Source: Candidatus Paralachnospira caecorum
GTDB lineage: Bacteria; Bacillota; Clostridia; Lachnospirales; Lachnospiraceae
Direction of reading: 5' to 3'
Length of the DNA stretch: 64,000 nucleotides
NCBI GenBank assembly: GCA_904379015.1
Contig: CAJFHG010000002.1
Span: 62,001-126,000 of the forward strand
The position numbers and the translations under genes are program-made. How positions within the stretch are numbered: position 1 is the stretch's first letter; each line of letters opens with the position of its first letter. The notes beneath the pieces were generated by a model. That model did no database searches. It saw only the letters and a program-made list of their open reading frames with translations, and was not told where the DNA came from. This document shows, in pieces, positions 1 through 64,000 of the stretch.

Positions 1-129
1 ACGCTGTTAAAGCGTTCCGGCCGGTTTTTCCCTTACCGGATATCCACAACCCAGAAATTTTCTTCCTCCGGCGTCTCCCCATCTGTGCCTTCTTTGGCAA
101 ACAGCAGTGCCTTGATCTCATCGACATCC

Positions 130-165
130 AAAAAAAGGCTTCCGGAGAAATTCTCCGAAAGCCTA
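130..165 (-). terminator. Rho-independent terminator downstream of tuf
   Basis: Minus strand AGGCTTTCGGAGAATTTCTCCGGAAGCCT followed by a T7 run. Confidence 0.85.
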
Positions 166-186
166 AATTACAAAACCGTATTTTAA

Positions 187-1374
187 TTACTCAATGATAG
201 AAGCAACACGGCCGGATCCAACTGTACGTCCGCCCTCACGGATAGCGAAGGTAAGACCCTGCTCCATAGCGATGGGATGGATCAGCTCGATTGTCATCTC
301 TACGTTGTCGCCAGGCATGCACATCTCAACACCATCGGGAAGATTTACAACACCTGTAACGTCTGTTGTTCTGAAGTAGAACTGAGGTCTGTAGTTGTTG
401 AAGAAAGGAGTATGGCGTCCGCCCTCGTCCTTGGTCAGTACGTAAACCTGAGCCGTAAATTTCTTATGGCAGGTAACAGTACCGGGTTTTGCAAGAACCT
501 GTCCTCTCTCAATCTCGTTTCTCTGAACACCACGAAGCAGAGCGCCGATGTTGTCGCCAGCCTGGCCTTCGTCAAGCAGTTTGTGGAACATCTCAACACC
601 AGTTACAACTACTTTACGTGTTTCTTCCTTAATACCAACGATTTCTACTTCATCAGATACATGGATTACACCACGCTCTACTCTACCGGTCGCAACAGTA
701 CCACGGCCTGTGATAGAGAAGATATCCTCGATGGGCATCAGGAAAGGCTTATCTGTATCACGCTGAGGATCGGGAATATAATCATCAACCGTGTCCATCA
801 GCTCCATGATCTTGTCTCCCCACTCGCTGCTGGGATCTTCCAGAGCCTTCAGAGCGGAACCCTTTACGATCGGGCATCCCTCGAAGCCGTACTCTTCAAG
901 CTGCTCTGTAACTTCCATCTCAACCAGCTCGATGAGTTCTTCGTCATCAACCATATCGCACTTGTTCAGGAACACAACGATATAGGGAACGCCTACCTGA
1001 CGGGACAGAAGGATATGCTCCTTTGTCTGAGCCATAACACCGTCAGTAGCAGCTACTACCAGGATCGCTCCGTCCATCTGAGCAGCACCGGTAATCATGT
1101 TCTTTACATAGTCAGCATGTCCGGGGCAGTCAACATGTGCATAATGTCTCTTCTCTGTCTCGTACTCTACATGTGCTGTGGAAATTGTGATACCACGCTC
1201 TCTCTCTTCGGGAGCTTTGTCAATATTGTCGAAATCCGTTGCAACGTTTCCGGCAACTCTCTCAGCCAGAACCTTGGTGATAGCGGCTGTCAGGGTTGTT
1301 TTGCCGTGGTCAACGTGTCCGATTGTACCAATGTTACAATGGGGCTTGGTTCTTTCAAATTTAGCTTTAGCCAT
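187..1374 (-). CDS. tuf: Elongation factor Tu
   Basis: [32 protein letters not shown]..., 395 aa, full-length EF-Tu. Confidence 0.99.
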
Positions 1375-1489
1375 TTTAAAAGTCCTCCTTCAATCCTGCC
1401 CTGGCGGGCTTCATTTTTTATTTTTATTTTCGTTTCGATGTTTCACAACTGAATATCATTATATTGCAAAACCATAGGTTTTTCAAGCC

Positions 1490-3607
1490 TTATTTGCCTC
1501 TTTCGGCAAGAACTTTTTCCTGTACGTTCTTCGGTACCTGCTCGTATCTTTCAAAGAACATGGAGTAGGCCGCACGTCCCTGAGTCTTGGAACGAAGGTC
1601 CGTTGCGTAGCCGAACATCTCTGACAGGGGAACATAACCCTTGATCAGCTTGGACCCGTTGACATCATCGAAGGATTCGATCCGTCCGCGGCGGGAGTTG
1701 ATGTCGCCGATTACGTCGCCCATGTAATCCTCGGGAGTTGTAACCTCGACTCTCATGATCGGCTCAAGCAGCACGGCATTGCCCTTCTGCATCGCATCCT
1801 TGAAGGCCATGGAGCCGGCGATCTTGAATGCCATTTCAGAGGAGTCTACTTCATGGTAAGAACCATCGTAGCAGGTTGCCTTAACGCCCAGCACTTCAAA
1901 TCCGCCCAGAATACCGGACTTCATCGCATCCTGGATACCGGCGTCTACCGCAGGGATGTATTCCTTCGGAATGGCGCCGCCGACAACCTCGGAAACAAAT
2001 TCATAGGTTTTCTCAGCATTGGCATCCATGGGCTCAAAGCGTACCTTACAGTGACCATACTGGCCGCGGCCGCCGGACTGCTTCGCGTACTTGCTGTCCA
2101 CATCCACAGCCTTGGTGATGGTTTCCTTATAGGCAACCTGAGGCTTGCCCACGTTGGCCTCCACCTTGAACTCGCGGAGCAGACGGTCTACGATGATCTC
2201 CAGATGGAGCTCACCCATACCTGCGATGATGGTCTGTCCCGTCTCAGGGTTGGTGGACACGCGGAAGGTGGGATCCTCTTCAGCAAGTTTCGCAAGAGCT
2301 TCGCCCATCTTGTCCTGTCCGGCCTTTGTCTTGGGCTCGATGGCAATATCGATAACAGGTTCCGGGAATTCCATGGATTCCAGGATAACCGGATGCTGTT
2401 CGTCACAAATGGTATCACCTGTAGTTGTTACCTTGAAGCCGACCGCTGCGGCAATGTCGCCGGAATAAACCTTATCCAGCTCCATTCTCTTATTTGCGTG
2501 CATCTGAAGGATACGTCCCACACGCTCTTTCTTTCCCTTTGTCGCGTTGAGCACATAGGAACCGGAGTTCATGGTTCCGGAATATACCCGGAAGAAGGCC
2601 AGCTTTCCTACGAAAGGATCGGCCATGATCTTAAAGGCCAGAGCGGAAAAAGGCTCTTCATCAGATGAATGTCTCTCGATGGGATTCCCGTCCAGATCGG
2701 TCCCCTTGATGGAAGGAATGTCTGTAGGCGCGGGCATATATTCCACAACGGCATCCAGAAGCTTCTGTACGCCCTTGTTTCTGTACGCGGTTCCGCACAG
2801 TACGGGAATGATCTCAACCGCGATGGTTGCTTTTCTCAGAGCGGCCTTCAGCGCTTCCTCAGAAGGCTCCTCACCCTCCAGATACTCCATCATCAGATCG
2901 TCGTCTGTCTCGCAGATCGCCTCGATCATGGCAGTTCTGTACTCTTCAGCCTGCTCCTTCATATCCTCGGGAATCGGCTCAATGGAAATATCCTCGCCCT
3001 TCTCATCATTGTAGATATATGCCTGCATCTCAAACAGGTCAATGATTCCCTTGAAGTCATCTTCTTTTCCAATCGGCAGCTGAACCGGAACGGCGTTATG
3101 ACCAAGACGGGTCTTGATCATATCTACTGCGTTGTAGAAGTTCGCGCCCAGGATATCCATCTTGTTGATGAACGCGATTCTGGGTACATTATACTTATCA
3201 GCCTGGCGCCATACAGTTTCTGACTGAGGTTCCACACCGCCCTTCGCGCAGAACACACCCACAGCGCCGTCCAGCACACGCAGGGAACGTTCTACTTCAA
3301 CGGTAAAGTCAACATGTCCGGGAGTATCAATGATATTGATACGATGCTCCAGGGCGCCCGGCATCTTCTTGTTTTCTTTCTGCAGAGTCCAGTGACAGGT
3401 TGTAGCCGCGGAAGTGATGGTAATACCTCTCTCCTGCTCCTGCTCCATCCAGTCCATGGTAGCTGTGCCCTCGTGGGTGTCGCCGATCTTATAGTTCACG
3501 CCTGTGTAATACAGAATACGTTCCGTCAGAGTCGTCTTACCCGCATCGATATGAGCCATGATACCAATGTTCCTGGTCCTCTCCAAAGGATATTCTCTTC
3601 CAGCCAA
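1490..3607 (-). CDS. fusA: Elongation factor G
   Basis: [32 protein letters not shown]..., 705 aa. Confidence 0.99.
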
Positions 3608-3622
3608 GGGATTTTCCTCCTT

Positions 3623-4093
3623 TTAGAATCTGTAATGCGCAAATGCTTTGTTTGCTTCTGCCATCTTGTGCATGTCTTCTTTTCTCTTTACGGCTGCGCC
3701 TGTATTGTTGGCCGCATCCATAAGTTCGTTTGCCAGTCTCTCCTTCTGGGTCTTTTCTCCTCTCTTGCGGGAGAACAGAACCAGCCAGCGAAGAGCCAGC
3801 GCCTGACGTCTCTCAGGCTTTACCTCGATCGGCACCTGATAGGTGGCGCCGCCGATACGTTTTGCCTTTACTTCCAGTACAGGCATGATATTGTTCATTG
3901 CTTCTTCAAACACCTCGAGGGCGGGCTTTCCTGTCTTTTCAGCTACCTGCTCGAATGCGCCGTATACGATTTTCTGAGCAACACCCTTCTTGCCGTCCAA
4001 CATAATGTTGTTGATCAGCTTTGTGACAACTTTGTTGTTGTAAAGCGGGTCTGCTAACACATCTCTTTTCTGGGTATGTCCTTTACGAGGCAC
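3623..4093 (-). CDS. rpsG: 30S ribosomal protein S7 (GTG start after a GGAGG Shine-Dalgarno)
   Basis: [31 protein letters not shown]...; the longer ORF-track start is upstream of the likely start. Confidence 0.97.
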
Positions 4094-4244
4094 GTTACTT
4101 CCCTCCTTAATTATAAAAATTAAATCGTCGGTACTCACACGTTTGTATGTTCGCGCCGGTCTGCGGCTTTCTATATGACCCGTCTTACAGGGAAAAATAT
4201 GCTACATTCCGTGCACTAATACAAATCCTTGATTCTCGACTGCC

Positions 4245-4658
4245 TTATTTTTTCGGTCTCTTCGCGCCGTATTTGGAACGGGCCTGACGTCTGTTGGCAA
4301 CGCCTGCCGTATCCAGTGTTCCTCTGACGATATGGTATCTTGTACCGGGCAGGTCCTTTACACGGCCGCCTCTGATCAGAACAACGCTGTGCTCCTGAAG
4401 GTTGTGTCCTTCACCGGGGATATAGCTTGTTACTTCGATACCATTGGAAAGACGTACTCTGGCAATCTTTCTCAGTGCTGAGTTAGGCTTCTTGGGGGTA
4501 GCGGTCTTCACTGCGGTGCAGACGCCTCTCTTCTGAGGAGCTGCCTCGTCAGTCGCTCTCTTCTTTAAAGAGTTGTATCCCTTTAACAGAGCGGGAGCGG
4601 TTGCTTTCTTTACGGATGTCTGTCTACCCTTTCTCACTAACTGGTTGAATGTGGGCAT
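4245..4658 (-). CDS. rpsL: 30S ribosomal protein S12
   Basis: [18 protein letters not shown]...[20 protein letters not shown]. Confidence 0.98.
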
Positions 4659-4819
4659 GTTTTTCACCTCCTGTAATACTGGTTGTTCGTTAAATTTACG
4701 CATGCAAAAACAGACAGCGTTTTATGCACGCCATATCATTATATAAAGGGAATCCAGCAATGTCAAGTCCCAACCTGAAAATCTCCTGTAAACCCTGGGT
4801 AAAATCCGGCTTTTGTCCT

Positions 4820-5629
4820 TTATCTGGATCTCCCGTCCTCATATTTCGCCATTGTTCTGAGGCACTGCTCCAGCTGATGGTACCGTTCTTCTATGGGGCC
4901 TTCCGGAATCTCCACATCCACCGCCATGGCAAGTCCGTCGATCATGGCATCGTCCAGTTCTTCCCGCATGGATTCCAGGATCACGGCCTTCGCCTCAAAG
5001 GTGCGCGCTTCCAGAAAATCGAGGAATCTGGGACTTACCGCTTCTGTCCCGTCTTCATCCTCCTCATTTTCCTCTCCGGCCGCCTGGACCGCTTCATCCG
5101 TCAGCGACTTCCACAAATCGTCTTCTCTCTCTTCCGACCGGCCGCTGCGGGGAAGCACCACGCTTTCCTGCCCGGACAGCTCATCGGCCTCTTCATAATC
5201 TTCTCCGTCGGAAAAAAGGTTGACGCTGATATATTCCGCTCCGTCCCCATCTGTCTCTTCTTCTCCTTCTTTCCACACCTCCAGCCTGGACTGCTTCTCC
5301 TGCTGCTGCTCCCGGAACAGCCGTTCTTCCGGATTTTTCGCAGGCTTTTTCCCATAATCTTCCTGTTCTCCGCGCGGATCTCCCTCCCCTGTTCCCGGGG
5401 TGCAGCGCTCAAACCGGTATTTCTGAGCCGCCCGGGGGTATTTTTTATGATCCACCTCGCTCATAAACATCTCCAGCGGTCTTGCGTAAACGCTGAAATC
5501 ACCGTAAAGCGCCTGGTAAATCACAAGGATTTCTCCTGTCTCTGTATGCTTTGCCACAGTCACGATCTGATACATCCTGTTTTTAAAATGCCGGTAAAAT
5601 TCACCCGGTCTGGGTATTCTTTCTGCCAT
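4820..5629 (-). CDS. DUF1653-like N-terminal domain protein with acidic extension
   Basis: N-terminus PRPGEFYRHFKNRMYQIVTVAKHTETGEILVIYQALYGDFSVYARPLEMF matches the DUF1653 pattern. Confidence 0.75.
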   Translation of the reverse strand: MAERIPRPGEFYRHFKNRMYQIVTVAKHTETGEILVIYQALYGDFSVYARPLEMFMSEVDHKKYPRAAQKYRFERCTPGTGEGDPRGEQEDYGKKPAKNPEERLFREQQQEKQSRLEVWKEGEEETDGDGAEYISVNLFSDGEDYEEADELSGQESVVLPRSGRSEEREDDLWKSLTDEAVQAAGEENEEDEDGTEAVSPRFLDFLEARTFEAKAVILESMREELDDAMIDGLAMAVDVEIPEGPIEERYHQLEQCLRTMAKYEDGRSR

Positions 5630-5802
5630 CTGTATTTTACTCTCCTCTCCTGCAGTGATCCCGGATCGTCCAGCCGGATCCTGCCTGCCTTTTCCATTTT
5701 ACCTGAAACCCTCCCCTGCGTCAATGCGCCGGCGGCACTCTTGACAGCAGCGGATCCTGTTGCTATAGTGAAGGAAATCAGTCGCAGGCAGGGAGGATTT
5801 CC

Positions 5803-6537
5803 ATGAAAACAGTCCGTCTTGATAAATTTCTGTCGGATGCCGGGCTCGGAACACGCAGCCAGGTCAAGACATTCCTGAAGAAAGGCGCTGTCTCCGTCAA
5901 CGGCACGGTGGTCCTGAAGCCGGAAACAAAAATCTGTCCGGAAACAGATGCCGTGATCTGCCGGGGCGTTCCTGTTACTCACACCGAATTTTTCTATTAT
6001 ATGCTCAACAAGCCCGCCGGTTTTGTCTCCGCCACAGAAGACAAAAGCGCCGCTACCGTGCTGTCCCTTCTGAAAGATGCTCCGGGCAGGGGGCTTTTTC
6101 CGGTAGGACGCCTGGACAAAGACACAGAAGGACTGCTCCTCATCACCAACGACGGAGCGCTGGCCCACCGCCTGCTCTCTCCCAGGCATCATGTAGAAAA
6201 AACTTATTATGTGCGCGCCGCGGGCTCCGTCACGGCCGCAGATCTGGAAAAACTGGAGTCGGGCGTAGAGATCGGGGAAAAGGCCCTGACCCTTCCCGCG
6301 AAAGCAAAGCTTCTTTCCGTCATCCCCTCTCCGGAGGGAAGCGCTGTCTCAGAAGTGGAGCTGAGCATCTGTGAAGGCAAATATCACCAGGTCAAGCGCA
6401 TGTTCCATGCGATAGGCGCTCCGGTCCTCTTTCTGAAACGTCTTTCCATGGGAAGTCTTTCTCTTGACGAAAACCTGGCGCCGGGCGCCTTCCGTCCCCT
6501 TACTCCGGAAGAAATCGCCGCATTAAAAAAGGAATAA
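5803..6537 (+). CDS. 16S rRNA pseudouridine synthase, RsuA/RluB family
   Basis: S4 domain N-terminus (MKTVRLDKFLSDAGLGTRSQVKTFLKKGAVSVNG) and VGRLDKDTEGLLLITNDGALAHRLLSP motif. Confidence 0.93.
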   Translation: MKTVRLDKFLSDAGLGTRSQVKTFLKKGAVSVNGTVVLKPETKICPETDAVICRGVPVTHTEFFYYMLNKPAGFVSATEDKSAATVLSLLKDAPGRGLFPVGRLDKDTEGLLLITNDGALAHRLLSPRHHVEKTYYVRAAGSVTAADLEKLESGVEIGEKALTLPAKAKLLSVIPSPEGSAVSEVELSICEGKYHQVKRMFHAIGAPVLFLKRLSMGSLSLDENLAPGAFRPLTPEEIAALKKE

Positions 6538-6577
6538 ACCGCTCCTCCGGGTTCATTCCTCTTTGTACGCTCCTTTC

Positions 6578-7030
6578 TCACCGTCCGGTCAGATCGATCT
6601 TACAGGTCTCCTTGGACTCGATCCGGATATCCACCACGCAGTCCGTCACATGAGCGCTTTCCATCTCCAGCCGGTATTCCAGGTGCACCTGGAGCCGGTC
6701 CTCTTCCTCCTCTACAAGGATCTGGCTGGTGCGGATCCCCACCAGGATTTTTCCGAAGGCTGTCTCATAGTAAGAAACGTGCCGTTTATTCTCCTCGAAC
6801 ACCATTCTGGCGCCGGCATCGCCGCTCTTGATGATCTCCGTCATCCCTTCGTGGATCTTGATCACATTTTTGATCACGGGACCACCGTCCTCCGGCAGCT
6901 CTTCATATATAATGTAATGCTTTCCGTTCTTATAATAATAACTTCCGGCCGTAATCACCTCGATCCTGCCGCCGTCCGCTGTGCCGTCCTTCTGAATACT
7001 GCCCAGAAATATGATCACATCTTTCTGCAT
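6578..7030 (-). CDS. DUF1934-like beta-barrel protein
   Basis: MQKDVIIFLGSIQKDGTADGGRIEVITAGSYYYKNGKHYIIYEE...; family call from memory. Confidence 0.6.
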   Translation of the reverse strand: MQKDVIIFLGSIQKDGTADGGRIEVITAGSYYYKNGKHYIIYEELPEDGGPVIKNVIKIHEGMTEIIKSGDAGARMVFEENKRHVSYYETAFGKILVGIRTSQILVEEEEDRLQVHLEYRLEMESAHVTDCVVDIRIESKETCKIDLTGR

Positions 7031-7069
7031 GCCGTTTTCCCTCCGCCCTTTCTATCCCGTTTTCTTCCC

Positions 7070-7909
7070 TTAATACGCGCGCTCCTCCGACTCGTAGCCT
7101 TCTATATTGATCTGCCGCACCTGCTCTATATCGTAAGGAAGAATGGAGTTGGCAAAGCTGCAGAATTTTTCTGCCGCGTCGCTCACATAAAACTCATATT
7201 TGCTGTCGGCAGGGCCTGCGTCCGCGCTGCAGCGCAGCCCTTCCCGGTCCAGCAGCCGTCCCAGCTCCATGGCAGTCTCATAGGCAGGATTGACCAGCGT
7301 GACGGCTTCTCCCACGGCCTTCCGGAACACGGAACGCAGCAGCGGGTAATGGGTGCAGCCGAGGATCAGGGTGTCGATGGATTTGTATTCCAGATCCTTC
7401 ATATAGCGGCTGACCACCTCTTCCGTGACAGAATCATGGAGCCATCCCTCTTCCACCAGAGATACCAGGAGCGGGCATGCTTTACCGTAGACCTGCACCC
7501 GCGGATTGTAGCTTTTCAGAACCTTGGTGTACATTCCGCTTTCAATGGTTCCGGTGGTGCCGACCACCCCGATCCTGCCGTTCTTTGTCACGCTGCTGGC
7601 AACTCTGGCCGCAGCGTCGATCACGCCGATCACAGGAATCTCTGTCTCGCTCTGAAGCTCCTCCAGCGCCTGCGCCGTAGCCGTATTGCAGGCGATCACG
7701 ATGGCCTTGACATGTTTTGTTTTCAGAAAGCGGATGATCTGCCGGGAATAACGGATCACCGTCTGTTTGGATTTGGTTCCGTAGGGGAGGCGCGCCGTAT
7801 CTCCAAAGTACACCATCCGCTCCTCCGGAATCTGCCGCATGATCTCTCTGGCAACCGTCAGACCGCCTACCCCGGAATCAAATACCCCGATGGGTGCGTC
7901 ATTCCCCAT
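7070..7909 (-). CDS. murI: Glutamate racemase
   Basis: APIGVFDSGVGGLTVAREI, IVIACNTATA, LGCTHYPLL motifs. Confidence 0.97.
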   Translation of the reverse strand: MGNDAPIGVFDSGVGGLTVAREIMRQIPEERMVYFGDTARLPYGTKSKQTVIRYSRQIIRFLKTKHVKAIVIACNTATAQALEELQSETEIPVIGVIDAAARVASSVTKNGRIGVVGTTGTIESGMYTKVLKSYNPRVQVYGKACPLLVSLVEEGWLHDSVTEEVVSRYMKDLEYKSIDTLILGCTHYPLLRSVFRKAVGEAVTLVNPAYETAMELGRLLDREGLRCSADAGPADSKYEFYVSDAAEKFCSFANSILPYDIEQVRQINIEGYESEERAY

Positions 7910-9001
7910 TTATTTCTCCTTTCTGGAAAAAGCCATCTGGATCAGCTTTTCGACCAGCTGGGGCTTTGAAATCCCCCTGTTTTCCCAGAGCATGGGATAC
8001 ATGCTGATCGAGGTAAATCCGGGCAGGGTATTGATCTCATTGAAGACCACCTCTCCCGTATCCGCAGTCACAAAAAAGTCCACCCGCGCCAGGCCGAAAC
8101 CGTCGACTGCCTTAAAGATGGCGACCGCGTCCTTTCTGATCTCCTCCGCGGCCCCACCAGGCAGCTCCGGATCCAGAACCGTCCTGGATTCAGCGTTATG
8201 GTACTTCGCGTCATAATCATAAAATTCCGCGGCGGAGAGAATCTCCCCCACGCCGGAGGCTTTTACCTCATTTCCGCCGAGGACGGCGCACTCCACTTCC
8301 CGGCCTACGATTGTTTCCTCAACCAGGATCTTTTTATCGTGTTCTGCCGCCTCCAGCAGTCCCTTTTCCAGCATTTCCCGGTTTTCTGCCTTGGATACTC
8401 CTCTGGAGGAGCCTGCGTTGCAGGGTTTGATAAACACCGGATACGGCACGTTCTCTTCCACCCGTTTTACCACGGACTCCATGTCCTTCAGCTCTCCGCG
8501 CCGGACAGGAACATATTTCGCCTGTCTGATCCCCAGCGTATCCACGATGATCTTGGTATAATATTTATCCATGGACACAGCAGAAGACAATACGCCGCAG
8601 CCCACATAGGGAATCCGGCTCAGCTCAAAAATCCCCTGTACCGTGCCGTCCTCCCCGTACATTCCATGCAGGACGGGGAACACCACATCGATTTTTTTCT
8701 CTGTGACCTGGCTGCCGTCTATGAAAAGTACCGCCCTCATCTGCGCGTCCGGAGACAGGACCGCCCGAACCGTTCCATCCTTCCATGAACCGGAACGCAC
8801 TGCTTCCAGAGAATCCACCGAAAGCCACTTTCCATCCTTGGTAATGCCGATCAGCACTGTATCGTATCTATCTGTATTCATATTCTCAATGATTGTCACT
8901 GCGGAAATGCAGGAAATCTCATGCTCCGACGACTGTCCGCCGAAAAGCACCGCTACTGTCTGTTTTGCCACGTCAAATTCCTCTTTTCTCAATATAATCA
9001 T
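7910..9001 (-). CDS. ddl: D-alanine--D-alanine ligase
   Basis: VAVLFGGQSSEHEISCISA, KPCNAGSSRGVSK, VVFNEINTLPGFTSISMYP. Confidence 0.96.
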   Translation of the reverse strand: MIILRKEEFDVAKQTVAVLFGGQSSEHEISCISAVTIIENMNTDRYDTVLIGITKDGKWLSVDSLEAVRSGSWKDGTVRAVLSPDAQMRAVLFIDGSQVTEKKIDVVFPVLHGMYGEDGTVQGIFELSRIPYVGCGVLSSAVSMDKYYTKIIVDTLGIRQAKYVPVRRGELKDMESVVKRVEENVPYPVFIKPCNAGSSRGVSKAENREMLEKGLLEAAEHDKKILVEETIVGREVECAVLGGNEVKASGVGEILSAAEFYDYDAKYHNAESRTVLDPELPGGAAEEIRKDAVAIFKAVDGFGLARVDFFVTADTGEVVFNEINTLPGFTSISMYPMLWENRGISKPQLVEKLIQMAFSRKEK

Positions 9002-9157
9002 CCCGGGCCCCGCCCGTTTTTCTCACTTACTTTCTCATTTTACCCTGCTTTACGCATTTGTTCAACGCTTAATTGTAATAAATCTGGAAAAGCAGGGAAG
9101 AATTTCAAAAGAAGGGAGAACTCTTCCTTCCTATTTTACATAAAGGAGTGTTCTATC

Positions 9158-9799
9158 ATGCGTAAAAAAAAGCTGCTGCTGAGTTTACTGCTGATCCTGC
9201 TGTGTGCCGCCAGCGTTTCTCTTTTTCTGGATACCTCGCCTTCCGTGGAGGCCGTCAGAGAGGATCTGTCCGAACATATTCTCCGTTTCCATGTGCTGGC
9301 TAACAGCGACTCCGAAGAGGATCAGGCCCTGAAGCTCCAGGTCAAAAGCGCTGTTCTGGAATATCTGGAGCAGGAAATCCCCCAAGACGCGGATCTGAAG
9401 GAGACCAAAGACCTCATCCGAAGCCGCTGGAACGCAATTCACGATCTTGCTGTCTCCGTGATCACGGCGGCGGGAAAAGACTACCCGGTATCGCTGTATC
9501 TGGAACCCTGGTATTTTCCCACCAAAACCTACGGCGATCTGACCTTTCCCTGCGGAACCTACGATGCCTTTCGCATTGTGATCGGCGAAGGAGAAGGACA
9601 GAACTGGTGGTGTGTCCTGTACCCCTCCCTCTGTTTTGTCGATTCTACCTACAGCGTCGTCCCCGATGAATCCAAAGCCCGGCTCGGAGCCATTCTGAAA
9701 GAAGACACCTATGACGCCCTGCGCGGGCAGAACGCGGAATCTGACACGAAGCCCAAAATATCCTTCCGCCTGTTTGAATTCTTTTCTTCCTTATTTTAA
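9158..9799 (+). CDS. spoIIR: Stage II sporulation protein R
   Basis: Signal peptide, then LSEHILRFHVLANSDSEEDQALKLQVKSAVLEYL and WWCVLYPSLCFVD. Confidence 0.93.
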   Translation: MRKKKLLLSLLLILLCAASVSLFLDTSPSVEAVREDLSEHILRFHVLANSDSEEDQALKLQVKSAVLEYLEQEIPQDADLKETKDLIRSRWNAIHDLAVSVITAAGKDYPVSLYLEPWYFPTKTYGDLTFPCGTYDAFRIVIGEGEGQNWWCVLYPSLCFVDSTYSVVPDESKARLGAILKEDTYDALRGQNAESDTKPKISFRLFEFFSSLF

Positions 9800-9831
9800 A
9801 AGGGGCCGTGCTCTCGGCACTGCCCCTTTTT
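9798..9831 (+). terminator. Terminator downstream of spoIIR
   Basis: AAAAGGGGC...GCCCCTTTTT hairpin. Confidence 0.75.
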
Positions 9832-9849
9832 CCCATTTCACAGGAATTT

Positions 9850-10524
9850 TTATTTTTCCTGTTCTCTGATGATCCGCGTCACGATCACTTCCTGCATGTA
9901 AATATGATCTCTGATCATCTTTCTGGTCCGTTCCACATCTCTGGCCTCAAGAGCCTGAATGATGCCCTGATGCTCTTTCACCAGCACTTTTCTCTGACTT
10001 TTGTCCTTGATATGCTCCACCCTGTAGCGGTACATCTGTTCCTTCAGATTGTTGACCATCTGCACCAGACGTTCATTGTCTGTTCCCTGATAGATCAGAG
10101 AGTGAAACGCTTCGTCAGCCTCCGCCAGCATCGTCACGTCGTCGCTGTCGATGACGGAGGCGAATTTATGGTTGGCCTGCTCCAGAAGCCGGAATTCCTC
10201 CTCCGTCATCCGTTCACAGGCAAGTTCGCCGGAAAGCTCCTCAAGAGCGCGGCGCACTTCCAGCACATCCCTCAGATTCTTTCCGGATATATGCGCCACC
10301 TCCGCGCCCTTGCGGGGGATCATGACCACCAGGCCCTCCAGCTCCAGTTTCCGGATGGCCTCTCTGACAGGGGTCCGGCTGACTCCCATCTTATCTGCCA
10401 GCTGAATTTCCATCAGCCGCTGCCCCGGCGTCAGCTCTCCTCTCAAAATTGCGCGGCGCAGCGTATTAAATACCACATCCCGCAGCGGCAGATATTCATT
10501 CTCGTTCACCTTCAGTCCATCCAT
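9850..10524 (-). CDS. GntR-family transcriptional regulator (FadR subfamily)
   Basis: LRRAILRGELTPGQRLMEIQLADKMGVSRTPVREAIRKLELEGLV wHTH plus FCD-like domain. Confidence 0.92.
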   Translation of the reverse strand: MDGLKVNENEYLPLRDVVFNTLRRAILRGELTPGQRLMEIQLADKMGVSRTPVREAIRKLELEGLVVMIPRKGAEVAHISGKNLRDVLEVRRALEELSGELACERMTEEEFRLLEQANHKFASVIDSDDVTMLAEADEAFHSLIYQGTDNERLVQMVNNLKEQMYRYRVEHIKDKSQRKVLVKEHQGIIQALEARDVERTRKMIRDHIYMQEVIVTRIIREQEK

Positions 10525-10538
10525 CCGTTACCTCCGTC

Positions 10539-11414
10539 TTACACTCTCTTGTTAAACGGTCTCACCGTATATGCCTGTTTTACCAGTCCGTCTGTCCTCA
10601 GTTTCATCCGGCAGCGATCCGCTGCCTCTTTTTCTTCAAATATGCCAAACACGGTCGGACCGCTTCCGCTCATCAGGGCAGCGGCAGCGCCGTCTTCCCG
10701 CATTCTTTCCTTGATTTCTCCTACAACCGGATAAGCCGCTATGGTCACCGTCTCCAGCACATTTCCCATGCATGCGGCGATGCCTTCCAGACTGCCCGTC
10801 TGCAGTGCCCGTTCCATTCCTTCAATATCCGGATGCGATTTGATCTCATCTGCTTTCAGATTCCCATACACAAATTTCGTCGATACGCTTACCGGCGGCT
10901 TCGCGAGAACGATAAAGCATTCCGGCATGGGTGCCAGCCGTCTCAGTCTTTCGCCAATGCCCTCCGCCAGGGCTGTCCCCCGCATGATACAGTATGGAAT
11001 ATCTGCCCCCAGGCTGACGCCCCGCTCCATCAGCTCCTTCCGGGTAAAACCCAGGCCAAACAGCCGGTTGACGCCGATGAGCGCGGCCGCGGCGTCACTG
11101 CTCCCCCCTGCCATGCCTGCCGCCACCGGAATGCACTTCTGAAGCGTAATGGAAACGCCTTCTTTTACGCCGCGTTCCTTCATCAAAAGCTCCGCCGCCC
11201 GGTAAACCAGATTGTCCTTCCCCGTGGGAAGAAAATACAGATTGGAGGAAAGCCGGATGCCCGGCTCTTTTGTCCGTCTGATCCTCAGCCTGTCATAAAG
11301 TGTGACAGTCTGCATGATCATTCTTACTTCATGATATCCGTCCGGCCGCTTTCCCAGAACATCCAGTCCCAGATTGATTTTTCCGTAAGCCCGGAGAATC
11401 ATCTCATCACTCAT
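10539..11414 (-). CDS. ispE: 4-diphosphocytidyl-2-C-methyl-D-erythritol kinase
   Basis: AYGKINLGLDVLGKRPDGYHEVRMIMQTV; PVAAGMAGGSSDAAAAL. Confidence 0.96.
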   Translation of the reverse strand: MSDEMILRAYGKINLGLDVLGKRPDGYHEVRMIMQTVTLYDRLRIRRTKEPGIRLSSNLYFLPTGKDNLVYRAAELLMKERGVKEGVSITLQKCIPVAAGMAGGSSDAAAALIGVNRLFGLGFTRKELMERGVSLGADIPYCIMRGTALAEGIGERLRRLAPMPECFIVLAKPPVSVSTKFVYGNLKADEIKSHPDIEGMERALQTGSLEGIAACMGNVLETVTIAAYPVVGEIKERMREDGAAAALMSGSGPTVFGIFEEKEAADRCRMKLRTDGLVKQAYTVRPFNKRV

Positions 11415-11480
11415 GGTACACTCCGCAGTAAGTATTTTGTATTCTCAGTATACACAATTTTAATAAAAAATACAATTTTC

Positions 11481-12764
11481 TTATGATTTTTCTCTGTCCC
11501 GGCGCAGCTTCTGCAGTTTTCCGAAAATACCGGATTCCTGAGCGCCCGCCTTCTCCTTTGTCTTTCCCGGAGCGGCTTCTGCCTTCTGCGCCTCCGCTCT
11601 TCTGTTGACATACTCCTGCACATAGGCCAGATATACCATAATGCAGTTGGAAACCGCCTTTTCATCTATGTTGAATTTCTCGTGATGGTTGGGATAAGCC
11701 CGTCCCATCTGTTCATTTCCCGCTCCGATAAAAGCGAAGGCGCCCGGTATCCTCTGCTGGTAAACAGAAAAATCCTCTCCCAGCATCATCTTCGGCACAT
11801 CGATAAACGCCTCCTCCGGAAACACCTTCCGCGCTCCGGCCAGCGCGAGCTCCGCCACGCCGGGATCGTTGTCCACCGCGGGATGGGCAGACAACACATA
11901 TTCCACATCGGCCGTCGCGTGATATGTGGCGGCCGTTCCCATGGCCACCCTGCGGACAGCCGCCGCGATCCGCTTCCCCTCGTCTCTCGAGAAGGTGCGC
12001 ACAGTCCCTTCCATAAACGCGTTTCCGGCCACTACATTGCGCACGGTTCCGCAGACCACATGTCCGATGTTCACCACCGCCGCGTCAATGGGATTGGTCT
12101 CCCGGCTGACAATCTGCTGCAGGTTCATGATCGTGGCAGCTGCCGCTACAGTCGCATCCACACACTGCTGAGGCTTGCCAGCATGACCCTGACGGCCTCT
12201 GATCGTAATCTTAAACAGATCGGACTCTGCCATTCTCGGCCCCGGCTCGATATTGATATATCCCACCGGAATATCCGCAAACACATGAAGGCCGAAAATC
12301 TGCTCCACATGATCCAGGTATCCGGCATCCATGATCATTTTCGCGCCCTTGCATACTTCTTCTGCAGGCTGAAAGATCAGCTTGATGGTACAGTTCAGCT
12401 CCTGCTCATGGGCTTTCAGAATCTTGGCAGCACCCAGCAGGGACGCCATATGAGCATCATGGCCGCAGGCATGCATGACGCCCGGATTGCAGGACTTATA
12501 ACCCACCTCATTTTTTTCCTCCACCTTCAGCGCGTCAATATCCGCCCGCAGCGCGATCACCGGCTCTCCGTTTCCCAGAAGACCGATCACCCCTGTTCCG
12601 GCCGTCTCAATAAAGGGGATATCCATCTCCTTAAGCTCTGTCTTGATACGCTTTGAAGTTTCCCATTCCTCCAGGGAAAGCTCCGGATTCTGATGAAAAT
12701 ACTTTCTCAGATTAACTGCGTAATTACGGATCTGTTCCACTTCACTCCTGATTTCAATATTCAT
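11481..12764 (-). CDS. M20-family amidohydrolase/peptidase
   Basis: YFHQNPELSLEEWETSKRI, MHACGHDAHMASLLGAAKIL; start at ATG after GGAGGGG. Confidence 0.93.
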   Translation of the reverse strand: MNIEIRSEVEQIRNYAVNLRKYFHQNPELSLEEWETSKRIKTELKEMDIPFIETAGTGVIGLLGNGEPVIALRADIDALKVEEKNEVGYKSCNPGVMHACGHDAHMASLLGAAKILKAHEQELNCTIKLIFQPAEEVCKGAKMIMDAGYLDHVEQIFGLHVFADIPVGYINIEPGPRMAESDLFKITIRGRQGHAGKPQQCVDATVAAAATIMNLQQIVSRETNPIDAAVVNIGHVVCGTVRNVVAGNAFMEGTVRTFSRDEGKRIAAAVRRVAMGTAATYHATADVEYVLSAHPAVDNDPGVAELALAGARKVFPEEAFIDVPKMMLGEDFSVYQQRIPGAFAFIGAGNEQMGRAYPNHHEKFNIDEKAVSNCIMVYLAYVQEYVNRRAEAQKAEAAPGKTKEKAGAQESGIFGKLQKLRRDREKS

Positions 12765-12855
12765 CCGTCCCCTCCTTGTCTTCATTCCTCCTGCATGAAT
12801 CAATGTCAGTATAATATTGTATCCAAAGAAAAACAATCTTTTTCCGCAAAAAGGT

Positions 12856-12883
12856 TTGACATTTTTCCTGACATGTATATAAT
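12856..12883 (+). promoter_or_regulatory. Sigma-A type promoter (TTGACA-16-TATAAT)
   Basis: TTGACA at 12856-12861 and TATAAT at 12878-12883. Confidence 0.75.
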
Positions 12884-12889
12884 ATTAAT

Positions 12890-13066
12890 TGTACAGAACA
12901 AAGGCGTGCTGGTATTGATCGGCGCGCCTTATTTGTTTTGGGGAAATCCCTTTCCCGAAAGCAGATTTTTCTGTACTGGCAAGAGAGCCTCAGCTCTTTT
13001 CCGTAAAGGACCTGAAAACAACTATCCTTTCCTTACCTTTACGGACTGCCAGCACTTGTTTTCCCT
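12890..13066 (+). ncRNA. Candidate structured intergenic ncRNA, family unknown
   Basis: Near-consensus promoter, no convincing ORF, stems GTGCTGG/CCAGCAC, CCGTAAAGG/CCTTTACGG, CTGGCA/TGCCAG, GGGAAA/TTTCCC; ends in TTGTTTT. Confidence 0.6.
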
Positions 13067-13156
13067 CACATTATATTAATATGACATGGAGAGCCGTCCC
13101 CGAAGCCGATTCGCGGCGGCTCTTCATGTTGTATTCCCTTCTTCCGCAGCGCTGCC

Positions 13157-13684
13157 TCAGCAAGTTTCCGGTTCCGGATATTCCTCCCCAAAGGTTTCCA
13201 CCGTTACTTTCTTCATCACCTGCGGCTTCACCGGCCTGTCTGCGTAGGTTGTGGCGGTTCTGGCAATGGCGTCCACCACATCCATTCCCTCGGTCACTTT
13301 TCCGAATGCCGCGTACTGTCCGTCCAGATGAGGCGCTTTCATATGCATGATGAAGAACTGAGATCCGGCTGAATCCGGATCCATTGCCCTTGCCATAGAG
13401 AGCACGCCCGGATCATGGGCCAGTCTGTTGTCAAATCCGTTTGCCGCGAATTCTCCCCGGATCTGATACCCGGGTCCTCCGGTTCCCTGACCGAGAGGGC
13501 AGCCGCCCTGGATCATAAATCCGTTGATGACCCTGTGGAAAATCAGATCATCATAAAATCCTTTCTTCACCAGACTGATAAAATTATTGACTGTATTGGG
13601 CGCGATATCCGGATAAAGCTCCGCCCTGATCACGCCTCCGTCCTCCATCTCGATCGTCACTACAGGATTTTTCTTTCCTTCCAT
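13157..13684 (-). CDS. Cyclophilin-type peptidyl-prolyl cis-trans isomerase
   Basis: FHRVINGFMIQGGCPLGQGTGGPGYQI; SAGSQFFIMHMKAPHLDGQYAAFGKV. Confidence 0.97.
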   Translation of the reverse strand: MEGKKNPVVTIEMEDGGVIRAELYPDIAPNTVNNFISLVKKGFYDDLIFHRVINGFMIQGGCPLGQGTGGPGYQIRGEFAANGFDNRLAHDPGVLSMARAMDPDSAGSQFFIMHMKAPHLDGQYAAFGKVTEGMDVVDAIARTATTYADRPVKPQVMKKVTVETFGEEYPEPETC

Positions 13685-13712
13685 TATTCATTCTCCTTCT
13701 TATTTCATTATT

Positions 13713-14558
13713 TCAGAAACTTCTTCCGCCGCCGCCATGGCTGCGGCCTCCGCTGCTCACATGGGAAGAGCTGTGGCCACCGCCGGAACTTCCGTTGTCC
13801 TTCGGAATCTGTCTGACCACCACCGTCGTATGGGTGAACCGGTCGCTGCTCTGCCGGATATCGATCCTGCCGTTTTTCAGATACGTGCCGCTCCCCGCCG
13901 TCATCCGGCTCTTCCTGCCCCGGGCGATGAAAAACACAATGATTCCGGATATCACGGCCGCCCCCAGCAGGCAGATTCCCGCCCTGCCGAGCCAGTTCGT
14001 TTTCTCTCCGCCGGCGTCATATTCCGTAAAACGGTCGCTGCCGGCATCGTACGCGCCATTCTGAGCGGTATCTCCGCCTGTCAGACACCGGACCGCTTCC
14101 CCGGCAAATGTCCGGCACACCTCCATATAGGCTCCGTCCTGCATGAGCGGCACCAGGACATCCAGTGTGTCCTCGATCTCCCCATCGGTATATTCCTCAA
14201 TGGCTGTTCCCGCGGTACTGATATAAATTTCCCGTCCGTCCATATCCAGCAGCAGAAGCACGCCGGAGCCGTTTTCCTGCTCATATCCGAACCCATGGGT
14301 ATCATAAAAATCATCCGCGTATGCCTGCGCGCTCTTGCCTTCATTGTCGCTGACCGTCACCACGATCAGATCCTGCCGCGCCTCCTGAGCCTGCTGTGTC
14401 AGGAGCGTCTGCAGTTCCTCCTCCTCAGCCGCGGTCAGAAGCTCCGCGCCATCGTAAACCCGCTGTTCATTCTCGTCAAATCCGCACAGCAGAGCCGCCG
14501 CCAGGAAGCAGGCCGCCCACAAAAGCAGCATCTTCCTGAAGCCCGTTTTCTTTTTCAT
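13713..14558 (-). CDS. TPM-domain (YgcG-like) membrane protein
   Basis: N-terminal signal, TPM-phosphatase-like domain (RVYDGAELLTAAEEEELQTLL...DGREIYISTAG), TM segment, Gly/Ser/His-rich C-terminus. Confidence 0.8.
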   Translation of the reverse strand: MKKKTGFRKMLLLWAACFLAAALLCGFDENEQRVYDGAELLTAAEEEELQTLLTQQAQEARQDLIVVTVSDNEGKSAQAYADDFYDTHGFGYEQENGSGVLLLLDMDGREIYISTAGTAIEEYTDGEIEDTLDVLVPLMQDGAYMEVCRTFAGEAVRCLTGGDTAQNGAYDAGSDRFTEYDAGGEKTNWLGRAGICLLGAAVISGIIVFFIARGRKSRMTAGSGTYLKNGRIDIRQSSDRFTHTTVVVRQIPKDNGSSGGGHSSSHVSSGGRSHGGGGRSF

Positions 14559-15664
14559 CCGACGATTCCTCCCATTATCATCATCACCGCGAAAATCCCG
14601 GCAGTCAGACCGGCGAACCAGCCCAGGGCTTTTCCGATGCTGAGGGGCAGCGAACCCACGATTTTTCCGGTCTGCCCGTTCAGGGCAAACTGATAGTTTT
14701 CCCCTTTATACCGGTAATTCAGCATCCATACGGGCAGCATGACATACTCTGCCTTTGTCTCATCGATCTTCAGATGCTGTTCCCTCATCTGAACACTGCC
14801 GTAGCCCTGGATGGTGCTCCTCGCCGACTCCAGCGCGTATTCTCTCGCCCTGTGTCTGCCCCGTCCCTGCATATCCTGATAGGTATAGGAATAGGCCTCG
14901 GCCATATAGCCGGAGAGATAAGGCATGTCAAAGGGCTGCAGAGCCGCGTAATTGAAGGGTTCCAGAAGATCCATAGTCTCATCGTCCATTTTCTGGGAAG
15001 CGTCCAGCGGAATCTTCTCAAACTGGGCCCCGATCTGTCTGTACACATCATAATGGTCGGTGTAAATGTATTCAGAATCTCCTCTCCTGCGGATCCTCGT
15101 CCTGGTGCAGTGAGCCCTGATCCGCACGTCTGTGTCATAATCCACCAGCCAGAAAGGCACATAGATACCAGTCAGCTTCTCAACTGTACTCTGACTGCGG
15201 AAGCTCCCCGGCGTAAAAAGTCCCTTCCTGGTCCATGCGCGGAATTTTTCCTCCGCCTGCTCTCTGGTGATCACAAAGGGCAGAACCTGGGCGGGCCGTT
15301 TCGCGCCCTCCATCCGCTCCTCGATCAAAGCCGGGCTTCCGCAGAAGCTGCACACGGTCGCCGCCGTCGTATCGTCTGTGATCACCTCGGCGCCGCAGGA
15401 GGAACAATGATATTTTTTCACGTTCATCGTCGGTCCGTCGTCCGGCGAAATCCGTCTGCCCTCTTCCTCTGTCTCCACCGTCTCGGATCCGCCGCTCAGA
15501 CGCCGCTCTTCTTCCGTCTCCTCCCGCTCGTCCGGTTCTCCATATTTTTCTTCATATTCCCCGACCGTGAGCTCCGTCCCGCAGTGTCCGCAGGAAAGCT
15601 TCTGACTCTCCGGATCAAAAACCATCGGCGCCCCGCAGCCGGGACATTTATATGTAATAACCAT
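14555..15664 (-). CDS. Zinc-ribbon membrane protein of unknown function
   Basis: Two CxxC zinc ribbons (YKCPGCGAPMVFDPESQKLSCGHCGTEL; YHCSSCGAEVITDD...VCSFCGSPALI) and C-terminal TM; 4-nt overlap with 13713-14558. Confidence 0.75.
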   Translation of the reverse strand: MVITYKCPGCGAPMVFDPESQKLSCGHCGTELTVGEYEEKYGEPDEREETEEERRLSGGSETVETEEEGRRISPDDGPTMNVKKYHCSSCGAEVITDDTTAATVCSFCGSPALIEERMEGAKRPAQVLPFVITREQAEEKFRAWTRKGLFTPGSFRSQSTVEKLTGIYVPFWLVDYDTDVRIRAHCTRTRIRRRGDSEYIYTDHYDVYRQIGAQFEKIPLDASQKMDDETMDLLEPFNYAALQPFDMPYLSGYMAEAYSYTYQDMQGRGRHRAREYALESARSTIQGYGSVQMREQHLKIDETKAEYVMLPVWMLNYRYKGENYQFALNGQTGKIVGSLPLSIGKALGWFAGLTAGIFAVMMIMGGIVG

Positions 15665-15945
15665 GGAACGCTCCTTTGCAACTGTTCTTTTTTCATTTTA
15701 CCAGAGGATCCGGCATCTGTCTACTGTTCATATTTTGTTCAAATATCATTCAAAATCTTTTTACAGACACATCATGATTTCTTCACGATTGCCGCATATA
15801 CTGTAACCATAAGAACAAAACAACAAACAGCAACTGCTGAAAAGGACATTATCTTATATTCGGTGCATAAGCGTCAGCGAATGTCTCAATATTTTTTTCA
15901 TAACATGAGCTGTCTTCAGCTCTCCTCCCTTTTTACTACTATATA

Positions 15946-15981
15946 AAAAACCCCTGTTCCTCGTCAAAACAGGGGTTTTTT
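15946..15981. terminator. Bidirectional terminator
   Basis: AAAAAACCCCTGTTCCTCGTCAAAACAGGGGTTTTTT near-perfect palindrome. Confidence 0.85.
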
Positions 15982-16014
15982 ATATGTTTTTTTATAATCG
16001 GCCGCCGGTAAAAG

Positions 16015-16062
16015 CACAGATCGGACAGGGATCCCGCATCCGCGGGATCCCTGTCTGTATCG
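16015..16062 (-). terminator. Long terminator hairpin downstream of glnN
   Basis: GCACAGATCGGACAGGGATCCCGC / GCGGGATCCCTGTCTGTATCGTGC arms. Confidence 0.75.
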
Positions 16063-16076
16063 TGCAGTCTTTTTGA

Positions 16077-18197
16077 TTATACCTCAAATGTCAGATCACC
16101 ATAGGAAGGAATCGGCCAAAGATCCTTATCCACGATCATCTCCAGCTTGTCAAGAGGGGTTCTCAGATCAGTCATAACAGGCATCACCGTATCATGATAC
16201 GCTCTCGCCTGAACCTCTCCTTCTTCCGCTGCCGCCGCTGCCGCCGTCACCTTCTTCAGTGTCTTAAGCGCCTTCTGAGATTCAGAAAGCAGGGCGGAGG
16301 TCTCAATCAGCAGATCCTTCTGAGCGCTTGTATCCGCCTCAGGGCAGGCCTCAGACACTGCGCTGATGGAGGCGGCAAGATCCGTCGTATAATTGATCAC
16401 CGCCGGGATCAGCTGCTTGCCGGCCATATCGATCATGGTAAGCGCTTCAATATTGATTGCCTTGGCATAAGTCTCATACAGAACCTCGGCGCGGGATTCC
16501 AGTTCCGCTCTTGTGAAAATATGGAATTTCTCAAAGAGCTTTACAGCCTTCTCTGTCGTCAGGCTGGATACGGAATCCACCATGGATTTGATATTGGGCA
16601 ATCCTCTCCTCTCTGCCTCAGCCACCCATTCCTCTGAATAACCGTTGCCGTTGAAAATGATCCTCTGATGCTCTGTCAGGTATTCCTTGATCAGATCATG
16701 AACGGCCATATCGAAATTGTCGGCCTTCTCCAGAATATCGGCAGCCTCGCAGAAGGCTTCCGCAACCATCGCATTCAGGGTCGTATTGGGGCTTGCGATG
16801 GAATCGGAGGATCCTACCATACGGAATTCAAATTTATTTCCTGTAAAAGCAAAGGGTGAAGTTCTGTTCCGGTCGGTGGCATCCTTCATCAGATCCGGAA
16901 GGGTGCTGACGCCGGTGTAAAGGCGCTCGCCTTCCTTGCAGGAAGCCGCCTCGCCTTTTTCGATCAGCTGCTTGACCACATCCTCCAGCTGCTCGCCGAG
17001 GAAAATTGAAATGATCGCCGGCGGCGCCTCGTTGGCGCCCAGTCTGTGATCATTGCCCACGTTCGCGGCCGACTGACGGAGCAGATCCGCGTGAATATCC
17101 ACTGCCTTGATGATGCAGGCCAGCACCAGAAGGAACTGGATGTTCTGATTGGGCGTATCGCCGGGATCCAGCAGGTTCACGCCATTATCCGTACAGATGG
17201 ACCAGTTGTCATGCTTTCCGGAACCGTTCACGCCGGCAAAGGGCTTCTCATGGAGCAGGCATGCCAGTCCGTGGCGCTGCGCCACTTTTTTCATGGTCTC
17301 CATGACCACCTGATTGTGGTCCACCGCGATATTGGCATTATTGAAGATCGGGGCCAGCTCATGCTGTGCCGGAGCCACTTCATTATGCTGCGTCTTCGCG
17401 GAAATGCCCAGCTTCCACAGCTCAATATTGAGATCCTTCATAAAGGAACCGATCCGCTCTTTGATGACGCCGAAGTAATGGTCGTCCATCTCCTGTCCTT
17501 TGGGAGCCGGCGCGCCAAACAGGGTCCGTCCTGTATAGATCAGGTCCTTTCTCTGGAGATACAGATCCCGGTCCACCAGGAAATACTCCTGCTCGGGTCC
17601 GACGGACGCCGTTACCTTCGTCGCTTCCGTATTGCCGAACAGTCTCACGATCCTCAGAGCCTGCTCAGAAAGCGCTTCCAGGGAACGGAGCAGAGGCGTC
17701 TTTTTGTCCAGCGCCTCGCCCTTGTAGGAACAGAATGCGGTAGGAATGCAGAGGATCACGCCTGTGGCGTCTTCCTTCAGGAACGCGGGAGATGTGATAT
17801 CCCAGGCTGTATAGCCTCTCGCCTCAAAGGTAGCGCGCAGACCGCCTGACGGGAAGGAAGAAGCATCCGGCTCGCCCTTGATCAGCTCTTTGCCTGAAAA
17901 CTCCATCAGCATATGGCCTTCCTCATCGGGATTGGTCACAAAGGAATCATGCTTTTCCGCCGTGATCCCTGTAAGAGGCTGGAACCAGTGGGTATAATGG
18001 GTCGCGCCGTGCTCCACCGCCCAGTCTTTCATGGCCTTGGCCACCACATCGGCAGTTGCCAGGGACATCTCGCCGCCGTGGTCTATGATGTTTTTCACTT
18101 CTGCATACACTTTTTTGGGAAGACGTTCTTTCATCTTGCCCAGCGTGAAGACATTTTCACCAAAAATCTCTTCGATGTTCAAAGTTTTCTCACACAT
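16077..18197 (-). CDS. glnN: Type III glutamine synthetase
   Basis: About 706 aa; [40 protein letters not shown]; start after GGAGGAAATATCT. Confidence 0.96.
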
Positions 18198-18377
18198 AGA
18201 TATTTCCTCCATAATCTTATCCTCGGACCCGATAAATAAAGAGAAGACGCCCTTTGTGGAACGTCTTCGTTCGGTTATCAAGTCTTATTTTGGGAGCCCT
18301 GACTCCATCTGCCTTTTACCATACCTCATTTTCTTCAGAAATGCAAGCACTTTTTTCGGTACTTTCAGCTTTTTCAC

Positions 18378-19166
18378 TTAAGATTTTAAACGTTTGGCCT
18401 GGACGACCAGTCTGTCCTGATTGTGATTGACGCAGGTGGACAGTGTGATGATGTGATCCTCCGAAGATACAGTTACATCCGTTTTCTGTTCTGATCGCTC
18501 CTTTGCCTGTCCGATATAATTCATAAAATCCGCTTCATCCGCAAATCCTATGGTATAAACGTCGCTGTCAGGTTCCGTCACATACACCGCGAAAATCTCA
18601 TAAGTATAAAACCCTGTTTCTGTAAACACCTGAAAGGTCCTGTGCCCGTCAAAAAAACTGTCGTCTCTGAATTTTTTCAGATTCGCGAACATGGAACCGT
18701 TCTTCATATTATGGCCGTAGACGATCACATGCTTTGCCTCCATGGCTTCCGTGATATTGCAGTCCACGAACAGGGTTCCCGCCGCGTTTTCCGTTCTCTC
18801 AAAGGTATGGGAGAGATAGTAGTCATTGTCCTCTGTCTGAACGATGGGATAATCGATCTGGGTATCTCCGATCCTGATCCAGCCCACATAGTCCGGGTTC
18901 TGTGCCTGCATGGAAAGAAAAAATTCCGTCCAGGGACGCGGCTCCCGGATTCCGCCGCTTTCCTGACCGGCCGCCTCCTCCCCCGTATCTGCCGCCGCCT
19001 CCAGATATTCCTCCGCCGCGTCGGCCAGCCTGTCGTATTCATCCGATCCCTGTCTGTATTCCAGATAGATGGAGACCAGCTGCCAGGCCGAAACCGCAAA
19101 GACCAGGACCGCCGCCGCCAGGATCACGTTCCGGATCCTGCTTCCTCTTTTTTTCTGTTTTTCCAT
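18378..19166 (-). CDS. Class B sortase
   Basis: N-terminal TM; PDYVGWIRIGDTQIDYPIVQTEDNDYYLSHTFE; VIVYGHNMKNGSMFANLKKF; ITLSTC. Confidence 0.93.
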   Translation of the reverse strand: MEKQKKRGSRIRNVILAAAVLVFAVSAWQLVSIYLEYRQGSDEYDRLADAAEEYLEAAADTGEEAAGQESGGIREPRPWTEFFLSMQAQNPDYVGWIRIGDTQIDYPIVQTEDNDYYLSHTFERTENAAGTLFVDCNITEAMEAKHVIVYGHNMKNGSMFANLKKFRDDSFFDGHRTFQVFTETGFYTYEIFAVYVTEPDSDVYTIGFADEADFMNYIGQAKERSEQKTDVTVSSEDHIITLSTCVNHNQDRLVVQAKRLKS

Positions 19167-19330
19167 CTGCTGCTCCTTTTATATTCTGTATCCGGTATCT
19201 GCCGTCTTCTGTACATGGATTTTCTCTGTTCATTATATCGGCCCGGCACTTTCTTGGCAAGCGTCTTATCCGGCAATTTACTTGCTATTTTTTCCAATAT
19301 CAACTATGATATAAAAGGAGGTTTTTATTT

Positions 19331-19789
19331 ATGATAATTCGAGATATGACATTGCAGGATCGGGAAAACTTTCTGGCCATGGTGCGGGATTTTTATGATT
19401 CAGGAGCCGCTCTTCACGGTTTCAGAGAAGAAATACCGGAAAAAAATCTGAACGCTTTCTTAAGCGGAAACCCTTATCTGCGCTGTCTGATGCTGGAATC
19501 CTCTGACAGGATAACAGCCGGATACGCGCTTCTTTCTCTTTCATGGACCACTGAATACGGCGGACCTCTCGTGATCTTGGAGGAACTTTACCTGTGCCCG
19601 GATATGCGCGGGCGCGGACTGGCCGGTGCCTTTTTCCGGTGGCTTTTCACCCAGTATGACACCGACGCTGCGGCCTACAGGCTCGAAGTCGCCCCCGGAA
19701 ATGCCCAGGTCATGGACATTTACCGGAAATACGGCTATGAGACGCTCGAATATATCCAAATGATCAAGACTGAACCGTTAAAAAAATAA
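19331..19789 (+). CDS. GNAT-family N-acetyltransferase
   Basis: LEELYLCPDMRGRGLAGAFFRWLF...YRKYGYE acetyl-CoA binding pattern. Confidence 0.9.
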   Translation: MIIRDMTLQDRENFLAMVRDFYDSGAALHGFREEIPEKNLNAFLSGNPYLRCLMLESSDRITAGYALLSLSWTTEYGGPLVILEELYLCPDMRGRGLAGAFFRWLFTQYDTDAAAYRLEVAPGNAQVMDIYRKYGYETLEYIQMIKTEPLKK

Positions 19790-19802
19790 AGGAGTAATCG
19801 AT

Positions 19803-21221
19803 ATGAGAAAAACAAAAATCATCTGCACAATGGGACCGGCAGTAGATTCCGATGAAGCCATCCGCTCTCTGATCAGCAGCGGCATGGACTGCGCAAGATT
19901 CAATTTCTCCCACGGCACCCATGAAGAACAGAAAGTACGAATGGAGAGAGTGAAGCGCCTGAGCGCTGAAATGGGGCATCCCATCGCGCTCCTTCTGGAT
20001 ACAAAAGGGCCGGAGATCCGGCTCAAAGACTTTGAGGACGGTTCTGCCGAGCTTCAGGCCGGACAGTCCTTTACCCTGCACACTTCCGACGAGCCGGGCA
20101 CAGCGGAGGGGATCGGCATCACCTACAGCGGCCTTTCCTACTGTGTGAGCATCGGCACCCGGATTCTGATCGACGACGGCAAGATCGCCATGTTTGTGGA
20201 ACGGATCGACGGGACATCCGTTGTCTGTCGTGTCATCAACGGCGGCACCGTCAGCAACCATAAAAGCATCAACATTCCCAACCTGAACATTCCCATGCCT
20301 TACATCAGCGACGTAGACCGGAATGATATCCTGTTCGGCATTTCCCAGGACGTGGATTTCATCGCCGCTTCCTTCACCAGAACGGCCGACGATATCCGCA
20401 AACTCCGCAAGCTTCTCAATGACAACGGCGGGAAACGGATCCAGATCATCGCGAAGATTGAAAATACCCAGGGCATCGAAAACCTGGATGAGATCCTGCA
20501 GGTCAGCGACGGCATCATGGTAGCCAGAGGCGATATGGGCGTGGAAATCCCGTTCCGCGAACTTCCCGGCATTCAGAAGACCATCATCAATAAATGCTAC
20601 CTGACCGGCAAACACGCAGTCACCGCGACTCAGATGCTGGAATCCATGACTCACAATCCCCGTCCCACCAGAGCAGAGGTATCGGATGTGGCCAACGCCA
20701 TTTATGACGGCACCACTGCGATCATGCTCTCCGGCGAAACCGCAGCCGGCGATTATCCCACCGAAGCCGTGCGGACCATGGCCGACATCGCGGAAGCGGC
20801 CGAAAAGAATATTGATTACAAAGAACGTTTTTCCGAACAGCACGATCAGCTCAGCCTGGCGAAGATTCCCGCGGTATCTGTGGCGATCGCCACGATCACA
20901 TCCGCCCATTATCTGGATGCTCAGGCGATTGTGGCTGTTACGCGGACCGGACGCAGCGCCAGAATGATCTCGGATTACCGTCCGGCAGTGCCCATCATCG
21001 CTCCTGTCGTGGACAAGAAGGCGCTCCGGCAGCTGAATCTGACATGGGGCGTTTATCCTTTCCTGGCCGTGGAACAATCCAGCGCAGACAGCCTGTTCCA
21101 TCATGCCGAACAGATCGCTCTCCAGTCCGGCATTGTGGAGGAGGGCGATACCATTGTGATTTCCGGCGGGCCTCACGAACGAAACAGCGCCATTGACATG
21201 ATGCGCATCTGCAAACTGTAA
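19803..21221 (+). CDS. pyk: Pyruvate kinase
   Basis: MRKTKIICTMGPAVDS, LLLDTKGPEIR, IMVARGDMGVEIP. Confidence 0.97.
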   Translation: MRKTKIICTMGPAVDSDEAIRSLISSGMDCARFNFSHGTHEEQKVRMERVKRLSAEMGHPIALLLDTKGPEIRLKDFEDGSAELQAGQSFTLHTSDEPGTAEGIGITYSGLSYCVSIGTRILIDDGKIAMFVERIDGTSVVCRVINGGTVSNHKSINIPNLNIPMPYISDVDRNDILFGISQDVDFIAASFTRTADDIRKLRKLLNDNGGKRIQIIAKIENTQGIENLDEILQVSDGIMVARGDMGVEIPFRELPGIQKTIINKCYLTGKHAVTATQMLESMTHNPRPTRAEVSDVANAIYDGTTAIMLSGETAAGDYPTEAVRTMADIAEAAEKNIDYKERFSEQHDQLSLAKIPAVSVAIATITSAHYLDAQAIVAVTRTGRSARMISDYRPAVPIIAPVVDKKALRQLNLTWGVYPFLAVEQSSADSLFHHAEQIALQSGIVEEGDTIVISGGPHERNSAIDMMRICKL

Positions 21222-21241
21222 TTTCTGAAACGGACCCATTA

Positions 21242-21288
21242 GAGCGGCGTACCATAGCGGAGTTTTCCGGTATGACACGCCGCTTTTT
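21242..21288 (+). terminator. pyk terminator
   Basis: GCGGCGT...ACGCCGCTTTTT. Confidence 0.75.
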
Positions 21289-21347
21289 GGCACCCTTTTT
21301 TCCTGTTCCTTCTCAATCACTGCCGGAACGCCTCTGCGCCTCTGCGC

Positions 21348-21391
21348 AAAACATCCCTGCAGAGAGTTGTCCTACTCCGCAGGGATGTTTT
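21348..21391. terminator. Terminator downstream of fba (bidirectional)
   Basis: 13-bp perfect AAAACATCCCTGC / GCAGGGATGTTTT. Confidence 0.8.
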
Positions 21392-21482
21392 CAGCGCAAT
21401 GATTAAATGATTTTATGATTCAATCATGAATCAATCATGATTCCATTTCAATTTTCATCTTTCTGCTTATGCAGACAGATGA

Positions 21483-22352
21483 TTATTTATTGTAGTAATA
21501 TTTCACCTTGTCAGCGTCATCAAACAGATTGATCTTATGACGAACAACCTCATTCATAGCGTCGATGCACTTGGGATAGATCGCCATGGGCTCACGGATT
21601 GCCTGATCCTGAAGCACCTTGCGGCATTCCTGATAAAAAGCATCCTTGATATCGCTGGAGATATTGATCTTGTTCACGCCAAGCTTAACGGACTGAGCGA
21701 TCTCATCATCGGGGTTGCCGGAACCGCCGTGAAGTACCAGCGGAATGCTTACGTTTGCCTTGATCTCTTTCAGTCTGTCAAGAGCCAGCTTCGGCTTTCT
21801 GTCCTTCGGATACAGACCGTGAGCTGTACCGATGGCGATCGCCAGGGCGTCAATATCTGTCTCTTTGATGAATTTCACTGCGTCATCCACTTCTGTATAG
21901 ATGATCTCTTTGGATCCGGCCTCGCCGTAATCATCAGCTGTACCGATGGTTCCCAGCTCTGCCTCTACAGAAACTCCTACAGGATGAGCAACCTCTACTA
22001 CTTTCTTTGTGATGGCGATATTCTCTTCAAAAGGAAGATGCGCGCCATCGATCATAACGGAAGTAAAACCATCCTGAATCGCACGCAGAACCTGCTCAAA
22101 CTTCGAGCCATGATCCAGATGAACCGCAACCGGTACGGTCGTCTTGTTTGCCTCATCGATTACAGCCTTTACAAAGCTATCCTCCACGAACTCCAGCTCG
22201 TCGGGATGAATGGCAATGATAACAGGCGCCTGCATCTCCTCACAGGTATGCATCACACCTTTCAGGATCATACTGCTGCTTACATTAAAAGCAGGAACAG
22301 CGAAATTGTGCTCATTGGCTACTGCCAACAAATCAGCCATGTTCATTAACAT
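21483..22352 (-). CDS. fba: Class II fructose-1,6-bisphosphate aldolase
   Basis: VAVHLDHGSKFEQVLRAIQDGFTSVMIDGAHLPFEENI; LVLHGGSGNPDDEI. Confidence 0.95.
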   Translation of the reverse strand: MLMNMADLLAVANEHNFAVPAFNVSSSMILKGVMHTCEEMQAPVIIAIHPDELEFVEDSFVKAVIDEANKTTVPVAVHLDHGSKFEQVLRAIQDGFTSVMIDGAHLPFEENIAITKKVVEVAHPVGVSVEAELGTIGTADDYGEAGSKEIIYTEVDDAVKFIKETDIDALAIAIGTAHGLYPKDRKPKLALDRLKEIKANVSIPLVLHGGSGNPDDEIAQSVKLGVNKINISSDIKDAFYQECRKVLQDQAIREPMAIYPKCIDAMNEVVRHKINLFDDADKVKYYYNK

Positions 22353-22644
22353 AGTATACTTCCTCCTAAATTACTTTTTATTGGGTTCTACTGTCAGTTA
22401 CCTTGTCTTCATATTATATCATATATGTCACCATGTCAAGTCTTTATTGTATATTTTAGGAAAATTTTTCCCGTGCCGCAACTTTAAATTGTGTACATTA
22501 CCCAATAATAAAAAATAATATTTCATCTGTTTTAAATACACATTTATTTTGCTTTAATTTCAGACTTTTTATCCGTTTCACCAGGACATCTCTTTCTTCA
22601 TATTGTATAACAACATCTATATTCCGGTCTGAAGGAGGCCGCAT

Positions 22645-22896
22645 ATGTCCTCTTCCATCCCTCTGAATCAGCTGCTTCCCGGTGAGGAAGCCGTTCTCAT
22701 AAACCTGTCCGGCACAGAGCAGGCCAGACGTCTGGCAGAACTGGGATTTCTGCCGGGCACCAGAATCACCTGCATCCTGCGAAAGAAAAACGGAGAAACT
22801 TCTGCCTTTGACCTGCGGGGCTCCATGATTGCTCTGAGAAAGGAGGATTCCTCCGGCATACTTGTTCACAGAGCGGAGGAGGCCCGTCTCATATGA
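22645..22896 (+). CDS. feoA: FeoA family ferrous iron transport protein
   Basis: 83 aa; ARRLAELGFLPGTRITCI...SMIALRKEDSSGILV. Confidence 0.88.
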   Translation: MSSSIPLNQLLPGEEAVLINLSGTEQARRLAELGFLPGTRITCILRKKNGETSAFDLRGSMIALRKEDSSGILVHRAEEARLI

Positions 22897-24773
22897 ACCA
22901 CTCTCTTCCCCGCCGCACCAGAAAAAACGACGCCTGCCTGTCCCGCTGCTCGGCGGCTCTGGCCGGAAATCCCAACGTCGGGAAAAGCACCCTGTTCAAT
23001 ACCCTGACGGGTCTTCACCAGCATACCGGAAATTGGACAGGAAAAACCGTCGCCTGCGCGGACGGCCAGTGCCGTTTCGGACATACTCTGTTTTCTCTGA
23101 CGGATCTTCCCGGCACCTACTCTCTCCTGAGCGACTCCCCGGAAGAGGAAATTGCCGCAAAGGCCGTCTGTTCCGGCGCCTATCAGCTGATCATCGCCGT
23201 CTGTGACGCCACCTGTCTGGAACGGAGCCTCGCGCTGGTCTTCCAGATCCTGTCCCTCACGCCCAATGTGATCGTCTGCGTGAATCTCTGTGACGAAGCG
23301 GAAAAAAAGGGAATCCGCATTGACTTCGCTCTGCTGGAGCAGCTTCTGGGTGTTCCGGTCGTCGGAATCAGCGCCGCGAAACGATCGGGAATCAAAGGGC
23401 TCCTTGCCGCGGCAGAGGAATTCTGCGGCGCTTCACCGGTTTTTTACCAGACCTGCGAAGCGCCTCCGGACCATTCGATGAAAAAAGCGGAAGTGGCCGC
23501 CCGGCAGACGGCTGTCCGGGAAAATCCCGGATACCGGAAGCGTGATTTCCGGGCTGACAGGATCGCGACCGGCCCGGTCACCGGCACGCTTCTGATGCTC
23601 CTCCTGCTCCTCTTTCTGTTCTGGCTCTCCATCAGCGGCGCCAACTATCCCAGCCGCCTGCTGAGCGCCGGATTCGACTGGCTGGAAATACGGCTCGCCG
23701 CGCTGGCCGGAGCCCTGCACGCCCCGGACTGGCTCCGGAGCCTGCTGATCTCCGGCATTTACAGGGTCTCCTCCTGGGTGGTGGCCGTCATGCTGCCGCC
23801 CATGGCCATTTTCTTTCCTCTGTTTACGCTGCTGGAAGATCTTGGCTATCTTCCCAGAGTGGCATTCAACCTGGATCATCATTTTAAAAAATGTTCCGCC
23901 TGCGGCAAACAGGCGCTGTGCATGTGCATGGGGCTGGGCTGCAACGCGGCAGGCGTCACCGGCTGCCGGATCATCCATTCCCCCCGTGAGCGGCTCATCG
24001 CAATCCTGACCAACACCTTTATTCCCTGCAACGGCCGCTTCCCCACCCTGATCTCCCTGATCACCATCTTCTTTGTGGGAACGGAGAACGGGATCCTGGG
24101 AAGCCTTCCGGCCGCCCTGATCCTGACCGCGGTCATTGCCCTCTCCATCATGATGACCTTCGCCGCCTCCCGGCTTCTGGCCGCCACCGTCCTGAAGGGA
24201 GCTCCCTCCTCCTTCATTCTGGAAATGCCTCCCTACCGGCTTCCCCAGATCCGGAAGGTACTGGTCCGTTCCGTGCTGGACCGCACTTTATTTGTCCTTG
24301 GAAGGGCCGTCATGATCGCCGTTCCCGCCGGCCTGGTCATCTGGCTGGCCGCCAATCTGAGGCTGGGCGGGGAAACGCTGCTCCAGTGGGGTTCCGCCTT
24401 CCTGGATCCCCTGGGAAGGCTGATGGGACTGGACGGCGTGATCCTGCTTGCCTTCCTTCTGGGCTTCCCGGCCAATGAGATTGTCATGCCCATTATCCTC
24501 ATGAGCTATCTGTCCGCCGGAAGTCTGGTGGAATCCGGCAGCGCCGCCGAGCTGTTCCGGCTCCTGTCCGCCAATGGCTGGACCTGGACCACTGCCGTTT
24601 CCATGATTCTCTTCTCCCTGATGCACTGGCCCTGCTCCACCACCTGCCTGACCATCCGGAAAGAAACGGGAAGCCTCCGCTGGACCCTGGCCGCCGTCCT
24701 GCTTCCGACCCTGTTCGGCATGCTCTCCTGCATTCTGTTTACTGCCGCAGTCCGGATCTGCTCCGTGCTCTGA
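22893..24773 (+). CDS. feoB: Ferrous iron transporter B
   Basis: ALAGNPNVGKSTLFNTLTG; LTDLPGTYSL; LGCNAAGVTGCRII; overlaps feoA by 4 nt. Confidence 0.96.
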   Translation: MNHSLPRRTRKNDACLSRCSAALAGNPNVGKSTLFNTLTGLHQHTGNWTGKTVACADGQCRFGHTLFSLTDLPGTYSLLSDSPEEEIAAKAVCSGAYQLIIAVCDATCLERSLALVFQILSLTPNVIVCVNLCDEAEKKGIRIDFALLEQLLGVPVVGISAAKRSGIKGLLAAAEEFCGASPVFYQTCEAPPDHSMKKAEVAARQTAVRENPGYRKRDFRADRIATGPVTGTLLMLLLLLFLFWLSISGANYPSRLLSAGFDWLEIRLAALAGALHAPDWLRSLLISGIYRVSSWVVAVMLPPMAIFFPLFTLLEDLGYLPRVAFNLDHHFKKCSACGKQALCMCMGLGCNAAGVTGCRIIHSPRERLIAILTNTFIPCNGRFPTLISLITIFFVGTENGILGSLPAALILTAVIALSIMMTFAASRLLAATVLKGAPSSFILEMPPYRLPQIRKVLVRSVLDRTLFVLGRAVMIAVPAGLVIWLAANLRLGGETLLQWGSAFLDPLGRLMGLDGVILLAFLLGFPANEIVMPIILMSYLSAGSLVESGSAAELFRLLSANGWTWTTAVSMILFSLMHWPCSTTCLTIRKETGSLRWTLAAVLLPTLFGMLSCILFTAAVRICSVL

Positions 24774-24890
24774 CAGCACGGCCATCTGCGGCTGTCCGCA
24801 GTCGCTCCGGCTCCCGGCGCGGAGGCTGACTCTGCCTGGCTGAAGAAAACCATCACGGCCGCAAGAGAGCATCGCGGCCGCGAAACCTGA

Positions 24891-24942
24891 AAACGGACTG
24901 CTCCGGTCAGGGATCCCCTTTCCGTACAGTCCGTTTCCGCGT
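24891..24942. terminator. Terminator between convergent feoB and HAD gene
   Basis: AAACGGACTG / CAGTCCGTTT arms. Confidence 0.65.
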
Positions 24943-24954
24943 CTTCCGCCTGAT

Positions 24955-25563
24955 CTATTCGATTTCGATGCCAAAGCTCCGCAAACCTTCTACGATGGAT
25001 TCGTATCCGGTCACCAGCACTGTGCTGAGGCCAAACCGTCTTGCCGCTTCCAGATTCTGGGGCAGGTCATCAAAAAACACAGCCTCTTCCGGCCTGATCT
25101 TGTAGCGCTCCAAAAGCGCCTCATAAATTTCAGGTTCCGGCTTCACAGAATGCACCTCGTAAGAGACGACTCTGCCGTCCACATAATTCAGGAATTCAAA
25201 GCAGGAAAGGCGGTCCTCAAAAAAAGTCTTTCCATAATTGGACAGAATATAGATCCTGTAACCCAGCTCCTTCAGACTGCGCAGGAGAGCAGGCGCATAG
25301 CTGTTCTGGCTCACAGCCTCCGCCGCGCCGGAATAAATCCGCCGGATCGACGCCTCATACCGGGGCGCCTCCGCGCAGGCCTCCGCCAGGATCTCATCCT
25401 CCGGAACCTTTCCTCTGTCAATTTCCTGCCATCTGGGATTGAGGAACAGAACCCGTTCAATGGCTTCACGTTCTTCGTCCGGAAGAGAAAAGCTGTCCAG
25501 ATATTCCCGCCATTTAAAATCCGCCAGCACATTTCCAATGTCAAAAATAATGGTACGAATCAT
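24955..25563 (-). CDS. HAD-family hydrolase
   Basis: MIRTIIFDIGNVLADF; YILSNYGKTFF; EAVFFDDLPQNLEAARRFGL. Confidence 0.93.
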   Translation of the reverse strand: MIRTIIFDIGNVLADFKWREYLDSFSLPDEEREAIERVLFLNPRWQEIDRGKVPEDEILAEACAEAPRYEASIRRIYSGAAEAVSQNSYAPALLRSLKELGYRIYILSNYGKTFFEDRLSCFEFLNYVDGRVVSYEVHSVKPEPEIYEALLERYKIRPEEAVFFDDLPQNLEAARRFGLSTVLVTGYESIVEGLRSFGIEIE

Positions 25564-25595
25564 GGGCGTTTCCCTTTCGTAAAAATTCCCGGAAA

Positions 25596-26885
25596 TCAGA
25601 TCAGCGGCGTTCTCTCGATGATCTCATTTCTGCCCGGTCCGTTGGAGACAAGGGTGATCGGAACGCCGATTTCCTTCTCGATCTCATTGATGTAATTCCT
25701 GCAGTTTTCCGGAAGCTCGTCATAACTGCGGATCCCGCGGATCTCGCACTTCCAGCCCGGCAGCTTTTTATAAACAGGTTTTGCCTTGGAAAGCCTGGAG
25801 GTCACAGGGAACTCCTTTTCCACCCTGCCGTCATATTCATATCCGACACAAATCGGAATTTCATCCAGATATCCCAGCACATCCAGCACGGTCAGAGCCA
25901 CCTCTGTCGCCCCCTGGATCCTGCAGCCGTAGCGGGTCGCCACCGCGTCAAACCATCCCATTCTTCTGGGACGTCCGGTGGTCGCGCCGTATTCTCCGCC
26001 ATCGCCGCCCCGGTTCCTCAGCTCATTTGCCTCGTCGCCGAAAATCTCGCTGACAAAGGCGCCCGCGCCCACGGCGCTGGAGTAAGCCTTCACCACAGCC
26101 GTAATATTTTTGATCTCATAAGGAGGGATTCCCGCTCCGATGGCGCCGTAGGCCGCCAGAGTGGAGGAAGAGGTTACCATGGGATAAATTCCATGGTCCG
26201 GATCCTTCAGGGAACCCAGCTGTCCCTCCAGCAGGATATTCTTTCCTTCCTTCAGAGCCTCATGGAGATACGCGGACACATCGCATACATAAGGCGCGAT
26301 CATCTTCTTATATTCCATCAGCTCCGCGAACACCTCGTCCGGCTGAAGGAGCGGCTGATGATACAGATGCTCCAGCAGCACGTTTTTCAGGGTGCAGACA
26401 TTCTTCACCTTGTCCATCAGCTCATCCGGATCTCCGAACAGCTCGCTGACCTGAAATCCGATCTTCGCGTATTTGTCAGAATAGAAGGGAGCGATTCCGG
26501 ATTTTGTGGAGCCGAAGGACCTGCCAGCCAGACGCGCTTCCTCACAGGCATCCAGAAGCATATGATAAGGCATCATGATCTGCGCCCTGTCGGAAACCAG
26601 GATCTTCGGAGTGGGCACGCCCTTTTCCTCCAGTGACCGGATCTCCTTCACCAGATACGGAATATTCAGAGCCACGCCGTTTCCGATGATGCTGGTCGTA
26701 TGGCTGTAAAAAACGCCGGAAGGAAGCAGATGCAGCGCAAATTTTCCATAATCATTGATAATGGTGTGCCCCGCATTGCTGCCGCCCTGAAATCTGATGA
26801 TGATATCAGACTTTTCCGCCAGCATATCCGTGATCTTTCCCTTTCCTTCGTCGCCCCAGTTCGCTCCCACAATCGCTCTTACCAT
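25596..26885 (-). CDS. purA: Adenylosuccinate synthetase
   Basis: VGANWGDEGKGKITDMLAEKSDIIIRFQGGSNAGHTI. Confidence 0.98.
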   Translation of the reverse strand: MVRAIVGANWGDEGKGKITDMLAEKSDIIIRFQGGSNAGHTIINDYGKFALHLLPSGVFYSHTTSIIGNGVALNIPYLVKEIRSLEEKGVPTPKILVSDRAQIMMPYHMLLDACEEARLAGRSFGSTKSGIAPFYSDKYAKIGFQVSELFGDPDELMDKVKNVCTLKNVLLEHLYHQPLLQPDEVFAELMEYKKMIAPYVCDVSAYLHEALKEGKNILLEGQLGSLKDPDHGIYPMVTSSSTLAAYGAIGAGIPPYEIKNITAVVKAYSSAVGAGAFVSEIFGDEANELRNRGGDGGEYGATTGRPRRMGWFDAVATRYGCRIQGATEVALTVLDVLGYLDEIPICVGYEYDGRVEKEFPVTSRLSKAKPVYKKLPGWKCEIRGIRSYDELPENCRNYINEIEKEIGVPITLVSNGPGRNEIIERTPLI

Positions 26886-26902
26886 TCTTTCGTCCTCCTC
26901 AA

Positions 26903-28333
26903 TTAAACGTTTATTTCCGCTTTCACGCCGAGCAGCTCTTTGTTTTCTTCCAGGATCGGCGCGATCACCTCAGCCAGGAATTCTTCCACCTGTTCTCTGG
27001 AACGTCCCACATATCTGGAGGGCTCCATGGTCTTTTTCAGTTCCTCCAGGGTCATATTGAAAGCGGGATCTGCCGCGATCAGCTCCAGCAGATTGTTCTC
27101 CTGTCCGTTCACCTTCACATTCTTTCCGGCCTCCATGGACAGAGTGCGGATCTTTTCATGAAGCTCCTGCCTGTCTCCGCCTGCCTTGACGGCGTCCATC
27201 ATAATATTCTCCGTAGCCATAAAGGGCAGCTCGGACATCAGGCGCTTCTCGATCACCTTCGGATAAACCACCAGGCCGTCCACCACATTGAGATACAGAT
27301 CCAGGATGCCGTCCACCGCCAGGAATCCCTCCGGAATACTCAGCCGCTTGTTGGCTGAATCATCCAGCGTGCGCTCGAACCACTGGGTTGAAGCGACCAG
27401 CATGGGATTCATGGCGTCAGCCATCACATAATCCGCCAGCGACGCCATCCGCTCGCTGCGCATGGGATTTCTCTTATAGGCCATGGCCGATGAGCCGATC
27501 TGGCTCTTCTCAAAAGGCTCCTCCACTTCTTTCAGATGCTGGAGAAGACGGATATCGTTGGAGAACTTGTGGGCACTCTGGGCAATGCCGGCCAGCACGT
27601 TCAGCACCCGGCTGTCCACCTTTCTTGAGTAGGTCTGGCCGGATACGGGATAACACCCGTCAAATCCCATTTTATCCGCGATTTTCTGATCCAGCTGCTT
27701 GACCTTCTCATGATCTCCGTCGAACAGCTCCAGGAAGCTCGCCTGGGTTCCCGTCGTTCCCTTTGAGCCCAGCAGCTTCATGGTTCCCAGCACATAATCC
27801 ACGTCCTGCAGATCCATCACCAGATCCTGAAGCCACAGCGCGGCTCTTTTTCCCACAGTGGTCGGCTGGGCCGGCTGAAAATGGGTAAACGCCAAGGTGG
27901 GCTGCGCTTTATATTTCTCCGCGAATTTAGAAAGCTCGGCGATCACATTGATCAGCTTTTTCCTCACCAGTCGAAGCGCCTCTGTCATCAGGATAATATC
28001 CGTATTATCCCCCACATAGCAGGAAGTCGCGCCCAGATGGATGATCCCCTTTGCCTTGGGGCACTGCACGCCATAGGCATACACATGGGACATGACGTCA
28101 TGGCGCACCTCTTTTTCTCTCTGCTTCGCGACATCATAGTTGATGTCATCCTGATGGGCCTTCAGCTCCTCTATCTGTTCCCGGGTAATATTCAGTCCCA
28201 GCTCATGTTCCGCCTCAGCCAGGGCAATCCACAGCTTTCTCCATGTGCGGAACTTCTTGTCCGGCGAAAAAATATACTGCATTTCCCGGCTGGCATAGCG
28301 CTCTGACAAAGGGCTCTGGTATCTATCGTACAT
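26903..28333 (-). CDS. purB: Adenylosuccinate lyase
   Basis: GSSAMAYKRNPMRSERMASLADYV signature. Confidence 0.97.
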   Translation of the reverse strand: MYDRYQSPLSERYASREMQYIFSPDKKFRTWRKLWIALAEAEHELGLNITREQIEELKAHQDDINYDVAKQREKEVRHDVMSHVYAYGVQCPKAKGIIHLGATSCYVGDNTDIILMTEALRLVRKKLINVIAELSKFAEKYKAQPTLAFTHFQPAQPTTVGKRAALWLQDLVMDLQDVDYVLGTMKLLGSKGTTGTQASFLELFDGDHEKVKQLDQKIADKMGFDGCYPVSGQTYSRKVDSRVLNVLAGIAQSAHKFSNDIRLLQHLKEVEEPFEKSQIGSSAMAYKRNPMRSERMASLADYVMADAMNPMLVASTQWFERTLDDSANKRLSIPEGFLAVDGILDLYLNVVDGLVVYPKVIEKRLMSELPFMATENIMMDAVKAGGDRQELHEKIRTLSMEAGKNVKVNGQENNLLELIAADPAFNMTLEELKKTMEPSRYVGRSREQVEEFLAEVIAPILEENKELLGVKAEINV

Positions 28334-28372
28334 ATCCGTTTTCCTTTCTTGACTGTTTCTGTTCTGATATGG

Positions 28373-29821
28373 CTATCTGGCATATTCGCCGCGAATATCC
28401 TCCGTGGGAGGCGCGATCGGATAATCGCCGCTGAAGCAGGCGGTACAGACGGGAAGCCCCTCCACCATCTGGGGCAGCCGGTCCAGATACAGATAACCCA
28501 GGCTGTCCGCGCCGATCTCCCGGCAGATTTCTTCCACTGTCCTGCCATGGGCGATGAGCTGATCCTCCGAAGGAATGTCAGTGCCGAAGTAACACGGATG
28601 AAGGAAAGGCGGCGCGGAAATCCTCACATGGACCTCCCTGGCCCCTGCCTTTCTCAGCATTCCCACGATCCTGCCGCAGGTTGTTCCGCGGACAATGGAG
28701 TCATCCACCATGACGATCCGCTTCCCCGCCACAGATTCCTTGAGGACATTCAGCTTTACCTGTACGCTGGACTCCCTGCTTTTCTGCTTCGGTTTGATAA
28801 AAGTCCGCCCGATATAGCTGTTTTTCACGAAGGCGGTTCCGTAAGGGATCCCCGATTCCTGGGCGTATCCCTGGGCCGCCGCGTTCCCCGACTCAGGCAC
28901 GCCCACCACCAGATCCGCCTCCACCGGATGATCCTTCGCCAGGAACCGGCCGGCCGCAAGTCTGGCATGATACACGCTCACGCCGTCAAACCTGGTATCG
29001 GGCCTTGCAAAATAAATATATTCAAAAATACATCTCGCTGCTTTTCCGTCTTTGGGACAGAGACTGGTGTCGGACTGGATGCCGTCCCGGGTGATGCAGA
29101 CGATCTCCCCCGGCCTCACATCACGGATGAACTCCGCGCCCACTGTGTCCAGAGCGCAGGTCTCTGAAGCCAGGATATAGGCGTTTTCCCGTTTTCCGAT
29201 ACAGAGCGGCCGGAATCCGAAGGGATCTCTGGCTCCGATCAGCTTTCTCGGGCTCATGATCACCAGGGAATAGGCGCCCACGATCTTTCGCATAGCCATT
29301 CCCACCGCTTCCTCCGCAGTCTTCGCCTTTACCCGCGCCCTCGCGATATGGTAGGCAATGATCTCCGAATCGATGGTCGTCTGGAAAATGGCGCCGTCGT
29401 ACTCCAGCTCTCTGCGGAGTTCCGGCGTGTTGACCAGATTTCCGTTGTGGGCAAGGGCCAGCGTTCCTTTGATATAATTCAGCACCAGCGGCTGCGCGTT
29501 TTCTCTGGTGCTGGACCCCGCCGTGGAATAGCGCACATGTCCCACGCCGATATCTCCCCCGGAAAGTCCGTTCAGCGCGTCCGCGGTAAAGACTTCCGGA
29601 ACAAGGCCCATTCCTTTATGGACCTTTACACGGCCTTTTGGCCCTTCCGTATCGCTCACTGCGATGCCGCAGCTTTCCTGTCCGCGATGCTGAAGAGCCA
29701 GAAGTCCATAGTAAATCGTGGGGGCGACATCATTTCTGTCAAAATCATAGACTCCGAAAACACCGCATTCCTCATGGAGTCCGTCAAAGCCGTCAGATGT
29801 CACATACGGCAAATTTCGCAT
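28373..29821 (-). CDS. purF: Amidophosphoribosyltransferase
   Basis: ECGVFGVYDFDRNDVAPTIYYGLLALQHRGQESCGI; VMVDDSIVRGTT. Confidence 0.97.
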   Translation of the reverse strand: MRNLPYVTSDGFDGLHEECGVFGVYDFDRNDVAPTIYYGLLALQHRGQESCGIAVSDTEGPKGRVKVHKGMGLVPEVFTADALNGLSGGDIGVGHVRYSTAGSSTRENAQPLVLNYIKGTLALAHNGNLVNTPELRRELEYDGAIFQTTIDSEIIAYHIARARVKAKTAEEAVGMAMRKIVGAYSLVIMSPRKLIGARDPFGFRPLCIGKRENAYILASETCALDTVGAEFIRDVRPGEIVCITRDGIQSDTSLCPKDGKAARCIFEYIYFARPDTRFDGVSVYHARLAAGRFLAKDHPVEADLVVGVPESGNAAAQGYAQESGIPYGTAFVKNSYIGRTFIKPKQKSRESSVQVKLNVLKESVAGKRIVMVDDSIVRGTTCGRIVGMLRKAGAREVHVRISAPPFLHPCYFGTDIPSEDQLIAHGRTVEEICREIGADSLGYLYLDRLPQMVEGLPVCTACFSGDYPIAPPTEDIRGEYAR

Positions 29822-29941
29822 AAATTTATGTCCTTTCCAAAATGAGGCCGGCCCGTACCGATGGACGGGCCAGGCAATACAGGCTGCTGACCGCAGGCTG
29901 CATATCATTGAATGAATATCCGGCCGGATACACAGGCTGCA

Positions 29942-30646
29942 TTACAGGCCGAGGCGCTTGAACACCTCCTGGTACGCGTCCTCTACACCCCCCATATCTC
30001 TTCTGAAGCGGTCCTTGTCCAGCTTCGCATGGGTATCGATGTCCCAGAGTCTGCAGGTATCCGGAGACACTTCGTCAGCCAGGATGATGCTGCCCTTGTA
30101 TCTGCCGAACTCCAGCTTGAAATCGACCAGCTGGATGTTGGCTTTCTTAAAGAATTCACAGAGAAGCTCGTTGACCTTGAACGCCATATTGGTGATCGTT
30201 TCAATCTCCTCCTCTGTGGCAAGCTCAAGGGCCAGCGCATAATATTTATTGATGAACGGATCGCCAAGATCATCATTCTTATAGCTGAACTCCAGGATCG
30301 GGCACGCAAGGGATTTTCCCTCTTCAACGCCCATTCTCTTGGAAAAGCTGCCTGCCGCCACATTCCTGATGATCACCTCGAGAGGAACGATCTCCACCTT
30401 CTTTACTGCCGTCTCCCTGTCACTGAGCTCTTCTACATAATGAGTGGGAACGCCTGCCTTCTCCAGCATCCGGAACACATGGTTGCTCATGCGGTTGTTG
30501 ATCACGCCTTTTCCAACGATTGTTCCCTTTTTCAGTCCGTTGAAAGCCGTCGCGTCATCCTTATAATCTACGATCAGCACATCCGGGTCATCTGTCGCGA
30601 AAACCTTTTTTGCTTTTCCCTCATACAGTAAATCCAGTTTTTTCAT
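29942..30646 (-). CDS. purC: Phosphoribosylaminoimidazole-succinocarboxamide synthase
   Basis: [62 protein letters not shown]. Confidence 0.98.
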
Positions 30647-30831
30647 GATTCGTCTCCTCTTTCCTTATAAAAAGTAAAATGGTCGTCACACACAAGCAAA
30701 TTATAATATAAGGTTTATAATAACGCAACTGCAAATTTCACCAAAAAGCGCCGGAAACAGTCCGATTTTACAGGAAAACGGCTGCCTTCGCGGACACGGC
30801 AGCCGCTTTCCTGCAGAATCGCAGCCGGACA

Positions 30832-30867
30832 GAAAAAAATGCCCGCATCCACTGGCTCGATGCGGGC
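30832..30867 (-). terminator. Terminator downstream of lipoprotein gene
   Basis: Minus strand GCCCGCATCGAGCCAGTGGATGCGGGC followed by ATTTTTTTC. Confidence 0.8.
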
Positions 30868-30901
30868 TCCTGTTCTCCTGCCTTTCAGACGGCATATTCT
30901 G

Positions 30902-31231
30902 TCATTCTGCCTTCGTGGTCGCGTCTCTGACTCCGCTGCTCACATCGGATTCCATCTGATCCATGGCATCCTTCGCGTCTTCTCCCAGCTCATCCAGCAC
31001 GCCGTTGTTTCCTGTTTCATCCGCCGCTGTCCCGGAATCGGTTCCCTGAGTACCGCGATCAGAGCTGCTTTCTTTATCTACGCCGTTTCCGTCGTCGTTT
31101 CCGCTCTCTGATCCATGCGTCTCTGCCCCGTTTGTCGTTCCGCTGCCGCTGTCATTTTTATTTCCGCATCCGGCCAGCATAAACACCGACATCAGAACCA
31201 GCACTGCCGTCATCAATACTCTTTTTTTCAT
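30902..31231 (-). CDS. Small low-complexity lipoprotein
   Basis: MKKRVLMTAVLVLMSVFMLAGCGNKND lipobox, then Gly/Ser/Asp-rich tail. Confidence 0.75.
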   Translation of the reverse strand: MKKRVLMTAVLVLMSVFMLAGCGNKNDSGSGTTNGAETHGSESGNDDGNGVDKESSSDRGTQGTDSGTAADETGNNGVLDELGEDAKDAMDQMESDVSSGVRDATTKAE

Positions 31232-31341
31232 AGCCTTTCTCCTTTTTTGCATATTCTTTCCTATTTTATAAGAAACGCCACATTTGCCGTTTACTATAAT
31301 ATGTGCATCAGGAGAAAATCTACTATGGAAAAATATGGAAA

Positions 31342-32097
31342 TCAGCCGATCACGTCGCTCATATCGTAAAATCCCGCCGGCTTTCCCGCCAGGAATTTTG
31401 CCGCCTCAATGGCGCCCTTGGCAAACACAGCTTTTGAATATGCCGTATGCTTAAATTCCACCACCTCGTCGGTACCGGCAAAGATCACCTCATGCTCGCC
31501 CACAATATTTCCGCCGCGGACCGCGCTGATGCCGATCTCGTGCTTTGTGCGCTTTGCCCGCTCCTTTGAACGGTCAAATTTGTAAGTATACACATTGTCC
31601 AGCGCCTCGTTGATGGAGTCCGCCATCGCCAGGGCCGTTCCGCTGGGCGCGTCGACCTTCTGGTTATGGTGCCGCTCCACGATCTCAATGTCAAAGCCGG
31701 CCGGCGCCAGAGTCCGCGCCGCTTCCTTCAGCAACTTGAACAGCATGTTGACCCCCAGGGACATGTTGGCAGATTTCAGGACCGCCACCGACTTCGATGC
31801 CTCCCGGATCCGTTCCATCTGTTCCTCAGACAGGCCCGTGGTGCAGATCACCACAGGGATCTGCCTCTTTACGCTGTAATCGATCAGTCCGTCGACTGCT
31901 GCCGCCGAACAGAAATCGATGATCACATCCGCCTCCGCTTCGCAGGCATCCAGAGATGTGAACACCGGATAAGTATTTTGAATATGATCAGACAGGTCGA
32001 TCCCCGCCACGATCTCGATCTCGTCATCCGCGGCCGCCAGTCCGGTGATCACCTGACCCATATGGCCGTTGCATCCATGCATGATTGCTTTTATCAT
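31342..32097 (-). CDS. dapB: 4-hydroxy-tetrahydrodipicolinate reductase
   Basis: IKAIMHGCNGHMGQVI; IEIVERHHNQKVDAPSGTALAMA. Confidence 0.97.
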   Translation of the reverse strand: MIKAIMHGCNGHMGQVITGLAAADDEIEIVAGIDLSDHIQNTYPVFTSLDACEAEADVIIDFCSAAAVDGLIDYSVKRQIPVVICTTGLSEEQMERIREASKSVAVLKSANMSLGVNMLFKLLKEAARTLAPAGFDIEIVERHHNQKVDAPSGTALAMADSINEALDNVYTYKFDRSKERAKRTKHEIGISAVRGGNIVGEHEVIFAGTDEVVEFKHTAYSKAVFAKGAIEAAKFLAGKPAGFYDMSDVIG

Positions 32098-32099
32098 AA

Positions 32100-32996
32100 T
32101 CAGTTCTCCTTCAGGGCGATTCCGTATTCTGTCATGGCCTTTTTCAGCCGTTCCACATGCTCAGGCTCCATCGGCGACAGAGGTCCGCGCAGGGGGCCGC
32201 ATTCTTTTCCCATCAGATTCAGGGCCGTCTTCACCGGGATCGGATTGACCTCGCAGAACAGCGCGTCGATCAGCGGCAGCGCCTCCAGCTGCATTTTGGT
32301 GCTCTCGGCGGTTCTTCCCTCCAGATAATGCATGACCATGTCATGGGTCTGCCGGGGCGCCACATTGGAAAGCACAGAGATCACGCCGATGCCTCCCAGA
32401 GACAGGATCGGGACCACCTGATCGTCATTTCCGGAATAAATGTCGATGCAGCCGTCCGCCAGATGCGCCAGCTTCGCGATCTGGGAAATATTGCCGCAGG
32501 CCTCCTTGATGCCCACGATATTCGGCACATGCTTCGCCATATACACCGCGGTCTCCGGAAGAATATTGCATCCGGTGCGGGAAGGTACATTATAAAGAAT
32601 GATCGGCAGCTTCACAGATTCCGCCACCCTGGTAAAGTGGACGATCAGGCCCTTCTGAGTCGCTTTGTTGTAATAGGGCGTGACCAGAAGAAGCGCGTCC
32701 GCGCCGCGTTTTTCCGCCTCCACGGAAAGATAGACCGCCGTCTCCGTACAGTTGGAGCCGGTTCCCGCGATGACCGGGATTCTTCCGTTCACCACTTTAA
32801 CGGCATGCCCGATCACATCCAGATGCTCCTCATGGGTCAGCGTAGATGCCTCCCCGGTCGTTCCGCAGATGATGATACTGTCCGTGCCGCCGGCGATCTG
32901 CTCCTCCAGAAGCTCTGTCAGCTTCTCATAATTCACGCTTCCGTCTTCATGAAACGGCGTAACGATTGCCACACCTGCACCTTTGAAAATTGCCAT
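32100..32996 (-). CDS. dapA: 4-hydroxy-tetrahydrodipicolinate synthase
   Basis: IICGTTGEASTLTHEEH; YYNKATQKGLIVHF; start after GGAGG. Confidence 0.97.
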   Translation of the reverse strand: MAIFKGAGVAIVTPFHEDGSVNYEKLTELLEEQIAGGTDSIIICGTTGEASTLTHEEHLDVIGHAVKVVNGRIPVIAGTGSNCTETAVYLSVEAEKRGADALLLVTPYYNKATQKGLIVHFTRVAESVKLPIILYNVPSRTGCNILPETAVYMAKHVPNIVGIKEACGNISQIAKLAHLADGCIDIYSGNDDQVVPILSLGGIGVISVLSNVAPRQTHDMVMHYLEGRTAESTKMQLEALPLIDALFCEVNPIPVKTALNLMGKECGPLRGPLSPMEPEHVERLKKAMTEYGIALKEN

Positions 32997-33036
32997 TCTT
33001 GTTTCCTCCTTCACATTCATGGACGAAATAACACAA

Positions 33037-33066
33037 AATAGAGCTGACCGGAAAGTCAGCTCTTAA
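33037..33066 (-). terminator. Lysine riboswitch expression-platform terminator
   Basis: Minus AAGAGCTGACTTTCCGGTCAGCTCTATTTT. Confidence 0.8.
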
Positions 33067-33109
33067 AGACGCATCGCCAGCATGAAAACAGCCATGCCGA
33101 AAATACTTT

Positions 33110-33275
33110 AAGTAGCGCTCCATCCGGCTGGATGACAGTCATACAGCTCTTAACCATATGCCCAGGGGATCTCTATGCAGGCCAAGCCTCCCTTCGGCGT
33201 CTTTCCCTTTCTCCCGGTATCCTCTGTGCCTGTTCACATCCACCGGCCTACTGATGAAAAACGCGACCTCTACTT
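33110..33275 (-). promoter_or_regulatory. Lysine riboswitch (L-box) upstream of dapA
   Basis: Minus strand GUAGAGGUCGCG...GGGAAAGACGCCGAAGGGAGG...CUGGGCAUAUGGUUAAGAGCUG...GACUGUC...GGAGCGCUAC matches L-box conserved blocks and P1 closure. Confidence 0.92.
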
Positions 33276-33301
33276 TGGTTATTCAGTTAACAGTTTATGC
33301 C

Positions 33302-33330
33302 ATCATAACACCAACAGCTCCGATTGTCAA
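33302..33330 (-). promoter_or_regulatory. Promoter of the L-box/dapA transcript
   Basis: TTGACA-17-TATGAT on minus strand. Confidence 0.75.
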
Positions 33331-33354
33331 CCTGCGGCAGACAGGAACCGGGGA

Positions 33355-33864
33355 TTATTCCGCGTCTGTCTCCGGATTCTTGATATCCCTGGAGTCGATC
33401 CGGGTCACTCTGTCCACACAGCTGTTCAGCTCCTCCGGAAATACGATCCCGGTCATGATCACATCCACATCCTCATCTTTCGCCTCCAGAAGGCGCGCGA
33501 TATCTGCCGCTTCAATAATACCGCAGTCCACAAGCCCCAGGATCTCATCCAGGATCAGTACGTCACAGTCCCGGGTAGAAAGCACCTTTTTCGCGAAATT
33601 CACCCCGTTTCGCATGTTGGACGCCTCTTCCTTTTTCTCTTCTTCTGAAAGCCGGCAGAAAGGCTTTTCCGATTTTTCAAAAGAAAACACCTTGATTTCC
33701 GGTTCCAGCCGCCTGCTCATCTCGCTTTCCTCATTTTTCCCTTTCAGGAACTGGATGATCACAATATTCTGATTGCTGCCGGCTGCTTTCACCGCCAGTC
33801 CTATGGCACAGGCGCTCTTTCCGCTTCCTTCTCCGCATAGGACCTGAACAATTCCTTTTTTCAT
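33355..33864 (-). CDS. CobO/BtuR-like corrinoid adenosyltransferase homologue
   Basis: VQVLCGEGSGKSACAIGLAVKAAG P-loop, VIIQFLKG, CDVLILDEILGLVDCG. Confidence 0.85.
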   Translation of the reverse strand: MKKGIVQVLCGEGSGKSACAIGLAVKAAGSNQNIVIIQFLKGKNEESEMSRRLEPEIKVFSFEKSEKPFCRLSEEEKKEEASNMRNGVNFAKKVLSTRDCDVLILDEILGLVDCGIIEAADIARLLEAKDEDVDVIMTGIVFPEELNSCVDRVTRIDSRDIKNPETDAE

Positions 33865-33989
33865 GGTTCCCCTCCAGGCTCCACATTCGTATTTTTCATA
33901 ATTCTACCACTGTTTACAGGATAATGCAACTTTATTCGTAATTATATGGCATCAGCTTGATTTTTCTGATTATTCATCCGCACAGTGTT

Positions 33990-34616
33990 TTACTCGATCC
34001 ATTCCAGCTTGCTTACGGATACCTCATATGCCACACGCTTTTCACTTTCCGTATCGCTCAACCGCTTTACATACTCTCTGCTCTGAACCCGTCCCCACAC
34101 GCAGATCCGGCTTCCCACCTCAAATCCGGAAGCGTATCTGGCATTTCTTCCCCACGCGATGCAGGGAATATAATCGGATTTCCCGTAAGGGCGGTTCACA
34201 GCCACCAAAAGATCCGCGATCTCGCGTCCCAGGGGCGTCTTTCTGTAGACCGGCGTCTTGCATATGTAACCGTCAAGAAAAATCTGATTGGTCTTGGTGT
34301 AATCGCTGAATTCCTCCAGGAACGCGATCTCCCGCACAAATACGGACAGAACCAGGCGGTTCTTCGTTCCTTCGTGCCGGTTGTAGGAACGGAACTGTCC
34401 GGAAGCCTCCACGATCATCCCTGTGTAATCTCCTGTGATGTCGATCAGCCGTTCCGATATGAGAAGAGGAATGATATCTGTCTGATCACTCAGACGGTTG
34501 ATCGAGACCTCCGTCAGATAAAACCCTTCTCCGAATACTTCGTGACTGAAGGTAAAACCTGATATGATTTCCCCGATTACGGTTACTTTGTTGTTCTCCA
34601 TGATTTTCTCTGGCAT
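33990..34616 (-). CDS. Single-stranded DNA-binding (OB-fold) family protein
   Basis: NKVTVIGEIISGFTFSHEV...RNARYASGFEVGSRICVWGRVQSREYVK. Confidence 0.75.
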   Translation of the reverse strand: MPEKIMENNKVTVIGEIISGFTFSHEVFGEGFYLTEVSINRLSDQTDIIPLLISERLIDITGDYTGMIVEASGQFRSYNRHEGTKNRLVLSVFVREIAFLEEFSDYTKTNQIFLDGYICKTPVYRKTPLGREIADLLVAVNRPYGKSDYIPCIAWGRNARYASGFEVGSRICVWGRVQSREYVKRLSDTESEKRVAYEVSVSKLEWIE

Positions 34617-34844
34617 TCGTATTTCTCCTTTCAAATCTGCTTCGTCCTTTTAAGACGCCCATCGTTTGGGCTATTATTATGTGTATTCCTCCCTTTCCGG
34701 TTTTATACATAAATTTTTAAATTTTTCTTCATTTACTTTTATCACGGGGTATACTACAATATAGGTTAGCGTCCTGTTACAAATTTGATCAGTTCAGTCT
34801 GCTGCCGCGGACGCGGAAAACAGGGCGGCGGACAAGGAGACATC

Positions 34845-35801
34845 ATGACTTCTGTAGATATCATTGTTCCCTGTTATAACGAAGAGGAAGTCGTCGAAAC
34901 TTTTTACCGCGTTACCGATGGAGTCGTGGCTTCCATGACAGGATATCAGTTTACTTACATTTTTGTGGATGACGGCAGCAGCGACGCCACCCTTTCTAAA
35001 TTGTACGGACTGGCGAAGGCACATCCCAACGTCCGTTATCTTTCTTTTTCCAGAAATTTCGGAAAAGAAGCCGCCATGTACGCGGGTCTGAAAAATTCCT
35101 CCGGTGATCTGGTGATCATCATGGACGCCGACCTGCAGCATCCGCCGGCCATGATCCCCGCAATGATGAAGGGAATCGAGGAGGGCTATGACTGTTCCGC
35201 CGCGAGGCGCACCTCCCGTCAGGGAGAATCCCGCATCCGCAGCGCTTTTTCCAGTCTTTTTTATAAAATAAGCAACCGGATGTCCGACGTGAAGATGCCC
35301 CAGGCAGCCGTCGACTTCCGCATCATGACCCGGCAGATGGTGGATTCCATCCTGGAACTCTCCGAGGTGGAACGCTTTTCCAAAGGGATCTTCGCCTGGG
35401 TCGGATATAAGACCAAATGGTACCCCTATGAAAACGTGGAGCGCACTCTGGGCACAACCAAATGGAGCTTCCGCGGTCTCTTCAAATACGCTGTTGACGG
35501 GATCACGTCCTTTTCCATCGCTCCTCTGAGACTCGTTTCCGGCATGGGATTTCTCATATCCTGCATCGCGTTTATTTATATCATCATCACGCTGATCCAG
35601 ACGCTGATCTTCGGGATCGACGTGCCCGGCTATGTGACGACCCTGTGCGCCGTCCTGTTCCTGGGAGGCATCATCGAGCTTTCCATCGGCATCCTGGGCG
35701 AATACATCGCCCACATATATATGGAAGCCAAGGACCGGCCCATCTATATCATAAAAGAAAGCAATCTTGATCATAAGAAAGGCAGTTCACAGCATGACTA
35801 A
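34845..35801 (+). CDS. GT2-family glycosyltransferase (CsbB/DPM1-like), two C-terminal TM helices
   Basis: VDIIVPCYNEEEVVETFYRV; IMDADLQHPPAMIP; C-terminal hydrophobic segments; ATG after AAGGAGA. Confidence 0.92.
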   Translation: MTSVDIIVPCYNEEEVVETFYRVTDGVVASMTGYQFTYIFVDDGSSDATLSKLYGLAKAHPNVRYLSFSRNFGKEAAMYAGLKNSSGDLVIIMDADLQHPPAMIPAMMKGIEEGYDCSAARRTSRQGESRIRSAFSSLFYKISNRMSDVKMPQAAVDFRIMTRQMVDSILELSEVERFSKGIFAWVGYKTKWYPYENVERTLGTTKWSFRGLFKYAVDGITSFSIAPLRLVSGMGFLISCIAFIYIIITLIQTLIFGIDVPGYVTTLCAVLFLGGIIELSIGILGEYIAHIYMEAKDRPIYIIKESNLDHKKGSSQHD

Positions 35802-38496
35802 CACCAAACTCCGATTCAGAAGCCAAAACCGCCAAAAAACCACGATGCTGGAGAAAGCACCGTTTCTCCTGTCCTTTTTTCTCCCGGTCCTCATCATGCT
35901 GGGGATTTTTATCCAGAGACAGATTTTCCCCTTCGGCAGCAACAGCTTTCTGCGCACCGACATGTACCATCAGTACGCGCCCTTCATGAACGAATTCATG
36001 GAAAAGCTCAAAACCGGGGGAAGCCTCGCTTATTCCTGGAATATCGGCCTGGGCTCCAACTTTGTGGCCCTCTACGCCTATTATCTGGCCAGTCCGCTTA
36101 ACTGGCTGGCATTTTTTGTGCCCCAGAGTCTGATGATCGAATTTCTTTCCTACATGGTCATTCTGAAGATCGGTCTGTGCGGACTCACTTTCTGTTATTA
36201 TCTGAGCAGACACTTTAAAACAATGGATCTCGGTCTGTCCTTTTTTGCCGTATTCTATGCCCTGTCCGCCTACATGGCCGCCTACAGCTGGAACGTCATG
36301 TGGCTGGACTGCCTTGTGCTGACTCCGCTGATCCTGCTGGGGCTGGAAAAGCTGGTCAGAGAAAACAAATGCCTGCTCTACTGCATCTGCCTGGCATTGT
36401 CCATCATTTCCAATTATTATATCTCCATCATGATCTGCATCTTTCTGGTCCTGTACTTCATCGCGCTGATGATCATGGAGCGGGACCGCAGGGGAATGAT
36501 GAAAAAATGTCTGAATTTTGCGGTTTATTCCCTGCTGGCAGGGGGACTCGCCGCTTTTCTCCTGCTTCCGGTTCTTGCCGCGCTGTCCATGACCGCCTCC
36601 GGCGACATCAGCTTTCCCCAAACCCTCACCTCCTATTTTTCCTGCGTGGAAATGCTGGCGAGACATTTTGTCAATGTGGAAACTGAAATCGGCCTGGATC
36701 ACTGGCCCAATATTTACTGCGGTGTGGGCGTGCTGATCCTGCTGCCCCTTTATATGATGAACAGACGCATTCCCAGAAGAGAAAAGGCTGCCAAAGGCGT
36801 CCTTCTTCTGGTCATGCTTCTGGGATTTTCCCTGAACATCCCCAACTTCATCTGGCACGGCTTTCACTATCCCAACAGCCTGCCGGCCAGACAGTCTTTC
36901 CTGTATATCGCCCTGCTCCTGACCATGTGCTTTGAAGCCTACAAAAATATCAGGGCGAATACCGCCGCCCAGCTGGCGGGCAGCTTCTGGGGCGCCGTCA
37001 TTTTTATCTTTGCCTGCGAGCTGATGATCGACAACGGAACCATGGATTTCCGCAGCTATTATCTGACACTGCTCTTCGTGGGGATCTACGCGCTCCTTCT
37101 GTACTATTACAGAAACAGGAAAGCCTGGAAGCCGACTCTGGCAATCCTTGCCATCATGGTGATCGCCATTGAATCCAGCATGAACACAGCTGTAACCAGC
37201 GTCACCACCACCAGCCGCACCGCCTACCTGGAAAACCAGGATTCCTACCGGGCGCTGGCGGAATATATCGAACAGGAGGACAGCAGTCTGTTCCGCATCG
37301 AAAAGGATTCCCGGAAGACCAAAAACGACGGCGCTCTGGCCGGTTACCGGTCCGCCTCCCTGTTTTCCTCTACAGCCAACGCGAACCTGAGCAATTTTTA
37401 TAAAGAATTCGGACTGGAAGGAAATACCAACGCCTACAGCTTCACCGGCGCCACGCCGCTGACCTCGGCGCTCCTGGGCGTCAAATATACGCTGTCAACC
37501 GAGGAGCTGGACAGCGATCTGTACACACTCATCAAAGAGGACGGTAATGTCAGGCTGTATGAAAACCGCTATTCTTTATCCATTGGTTTTATGCTTCCCT
37601 CTGACATCGAGCTCCGCTGGGACTATCAGCTGAGCAACCCGGCCATGGTGATCAACTCCTTTGCCACCGCCGCCACCAACTGCGGCGACATTCTGGTTCC
37701 TCTGGGCAACGGAACTGCTTCCCCGGGCCAGTATACCTTTACGGTGACAGAAAGCGGCTACATCTATCTGGACGTGACCAATTCCTCCATTGAAGATGTG
37801 ACCGTCTCCATAAACGGCAAAACCAAAACCTTCTCCGATGTAAACCGGGGCTATCTGCTGGATATCGGAAAATGCGAGGCCGGAACCACCGTCACTCTGA
37901 CCACTGAACAGAATGAGCAGAGCTTCACTGCCAACGCTTACCGGCTGGATATCAGCCAGCTGAACAACTGCATCAACCGGCTGAACAGCCAGCCCTTTAT
38001 CACCGATTCCTATACAGATACCTCTGTGTCCGGACGGGTCAACGCTTCCGAGGACGGCCTTCTCTACATGTCCATTGCCTACGAAAATGGATGGACAGTA
38101 AAAGTGGACGGAGAGGAAGTAACGCCGGTCCAGTTCGCCGATACCATGCTGGCAATCCCTCTGGCAGCCGGCTCCCACACCATTGAGCTGAGCTACGAAC
38201 CGGAAAGTCTGCGGACGGGGATTATCATCTCCCTCGTTTCTCTGATCCTGCTTGCCGGCCTTACTCTGCTGAAGCGCCGCGGCCGCAGACGGTATCCGGA
38301 CGGATCGGACACCACCCTTTTCGGAGGACCGGAGATGCCGTCCCCCACTGCCCGGCCGGCACCGGGCCCTTTCCTGCAAAGCGCCGGAGAACGGCTCCGG
38401 AGCAGCGGGCCCCCGGATCCGCAGAACTCAGAACAAGAAGAACCGGATACACTGCCTGAAGATAAAAAAGATGAGAAAGAGAGGAAGATACCATGA
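35794..38496 (+). CDS. YfhO-family polytopic membrane protein
   Basis: About 900 aa with many TM helices; [50 protein letters not shown] is YfhO-like. Confidence 0.9.
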
Positions 38497-39869
38497 AATT
38501 ATGGGGAGGACGCTTCACCAAAGAAGAAAATGAACTGGTCAACCGCTTCAATGCATCCATTTCCTTTGACCAGAGATTCTATAAGCAGGACATTCAGGGC
38601 AGCATCGCCCATGTGACCATGCTGGCCAAACAGCAGATTCTCACTGACCAGGAAAAAGATCAGATTGTCGCCGGACTCACCGGTATCCTGACAGATCTGG
38701 AAAACGGGTCCCTGCAGATCGATCCCGGCGCCGAAGATATCCACAGTTTTGTGGAGGCTGCCCTGATTGAACGGATCGGCGAGGTCGGAAAAAAACTCCA
38801 TACCGGCCGCAGCCGCAACGATCAGGTCGCCCTGGACATGAAACTGTATGTCCGCGATGAGATTGACGAAATGGCTGCCCTGCTGAAAGCGCTTCTGGAA
38901 ACCATTTTAAAGATCATGAAGGAAAATCTTGAAACTTATATGCCCGGCTTCACCCATCTTCAGAAAGCGCAGCCTGTCACGGTGGCGCATCATTTCGGCG
39001 CTTATTTTGAAATGTTCCTGAGGGACTGCGGCCGGCTTTCGGACATCAAAAAGCGGATGAACACCTGCCCTCTGGGCGCCGGAGCCCTGGCCGGAACCAC
39101 CTATCCCCTCGACCGGGAATACACGGCTTCTCTGCTCAGCTTTGACTGCGCCACCAGAAACAGCATGGATTCCGTATCCGACAGAGATTATCTCATTGAG
39201 CTCGCCTCCGCCATGGCGACCATCATGATGCATCTGAGCCGGTTTTCCGAAGAGATCATCATCTGGAATTCCAACGAATATCAGTTTATTGAACTGGACG
39301 ACGCCTACAGCACCGGCAGCAGCATCATGCCCCAGAAAAAGAATCCCGATATCGCCGAGCTGGTCCGGGGAAAAACAGGACGCGTATACGGCGCTCTCAC
39401 GTCTATCCTGACGACCATGAAGGGGATTCCTCTGGCCTACAATAAAGACATGCAGGAAGACAAGGAGCTCCTCTTTGACGCCATCGACACTACCAAAGGC
39501 TGCATCCAGCTGTTCACCGGCATGATCTCCACCATGAAATTCAATGCCGAAATCATGAAAAAGAGCGCCATGAACGGCTTTACCAACGCCACAGACGCGG
39601 CCGATTATCTGGTCAAGCACGGAGTTCCCTTCCGCGACGCCCACGGCATTGTAGGAAAGCTGGTCCTCTATTGTCTGGACAAGGGCATTTCCCTGGACGA
39701 TATGAGCCTCGATGAATTCCGGTCCATCAGTCCCGTTTTTGAAGAGGATATTTATGAGGCGATCAGCCTGAAGACCTGTGTGGAAAAGCGGACGACGCTG
39801 GGTGCTCCCGGCCCTTCTGTCATGAAGCAGGTCACAGAAGAATATGAAGCGCTGCTGAACAACATGTGA
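38493..39869 (+). CDS. argH: Argininosuccinate lyase
   Basis: [49 protein letters not shown]. Confidence 0.98.
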
Positions 39870-39923
39870 TGATATCATGATGTGATCATCTGCAGCAAAA
39901 TTCTGATCTGCTGAAAAGCATTC

Positions 39924-39966
39924 CCGGGAGAGAGGTGCCTTCCGTCACCCTCTCCCGGTTTTTTTC
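39924..39966 (+). terminator. argH terminator overlapping the 3-prime end of the convergent CDS
   Basis: CCGGGAGAGAGGTGCCTTCCGTCACCCTCTCCCGGTTTTTTT. Confidence 0.85.
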
Positions 39967-42900
39967 AGCCGTTTTCTTCTGCGGATCACGAAGGCCGCGG
40001 CCGCGCCCGCAGATGCCGAAGCTCCCAGAAGACACAGGACCGGCACTGCCGGACTCTTCATCAGCTGCACCAGGATGCTGGAGCTGACCAGGATTTCCAT
40101 CTGAAGTTCCTCCATCTGATTTCCGGCCCTGTCTCCGGCCGACACGCTGATCTGCTGCCAGCCGCCGCTCTCCTTCACGGCAAGCTCCAGGCTTCCGCCC
40201 CGCTCCCCGAGTTCTTCCGCCAGAAGGGCTCCTTCATAGACCCTCTCCTCCTCTCCGACGCATACCTTCAGCCACTCCAGCGCCATATTTTCCTGCACCG
40301 TCAGAATCACGCGCTGCTCGCCGGTCCTGTAGCGCCCGCCGCTTTGCGCGCCTGTGATCAGCGCCTCCGGCGCCGTTCTGTCCACTGAGAAGGTGACGGC
40401 GGTCTCCCGCCCCGGCTCCTTGGCCGAACTGTTTCCCATTTTGTTTCCCGCCGCGTCCTCCGACACAAGGAGGAGCTCGTAGGTTCCTTCCTCCTGAAAA
40501 TTCTCCCTTCCGACACGGTACTCCCAGGCCTGCCAGGAGTCTCCGTTCTCCGTTTTCCGGCTTCTCACAAAGTCCTCCTGCTCCCGCAGCACGCGCATCT
40601 CTCCGTCATGAAACAGTGTCAGGCTGTAAGTATCCACCGCATCCACGTTGTACTCCTCCAGGACCACCTCCTGTCCCTCCCTCAGATAAGGATGGGATCC
40701 ATCCTCCGGGAAAAGCCACCGCGCCGTTTCTTCCGCGGCCAGATAGACCGAACCATAGCGGTTGACAGAGAACAGGAGCTGCCGTTCTTCAAAATTGCCT
40801 GCCAGGTCTCCGGCCCACACGCGAAGGCAATACATCCCGTCCGTTTCCGGCCCATAGGAAAAATCATCCGCCAGAAACTCCCGTTCTCCGGCAGAGCTCC
40901 GCTCTTCCATCCCCTGTTCCGCGCGTTCCCACTGTCCCGCCTCCGCTTTTAAAAGCTCTGCCCCGCAGTTCTCCTGCCTGAGCCGCAGATCCTGACAGAG
41001 GATCCGGACAGATACCTGACCTCTGTTGGCGGAGCCGTCCTCCACACCCCGGATCTGAATCCGCGGAGCCGTCTGATCGATCACAAAACGGGTGTGAAAG
41101 GACCTCTCCAGACTGTTTCCCGCCAGATCCGTTATTTCCAGAGACCATTCATAGGCGCCGTCCTGATCAAACCGGATCCTGGCCCTGTGGGTGTCTCCGT
41201 TTCCGGAAAATTCCTCCTGCATGCTCCGGATCTGTCTCACGCCCTCCGCATCCCCTGTTACGGCAACGGTCCCGCTGACTCCCGCCCCGTGAAAATTACG
41301 CTCCTTCACTGTGATCCCGGCCGTTCTCGCGGTCCTGTAAAAACTCCCGGTTCCCGCCTCCGCCTCCTCAAAGGTGATCTCCACCCGGGGCGGCGTTGTG
41401 TCAACAACAAACTGCACCTCCTCCGTCCCGCTCCGGCGGCCTGCCAGGTCCTCGCAGGCCGCGGAAAACCGGTAGCTGCTGTCATCCCGGAAGAAAACCG
41501 TGCAGCGGTGCAGCGTCCCCTCATGCGTCCACTGGCTGATCTCCGGCATGGCGCCCTCTGTACTGTCAATATGAAATTCCACCTGTTCCTCTGAAAAATG
41601 CTTTTCCCGGATCTCCACCCGTGCGGTCCTGGCCGCGCTGTAATAAAATCCGTTGACAGGAGCGTCCTGATCAAACCGGATCTGAATGTCCGGAGCCGTC
41701 CCGTCAATGGAAAACACACTGGAGGCCTGCGAGCTGTTTCCCGCGAAATCCTCAGCCCGGACTGTCAATGTCACCGTCTCCTCACCGTCCAATTCACCGG
41801 GCAGTTCCAGACTGCCCTGCCAGACCTCCTCCGCCGCTCCCTCTTCCATGTCAAACAGTGTTCCTTCCCGGACCGTTCCGCCGTCTGTCTCCATGCGCCA
41901 GTCTGCCCGCCGGAGGCCCGAATGAATGCCGCTGTCACTGTCCTCCCTGATCAGGATCTCCGCCGCCACATCTCCCCGATATACCATTCTGTCGGCGTCC
42001 TTTTCCCCCTGGATCTGAATCCGGACAGAGGGCCCTGACTGCTCCAGCACCAGACCGTCAGAATTAAAATACGCGCATAGTCCGGCATAATTGACCACTT
42101 TCAGGTAGACTACGCTCCGGGAATCCGGCTCCAGCAGCAGAGAATTTCCCGTTTTCCACACCGATTCGCCGAGGCCATCCAGCTCCTCCGCGCTCAATGC
42201 CCGGTCCAGACAGCAGTAGCGCAGCGGTTCGACCGGAGAGACACTGTCGCTTCCCTCCAGGATCACCGGCTCCGCCTCCATGGAAAATTTTCCGAATGTC
42301 ACATGGTCAAGGAGCGACTGCCAGGATTCTCCCATGGCGGTAATGCTTCCATGGTCCGGCGGAGTGGTATCCACCGTAAAGGCGGCTGTCGTCCGGCTTT
42401 CGCCGGAAAGGGGACGGCCCGCCGGGTCTTCATAGGAGACCTGAAGGCTCCAGGCCGCGTCTCCCCCGCAGAAGACCGCGCCCTTATACCAGTCCTCGCC
42501 CTTCTCCGGCGCCTGGCTCCATAGAACGGATTCCGGCTCCGGCGCCTGATCTCCGGACGACAGCAAAACCTCCGGCAGCTGTTCTCCTCTTTCCGGAGAA
42601 AAATTTTTCTCCTTCAGATACAGCCAGACCGTCACCGGACTGCTGTAATATCCGTCCCTCGCCCGCGGTTCCTTTTCCGGCAGGCTGATCTCAAAAACAG
42701 GTGCGGTGCGGTCGACGACCAGCCTTCCTCCCTCCTCAAGGACCATCCCGTTCCCCGCCAGATCGCTGCAGCTGATATCCTGCAGCGCATAGTCTCCTTC
42801 CCCGGCGAACCGGAACCGGACAGAACAGCTCCCGTCCTGGTTCTCCTCCCAGCCTGTGAGTTCAATCTCCTTTTCCGGCAGTTCCGAGGCTCCGGTCCAC

Positions 42901-43193
42901 CCTTCCTCCTCCGTAAATCCGATCTCCGCCTCCCAATCCGTTCCATCCCTCAGGGTAACAGCAAAACTGTTCCGGTCGAAATTTCTGTCGTGAACTGTGA
43001 TGACCGCGTCCGCCGTATCCTGAAAATATCCCTCTTCTCCCGCGCATACGCCTTCCAAAGCCACCGTAACAGCTTCTTCCCGGGCGAGAGCCGCCTGCGC
43101 GATCCCCGCCGTTCCCGCCGCGAAGGCCAGGGCCGCCAGGACCGCCGCGGTCAGGATCCATTCCGCCGCGCGCTTTCTGTTTCCATCCTTCAT
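39945..43193 (-). CDS. Large Ig-like-repeat surface protein, N-terminal signal/TM and C-terminal TM anchor
   Basis: Repeated D(T/R)TAPxIxIxFD...FYxxARTAxIxVxExxF units; C-terminal hydrophobic segment plus RRRKRLKK. Confidence 0.8.
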   Translation of the reverse strand: MKDGNRKRAAEWILTAAVLAALAFAAGTAGIAQAALAREEAVTVALEGVCAGEEGYFQDTADAVITVHDRNFDRNSFAVTLRDGTDWEAEIGFTEEEGWTGASELPEKEIELTGWEENQDGSCSVRFRFAGEGDYALQDISCSDLAGNGMVLEEGGRLVVDRTAPVFEISLPEKEPRARDGYYSSPVTVWLYLKEKNFSPERGEQLPEVLLSSGDQAPEPESVLWSQAPEKGEDWYKGAVFCGGDAAWSLQVSYEDPAGRPLSGESRTTAAFTVDTTPPDHGSITAMGESWQSLLDHVTFGKFSMEAEPVILEGSDSVSPVEPLRYCCLDRALSAEELDGLGESVWKTGNSLLLEPDSRSVVYLKVVNYAGLCAYFNSDGLVLEQSGPSVRIQIQGEKDADRMVYRGDVAAEILIREDSDSGIHSGLRRADWRMETDGGTVREGTLFDMEEGAAEEVWQGSLELPGELDGEETVTLTVRAEDFAGNSSQASSVFSIDGTAPDIQIRFDQDAPVNGFYYSAARTARVEIREKHFSEEQVEFHIDSTEGAMPEISQWTHEGTLHRCTVFFRDDSSYRFSAACEDLAGRRSGTEEVQFVVDTTPPRVEITFEEAEAGTGSFYRTARTAGITVKERNFHGAGVSGTVAVTGDAEGVRQIRSMQEEFSGNGDTHRARIRFDQDGAYEWSLEITDLAGNSLERSFHTRFVIDQTAPRIQIRGVEDGSANRGQVSVRILCQDLRLRQENCGAELLKAEAGQWERAEQGMEERSSAGEREFLADDFSYGPETDGMYCLRVWAGDLAGNFEERQLLFSVNRYGSVYLAAEETARWLFPEDGSHPYLREGQEVVLEEYNVDAVDTYSLTLFHDGEMRVLREQEDFVRSRKTENGDSWQAWEYRVGRENFQEEGTYELLLVSEDAAGNKMGNSSAKEPGRETAVTFSVDRTAPEALITGAQSGGRYRTGEQRVILTVQENMALEWLKVCVGEEERVYEGALLAEELGERGGSLELAVKESGGWQQISVSAGDRAGNQMEELQMEILVSSSILVQLMKSPAVPVLCLLGASASAGAAAAFVIRRRKRLKKTGRG

Positions 43194-43197
43194 TTTC

Positions 43198-44895
43198 TCA
43201 CATCCCTTTCTCCCATACATTGTTCTGACAGGCTGCCTGTACGGCTTTCATGGCCGCCTCCGCTCCCTCTTCCGCTTCGGCAAGCATCTGCTCCTCATAC
43301 CCGGACCGTTCCGGTTCCCGTTCCTTCAGATTCGCAAGCGCTTCTCTGATCGTTCTGACCTGCGCTTCCATTTCCTCTCCTGTGACCCCGGCTTCCCGGA
43401 AAGCGCCTGCCCGACGGGCCATCTGCCAGACGGCTTCTCTGTAGACCACCAGGGCTGTGACCAGATTGTCTTTATGGATCAGCTCCTCCTCTGTCAGAGA
43501 CACCAGATCGCTCCAGTAATCCTCATAGGAAATCCCGGCGTCTCCCGTGCGTTTTTCCACATCCAGAAGCTCATAATAGTCCGCGATCCGGGCCAGTATC
43601 CCGGAACGGTATACGGCATGAGCCGGAAGCTGCACCTCCGGTTCTGCCTTTTCCGCCGCCCTGAACCATCTGACCGAAGCCTGTCTGCCGCCGCTTCCCC
43701 CGTAATAGTAAAAATACAGAAGTCCCGTCTGATAGGAAACCCGCACATAGGCAGTCCTGTTTCCTTCCAGCTGCTCCAGACAGCTTGTTCCGCCCGTGTC
43801 TGTCCACAAAAGCGCCTTCCATTTCAGCTCTTCGTCCACAGAAAACACGCCGTCGTCCTCCAGAAAGCTCTTCAGGAGCTCCTGATAAGCTTCCTCGCGC
43901 CGGGGCTGCATTTTTGCGGCGCCGCAGAGGATCTCTTCCCGCTCCTCCCGGCCGGCGGTCCCCGCCGCCTCCTCAAGAGACGCCTCATAGGCCGCCTTCT
44001 GTTCCGCCCTTCTGACCTGCTCCCGGATCCCTCCGGCAGTCCCTGCCGCCGCGAGGAGCACCGCCGCCGCCGCGGCCGCCTGCCTGCGGCGCCGTTTCCG
44101 CCTCCGGTACGCGGCCCCAAGACGTTCCGAATGATCCAGCGCTTCCAGAAACGCTTCGCAGGAGAGGTACCGCTCCTTTCTGTCGGCCTGCATGCACACA
44201 GACACGATCTGTTCCATTCCCTCAGAAAGCTCCGGACGCAGTCTCCGGAGAGGCTGTCCCCCATAGGGAGGCTCCGCGGGGCTTTTTCCCGTCAGGACAT
44301 GGTAAAGCACCGCACCCAGACCGTAAATATCGGTCTCCGGACCGGTCTGCCCGTTCCCTCCGTACTGTTCCGGCGCCGCATAGCCTCTGGTGCCCAGGCA
44401 CAGGGTATCCCCGCCGGCCTCGTTTTTCTGTTCTCTCGCCGTTCCGAAATCCACCAGCACAATCCTTCCATCCGGCCGCACCATGATATTGGACGGCTTC
44501 AGATCCCGGTAAATGACAGGCGGACTGCGTCCGTGAAGATAGGCGAGCACGCGGCACAGCTGCCGCGCCCAGTCCGCGGCCCGCGCTTCGCTCTGAGGTC
44601 CCTCCTCGTCCAGAATCTGCTTCAGGGATTTCCCCTCTATGTAGTCCATCACCAGATAAAGCATCCCCTCCGCCTCCAGCACGTCTCCCACTGCCGGAAG
44701 CCCCGGATGGCGCAGCCTCTTGAGGAGCTCTGCCTCCATGATCAGACGGCTTTTTGTGCCCTGGATTTCCTTCACCGCCCAAAGACGGCCGCCCCGCATA
44801 TGCCGCGCCAGATAAACGGTGCCGCTGCCGCCTTTTCCCAGCACTGCCAGGATCCTGTAAGTATCTTCCAGAACCATGCCGGGCGCACAGGTCAT
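43198..44895 (-). CDS. Hanks-type Ser/Thr protein kinase with TM and unusual C-terminal extracytoplasmic region
   Basis: LGKGGSGTVYLARH, YRDLKPSNIMV, DFGTAREQ, GTRGYAAPEQYGG; Ala-rich TM; no PASTA repeats seen. Confidence 0.92.
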   Translation of the reverse strand: MTCAPGMVLEDTYRILAVLGKGGSGTVYLARHMRGGRLWAVKEIQGTKSRLIMEAELLKRLRHPGLPAVGDVLEAEGMLYLVMDYIEGKSLKQILDEEGPQSEARAADWARQLCRVLAYLHGRSPPVIYRDLKPSNIMVRPDGRIVLVDFGTAREQKNEAGGDTLCLGTRGYAAPEQYGGNGQTGPETDIYGLGAVLYHVLTGKSPAEPPYGGQPLRRLRPELSEGMEQIVSVCMQADRKERYLSCEAFLEALDHSERLGAAYRRRKRRRRQAAAAAAVLLAAAGTAGGIREQVRRAEQKAAYEASLEEAAGTAGREEREEILCGAAKMQPRREEAYQELLKSFLEDDGVFSVDEELKWKALLWTDTGGTSCLEQLEGNRTAYVRVSYQTGLLYFYYYGGSGGRQASVRWFRAAEKAEPEVQLPAHAVYRSGILARIADYYELLDVEKRTGDAGISYEDYWSDLVSLTEEELIHKDNLVTALVVYREAVWQMARRAGAFREAGVTGEEMEAQVRTIREALANLKEREPERSGYEEQMLAEAEEGAEAAMKAVQAACQNNVWEKGM

Positions 44896-44975
44896 AAAAC
44901 CACCACCTTTGCCGGATGATCCAGTTCCTGTTCTGTTGGTCACTGTATTGGGTAACACTCGGGAGAATTCCCGAA

Positions 44976-45008
44976 AAAGAAGCACTGCCAGATGTGACAG
45001 TGCTAAAA
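44976..45008 (-). terminator. Terminator downstream of spoVAD
   Basis: AGCACTGTCACATCTGGCAGTGCTTCTTTTTC on minus strand. Confidence 0.7.
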
Positions 45009-45051
45009 TTATATCCTATTTGGCCGGGAATGTCAATGGATCTTTCTCCGG

Positions 45052-46101
45052 TTACAGACGCCCGCCGGAAGCGGCGCGGACATCCACGGATTCCAGCACC
45101 ACGCCATGGGCGATGCCGGGCACGCTCCTGCCTTCGTTGTAGCTGGTACTGGAAAGCAGGGCGCCTGTGGGCAGGAAGAGCACTCTCCGCCACTCTCCCG
45201 ACTCGAGCTTCGGGAGAATGAAGGATGCCAGCACCACAGCCGAACAGCCGCATCCGCTCCCGCCGGAATGGGTATCCTGACTTTCGCTGTCGAAGATTTC
45301 GATCCCGCAGTCCATATGGCGGCCGCTGATGTCATACCCGCTGCTCTTCATAAAATCCAGCAGGATCTTCTGCCCCACCTTTCCCAGATCTCCCGTGATG
45401 ATCCGGTCATAATCCTCCGGTCCTCTGCCGAAATCCTCAAAATTTCTCAGGATCGTATCGCTGGCCGCCGGCGCCATGCAGGCCCCCATATTCATGGAAT
45501 CCCGCAGTCCCATATCCACGATCTTTCCCGGCGTGATCCCGGAAATGCGGACGCTCCCGCCCTTCCTTCCCAGGACAAAGGAACCGCACCCGGTCACCGT
45601 CCAGGTGGTGGAAAGGGGCCGCTGATTTCCGTACTCCAGAGGAAAACGGAACTGCTTCTCCGCGCTGGCAAAATGACTGGATGCCATGGACATGACATAC
45701 TCCGCGTATCCCGCCTCCACAGTCATGGCTCCCAGGCACAGAGCCTCCCCGATGGTCGAGCAGGCGCCGTAAAGGCCAAAGATCGGAAGCTCCAGATCCA
45801 CGGTTCCGAATGAGGTGGCGATCAGCTGCCCCAGCAGATCCCCCGCGAACAGATACCGCAGCTCACTCCGGACAATCCCCGCCTTTTCTATGGCCAGATC
45901 TGCCGCCTCCTTCTGAAGGGCGCTCTCCGCCTCCTCCCAGTTATCGCAGCCCACCATGGGATCCGGCTCGATCACGTCAAACCGTTCCGCGAGAGGGCCT
46001 TCCCCCTCTTTCTTCCCCACCACAGAGGCGCTTCCGATGATCTGGGGGCCTTCCGCGAACTGAATACTTGCTTTTCCTGTCTGAACTTCTTTCTTTCCCA
46101 T
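45052..46101 (-). CDS. spoVAD: Stage V sporulation protein AD
   Basis: Thiolase-fold SpoVAD; LFGLYGACSTIGEALCLGAMTVEAGYAEYVM-type sequence; synteny. Confidence 0.95.
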   Translation of the reverse strand: MGKKEVQTGKASIQFAEGPQIIGSASVVGKKEGEGPLAERFDVIEPDPMVGCDNWEEAESALQKEAADLAIEKAGIVRSELRYLFAGDLLGQLIATSFGTVDLELPIFGLYGACSTIGEALCLGAMTVEAGYAEYVMSMASSHFASAEKQFRFPLEYGNQRPLSTTWTVTGCGSFVLGRKGGSVRISGITPGKIVDMGLRDSMNMGACMAPAASDTILRNFEDFGRGPEDYDRIITGDLGKVGQKILLDFMKSSGYDISGRHMDCGIEIFDSESQDTHSGGSGCGCSAVVLASFILPKLESGEWRRVLFLPTGALLSSTSYNEGRSVPGIAHGVVLESVDVRAASGGRL

Positions 46102-46188
46102 AAACTGTCCGTCCTTTTCCCGTCATACTGACATACTGACAACATCATTTCTGTCCGCTTCTCCTTGCCGGCGCGGCGCCCTTCCCGT

Positions 46189-46695
46189 TCAGGCCCAGTA
46201 CAGGCCGGCCATATCCAGAATCCAGTACAGAATGCCCGCGATCCAGCTGGCAAAGGTCCCATACAGAATCACCGGACCGGCGATGGTAAAAATCTTGCAG
46301 CCGATGCCGAATACCTGTCCCTCTTTCTTGTATTCGATGGCCGGCGCCACCACAGAATTGGCAAACCCCGTGATGGGCACCAGCGCTCCCGCGCCTCCGA
46401 AGGTGACGATCTTCGGAAAAATGTTGAGCCCGGTCAGTATGATCGCGCTGCCGATCAGAATGATCAGCGTCCACGCCGAAGCCGCGTCCTTTTCCATTCC
46501 GCCTGCCAGAAACTGATTGGTGATCCACTGAGCCGCGAGACAGATGATCCCGCCTGTGAGAAACGCCTTCAGCATATTCAGCGGCGTGCTGTGGACAGGC
46601 GTCACCTGCTTGACATACTGCTCATATTCTCTGGCGTCCATATCCGGCCCGGCCTGCTTCTGTCCCGTCCGGGTTCCATTGATTTTCTGCTCCAC
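46189..46695 (-). CDS. spoVAC: Stage V sporulation protein AC
   Basis: FLTGGIICLAAQWITNQFL; GAGALVPITGFANSVVAPAIEYKKEGQVFGIGCKIFTIAGPVILYG. Confidence 0.95.
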   Translation of the reverse strand: MEQKINGTRTGQKQAGPDMDAREYEQYVKQVTPVHSTPLNMLKAFLTGGIICLAAQWITNQFLAGGMEKDAASAWTLIILIGSAIILTGLNIFPKIVTFGGAGALVPITGFANSVVAPAIEYKKEGQVFGIGCKIFTIAGPVILYGTFASWIAGILYWILDMAGLYWA

Positions 46696-46730
46696 GATGA
46701 TTCCCTCCTCTGTTCTGTTTCATCGGGTGT

Positions 46731-47156
46731 CTATCCCGCGAAATGCCGGAAAAAATAGACGGCCGCTCCGATCCCCTTTCCGGCCGCGATGGCCAGTATG
46801 ATATACTGGATCCCCGTGGCCAGCCGGATCCTCCGGCTCAGGACCGGAAGCGCGTTGAGTGTTTCTGCCAGAGACATGATCAGACAGCCCACAAAGACGC
46901 CCGCTCCCAGGCCGAACAGGATCAGAAGCGGATAACCGCCCGGAATCGAAATCTGATAAAGATTCATCACATTTCCCAGGGTCCCGCCCACCACGATAAA
47001 GTCCTCGATCAGCCGGGTATGCTTCGCGGTATGAGTTTTCCCGATCAGGCGCGCCACCACGCCGATGGTCACGATAAACGCAAAGATCCCGGCCGCGATC
47101 ACGCCTCCGGCACAAAGCCCCACGATCCCCAGAAACAGCTGCTTAAGATACATCAA
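46731..47156 (-). CDS. spoVAB: Stage V sporulation protein AB
   Basis: Membrane protein AGVIAAGIFAFIVTIGVVARLIGKTHTAKH; gene order. Confidence 0.9.
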   Translation of the reverse strand: MMYLKQLFLGIVGLCAGGVIAAGIFAFIVTIGVVARLIGKTHTAKHTRLIEDFIVVGGTLGNVMNLYQISIPGGYPLLILFGLGAGVFVGCLIMSLAETLNALPVLSRRIRLATGIQYIILAIAAGKGIGAAVYFFRHFAG

Positions 47157-47769
47157 TGCCGGATTCCTCCCTGCCCGCGTTCTGGATCAGCGTTGTGTTC
47201 ACCTCTGTCTCATAGGAACGCATCTGCACTTCAATGGGAGTGGGATCCCTGGACAGGGCCGCCTTCGAGAAATGATTGAAAAACACCAGGATCCCCAGCG
47301 GCAGGCCGATCGAATACATCAGCTCGATGACAGTGGGACCCTGGGGCTCCGTTCCCATCACCTGATAATAGATGTGTCCGAATACATTCGCCACATCCCC
47401 GTCGTTGTTGAAGGTCATAATAGCAAACGCCGCCCCGAAAAAGGCGATCACACAGACAGCCGCGGTTTTGAGCCATTCCCGGACAGGGCGGCAGGCAGGC
47501 GCCGGCTGATAATCAATGATGCAGTCCGTCTCTCCGATATTATTGATCTCCACCCGGTCATCCAGCTGTTCCATCTTGCGGATCAGATCCATCACAGACA
47601 TCACATACCGTTCTTTTTTCTCTGACCGGATGTTCAGCACCTTGAGGGCCCTGCATTTGCTTTCGATCGCCTTATCCCGGCACCAGACTGTGCCCAGCTG
47701 TCCCAGGAACACTTCCTTCCCGTGAACCTCCGTACACTGGTTCAGCTTCAGATACAGCACTTCGCTCAT
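47143..47769 (-). CDS. spoVAA: Stage V sporulation protein AA
   Basis: VLYLKLNQCTEVHGKEVFLGQLGTVWC; gene order. Confidence 0.9.
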   Translation of the reverse strand: MSEVLYLKLNQCTEVHGKEVFLGQLGTVWCRDKAIESKCRALKVLNIRSEKKERYVMSVMDLIRKMEQLDDRVEINNIGETDCIIDYQPAPACRPVREWLKTAAVCVIAFFGAAFAIMTFNNDGDVANVFGHIYYQVMGTEPQGPTVIELMYSIGLPLGILVFFNHFSKAALSRDPTPIEVQMRSYETEVNTTLIQNAGREESGIDVS

Positions 47770-47987
47770 AGCTTCCTCGCCGCCCTGTTCATTTTTTCAC
47801 AGATATACATGCTTCCGTCCCTGATCTTTTCCTTCAGCATGGCGCCCTCATCCTTCACGGCCTGCACCAGCGTTCCCTTATTTTCCGGCTCTTCTCTTCC
47901 TGACGACGCCGCGTATCCGATCGCCACGGCCGCCGCGGCCGCCAGAAGCAGGCAGATGATCCATTTTTTCCGTTTTGACATACACAT
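47766..47987 (-). CDS. Small membrane-anchored protein of unknown function between sigF and spoVAA
   Basis: 73 aa, single N-terminal TM (KKWIICLLLAAAAAVAIGYAA), 4-nt overlap with spoVAA. Confidence 0.7.
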   Translation of the reverse strand: MCMSKRKKWIICLLLAAAAAVAIGYAASSGREEPENKGTLVQAVKDEGAMLKEKIRDGSMYICEKMNRAARKL

Positions 47988-48057
47988 ACCACCATCTCCT
48001 TTTCTTTTCTGATGATAGTATTATGAAGCCGAAATCTGTTTTTTATACAGAGATTCT

Positions 48058-48771
48058 TCACAGGCGCCTCCGCATGGACTGCAGGATCTTCTTCTCCAGT
48101 CTTGAGACCTGAACCTGAGAAATCCCGAGCTCCGCCGCCACCTGCGTCTGGGTCTTGTCCATGTAATAACGCATGACGATCAGCCTCTGCTCCTGGGGTT
48201 TGAGCTCTTTCAGAAGCCTGGCCACCACCAGCTTGTTCAGGACCCCCTCGTCCTCCTCCTTTTTGTCCTCCAGCTTGTCTATGAGATAAATGGCGTTCCC
48301 GTCTCCATGATAGATCGTCTTGTAGAGAGATTCCACCTCCGCGCCCGATTCCATGGCCGCCGCCAGCTCCATGGGCTCCACCTCCAGAGCCGCCGCCAGT
48401 TCCTCCAGCGTTGGTTCCCTGCCCAGCGCGGTCCCCAGCTTTTCTTTTTCTGTTCTGGCCTTCGCCGCCATCTCCTTCAGGGAGCGGCTGATCTTGATCA
48501 TGCCGTCGTCCCGCAGAAAGCGTTTGATCTCTCCGGTGATCATGGGAATGGCATAGGTGGAGAACCTGACATCAAAGGCCAGATCAAATTTATCGATCGC
48601 CTTCAGCAGCCCGATGCTGCCGATCTGAAACAGATCCTCCGGCTCATGGCCGCGGCCGAGAAACCTCCGGACCACGCTCCAGACAAGCCCCATATTTTCC
48701 GATACCAGTCTGTCTCTTGCTTCTTTATCCCCCGCGTGTGCCGATTGGATCAGTTCCATCGTCTCGTCCAT
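48058..48771 (-). CDS. sigF: RNA polymerase sporulation sigma factor F
   Basis: FLGRGHEPEDLFQIGSIGLLKAIDKFDLAFDVRFSTYAIPMITGEIKRFLRDDG. Confidence 0.97.
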   Translation of the reverse strand: MDETMELIQSAHAGDKEARDRLVSENMGLVWSVVRRFLGRGHEPEDLFQIGSIGLLKAIDKFDLAFDVRFSTYAIPMITGEIKRFLRDDGMIKISRSLKEMAAKARTEKEKLGTALGREPTLEELAAALEVEPMELAAAMESGAEVESLYKTIYHGDGNAIYLIDKLEDKKEEDEGVLNKLVVARLLKELKPQEQRLIVMRYYMDKTQTQVAAELGISQVQVSRLEKKILQSMRRRL

Positions 48772-48787
48772 ACGCGCCTCCTATGTA

Positions 48788-49231
48788 TTACACCGGGAAA
48801 ACAGACCCTATCTTTTTCACCATCCGCACCCGGGTTCCCTTCCCCGGTTCCGATTCCACATCGACCTCATCCATGAAAGCCTCCATAAAGGAAAATCCCA
48901 TGCCGGACCGTTCTCTGGAAGGTTTTGAGGTGTACAGCGGCTCCATGGCCCGTCTGATATCGGCAATGCCCACCCCGTCGTCTTCCACGACCACCGTCAG
49001 GCTCTTTCCCTCCGCAGTGAGAAACAGGCGGACGATCCCCTCCTCCTTTTCATACCCATGGATCACCGCGTTGGTCACTGCCTCCGATACCGCTGTTTTG
49101 ATGTCTTCGATCTCCTCTACCGTCGGATCCAGTCTGGCGGCGAAAACCGCCGTGACCACCCGGGCAAACTGTTCATTATGGGAACGGCTCTCAAATTCCA
49201 GCTTTACGGTCTCTTTGCTGCTGCTGTTCAT
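48788..49231 (-). CDS. spoIIAB: Anti-sigma F factor SpoIIAB
   Basis: AVSEAVTNAVIHGYE; VVEDDGVGIADIRRAMEPLYTSKPSRERSGMGFSFMEAFMD. Confidence 0.96.
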   Translation of the reverse strand: MNSSSKETVKLEFESRSHNEQFARVVTAVFAARLDPTVEEIEDIKTAVSEAVTNAVIHGYEKEEGIVRLFLTAEGKSLTVVVEDDGVGIADIRRAMEPLYTSKPSRERSGMGFSFMEAFMDEVDVESEPGKGTRVRMVKKIGSVFPV

Positions 49232-49247
49232 CTTATTTCTTCTCCTT

Positions 49248-49571
49248 TCACATTTCTGCTTCCCAGTTCCGGATGAGCCGGTAAATACCGGACATCTCCA
49301 GAATTTTGGATACTCTGGGACTGACATGCTCCACAAACACTTCTCCGCCCACAGCCGTCAGCTCTTTATAACGCCCCAGGATCATTCCGATTCCGGAACT
49401 GTCCATAAAATCTGTCTTGGCAAAATCAAATACGAGACGGGTGATGCACCTTTTTCCTCTGGCTTCCGCGATTTCCGCCTTGATCTCCAGGCTGCTGTGA
49501 TGGTCCACCTCCTTCGGCATCAGCACATACAGAACATTTCCTCTGACTTTATAGTTTTTCCCGTTTTCCAA
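49248..49571 (-). CDS. spoIIAA: Anti-sigma F factor antagonist SpoIIAA
   Basis: STAS domain; LVFDFAKTDFMDSSGIGMILGRYK. Confidence 0.95.
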   Translation of the reverse strand: MENGKNYKVRGNVLYVLMPKEVDHHSSLEIKAEIAEARGKRCITRLVFDFAKTDFMDSSGIGMILGRYKELTAVGGEVFVEHVSPRVSKILEMSGIYRLIRNWEAEM

Positions 49572-49631
49572 TTTTTATTCCTCCTGTTCCCATCTGATTT
49601 CATAAGGACTCTTCCCCTTATCGCATCAAAT

Positions 49632-49711
49632 AAGAATCCTGCTTTGCAGGATTCTCCACCTGCGGCGGATCGCTTCAGCGATCTATTCCACTCCGCCGCA
49701 GCGCGATCCTG
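49632..49711. repeat. Dispersed palindromic repeat, copy A
   Basis: AAGAATCCTGCTTTGCAGGATTCTCCACCTGCGGCGGATCGCTTCAGCGATCTATTCCACTCCGCCGCAGCGCGATCCTG; 77/80 identical to copy B by eye. Confidence 0.9.
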
Positions 49712-49717
49712 TGAAAC

Positions 49718-49758
49718 AAAAAAAGAGACACATCCGTTTTTCCTTGGTATGTGTCTCT
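49718..49758 (-). terminator. Terminator downstream of the TPR gene
   Basis: AGAGACACAT / ATGTGTCTCT with T run on minus strand. Confidence 0.8.
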
Positions 49759-49802
49759 CTGTCCTGTTTTCAGCGGGCCGCCGTCCCGGCCCTGATCTTT
49801 TT

Positions 49803-51203
49803 TTAATATCCTCTCTGCTGCCGCGCGGCTGTTCCCCATGTGGTATTGGCATAGGTGGGGTTGTCGATCAGCTGATTGTAATAGCTGACCGCGGTCGACC
49901 AGTCGCCCAGATTCTGATAGCAGACGCCCATATAGAAGATCACCTCCGGATAATCCGGCTGCAGCTGCAGACATCTGGTGAAATAAGTCACCGCTGTCTC
50001 CCATTCCCTGGCGTCATAGGCAGTTCTGCCCAGATTATACAGATTCTGGACACCGCTTTCATTGAACTCTGTATTGAGCGAATTGTAAACGCTCTGGAAC
50101 GTGTCATTGGTGACCAGAGACGAATCAATCGACGCGAACGCGTCCATCGCCCCGATATAGTCGCCGTTCGCCCGGAGATTGAGCACATTGATCAGCTTGT
50201 TGTACTCATTGATGATCCCGCTGTCTCCCGTATAGGCAGACAGTTCATTCTCCAGATTGGTCTTTTCGCTGTTCAGCGTATTGATCTGATCCTCCAGATT
50301 GGTAATCGTGGTATCCCGCTGGGAGATTTTTTCGTTGTAGCTCAGAACCTGCTCATTGAACCCGGCATTCAGAGCCCGCTCCCGCACCGGGAAGATCAGA
50401 AAATAGGTGAACAGCACGCCGACCACCAGGCCCACTGCCAGCAGCAGAACTGTCGCCCAGCTGCCCGTCCCCTCCCGGTAAGTGGGCACGATCGACTCGT
50501 CGCGGACCGCCGACTCGAACAGGTCCCGTTCCTGATTTTTTCTCGTCCTGTTTTTGTTCTTTTCCTTCGCGACCGCCTTTTTGTTTTTCGCGATCTCCTT
50601 GAGCTCGTCCAGATAAGCCAGAGCGGCCGTATTATTGACATCGATATTCAGGATCGCCCGGATCGTTTTTTCCGCCTTGGCATACTCCTCCTTTTTCAGA
50701 TACAGAAGGCCGAGAAGCTGATATGCCTTCACAAACCTGGGATTCATGCTGATGACCTTCTTGGCCTGCAGAAGCGCCAGGTCTTCGCTGTCATGACGCG
50801 CGTAGTAGAGGGCCTGGTTGAACTTTTTCAGGGTCTGGTTCATCTGATTCAGTCTGGACTGCTTGGACTGGAGCTTTTTCAGATACTCCGCAGCCAGATT
50901 GTCATGAGGCTTCAGATTCTTACTGATCACCCATTCCGCCAGCGCGTCCACCGTCTCTCCCATCTCATAATAGATCAGTCCCAGAAGATTGCGCGCATCT
51001 GTATTCTTTTTATAGAGATCCAGGCTCTTTTTCAGATAAACGGCCGCACCGGAAAGATCCCGCACCTTCGCTTTCTCCAGTCCAACATTATAATATGTAT
51101 TGGACGTCCGGATCACCTTCCTGTACAGGGTCAGATCCCGCCCGCAGACGGGGCAGTACTGGCCGTTTCCCACCACCTGATGATGGCAATATAAACACTC
51201 CAT
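49803..51203 (-). CDS. Zinc-ribbon/TM/TPR protein of unknown function
   Basis: CLYCHHQ...YCPVCGRDL zinc ribbon; TPR repeats on both sides of one TM segment; coiled coil ITNLEDQINTLNSEKTNLENEL. Confidence 0.8.
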   Translation of the reverse strand: MECLYCHHQVVGNGQYCPVCGRDLTLYRKVIRTSNTYYNVGLEKAKVRDLSGAAVYLKKSLDLYKKNTDARNLLGLIYYEMGETVDALAEWVISKNLKPHDNLAAEYLKKLQSKQSRLNQMNQTLKKFNQALYYARHDSEDLALLQAKKVISMNPRFVKAYQLLGLLYLKKEEYAKAEKTIRAILNIDVNNTAALAYLDELKEIAKNKKAVAKEKNKNRTRKNQERDLFESAVRDESIVPTYREGTGSWATVLLLAVGLVVGVLFTYFLIFPVRERALNAGFNEQVLSYNEKISQRDTTITNLEDQINTLNSEKTNLENELSAYTGDSGIINEYNKLINVLNLRANGDYIGAMDAFASIDSSLVTNDTFQSVYNSLNTEFNESGVQNLYNLGRTAYDAREWETAVTYFTRCLQLQPDYPEVIFYMGVCYQNLGDWSTAVSYYNQLIDNPTYANTTWGTAARQQRGY

Positions 51204-51210
51204 ATGATTC

Positions 51211-51363
51211 CTACTCTCTGTCGTCCTGCTCGTACTGTTCCTTCAGAAATTCCACCATGATATCCGTCACATCGGTGATGTCCCGGTTCACGATCGTATC
51301 TTCCACCTGGTCAATGTCCCGGCTGGGCTGGAACTTGGCCAGTTCTTCCTCAAAATTAAGCAT
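51211..51363 (-). CDS. Small acidic protein (50 aa) immediately upstream of the TPR gene
   Basis: MLNFEEELAKFQPSRDIDQVEDTIVNRDITDVTDIMVEFLKEQYEQDDRE read by hand; absent from ORF track because it is short. Confidence 0.6.
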   Translation of the reverse strand: MLNFEEELAKFQPSRDIDQVEDTIVNRDITDVTDIMVEFLKEQYEQDDRE

Positions 51364-51540
51364 GCTGCCTCATCCTTTCCGCACTGCGTCCGGACCTTCG
51401 TCCGGAGCTTCCTGTGCACAGTTGTCTTCTGTCCGGCCTGTTTCCGCCGCCGGAAACACAAAAATGCCATTCATTGACATAAAAAAGTATATCATAACAA
51501 CTGAAAGTATTCTACTACAAATCGGCGCATTTTACAATTG

Positions 51541-51570
51541 AAAAAGGACGACAGAAATTGTCATCCTTTG
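51541..51570 (-). terminator. folC terminator overlapping the stop region
   Basis: AAAGGATGACAATTTCTGTCGTCCTTTTT on minus strand. Confidence 0.65.
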
Positions 51571-52865
51571 ACAGGCGCCTCCTTTAAAAGCGCTTTGATG
51601 CTGCCGGCCAGATACAGAGACCCTGCTATAAATACCAGATCTCCGTCCTGCTTTTTCTCCAGAGCAAAGGAAAAGGCGTCCCGGATATGTCCGAAGCTCC
51701 AGATGGGCCGGTCTGTTTTTTTCTGAAATGCCGCGAGGATGTTCGCGAGGGGCAGCGCCCGGTAGCTGTCCAGCTCCGTCAGGATAAATCCCGCGAAATC
51801 CGCTCCCCGGCAGATCTCATCGATCATGGTCTCGTAATCCTTTTCCACGACCGCCGAAAACAGGAGATATTTTCTGCCTCTGCAGGGGATCTTTTCCACT
51901 GTCTCCAGAAAGACCCGGATCCCGTCGTCATTGTGCGCCCCGTCCATATAGACACCCGGCAGAACCGGTTCCATCCGTCCCGGCCAGGAAGCATGGAGAA
52001 GCCCCTCCTTCACGCCCTCCGCGGTTCCTGTGAGGATCCAGGCTGCTTCCGCGGCCAGGGACGCGTTCATGGCCTGATAATCGGCCACAAAGGACACCCG
52101 GAATTCCTCGCCCCCGAAAGGTTTCTTCCGGATCCGGAAGCAGATTCCGCTCTGATCCCGGGACATGATCTCAAAATCCCCGGGACTGACCGGAACTGCC
52201 TCTGCCTTCAGCCCCGCCGCGGTTTTCCGGATCACCGCAGAGGCCTCCGGCACGCTGTCGTCATAGACCACCGGACAGCCTTCCTTGATGATGCCGGCCT
52301 TTTCTCCCGCGATGGCGGCAATGGTGTCTCCCAGAATCTCCGTGTGATCCAGGCTGATGGAGGCAATAACGCACACGGCCGGCTTTTCGATTACATTGGT
52401 GGCATCCAGCCGGCCCCCGAGTCCCACCTCCAGCACTGTGACATCTACCCCTTTTTCCCGGAAGATCAGCATTCCGATCAGAAAAAGAAATTCAAAATAC
52501 GAGGGATGGACAATCTCGTCCCTGTGCTCCATGCACAGATCATAGATCCTGTGAAAGGCATCCAGAAAAACAGCTTCCTCCACCTGCTCTCCGTCTATCA
52601 GGAACCGCTCCGTAATATCCACCAGATGGGGGGACACAAAGGTCCCCACATGAAGTCCCTGCTCCTTCAGGATGCTGCTCATAAAGGCGCAGACCGACCC
52701 TTTTCCGTTGGTGCCGGCCACATGGACAAATTTCTGGCCCTGCTGGGGATCCCCCAAAAGCTTCAGGATCTTCCGCTCGTTCTCCATCGTTGTCTTCCTG
52801 GAAAAACGGGGAATCCCGTTGAGATATTCTTCCGCTTCTTTTATATTCATTCTGTGTTCCATCAC
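51561..52865 (-). CDS. folC: Folylpolyglutamate synthase / dihydrofolate synthase
   Basis: FVHVAGTNGKGSVCAFMSSIL; TVLEVGLGGRLDATNVI; YMDGAHNDDGI. Confidence 0.96.
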   Translation of the reverse strand: MMEHRMNIKEAEEYLNGIPRFSRKTTMENERKILKLLGDPQQGQKFVHVAGTNGKGSVCAFMSSILKEQGLHVGTFVSPHLVDITERFLIDGEQVEEAVFLDAFHRIYDLCMEHRDEIVHPSYFEFLFLIGMLIFREKGVDVTVLEVGLGGRLDATNVIEKPAVCVIASISLDHTEILGDTIAAIAGEKAGIIKEGCPVVYDDSVPEASAVIRKTAAGLKAEAVPVSPGDFEIMSRDQSGICFRIRKKPFGGEEFRVSFVADYQAMNASLAAEAAWILTGTAEGVKEGLLHASWPGRMEPVLPGVYMDGAHNDDGIRVFLETVEKIPCRGRKYLLFSAVVEKDYETMIDEICRGADFAGFILTELDSYRALPLANILAAFQKKTDRPIWSFGHIRDAFSFALEKKQDGDLVFIAGSLYLAGSIKALLKEAPVKG

Positions 52866-52875
52866 TGCCGCTTCC

Positions 52876-55521
52876 TTATTTCCGCAGCTGGCCGAGGCGT
52901 TCCTTCACCTGCTCCATCATCTGCTCATATTTGGCGAGTTTCTCTTTTTCTTCCTGGATCTTGGCTTCCGGAGCGCGGCTTATGAATTTCTCGTTGCCCA
53001 GCATGCCCCTGGAACGGGCCAGCTCCTTCTCCAGACGGGCTTCCTCCTTCTCCAGACGCTCGATCTCCTTGGACACATCCACAAGATCCGCGAAGGGCAT
53101 GTAGATCACCGCGCCGGCGGTCACGGCCGATACGGCGTCTTCCGGAATTCCCTCTTTCCCGGCCTGGATCACAGCCTCTCCGGCATTGGCCAGGGTCGTG
53201 AAGAATACCATGCCATTCTCAAAGATCTTCCGGACTCCCTCGTCCTCCGATACGACAAACACCTTTGCCTTCCGGCTCGGCGGAACATTCATGGAGGTCC
53301 TCACATTGCGGATGGCGCGGACCGCTCCCTTGATCGTCTCCACAGCATTCTCGTCCGCGGCAAAATTCCAGTCTGCCCTGTATTCCGGCCACCTGGAGAT
53401 CATGATCGACTCCTCCTCATCCTGCAGAGTGCAGAAAATTTCTTCTGTGATGAAGGGCATATAGGGATGCAGAAGCTTCAGGGACTGGATCAGCACGGTC
53501 TTCAGCGTCCACAGGGCCGCGGCCTTTGTCCCGTCCGTCTCGCTGTAAAGGCGGGGCTTCACCATCTCGATATACCAGTCGCAGAATTCCTCCCAGATAA
53601 AGTCGTATACCTTCTGAAGCGCAATGCCCAGCTCGTATTTATCCAGATTCTCCGTCACATCCTTCGCCAGGGTATTGACCTTGGAAAGAATCCATTTATC
53701 CGCGCCGGTCAGGGCGTCCGGGCCGACTTCTCCGACCGGCGCCTTTTCAATGTTCATCATGATAAACCGGGAAGCGTTCCATACCTTGTTGGCGAAATTC
53801 CGGCTGGATTCCACCCTTTCCCAGTAAAAACGCATATCATTTCCGGGGGCGTTTCCGGTGATCAGGGTCATGCGCAGCGCGTCGGCCCCGTATTTGTCGA
53901 TCACCTCCAGAGGATCGATGCCGTTCCCGAGGGATTTGCTCATCTTCCGTCCCTGGGAATCCCGCACCAGCCCGTGGATCAGCACCGTATGGAAGGGAAC
54001 TTCCCCAGTCTGCTCCAGAGCGGAGAATACCATCCGGATCACCCAGAAAAAGATAATGTCATAGCCGGTCACCAGCACGTCTGTGGGATAGAAATAATCC
54101 ATCTCCGGCGTTTTCTCCGGCCATCCAAGGGTTGAGAAGGGCCAGAGGGCAGAGCTGAACCAGGTATCCAGCGTATCCTCATCCTGCGTCATATGAGTAC
54201 AGCCGCATTTCGGGCATTTCTCCGGCATCTCTCTGGCAACCACCATCTCCCCGCATTCCTCACAGTAATAAGCGGGAATCCGGTGTCCCCACCAGAGCTG
54301 TCTGGAAATACACCAGTCGCGGATGTTCTCCAGCCAGTGGAGATAGGTCTTTCCGAAGCTCTCCGGCACAAACTTCAGCCTGCCGTCCTTCAGCGCCTCG
54401 ATGGCCGGCTTCGCCATCTCATCCATCTTCACGAACCACTGGGGCTTCACCATGGGCTCGATGGTGGTCTTGCAGCGGTCATGGGTTCCTACATTGTGGG
54501 AATGCTCCACGATCTTCACCAGAAGTCCCTGTTCCTTCAGGTCCTCCACCATGGCCTTCCTCGCCTCATACCGGTCCATGCCGGCGTACTTGCCGCATTT
54601 TTCATTCATGGTGGCGTCATCGTTGAGGATATTGATCTCCTCCAGATTGTGGCGTTTTCCCACCTCAAAGTCGTTGGGGTCGTGAGCCGGCGTGATCTTC
54701 ACGCAGCCGGTTCCGAATTCCTTATCCACATATTCATCGGCAATGACCGGGATCTCTCTGTCCGTCAGAGGCAGGAGCAGGGTCTTTCCGATCAGATCCT
54801 GATAGCGCTCGTCATCGGGATGCACCGCGACCGCCGTATCGCCCAGCATGGTCTCCGGTCTCGTGGTGGCAATCTCCACAAACCGTCCCGGCTCTCCCTT
54901 TACCGGATAATTGATATGCCAGAAATGACCGGCCTGCTCCTCATGGACCACCTCCGCGTCGGAAATCGAAGTATGGCATTCCGGACACCAGTTGATGATC
55001 CTGGAACCCTTGTAGATATATCCCTTTTCATAAAGCCGGATAAAGACCTCTTTGACTGCCTCCGAGCAGCCCTCGTCCATGGTAAAGCGCTCTCTGTCCC
55101 AGTCAGCGGAGGATCCCAGCTTCTTCAGCTGCTTCACGATCCGGCCGCCGTATTCCTTTTTCCAGTCCCAGGCGTACTTCAGGAATTCTTCCCGGGTCAG
55201 GTCCTCCTTGTTGATGCCTTCGCTTCTCAGCTTGTCGATGACCTTGACCTCCGTGGCGATCGCCGCGTGATCCGTTCCCGGCTGCCACAGGGCGGAATAG
55301 CCCTGCATCCGCTTATAGCGGATCAGAATATCCTGCATGGTATTGTCCAGCGCATGTCCCATATGGAGCTGCCCTGTAATATTGGGCGGGGGCATCACAA
55401 TCGTGAATGGCTTTTTGCTCCGGTCCACCTCTGCGTGGAAATACTTCTTTTCCAGCCATTTGTCATACAGCCGCTCTTCAATGGCCTGGGGATTATAAGT
55501 CTTTTCCAGTTCCTTTTTCAT
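52876..55521 (-). CDS. valS: Valyl-tRNA synthetase
   Basis: [39 protein letters not shown]-terminal coiled coil. Confidence 0.98.
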
Positions 55522-55550
55522 TCTTTTCATCCTTTCCCATAAAATGAAAA

Positions 55551-55850
55551 TGCCCTTTCCTGTCCGTAGACAGAAAAGGGCGAAATAACCGCGGTACCAC
55601 CTTTTTTCAGCCGCGCTTTCTGCAGCCGCGGCTCTCATTGGCCTTTTAACGGAGGCTGGCCGTGACTGCCTACTGCCGCCCGGAAACAGGGCGCTTCAGC
55701 AGTCAGACTCAGAAGCTACCTTCTGCCAGTGCTCTCATGGACGGCCTTCCAGCCGGTGAACCGTCCTCTCTGCATGCGCTGCCGGCATACTCCTCTTCCT
55801 CACAGTCTGTATCGCTTTCCGATTCTATACTCCGCCGGCCAAAGCCGTCC
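55551..55850 (-). promoter_or_regulatory. T-box leader of valS
   Basis: AAGGTGGTACCGCGGTTATTT T-box sequence, stem III GACTGC...GCAGTC, terminator GCCCTTTTCTGTCTACGGACAGGAAAGGGC. Confidence 0.95.
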
Positions 55851-55863
55851 GTAATCATCCCGA

Positions 55864-56145
55864 TTATACTATATCCCCGTCGTTTTGTAAAGGGGAAATC
55901 GGCCAGGTTCCCGCCTCGTACTCCCGGTTCAGGAGCGCCAGCGCTTCCTCGTACCCTTCCTCAGAAAACGCGAAGGTAAAATACCGTTTCTTCTCCTCCG
56001 GCGTCGCGTCAAAGGCGAAGGGCTCCGGATAGATGCAGACCTCCAGCTCCTCCTCCTGTCTGCGGAGCCGGTAGCGCATCCCCTGACAGCTCCCGTAAAA
56101 GGGAGATTTTTTAATAAACTGCAGAGGCAGAAGCTTTTCGATCAT
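55864..56145 (-). CDS. Hypothetical protein (about 93 aa)
   Basis: MIEKLLPLQFIKKSPFYGSCQGMRYRLRRQEEELEVCIYPEPFAFD; plausible coding composition and spacing. Confidence 0.65.
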   Translation of the reverse strand: MIEKLLPLQFIKKSPFYGSCQGMRYRLRRQEEELEVCIYPEPFAFDATPEEKKRYFTFAFSEEGYEEALALLNREYEAGTWPISPLQNDGDIV

Positions 56146-56178
56146 ATTGATTCCTCCATTCACCGGCGGCCGCGATGT

Positions 56179-57876
56179 CTATTCCATTGTGCGGATCCGT
56201 CTGACCCCGTAGGCCATGACCCCCGCGTAAAGGACCGCCGCGATCAGGACGAGGCCGGCGCAGACCAGCGCCGAAAAGGCCGCCACAGGCATGCGCACCG
56301 TCCCGTAAAGCCAGAAGATCAGAAATGCCAGTCCAAAGCCGGCGGCCATGGAAAGAAACATCGCCACCACCACGTTCATATTCTGTTTCACTGCCTGCTG
56401 CTCGCTTTCCCAGGACAGCTTCGGATGAAACAGATCCATGAAAAACTGGAGCAGGCTCTGGATCATATTGGCCGCCACTCCTCCGATCACCGTGGGGATC
56501 AGCGTCCAGGCCGGCAGTCCGAACCCGATGATCAGGATCAGCTGCAGGATCACACAGTAGAGCGTCGTGCCTGCCACGCCGATATAGACGCCCGACAGCA
56601 GCTTGGCCAGAAGCTGGGTCCTGTAAGGGACCGGAATGGCCTTCATAAACGCGAAATTCTTCCCCTCTCTGGAAATGGAGGTGCCTGCCACATAATTGAA
56701 TACGCCCGATATCAGCGAAACGCACAGGCCGACAAACAGCACCAGGGCACAGGCCGTCCCGCTCCTGAAATCGATCAGCCCGAAAATCATTCCCAGATCT
56801 CCGAGGCCTCCCTCCCGCGCCAGCTGGATCCCCACGGGAATGATCACGAACAGCGGCCACAAAAATACCAGCATCGCGCAGTTCATAAAATAAATGGGCG
56901 TTCTCACCAGAAGGCGCAGCTCCTTCTGCACATAAGCCTGTCTTGCGCTTTTTCTGCGGCTGATCTTCCGGCTCTCCTTATCGGAGATCCCTTTTCTCCT
57001 GGCAGTGGTCTCACGCATTCCCATCGCGCCCGCGAAATACAGCCTCTGGGCGATCAGGAAGAAAACCACCACCGCTGCAGCCGTAATAACCAGAAATATG
57101 AGCATGGACAGGAAATCCCCCTCCGTTATGCTCCTTCCCAGGAAACGCAGAGACGGGAAAATCCCGTTCATAATGCCCATCAGAGAATTTCTCCCCTGCA
57201 TCAGCAGCGCCGCCAGGGCCTCGCCTTCCATTTCTTCCATGCCGGACATGGCGCTGCTCAGGCCGAAGGCGAACACGATGCTGACCAGCACGCTGATAAT
57301 GCTCAGGAAATCCTTGTTTTTTACCCGCTTGAACACTCTCATGATGATCATGGATATGATGGCGCTGTAGACCAGCGGCATGACCGGAACCGCCAGCACG
57401 GCGATCACCATGAAGATCCAGTAAAGAACGCCCGCTCCCGAGGCCGCTCCGTATCCCACCAGGAACGGACACAGGAAATAGAGGGAGGTCAGGTATGTGT
57501 ACAGCAGGGAAATGGTAAATTTGGCCCCCACGATCTGCCAGGGATACAGCGGCATATAGAGCAGCTTTTCCACATCTCCGGTCATGTAAAATACGGAGAT
57601 GATCATGGGAAATCCCAACACAAAGCTCATGATGGAGCCGGCAAAAAACGCGAAATCCAGAGCGACGCCCTCCTGTCCCATGGGGGCCAGAAGGTCATAG
57701 GCGCCTGCCCCCGCCTGATAAAGCAGCCCGATCATTGGCAGCAGACAGACCAGCAGGATCAGCCACACGGCAGCGCCGCTCAGCCTTCTTTTCTTCTTTT
57801 TGCTGTTTCCGGAAGCTGTCATGTCCCCCAGGCCGGACTTCAGAAGCTTCCCAGTAAGGATCAAATATTTACGCAT
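56179..57876 (-). CDS. ABC-2 type exporter permease
   Basis: 565 aa polytopic membrane protein adjacent to an ABC ATPase (8-nt overlap). Confidence 0.85.
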   Translation of the reverse strand: MRKYLILTGKLLKSGLGDMTASGNSKKKKRRLSGAAVWLILLVCLLPMIGLLYQAGAGAYDLLAPMGQEGVALDFAFFAGSIMSFVLGFPMIISVFYMTGDVEKLLYMPLYPWQIVGAKFTISLLYTYLTSLYFLCPFLVGYGAASGAGVLYWIFMVIAVLAVPVMPLVYSAIISMIIMRVFKRVKNKDFLSIISVLVSIVFAFGLSSAMSGMEEMEGEALAALLMQGRNSLMGIMNGIFPSLRFLGRSITEGDFLSMLIFLVITAAAVVVFFLIAQRLYFAGAMGMRETTARRKGISDKESRKISRRKSARQAYVQKELRLLVRTPIYFMNCAMLVFLWPLFVIIPVGIQLAREGGLGDLGMIFGLIDFRSGTACALVLFVGLCVSLISGVFNYVAGTSISREGKNFAFMKAIPVPYRTQLLAKLLSGVYIGVAGTTLYCVILQLILIIGFGLPAWTLIPTVIGGVAANMIQSLLQFFMDLFHPKLSWESEQQAVKQNMNVVVAMFLSMAAGFGLAFLIFWLYGTVRMPVAAFSALVCAGLVLIAAVLYAGVMAYGVRRIRTME

Positions 57877-58594
57877 GTTCTGTCACCGCCAGGAAGATCT
57901 CCTCCAGGCTCATTCCTTCCGCGTATCCTTCTCTCAGCTGGGCCAGCGTACCCTGGAATACGATATGCCCTTTGTTGATGATGATCACCTTGTCGCAAAG
58001 CTTCTCCGCCACCTCCAGCACATGGGTGGAAAAAAGGACGGCACGGCCGCTGTCCGCGTGCTCGCGCATCATTTCCTTGAGCTCAAAGGCCGCCTTCGGA
58101 TCCAGACCGGTCAGCGGCTCATCCAGCACCCAGAGGGAGGGATCATGCAGGAGCGCTCCCATGACCATGATCTTCTGACGCATACCATGGGAATAGCTGA
58201 GGATCTTGTCCCCTAGGGCGTCCGTCATCTCAAACCGTTCCGCCATATCCCGGATCTTCTCTCTGCGGCCCTCCGTCGGAACGTCGTAAATATCCGCCAT
58301 GAAATTCAGATATTCCAGGCCCCGCAGGCGCAGGAAGCTGTCCGGATTGTCCGATACAAATCCGATCTTTTTCTTTGCCTCGATCGGTTTTTTCCTGATA
58401 TCGCTCCCGTCCAGGGTGATGGTCCCTTCCGTCGCCTCCAGGATCCCCGTGATCATCTTGAGCGTCGTTGTCTTCCCTGCTCCGTTGGGACCGATAAATC
58501 CTGTGATCTTTCCGTCCTCAACAGAAAACGTGCAGTCATCCACAGCCTTATGCATTCCGCTGTACACCTTTGACACATGTTCCAGGCAAATCAT
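57869..58594 (-). CDS. ABC transporter ATP-binding protein
   Basis: GFIGPNGAGKTTTLKMITG; LSYSHGMRQKIMVMGALLHDPSLWVLDEPLTGLDP. Confidence 0.96.
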   Translation of the reverse strand: MICLEHVSKVYSGMHKAVDDCTFSVEDGKITGFIGPNGAGKTTTLKMITGILEATEGTITLDGSDIRKKPIEAKKKIGFVSDNPDSFLRLRGLEYLNFMADIYDVPTEGRREKIRDMAERFEMTDALGDKILSYSHGMRQKIMVMGALLHDPSLWVLDEPLTGLDPKAAFELKEMMREHADSGRAVLFSTHVLEVAEKLCDKVIIINKGHIVFQGTLAQLREGYAEGMSLEEIFLAVTEHA

Positions 58595-58747
58595 AATTTT
58601 TCTCCTTTTCAGTATATGCCGCTCAATTTTCGGACCATTTTATTTTCATCCTCAATTTCCGCAGCGTTTTATGTTGTGGAGATTGTAGCTCTTCAGTCAA
58701 CTTTTGTCAACCATCAATCAGATTATAATTGTATTAAGAAAATATTT

Positions 58748-59389
58748 CTAAAATTCTTTGTGTTTGTAAATACTTAAGGATACCAGACAGGAGACTGCCA
58801 GAAGGACCATAGTGCCCGCGGCCAGGACAGGCATCAGGCGCTCCAGCGTTCCGCCGCTGACAGAAATCCGGATCCCCTGCTTCTCCATCAGAAGAAGCAC
58901 AGCGAAGGGAATCATAAACACCAGGATCACCGCGACCCGTCCCCGTTCTGATCCCAGCCAGAACAGCAGAGGGATCACCACAGACATAAAAGCGGCGGCC
59001 CCCATGAGCGCGATCCCCATATAAAACAGGCCGTCCAGCGGATCTTTACCGGCTGTCAGGTTCACGGCGGCCTGTATGGCCATACCCCCGGCGGCCGCCG
59101 CGCACATGCAGATCACGGTCATCAGATATTTGCTCACCACCACCTGAGTCCTGGTCACGGGAAGCACGTTCACGTAACCCAGCCAGCCGGATTTTTCCCC
59201 GTAGGAAAACGAATAGATCACGATCATCGCGCTGAACAGAACAACAATAAACTGCATGCCCTCCACGCCGTTCCCGCCCGTTCCTCTCTGAACCAGCATC
59301 AGAATATAGTAAAATGCCAGAATCGCCACATACAGAAGAATCACCTTCCGCATCGTCATAAAGTCGTTTCGCAAAAGCCCTCTCATCAT
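58748..59389 (-). CDS. ABC-2 family transporter permease
   Basis: Six-TM-like hydrophobic protein, directly downstream of an ABC ATPase. Confidence 0.8.
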   Translation of the reverse strand: MMRGLLRNDFMTMRKVILLYVAILAFYYILMLVQRGTGGNGVEGMQFIVVLFSAMIVIYSFSYGEKSGWLGYVNVLPVTRTQVVVSKYLMTVICMCAAAAGGMAIQAAVNLTAGKDPLDGLFYMGIALMGAAAFMSVVIPLLFWLGSERGRVAVILVFMIPFAVLLLMEKQGIRISVSGGTLERLMPVLAAGTMVLLAVSCLVSLSIYKHKEF

Positions 59390-59390
59390 T

Positions 59391-60233
59391 CTACGCCTCC
59401 CTGCCGTAATATAACATGACCGTTTCCAGATTCGCCGGATCCGCGGACCATCCGGAGGGAAGCGCGGTTTTCCTCACCAGGACCTCCAGGCCGAAAGCGG
59501 TCTTCCGGATGCCGGCCACAGCGCCTCTGTCCAGTTCCTCCAGCTGCCGCTCTGTGCAGTGGACGATCCCGTAGGACTCCAGAAGCCGGTCCTTCTCCTC
59601 TGAAAACAGGACGCGCCCGCCGTGAATATAGGTAATATAATCGCAGACCTTTTCCAGATCGCTCAGAATATGCGACGATACAAAAACGCTGTGCCGCTCA
59701 TCCATGACAAAATCCTGAAAGGTCTCGAGAAGCGCCTCCCTTGCCCTGGGATCCAGACCTCCGGCCGCCTCGTCCAGTATGAGCAGCTCTGCGCTGTGAG
59801 AGATAGCCGCCGCCAGAGAAAGCTTCATTTTCATGCCCTTTGAATACTCCTTGATCAGTTTCTTTCTGCTGATCCCGTAACGGGACAGCATCTCCTCGTA
59901 CTGGTCCTGGTTCCAGTTCCTGTAGATTCCCCGCATGACCTTTCCCACCTGAACGCCCGTAAGCTCTTCAGAAAAACAGCAGCTGTCCATGACCACGCCG
60001 ATCCTCTCCTTGATATTCCGCCTGAGCGACCGGCTGTCCTCTCCGAAGATCCGGATCGTTCCCGAGTCTCTTCTGACCAGGTCCAGGATCAGCTTGATGG
60101 TGGTCGTCTTTCCCGCTCCGTTTTCCCCGATCAGGCCCATAATACAGCCGGCAGGAAGGGTGAGATTCACATCCTCCAGAGAAAACCCCCGGTACCGTTT
60201 TGACACATGTTCCAGCTTCAACAGATCTTCCAT
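59391..60233 (-). CDS. ABC transporter ATP-binding protein
   Basis: GLIGENGAGKTTTIKLILDL; YSKGMKMKLSLAAAISHSAELLILDEAAGGLDP. Confidence 0.95.
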   Translation of the reverse strand: MEDLLKLEHVSKRYRGFSLEDVNLTLPAGCIMGLIGENGAGKTTTIKLILDLVRRDSGTIRIFGEDSRSLRRNIKERIGVVMDSCCFSEELTGVQVGKVMRGIYRNWNQDQYEEMLSRYGISRKKLIKEYSKGMKMKLSLAAAISHSAELLILDEAAGGLDPRAREALLETFQDFVMDERHSVFVSSHILSDLEKVCDYITYIHGGRVLFSEEKDRLLESYGIVHCTERQLEELDRGAVAGIRKTAFGLEVLVRKTALPSGWSADPANLETVMLYYGREA

Positions 60234-60246
60234 CCTGACTCCTCCG

Positions 60247-60618
60247 TTATTCCTCCATTAATAGATTCAGCATTTCCGACAGCTCCTCTCTGCCGATCCC
60301 GCACATTTTCGCCGCCGAAGCCGCCTTTTCCAGATGCTCCTCGACCTCGCGCAGCTTCTGCTCCCGGAGAAATTCCCGGTTCGGGGCCGCCACAAAGCTT
60401 CCCTTTCCCGTGTAGGAAACCAGAAATCCCTCCCGCTCCAGCTCTTCATAGGCCCGTTTTGTCGTAATCACACTGATCCGCAGCTCCTTCGCCAGAAGAC
60501 GCATGGAGGGCAGCGCGTCCCCCTCCTTCAGTTCTCCTGAAATGATCTGCGCTTTGATCTGCGTCACGATCTGCTGATAGATCGGTTCGCCGTTTGCATT
60601 GCTGATGTAAATATTCAT
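60247..60618 (-). CDS. GntR-family regulator, YtrA type
   Basis: PIYQQIVTQIKAQIISGELKEGDALPSMRLLAKELRISVITTKRAYEELEREGFL. Confidence 0.93.
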   Translation of the reverse strand: MNIYISNANGEPIYQQIVTQIKAQIISGELKEGDALPSMRLLAKELRISVITTKRAYEELEREGFLVSYTGKGSFVAAPNREFLREQKLREVEEHLEKAASAAKMCGIGREELSEMLNLLMEE

Positions 60619-60735
60619 TTGATTTCTCCCATGGGTACGCAATATTGTGTATATATAATATATATAATATTGTCACTGTGCTGTCAATACCCAAATCCAC
60701 ATTTCAGAAATAAACTGATCCCCCACCGCATAAAA

Positions 60736-60815
60736 AAGAATCCTGCTTTGCAGGATTCTCCGCCTGCGGCGGATCGCTTCAGCGATATATTCCACTCCGC
60801 CGCAGTGCGATCCTG
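60736..60815. repeat. Dispersed palindromic repeat, copy B
   Basis: AAGAATCCTGCTTTGCAGGATTCTCCGCCTGCGGCGGATCGCTTCAGCGATATATTCCACTCCGCCGCAGTGCGATCCTG. Confidence 0.9.
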
Positions 60816-60862
60816 CGGAGCATTTTTGTTTCATGGGGAACGCAGTTTCCTATGAAATAAAA

Positions 60863-60910
60863 AATCCCCCTCGGCAGCTCCGGCAATCGCCTTCTCTGTC
60901 CAAGGGGGAT
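60863..60910 (-). terminator. Terminator downstream of FNT transporter gene
   Basis: ATCCCCCTTGG...CGAGGGGGATTTTTT on minus strand. Confidence 0.75.
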
Positions 60911-60969
60911 CTTACCCGCTTCCGCATTCCGGGAAGCAGTGATGTATAACCGGCCAGTCTGCCGGTTTT

Positions 60970-61737
60970 TTATTTTCTGCTGATCAGATAGTAAGGCAGC
61001 GCCGTGAACACAATGCCGCCCACCATATTGCCCAATGTTACCGCGATCAGATTTGCCGCGATTCCGCTTCCGGAAATTGCCACTCCATTGGGATCCAGGA
61101 TGCCAATGCTGAAGTAGGTCATGTTGGCAACGCTGTGCTCAAATGTGCATACCATGAAGATCATAATGCACCAGGTAATCATGATCAGCTTGCCGCTTTC
61201 GGATTTCATCTTTGTTCCGCACCATACAGCCAGGCACACGCAGATGTTGCACATAATGCCTTTAAAGAACAGATCCAGGATGTCGCCGGATGCCTTTGTG
61301 GCCGCTGTATTGGCAAAGTACGCGCCCAGATCGCCTGTCGGAACCTTTGTAAAATGGAACAGCACCGCGATCAGGAAAGAACCGACCAGATTGCCGATAT
61401 AGCAGAAGATCCAGAGCTTGATCGTATCGCTCCACGGAACCTCTTTTTTCATAGAAGCTGACGCCATCACAAAGTTATTTCCGGTGAACAGTTCAGAGCC
61501 TGCCATCACCACCAGACTCAGAGCGGACGCGAAAACAAATGCCGTGGTGATCTTAACCGCGCCGGCTGCTCCGGCTGCCGTCATGGCATAACCGATACAC
61601 TGACTGATCAGCGCGCCGAACCCTACAAACATACCTGCCAGCATGGCCGCGATAAAGTATCCGACAGGATTGTTTTTCATCAGATTCCGTTTTGCCTTTC
61701 CCGCGTTGGCCACTGCCTGAAACTCGTCTTTAAACAT
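60970..61737 (-). CDS. Formate/nitrite transporter (FNT) family protein
   Basis: AMLAGMFVGFGALISQCIGYAMT; ELFTGNNFVMASASMKKEVPW; FEHSVANMTYFSIGIL; ORF-track start at 61860 lies inside the leader RNA. Confidence 0.94.
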   Translation of the reverse strand: MFKDEFQAVANAGKAKRNLMKNNPVGYFIAAMLAGMFVGFGALISQCIGYAMTAAGAAGAVKITTAFVFASALSLVVMAGSELFTGNNFVMASASMKKEVPWSDTIKLWIFCYIGNLVGSFLIAVLFHFTKVPTGDLGAYFANTAATKASGDILDLFFKGIMCNICVCLAVWCGTKMKSESGKLIMITWCIMIFMVCTFEHSVANMTYFSIGILDPNGVAISGSGIAANLIAVTLGNMVGGIVFTALPYYLISRK

Positions 61738-61763
61738 AATCCTCTTCCTCCTTCTGACTTTCG

Positions 61764-61890
61764 CCGCCCCCAATGAGAATATAAAAGGGCAGCATTCGCA
61801 AAGTACAAATGCTGCCCAGACGGTCGGCTTATATGGATCCCGGCTGCACCGTGTTTTCACGCTTTCCCGCCAGCGACCGAGACCTTTTAT
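61764..61890 (-). promoter_or_regulatory. Probable ZTP (pfl-type) riboswitch with terminator upstream of FNT gene
   Basis: GGUCUCGG-UCGCUGGCG...GUGAAAACACGGUGCAG-CCGGGAUC...GCCGACCGUCUGGGCAGC, overlapping a 10-bp terminator GGGCAGCAUU/AAUGCUGCCC-UUUUAU. Confidence 0.72.
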
Positions 61891-61943
61891 TTACGTTAAT
61901 AATATAACACACTTCACAGAATCCGTCAACTGGTTTCCGCAAT

Positions 61944-62225
61944 TTATTCTGCCGGCGCGTTTGCCTTTTCCACTCTGGAAATGGCCGTCTTGACCATGGG
62001 GATGCGGCAGTTCTTATTCTGCCCGAACTCCACGATCACCATGTCATCTGTTATATCAATGATCACACCATAAAATCCGCTCGTCGTCTCCACGCTGTCG
62101 CCCACTTCCAGGCTTGAGATCATAGCCTGCAGCTGTTTCTGCTGCTTTTTCTGAGGGCGGATCGCAATGAAATACATCACGGCGACAATAATCACAATGT
62201 AAATAATCATTCCTACTGTTCCCAT
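61944..62225 (-). CDS. yajC: Preprotein translocase subunit YajC
   Basis: YFIAIRPQKKQQKQLQAMISSLEVGDSVETTSGFYGVI. Confidence 0.95.
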   Translation of the reverse strand: MGTVGMIIYIVIIVAVMYFIAIRPQKKQQKQLQAMISSLEVGDSVETTSGFYGVIIDITDDMVIVEFGQNKNCRIPMVKTAISRVEKANAPAE

Positions 62226-62229
62226 TCCT

Positions 62230-63381
62230 TCAATCTCCTTCTTCTGATTCTGTTTCTGGACCGCACATGCGTCCTAACTTTTCTTTTTTATATTCGGAAT
62301 AGCGATGCTCCTCGATCGCCTCCCGAATCTCCTTCATCATTGTATTATAAAAATACAGATTATGCAAGACACAAAAACGCATTCCGAGCATTTCCTTCGC
62401 CTTCAGAAGATGGCGGATATAGGCTCTGCTGTAGCGTCTGCAAACCGGACAGCCGCAGCCTTCCTCTATGGGACGGTCGTCCAGCTCGTATTTCGCGTTG
62501 AACAGGTTCAGCTTTCCCCGGTTGGTGTACACATGACCGTGACGGCCGTTCCGGGTAGGATATACGCAGTCGAAAAAGTCCACGCCTCTTTCCACTGCCT
62601 CCAGGATATTGGCCGGAGTCCCCACTCCCATCAGATACGTAGGCTTATTCTCCGGCAGGTGGGGCACGGTCACATCCAGAATATGATACATTTCCTCATG
62701 GGTCTCCCCAACGGCCAGACCGCCCACCGCGTAGCCGTCCAACTCCATCTCCGATATGGTATCCGCGTGCCGGATCCGCACATCCTCCAGAACTCCGCCC
62801 TGATTGATCCCGAACAGAAGCTGGCGGGGATTGATGGTGTCAGGAAGGCTGTTGAGCCGTTCCATCTCCGCCTTGCACCTGGCCAGCCATCTTGTCGTCC
62901 GGGCCACAGAATTCTCAATATAGGATCTCTCTGCCTTTGCCGGCGCGCACTCGTCGAAGGCCATGGCGATGGTGGAGGCCAGATTGGACTGGATCTGCAT
63001 ACTCTGCTCCGGTCCCATAAAAATCTTCCTGCCGTCCACATGGGAATGGAAATGGACGCCCTCCTCCTTGATTTTCCGCAGCCCGGCCAGGGAAAACACC
63101 TGAAATCCGCCGGAATCTGTCAGGATCGGCCTGTCCCAGGACATAAATTTGTGAAGGCCTCCCAGCCGCTTTACTACCTCGTCTCCCGGACGCACATGGA
63201 GATGATAAGTGTTGGACAGCTCCACCTGTGTGCCGATCTGCTCCAGATCAGATGTGGCCACCGCGCCCTTGATGGCGGCAGCCGTTCCCACGTTCATAAA
63301 TACCGGGGTCTCAATGTCTCCGTGGACAGTTGAAAGCCTTGCCCGCTTTGCCCGTCCGTCTTTTGCCAGAATCTTATACAT
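62230..63381 (-). CDS. tgt: Queuine tRNA-ribosyltransferase
   Basis: PVFMNVGTAAAIKGAV; ILTDSGGFQVFSLAGLRKI; GVDFFDCVYPTRNGRHG. Confidence 0.97.
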   Translation of the reverse strand: MYKILAKDGRAKRARLSTVHGDIETPVFMNVGTAAAIKGAVATSDLEQIGTQVELSNTYHLHVRPGDEVVKRLGGLHKFMSWDRPILTDSGGFQVFSLAGLRKIKEEGVHFHSHVDGRKIFMGPEQSMQIQSNLASTIAMAFDECAPAKAERSYIENSVARTTRWLARCKAEMERLNSLPDTINPRQLLFGINQGGVLEDVRIRHADTISEMELDGYAVGGLAVGETHEEMYHILDVTVPHLPENKPTYLMGVGTPANILEAVERGVDFFDCVYPTRNGRHGHVYTNRGKLNLFNAKYELDDRPIEEGCGCPVCRRYSRAYIRHLLKAKEMLGMRFCVLHNLYFYNTMMKEIREAIEEHRYSEYKKEKLGRMCGPETESEEGD

Positions 63382-64000
63382 CTTCCTGCTCCTCATCCGC
63401 CAGGGCGGCCTTGATCATGATCGCGCATTCGATCCGTTTTTTCTGCATCTCACATCCAATATCATAAGCGTCCGTAATAGAGCCGTGGAAATTGTAGGAG
63501 TTGGCGGCGCATCCGCCGCTGCAGTAAAACCTGGCAAAACAGTTCCTGCATTTTTCCTTGGCATACACATTACAGAGTTTGAATTCATCCCGTACCTTCG
63601 TGTTGGTCACGCCGGTGTCCACATTTCCAAGAAGGAACTCCTCCTGCCCCACGAACTGGTGGCAGGGATACAGATCGCCCCAGGGCGTCACCGCCAGATA
63701 TTCCGTCCCGGACCCGCATCCGGAAAGCCGTTTTGCCACACAGGGCCCCTGAGTCAGGTCGATCATGAAATGGAAAAAGTTGAAGCCCCTTCCTTCCTTT
63801 TTCCGTCTGATGAACTCCTTTGCCAGCTCATCATATTCCGACAGGATCTTCGGCAGATCCTCTTCCCGGATCGCATAGTCGGCAGAAGGCGGCGCCACCA
63901 CCGGTTCCACGGAAATCTGGTCAAAGCCTTCGTCTGCCAGGTGAAGCACATCCTTCGAGAAATCCAGATTATACCGGGTAAAGGTTCCTCTCACGTAATA
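63374..64000 (-). CDS. Radical SAM SPASM protein, SCIFF-peptide (ranthipeptide) maturase, C-terminal part; truncated by window edge
   Basis: SGCGSGTEYLAVTPWGDLYPCHQFVGQEEFLLGNV; CRNCFARFYCSGGCAANSYNFHGS...GCEMQKKRIEC; adjacency to tgt/yajC. Confidence 0.85.
   Translation of the reverse strand, partial: YYVRGTFTRYNLDFSKDVLHLADEGFDQISVEPVVAPPSADYAIREEDLPKILSEYDELAKEFIRRKKEGRGFNFFHFMIDLTQGPCVAKRLSGCGSGTEYLAVTPWGDLYPCHQFVGQEEFLLGNVDTGVTNTKVRDEFKLCNVYAKEKCRNCFARFYCSGGCAANSYNFHGSITDAYDIGCEMQKKRIECAIMIKAALADEEQEDV

Follow-up and report, generated by a model that had tools for sequence, protein, structure and literature searches.

Between an M20 peptidase/amidohydrolase gene (Pfam PF01546, 11481-12764) and a cyclophilin-type PPIase gene (PF00160, 13157-13684), both on the minus strand, Candidatus Paralachnospira caecorum carries a promoter on the plus strand, and the question raised by this locus is what that promoter serves. 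All positions refer to the window, that is, the whole stretch of 64,000 nucleotides that was analysed. The promoter (12856-12883) consists of TTGACA (12856-12861), a 16-nt spacer and TATAAT (12878-12883). It matches the consensus at 12 of 12 positions and is the sole such match within 2 kb, shuffled sequences yielding 1.7 sites of at least 9/12. The original prediction placed here a promoter-driven structured RNA of unknown family, and both the promoter and its direction, opposite to that of the two neighbours, are as it claimed. Transcription is predicted to start at about 12890 on the plus strand, and the RNA would be divergent from the M20 gene and convergent with the PPIase gene. A probable promoter of the M20 gene (TTGTTTTTCTTTGGATACAATATTATACT) lies at 12806-12845 on the minus strand and is kept in G002, a genome of the same genus; since it diverges from the RNA promoter, the RNA and the M20 gene may be regulated jointly.

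On the plus strand, the region 12890-13066 folds strongly: its energy is -73.8 kcal/mol, whereas shuffled versions average -41.4 and none of 200 folds as well (z -7.56, compared with -3.85 for the minus strand). All the stems that had been listed from the letters of the sequence are present in it. The MFE fold contains an outer stem, P0, formed by GUACAGAA (12891-12898) and UUCUGUAC (12969-12976), then a hairpin GGGAAA/UUUCCC (12941-12956) and a three-way junction (12976-13052), in which the stem CUGGCA/UGCCAG goes with hairpins at 12982-13000 and 13001-13044; for 12940-13066, z is -5.5. Beyond it, a strong palindrome, ACAUG..CAUGU (13081-13132, z -6.0, 37/45 identical in G002), separates the convergent RNA and PPIase gene and is a possible transcript end in either direction.

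A DNA search in 98 relatives returned one short syntenic match, in G002, which appears to be Fusibacillus kribbianus YH-rum2234, and one match to promoter plus hairpin in another genus, which adjoins glutamine synthetase III. Between its M20 and PPIase genes, G002 keeps the promoter, the 5' hairpin, P0, a second hairpin and the 3' block. Its P0 reads AUACAAAA/UUUUGUAU, and in this comparison of two sequences two pairs are altered on both sides. The GGGAAA/UUUCCC hairpin has no counterpart there, and a short GGCAGU/ACUGCC hairpin stands in place of the three-way junction; extra hairpins absent from G002 account for much of the fold strength of the window copy. At 42 of 44 positions the 3' block (13045-13088) is the same in both copies, while the flanking genes are 78-79% identical (p 0.0016); the block contains a single-stranded CUUGUUUUCCCUCACAUUAUAUUA as a candidate pairing (seed) region. 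We considered a small ORF in this block, and rejected it, since the two copies differ in length by 2 nt and no frame survives this, which argues against a coding function. The glnA start codon, the one target tried, ranked 24th of 376 gene starts and is unconvincing, given the likeness of the block to an anti-Shine-Dalgarno sequence. At the level of sequence, the evidence supports an RNA that is promoter-driven, highly structured and apparently non-coding and that can fold in alternative ways.

The idea of two competing folds holds as well, though the pair of folds is a different one. The end-to-end pairing GUGCUGG/CCAGCAC, which had been proposed to close the molecule, loses two of its seven pairs in the one ortholog (GUGCUUG versus CCAACAC in G002), and the relevant rivalry lies at the 5' end, as described below. 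This pairing, together with the size of the RNA, had also been taken as a sign of a divergent 6S RNA. With RF00013, neither the window nor the genome as a whole yields a match at E<=10, whereas eight of 14 control genomes searched in the same way do; the pairing is not conserved, and the 5' end is organised differently and is accounted for by a leader family. We thus give almost no credence to a 6S RNA, despite the likeness in length and possible end-to-end pairing. Nor did any other Rfam family match the window RNA at the gathering score, and none was convincing below it, the sub-gathering matches being solely to terminator-like models such as L20_leader. Elsewhere in the window, Rfam marks a T-box leader (55573-55812), a lysine riboswitch (33105-33280) and a ZTP riboswitch (61807-61887), all on the minus strand.

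The 5' end can form two hairpins. The first, CAGAAC[AAAGGC]GUGCUG (12894-12911), is a candidate ANTAR-target hexaloop hairpin, with the loop at 12900-12905, A and G at loop positions 1 and 4, and AC/GU as closing pairs; these are the features, A1/G4 and two closing base pairs, that were shown to matter for recognition by EutV (PMC3369931). The second is terminator-like, with a stem at 12901-12930, the loop AUUG and a U-rich tail, UUAUUUGUUUU, the whole spanning 12901-12939 (z -6.1 for 12890-12939). Since the loop and 3' stem of the hexaloop hairpin are the 5' arm of the terminator-like hairpin, the two are mutually exclusive. An ANTAR-target loop is expected to sit on at least three base pairs; in the hexaloop stem of the window RNA, two pairs next to the loop are followed by an A.G mismatch in third place (12897/12908) and by three more pairs. 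Its terminator-like hairpin is far stronger than that of the glnA leader of the same genome (-27 versus -18 kcal/mol), which may tilt the switch towards off; either the window RNA needs a stronger signal for read-through or its hexaloop is losing function. In 12886-13135 we found no second ANNGNN hexaloop hairpin, and Rfam detected no riboswitch at the window RNA at gathering or relaxed thresholds. The window element is present in a single copy in its own genome, and no gene follows it on the same strand in the window.

In other genomes, similar elements do precede genes. In other Lachnospiraceae, a search with the hairpin pattern located them immediately after promoters, with glnA, amtB, glnK-amtB or asnB following. 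The exact pattern ACAAAGGC..GCCTTTTTGT was dropped as a family marker, as it matched the nitrogen leaders but also ordinary promoterless terminators. When 84,980 prokaryotic genomes were scanned for a promoter followed by AC[AANGGC]GU, at least 118 stretches matched, those listed being mostly from Clostridia. In the 86 matches read, stem pairs three and four, left free by the pattern, are canonical in 93% and 92% (69% and 59% in shuffled sequences), and 77 of the 86 have at least four contiguous stem pairs. We aligned 63 leaders among the matches listed, leaving out those with fewer than four pairs except those of the window's genus, and obtained a covariation score of 0.419 against 0.221 for shuffled alignments. 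In the same alignment, 70 cells show changes on both sides (33 in shuffles), and moving the pairing over by a single column cuts the paired fraction by half. The terminator directly overlaps the hexaloop in 65 of the 68 leaders outside ethanolamine (eut) loci among the matches listed. A model built without this genus still matched the window element (32 bits, E 3.6e-4), with no comparable match elsewhere in 396 kb of the same genome, and gave 14 bits for the G002 copy. The RNA is not wholly of unknown family as first supposed: its 5' part is a widespread promoter-proximal element with ANTAR-target hallmarks, and it is the part after the 5' switch that has no known family. Rfam has no model that picks up the 5' part, and its silence there means little, since no ANTAR match was obtained even for eut leaders bearing the canonical dual hexaloop.

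The genes behind the leaders, named by recognisable N-termini and clustering with a profile search for part at most, are, among the matches listed, glutamine synthetase in 28 cases, the glutamate/asparagine synthases gltB/asnB in 18, pyrG (CTP synthase) in five, amino-acid ABC transporters in three, and gdhA and amtB in two each, with guaA, carA and purA as single cases. Ethanolamine genes, the classical ANTAR targets, stand behind leaders at four loci among the matches listed. Some hexaloops fall outside the scanned pattern. Upstream of a liv-type ABC gene (L188 in G002, L192 in G010) and of pyrG (L194 in G008), hexaloops near the promoter are closed by different pairs, as in UAGC[AAAGGC]GCUA and AGGC[AAGGGC]GUCU, and each has a terminator behind it, which makes the family broader than the AC/GU pattern. 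In the window itself, the gene of GSIII (16077-18281, minus strand) has a leader at 18232-18275 in which GAAC[GAAGAC]GUUC overlaps a terminator-like GAAGACG/CGUCUUC; the layout is that of the AC/GU leaders, with G for A at loop position 1.

Like the dual-hexaloop leaders, the elements combine an A1/G4 hexaloop, closing AC/GU pairs, exclusion by a terminator, nitrogen genes and an ANTAR gene in the genome. They differ in the number of hexaloops. The characterised ANTAR leaders (eut/EutV, nasF/NasR, amiE/AmiR) contain two (PMC3369931), one in a recruitment and one in an antitermination hairpin, whereas here a single hexaloop stands at the transcript start and is directly overlapped by the terminator; the window copy, in addition, has no gene behind it. 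Among the matches listed, 57 of the 68 non-eut leaders are without a second hexaloop, and the 11 with one compare with 5.8 expected from shuffles. When upstream sequence, terminator loops and downstream sequence were inspected in the leaders listed, no second hexaloop beyond chance was found upstream, and downstream there was a modest excess. Because the hairpin starts 6-16 nt past the -10 box, there is no room for one upstream. By contrast, four of the five eut leaders recovered among the matches listed have it, for instance GAGC[AAAGGA]GCUC after CAC[AAAGGC]GUG. The 2022 paper on the structure of EutV with RNA redefined the minimal ANTAR site as a single hexaloop, but held that antitermination requires the protein to touch both hexaloops one after the other, and called for more work on the role of single-hexaloop sites (PMC8934654). 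We found no description of a single-hexaloop ANTAR regulon in Clostridia in the library searched, though one may exist; nitrogen leaders in Firmicutes are listed in the supplementary tables of PMC3369931.

Two hexaloops being needed in the characterised systems, the leader family could be real and yet be read by a factor other than an ANTAR protein. We judge this improbable, since the leaders agree with the ANTAR site in loop and closing pairs, the first hairpin is common to eut leaders with the canonical dual hexaloop, and the element is associated with ANTAR genes both across genomes and within an operon. In the own genome, the one ANTAR gene found (PF03861) lies directly behind glnA, whose leader carries the single-hexaloop element. 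Across the phylum, an ANTAR gene occurs in 203 of 399 genomes (51% background) and in 15 of the 16 sampled genomes with a true element, true and false model matches having been sorted by eye on hexaloop and context (p 2.6e-4, kinship ignored). The sorting discarded five of 21 genomes with a model match, four without and one with an ANTAR gene, as tRNA promoters or matches without a hexaloop; the one genome with a true element and no ANTAR gene is 79% complete, and the other matches in ANTAR-less genomes were rejected as elements. Unsorted, the count is 16 of 21 (p 0.014, kinship ignored). The own genome (G000, 95.7% complete) shows no ammonium transporter gene (PF00909), which is unusual given a nitrogen regulon.

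Why, then, does the window copy have no gene behind it? One answer is that a nitrogen gene was lost from behind promoter and switch, the remainder decaying or being just the end of the PPIase transcript. The hexaloop stem is degraded in both copies, its third pair being A.G in the window and in G002 against canonical pairs in 93% of the family matches listed. The G002 hexaloop, AACGGC, has a stem weaker still, and its low model score points the same way. In addition, the RNA occupies the M20-PPIase locus in two of 11 genus members sampled and was not found there in the other members searched, even where the M20 and PPIase genes are still neighbours. On the other hand, the perfect promoter is kept in two species (as TTGACT/TATAAT in G002), the window copy has a strong structure, and the conservation of the 3' block exceeds that of the flanking genes, so we regard an orphaned leader as rather unlikely. 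Two more stand-alone leaders occur in other genera, beside GSIII (G037) and beside amtB (L069). In the latter case (Lachnospiraceae S14_Bin3, JAETON010000017.1, about 2150-2590, minus strand), a leader of the single-hexaloop kind lies beyond amtB; behind it come about 230 nt of diverged UUGACUAGUUUUUGACU-type repeats and then a terminator-like hairpin, an arrangement that looks like a repeat RNA under the single-hexaloop switch.

A second answer would be that the RNA mainly titrates the ANTAR protein off glnA and other leaders, like EutX/Rli55 with EutV in ethanolamine utilisation. Both are stand-alone RNAs with ANTAR-type hexaloops, and an additional single hexaloop has been noted in EutX/Rli55 (PMC8934654). 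EutX/Rli55 is controlled by a B12 riboswitch, however, whereas the window RNA has no riboswitch or other control and offers a single hexaloop on a stem weakened by the mismatch. Titration also leaves the conserved 3' block unexplained. It is conjectural for the window RNA, and we find it unlikely as its main role.

With about even confidence, we instead read the window RNA as a stand-alone small RNA that is gated by a single-hexaloop, ANTAR-type switch and forms part of this Lachnospiraceae genome's nitrogen regulon. What is read from the sequence is the promoter, the pair of mutually exclusive hairpins, the fact that the 5' element belongs with leaders whose stems covary, the nitrogen-gene context of that family and its co-occurrence with ANTAR genes; binding by the ANTAR protein, antitermination, a nitrogen signal and a role in trans are inferred. 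Transcripts would begin near 12890, and as long as no signal is present their 5' bases would form the terminator-like hairpin, most transcripts ending at about 45-50 nt. An active ANTAR regulator, the product of the gene behind glnA, would hold the hexaloop hairpin so that the terminator could not form, and a longer structured RNA of about 170-240 nt would be made. This longer RNA would probably act in trans through the conserved single-stranded C-rich 3' block. The leader family is better supported than the function of the window RNA.

On a wider scale we propose, with confidence slightly short of even, that single-hexaloop ANTAR antiterminators at the very start of transcripts make up a large family, which governs nitrogen metabolism across Clostridia without the recruitment hairpin so far regarded as necessary, and that some members, the window RNA included, control stand-alone regulatory RNAs. 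Single-hexaloop candidates ahead of glnA, gltB, asnB, amtB and pyrG in Clostridia, common gut lineages among them, make the single-site question directly testable. To our knowledge, few nitrogen-responsive regulatory RNAs are known in the group to which the window bacterium belongs. If our reading is true, a stand-alone RNA behind a nitrogen-gene switch would be such a nitrogen-responsive regulatory RNA.
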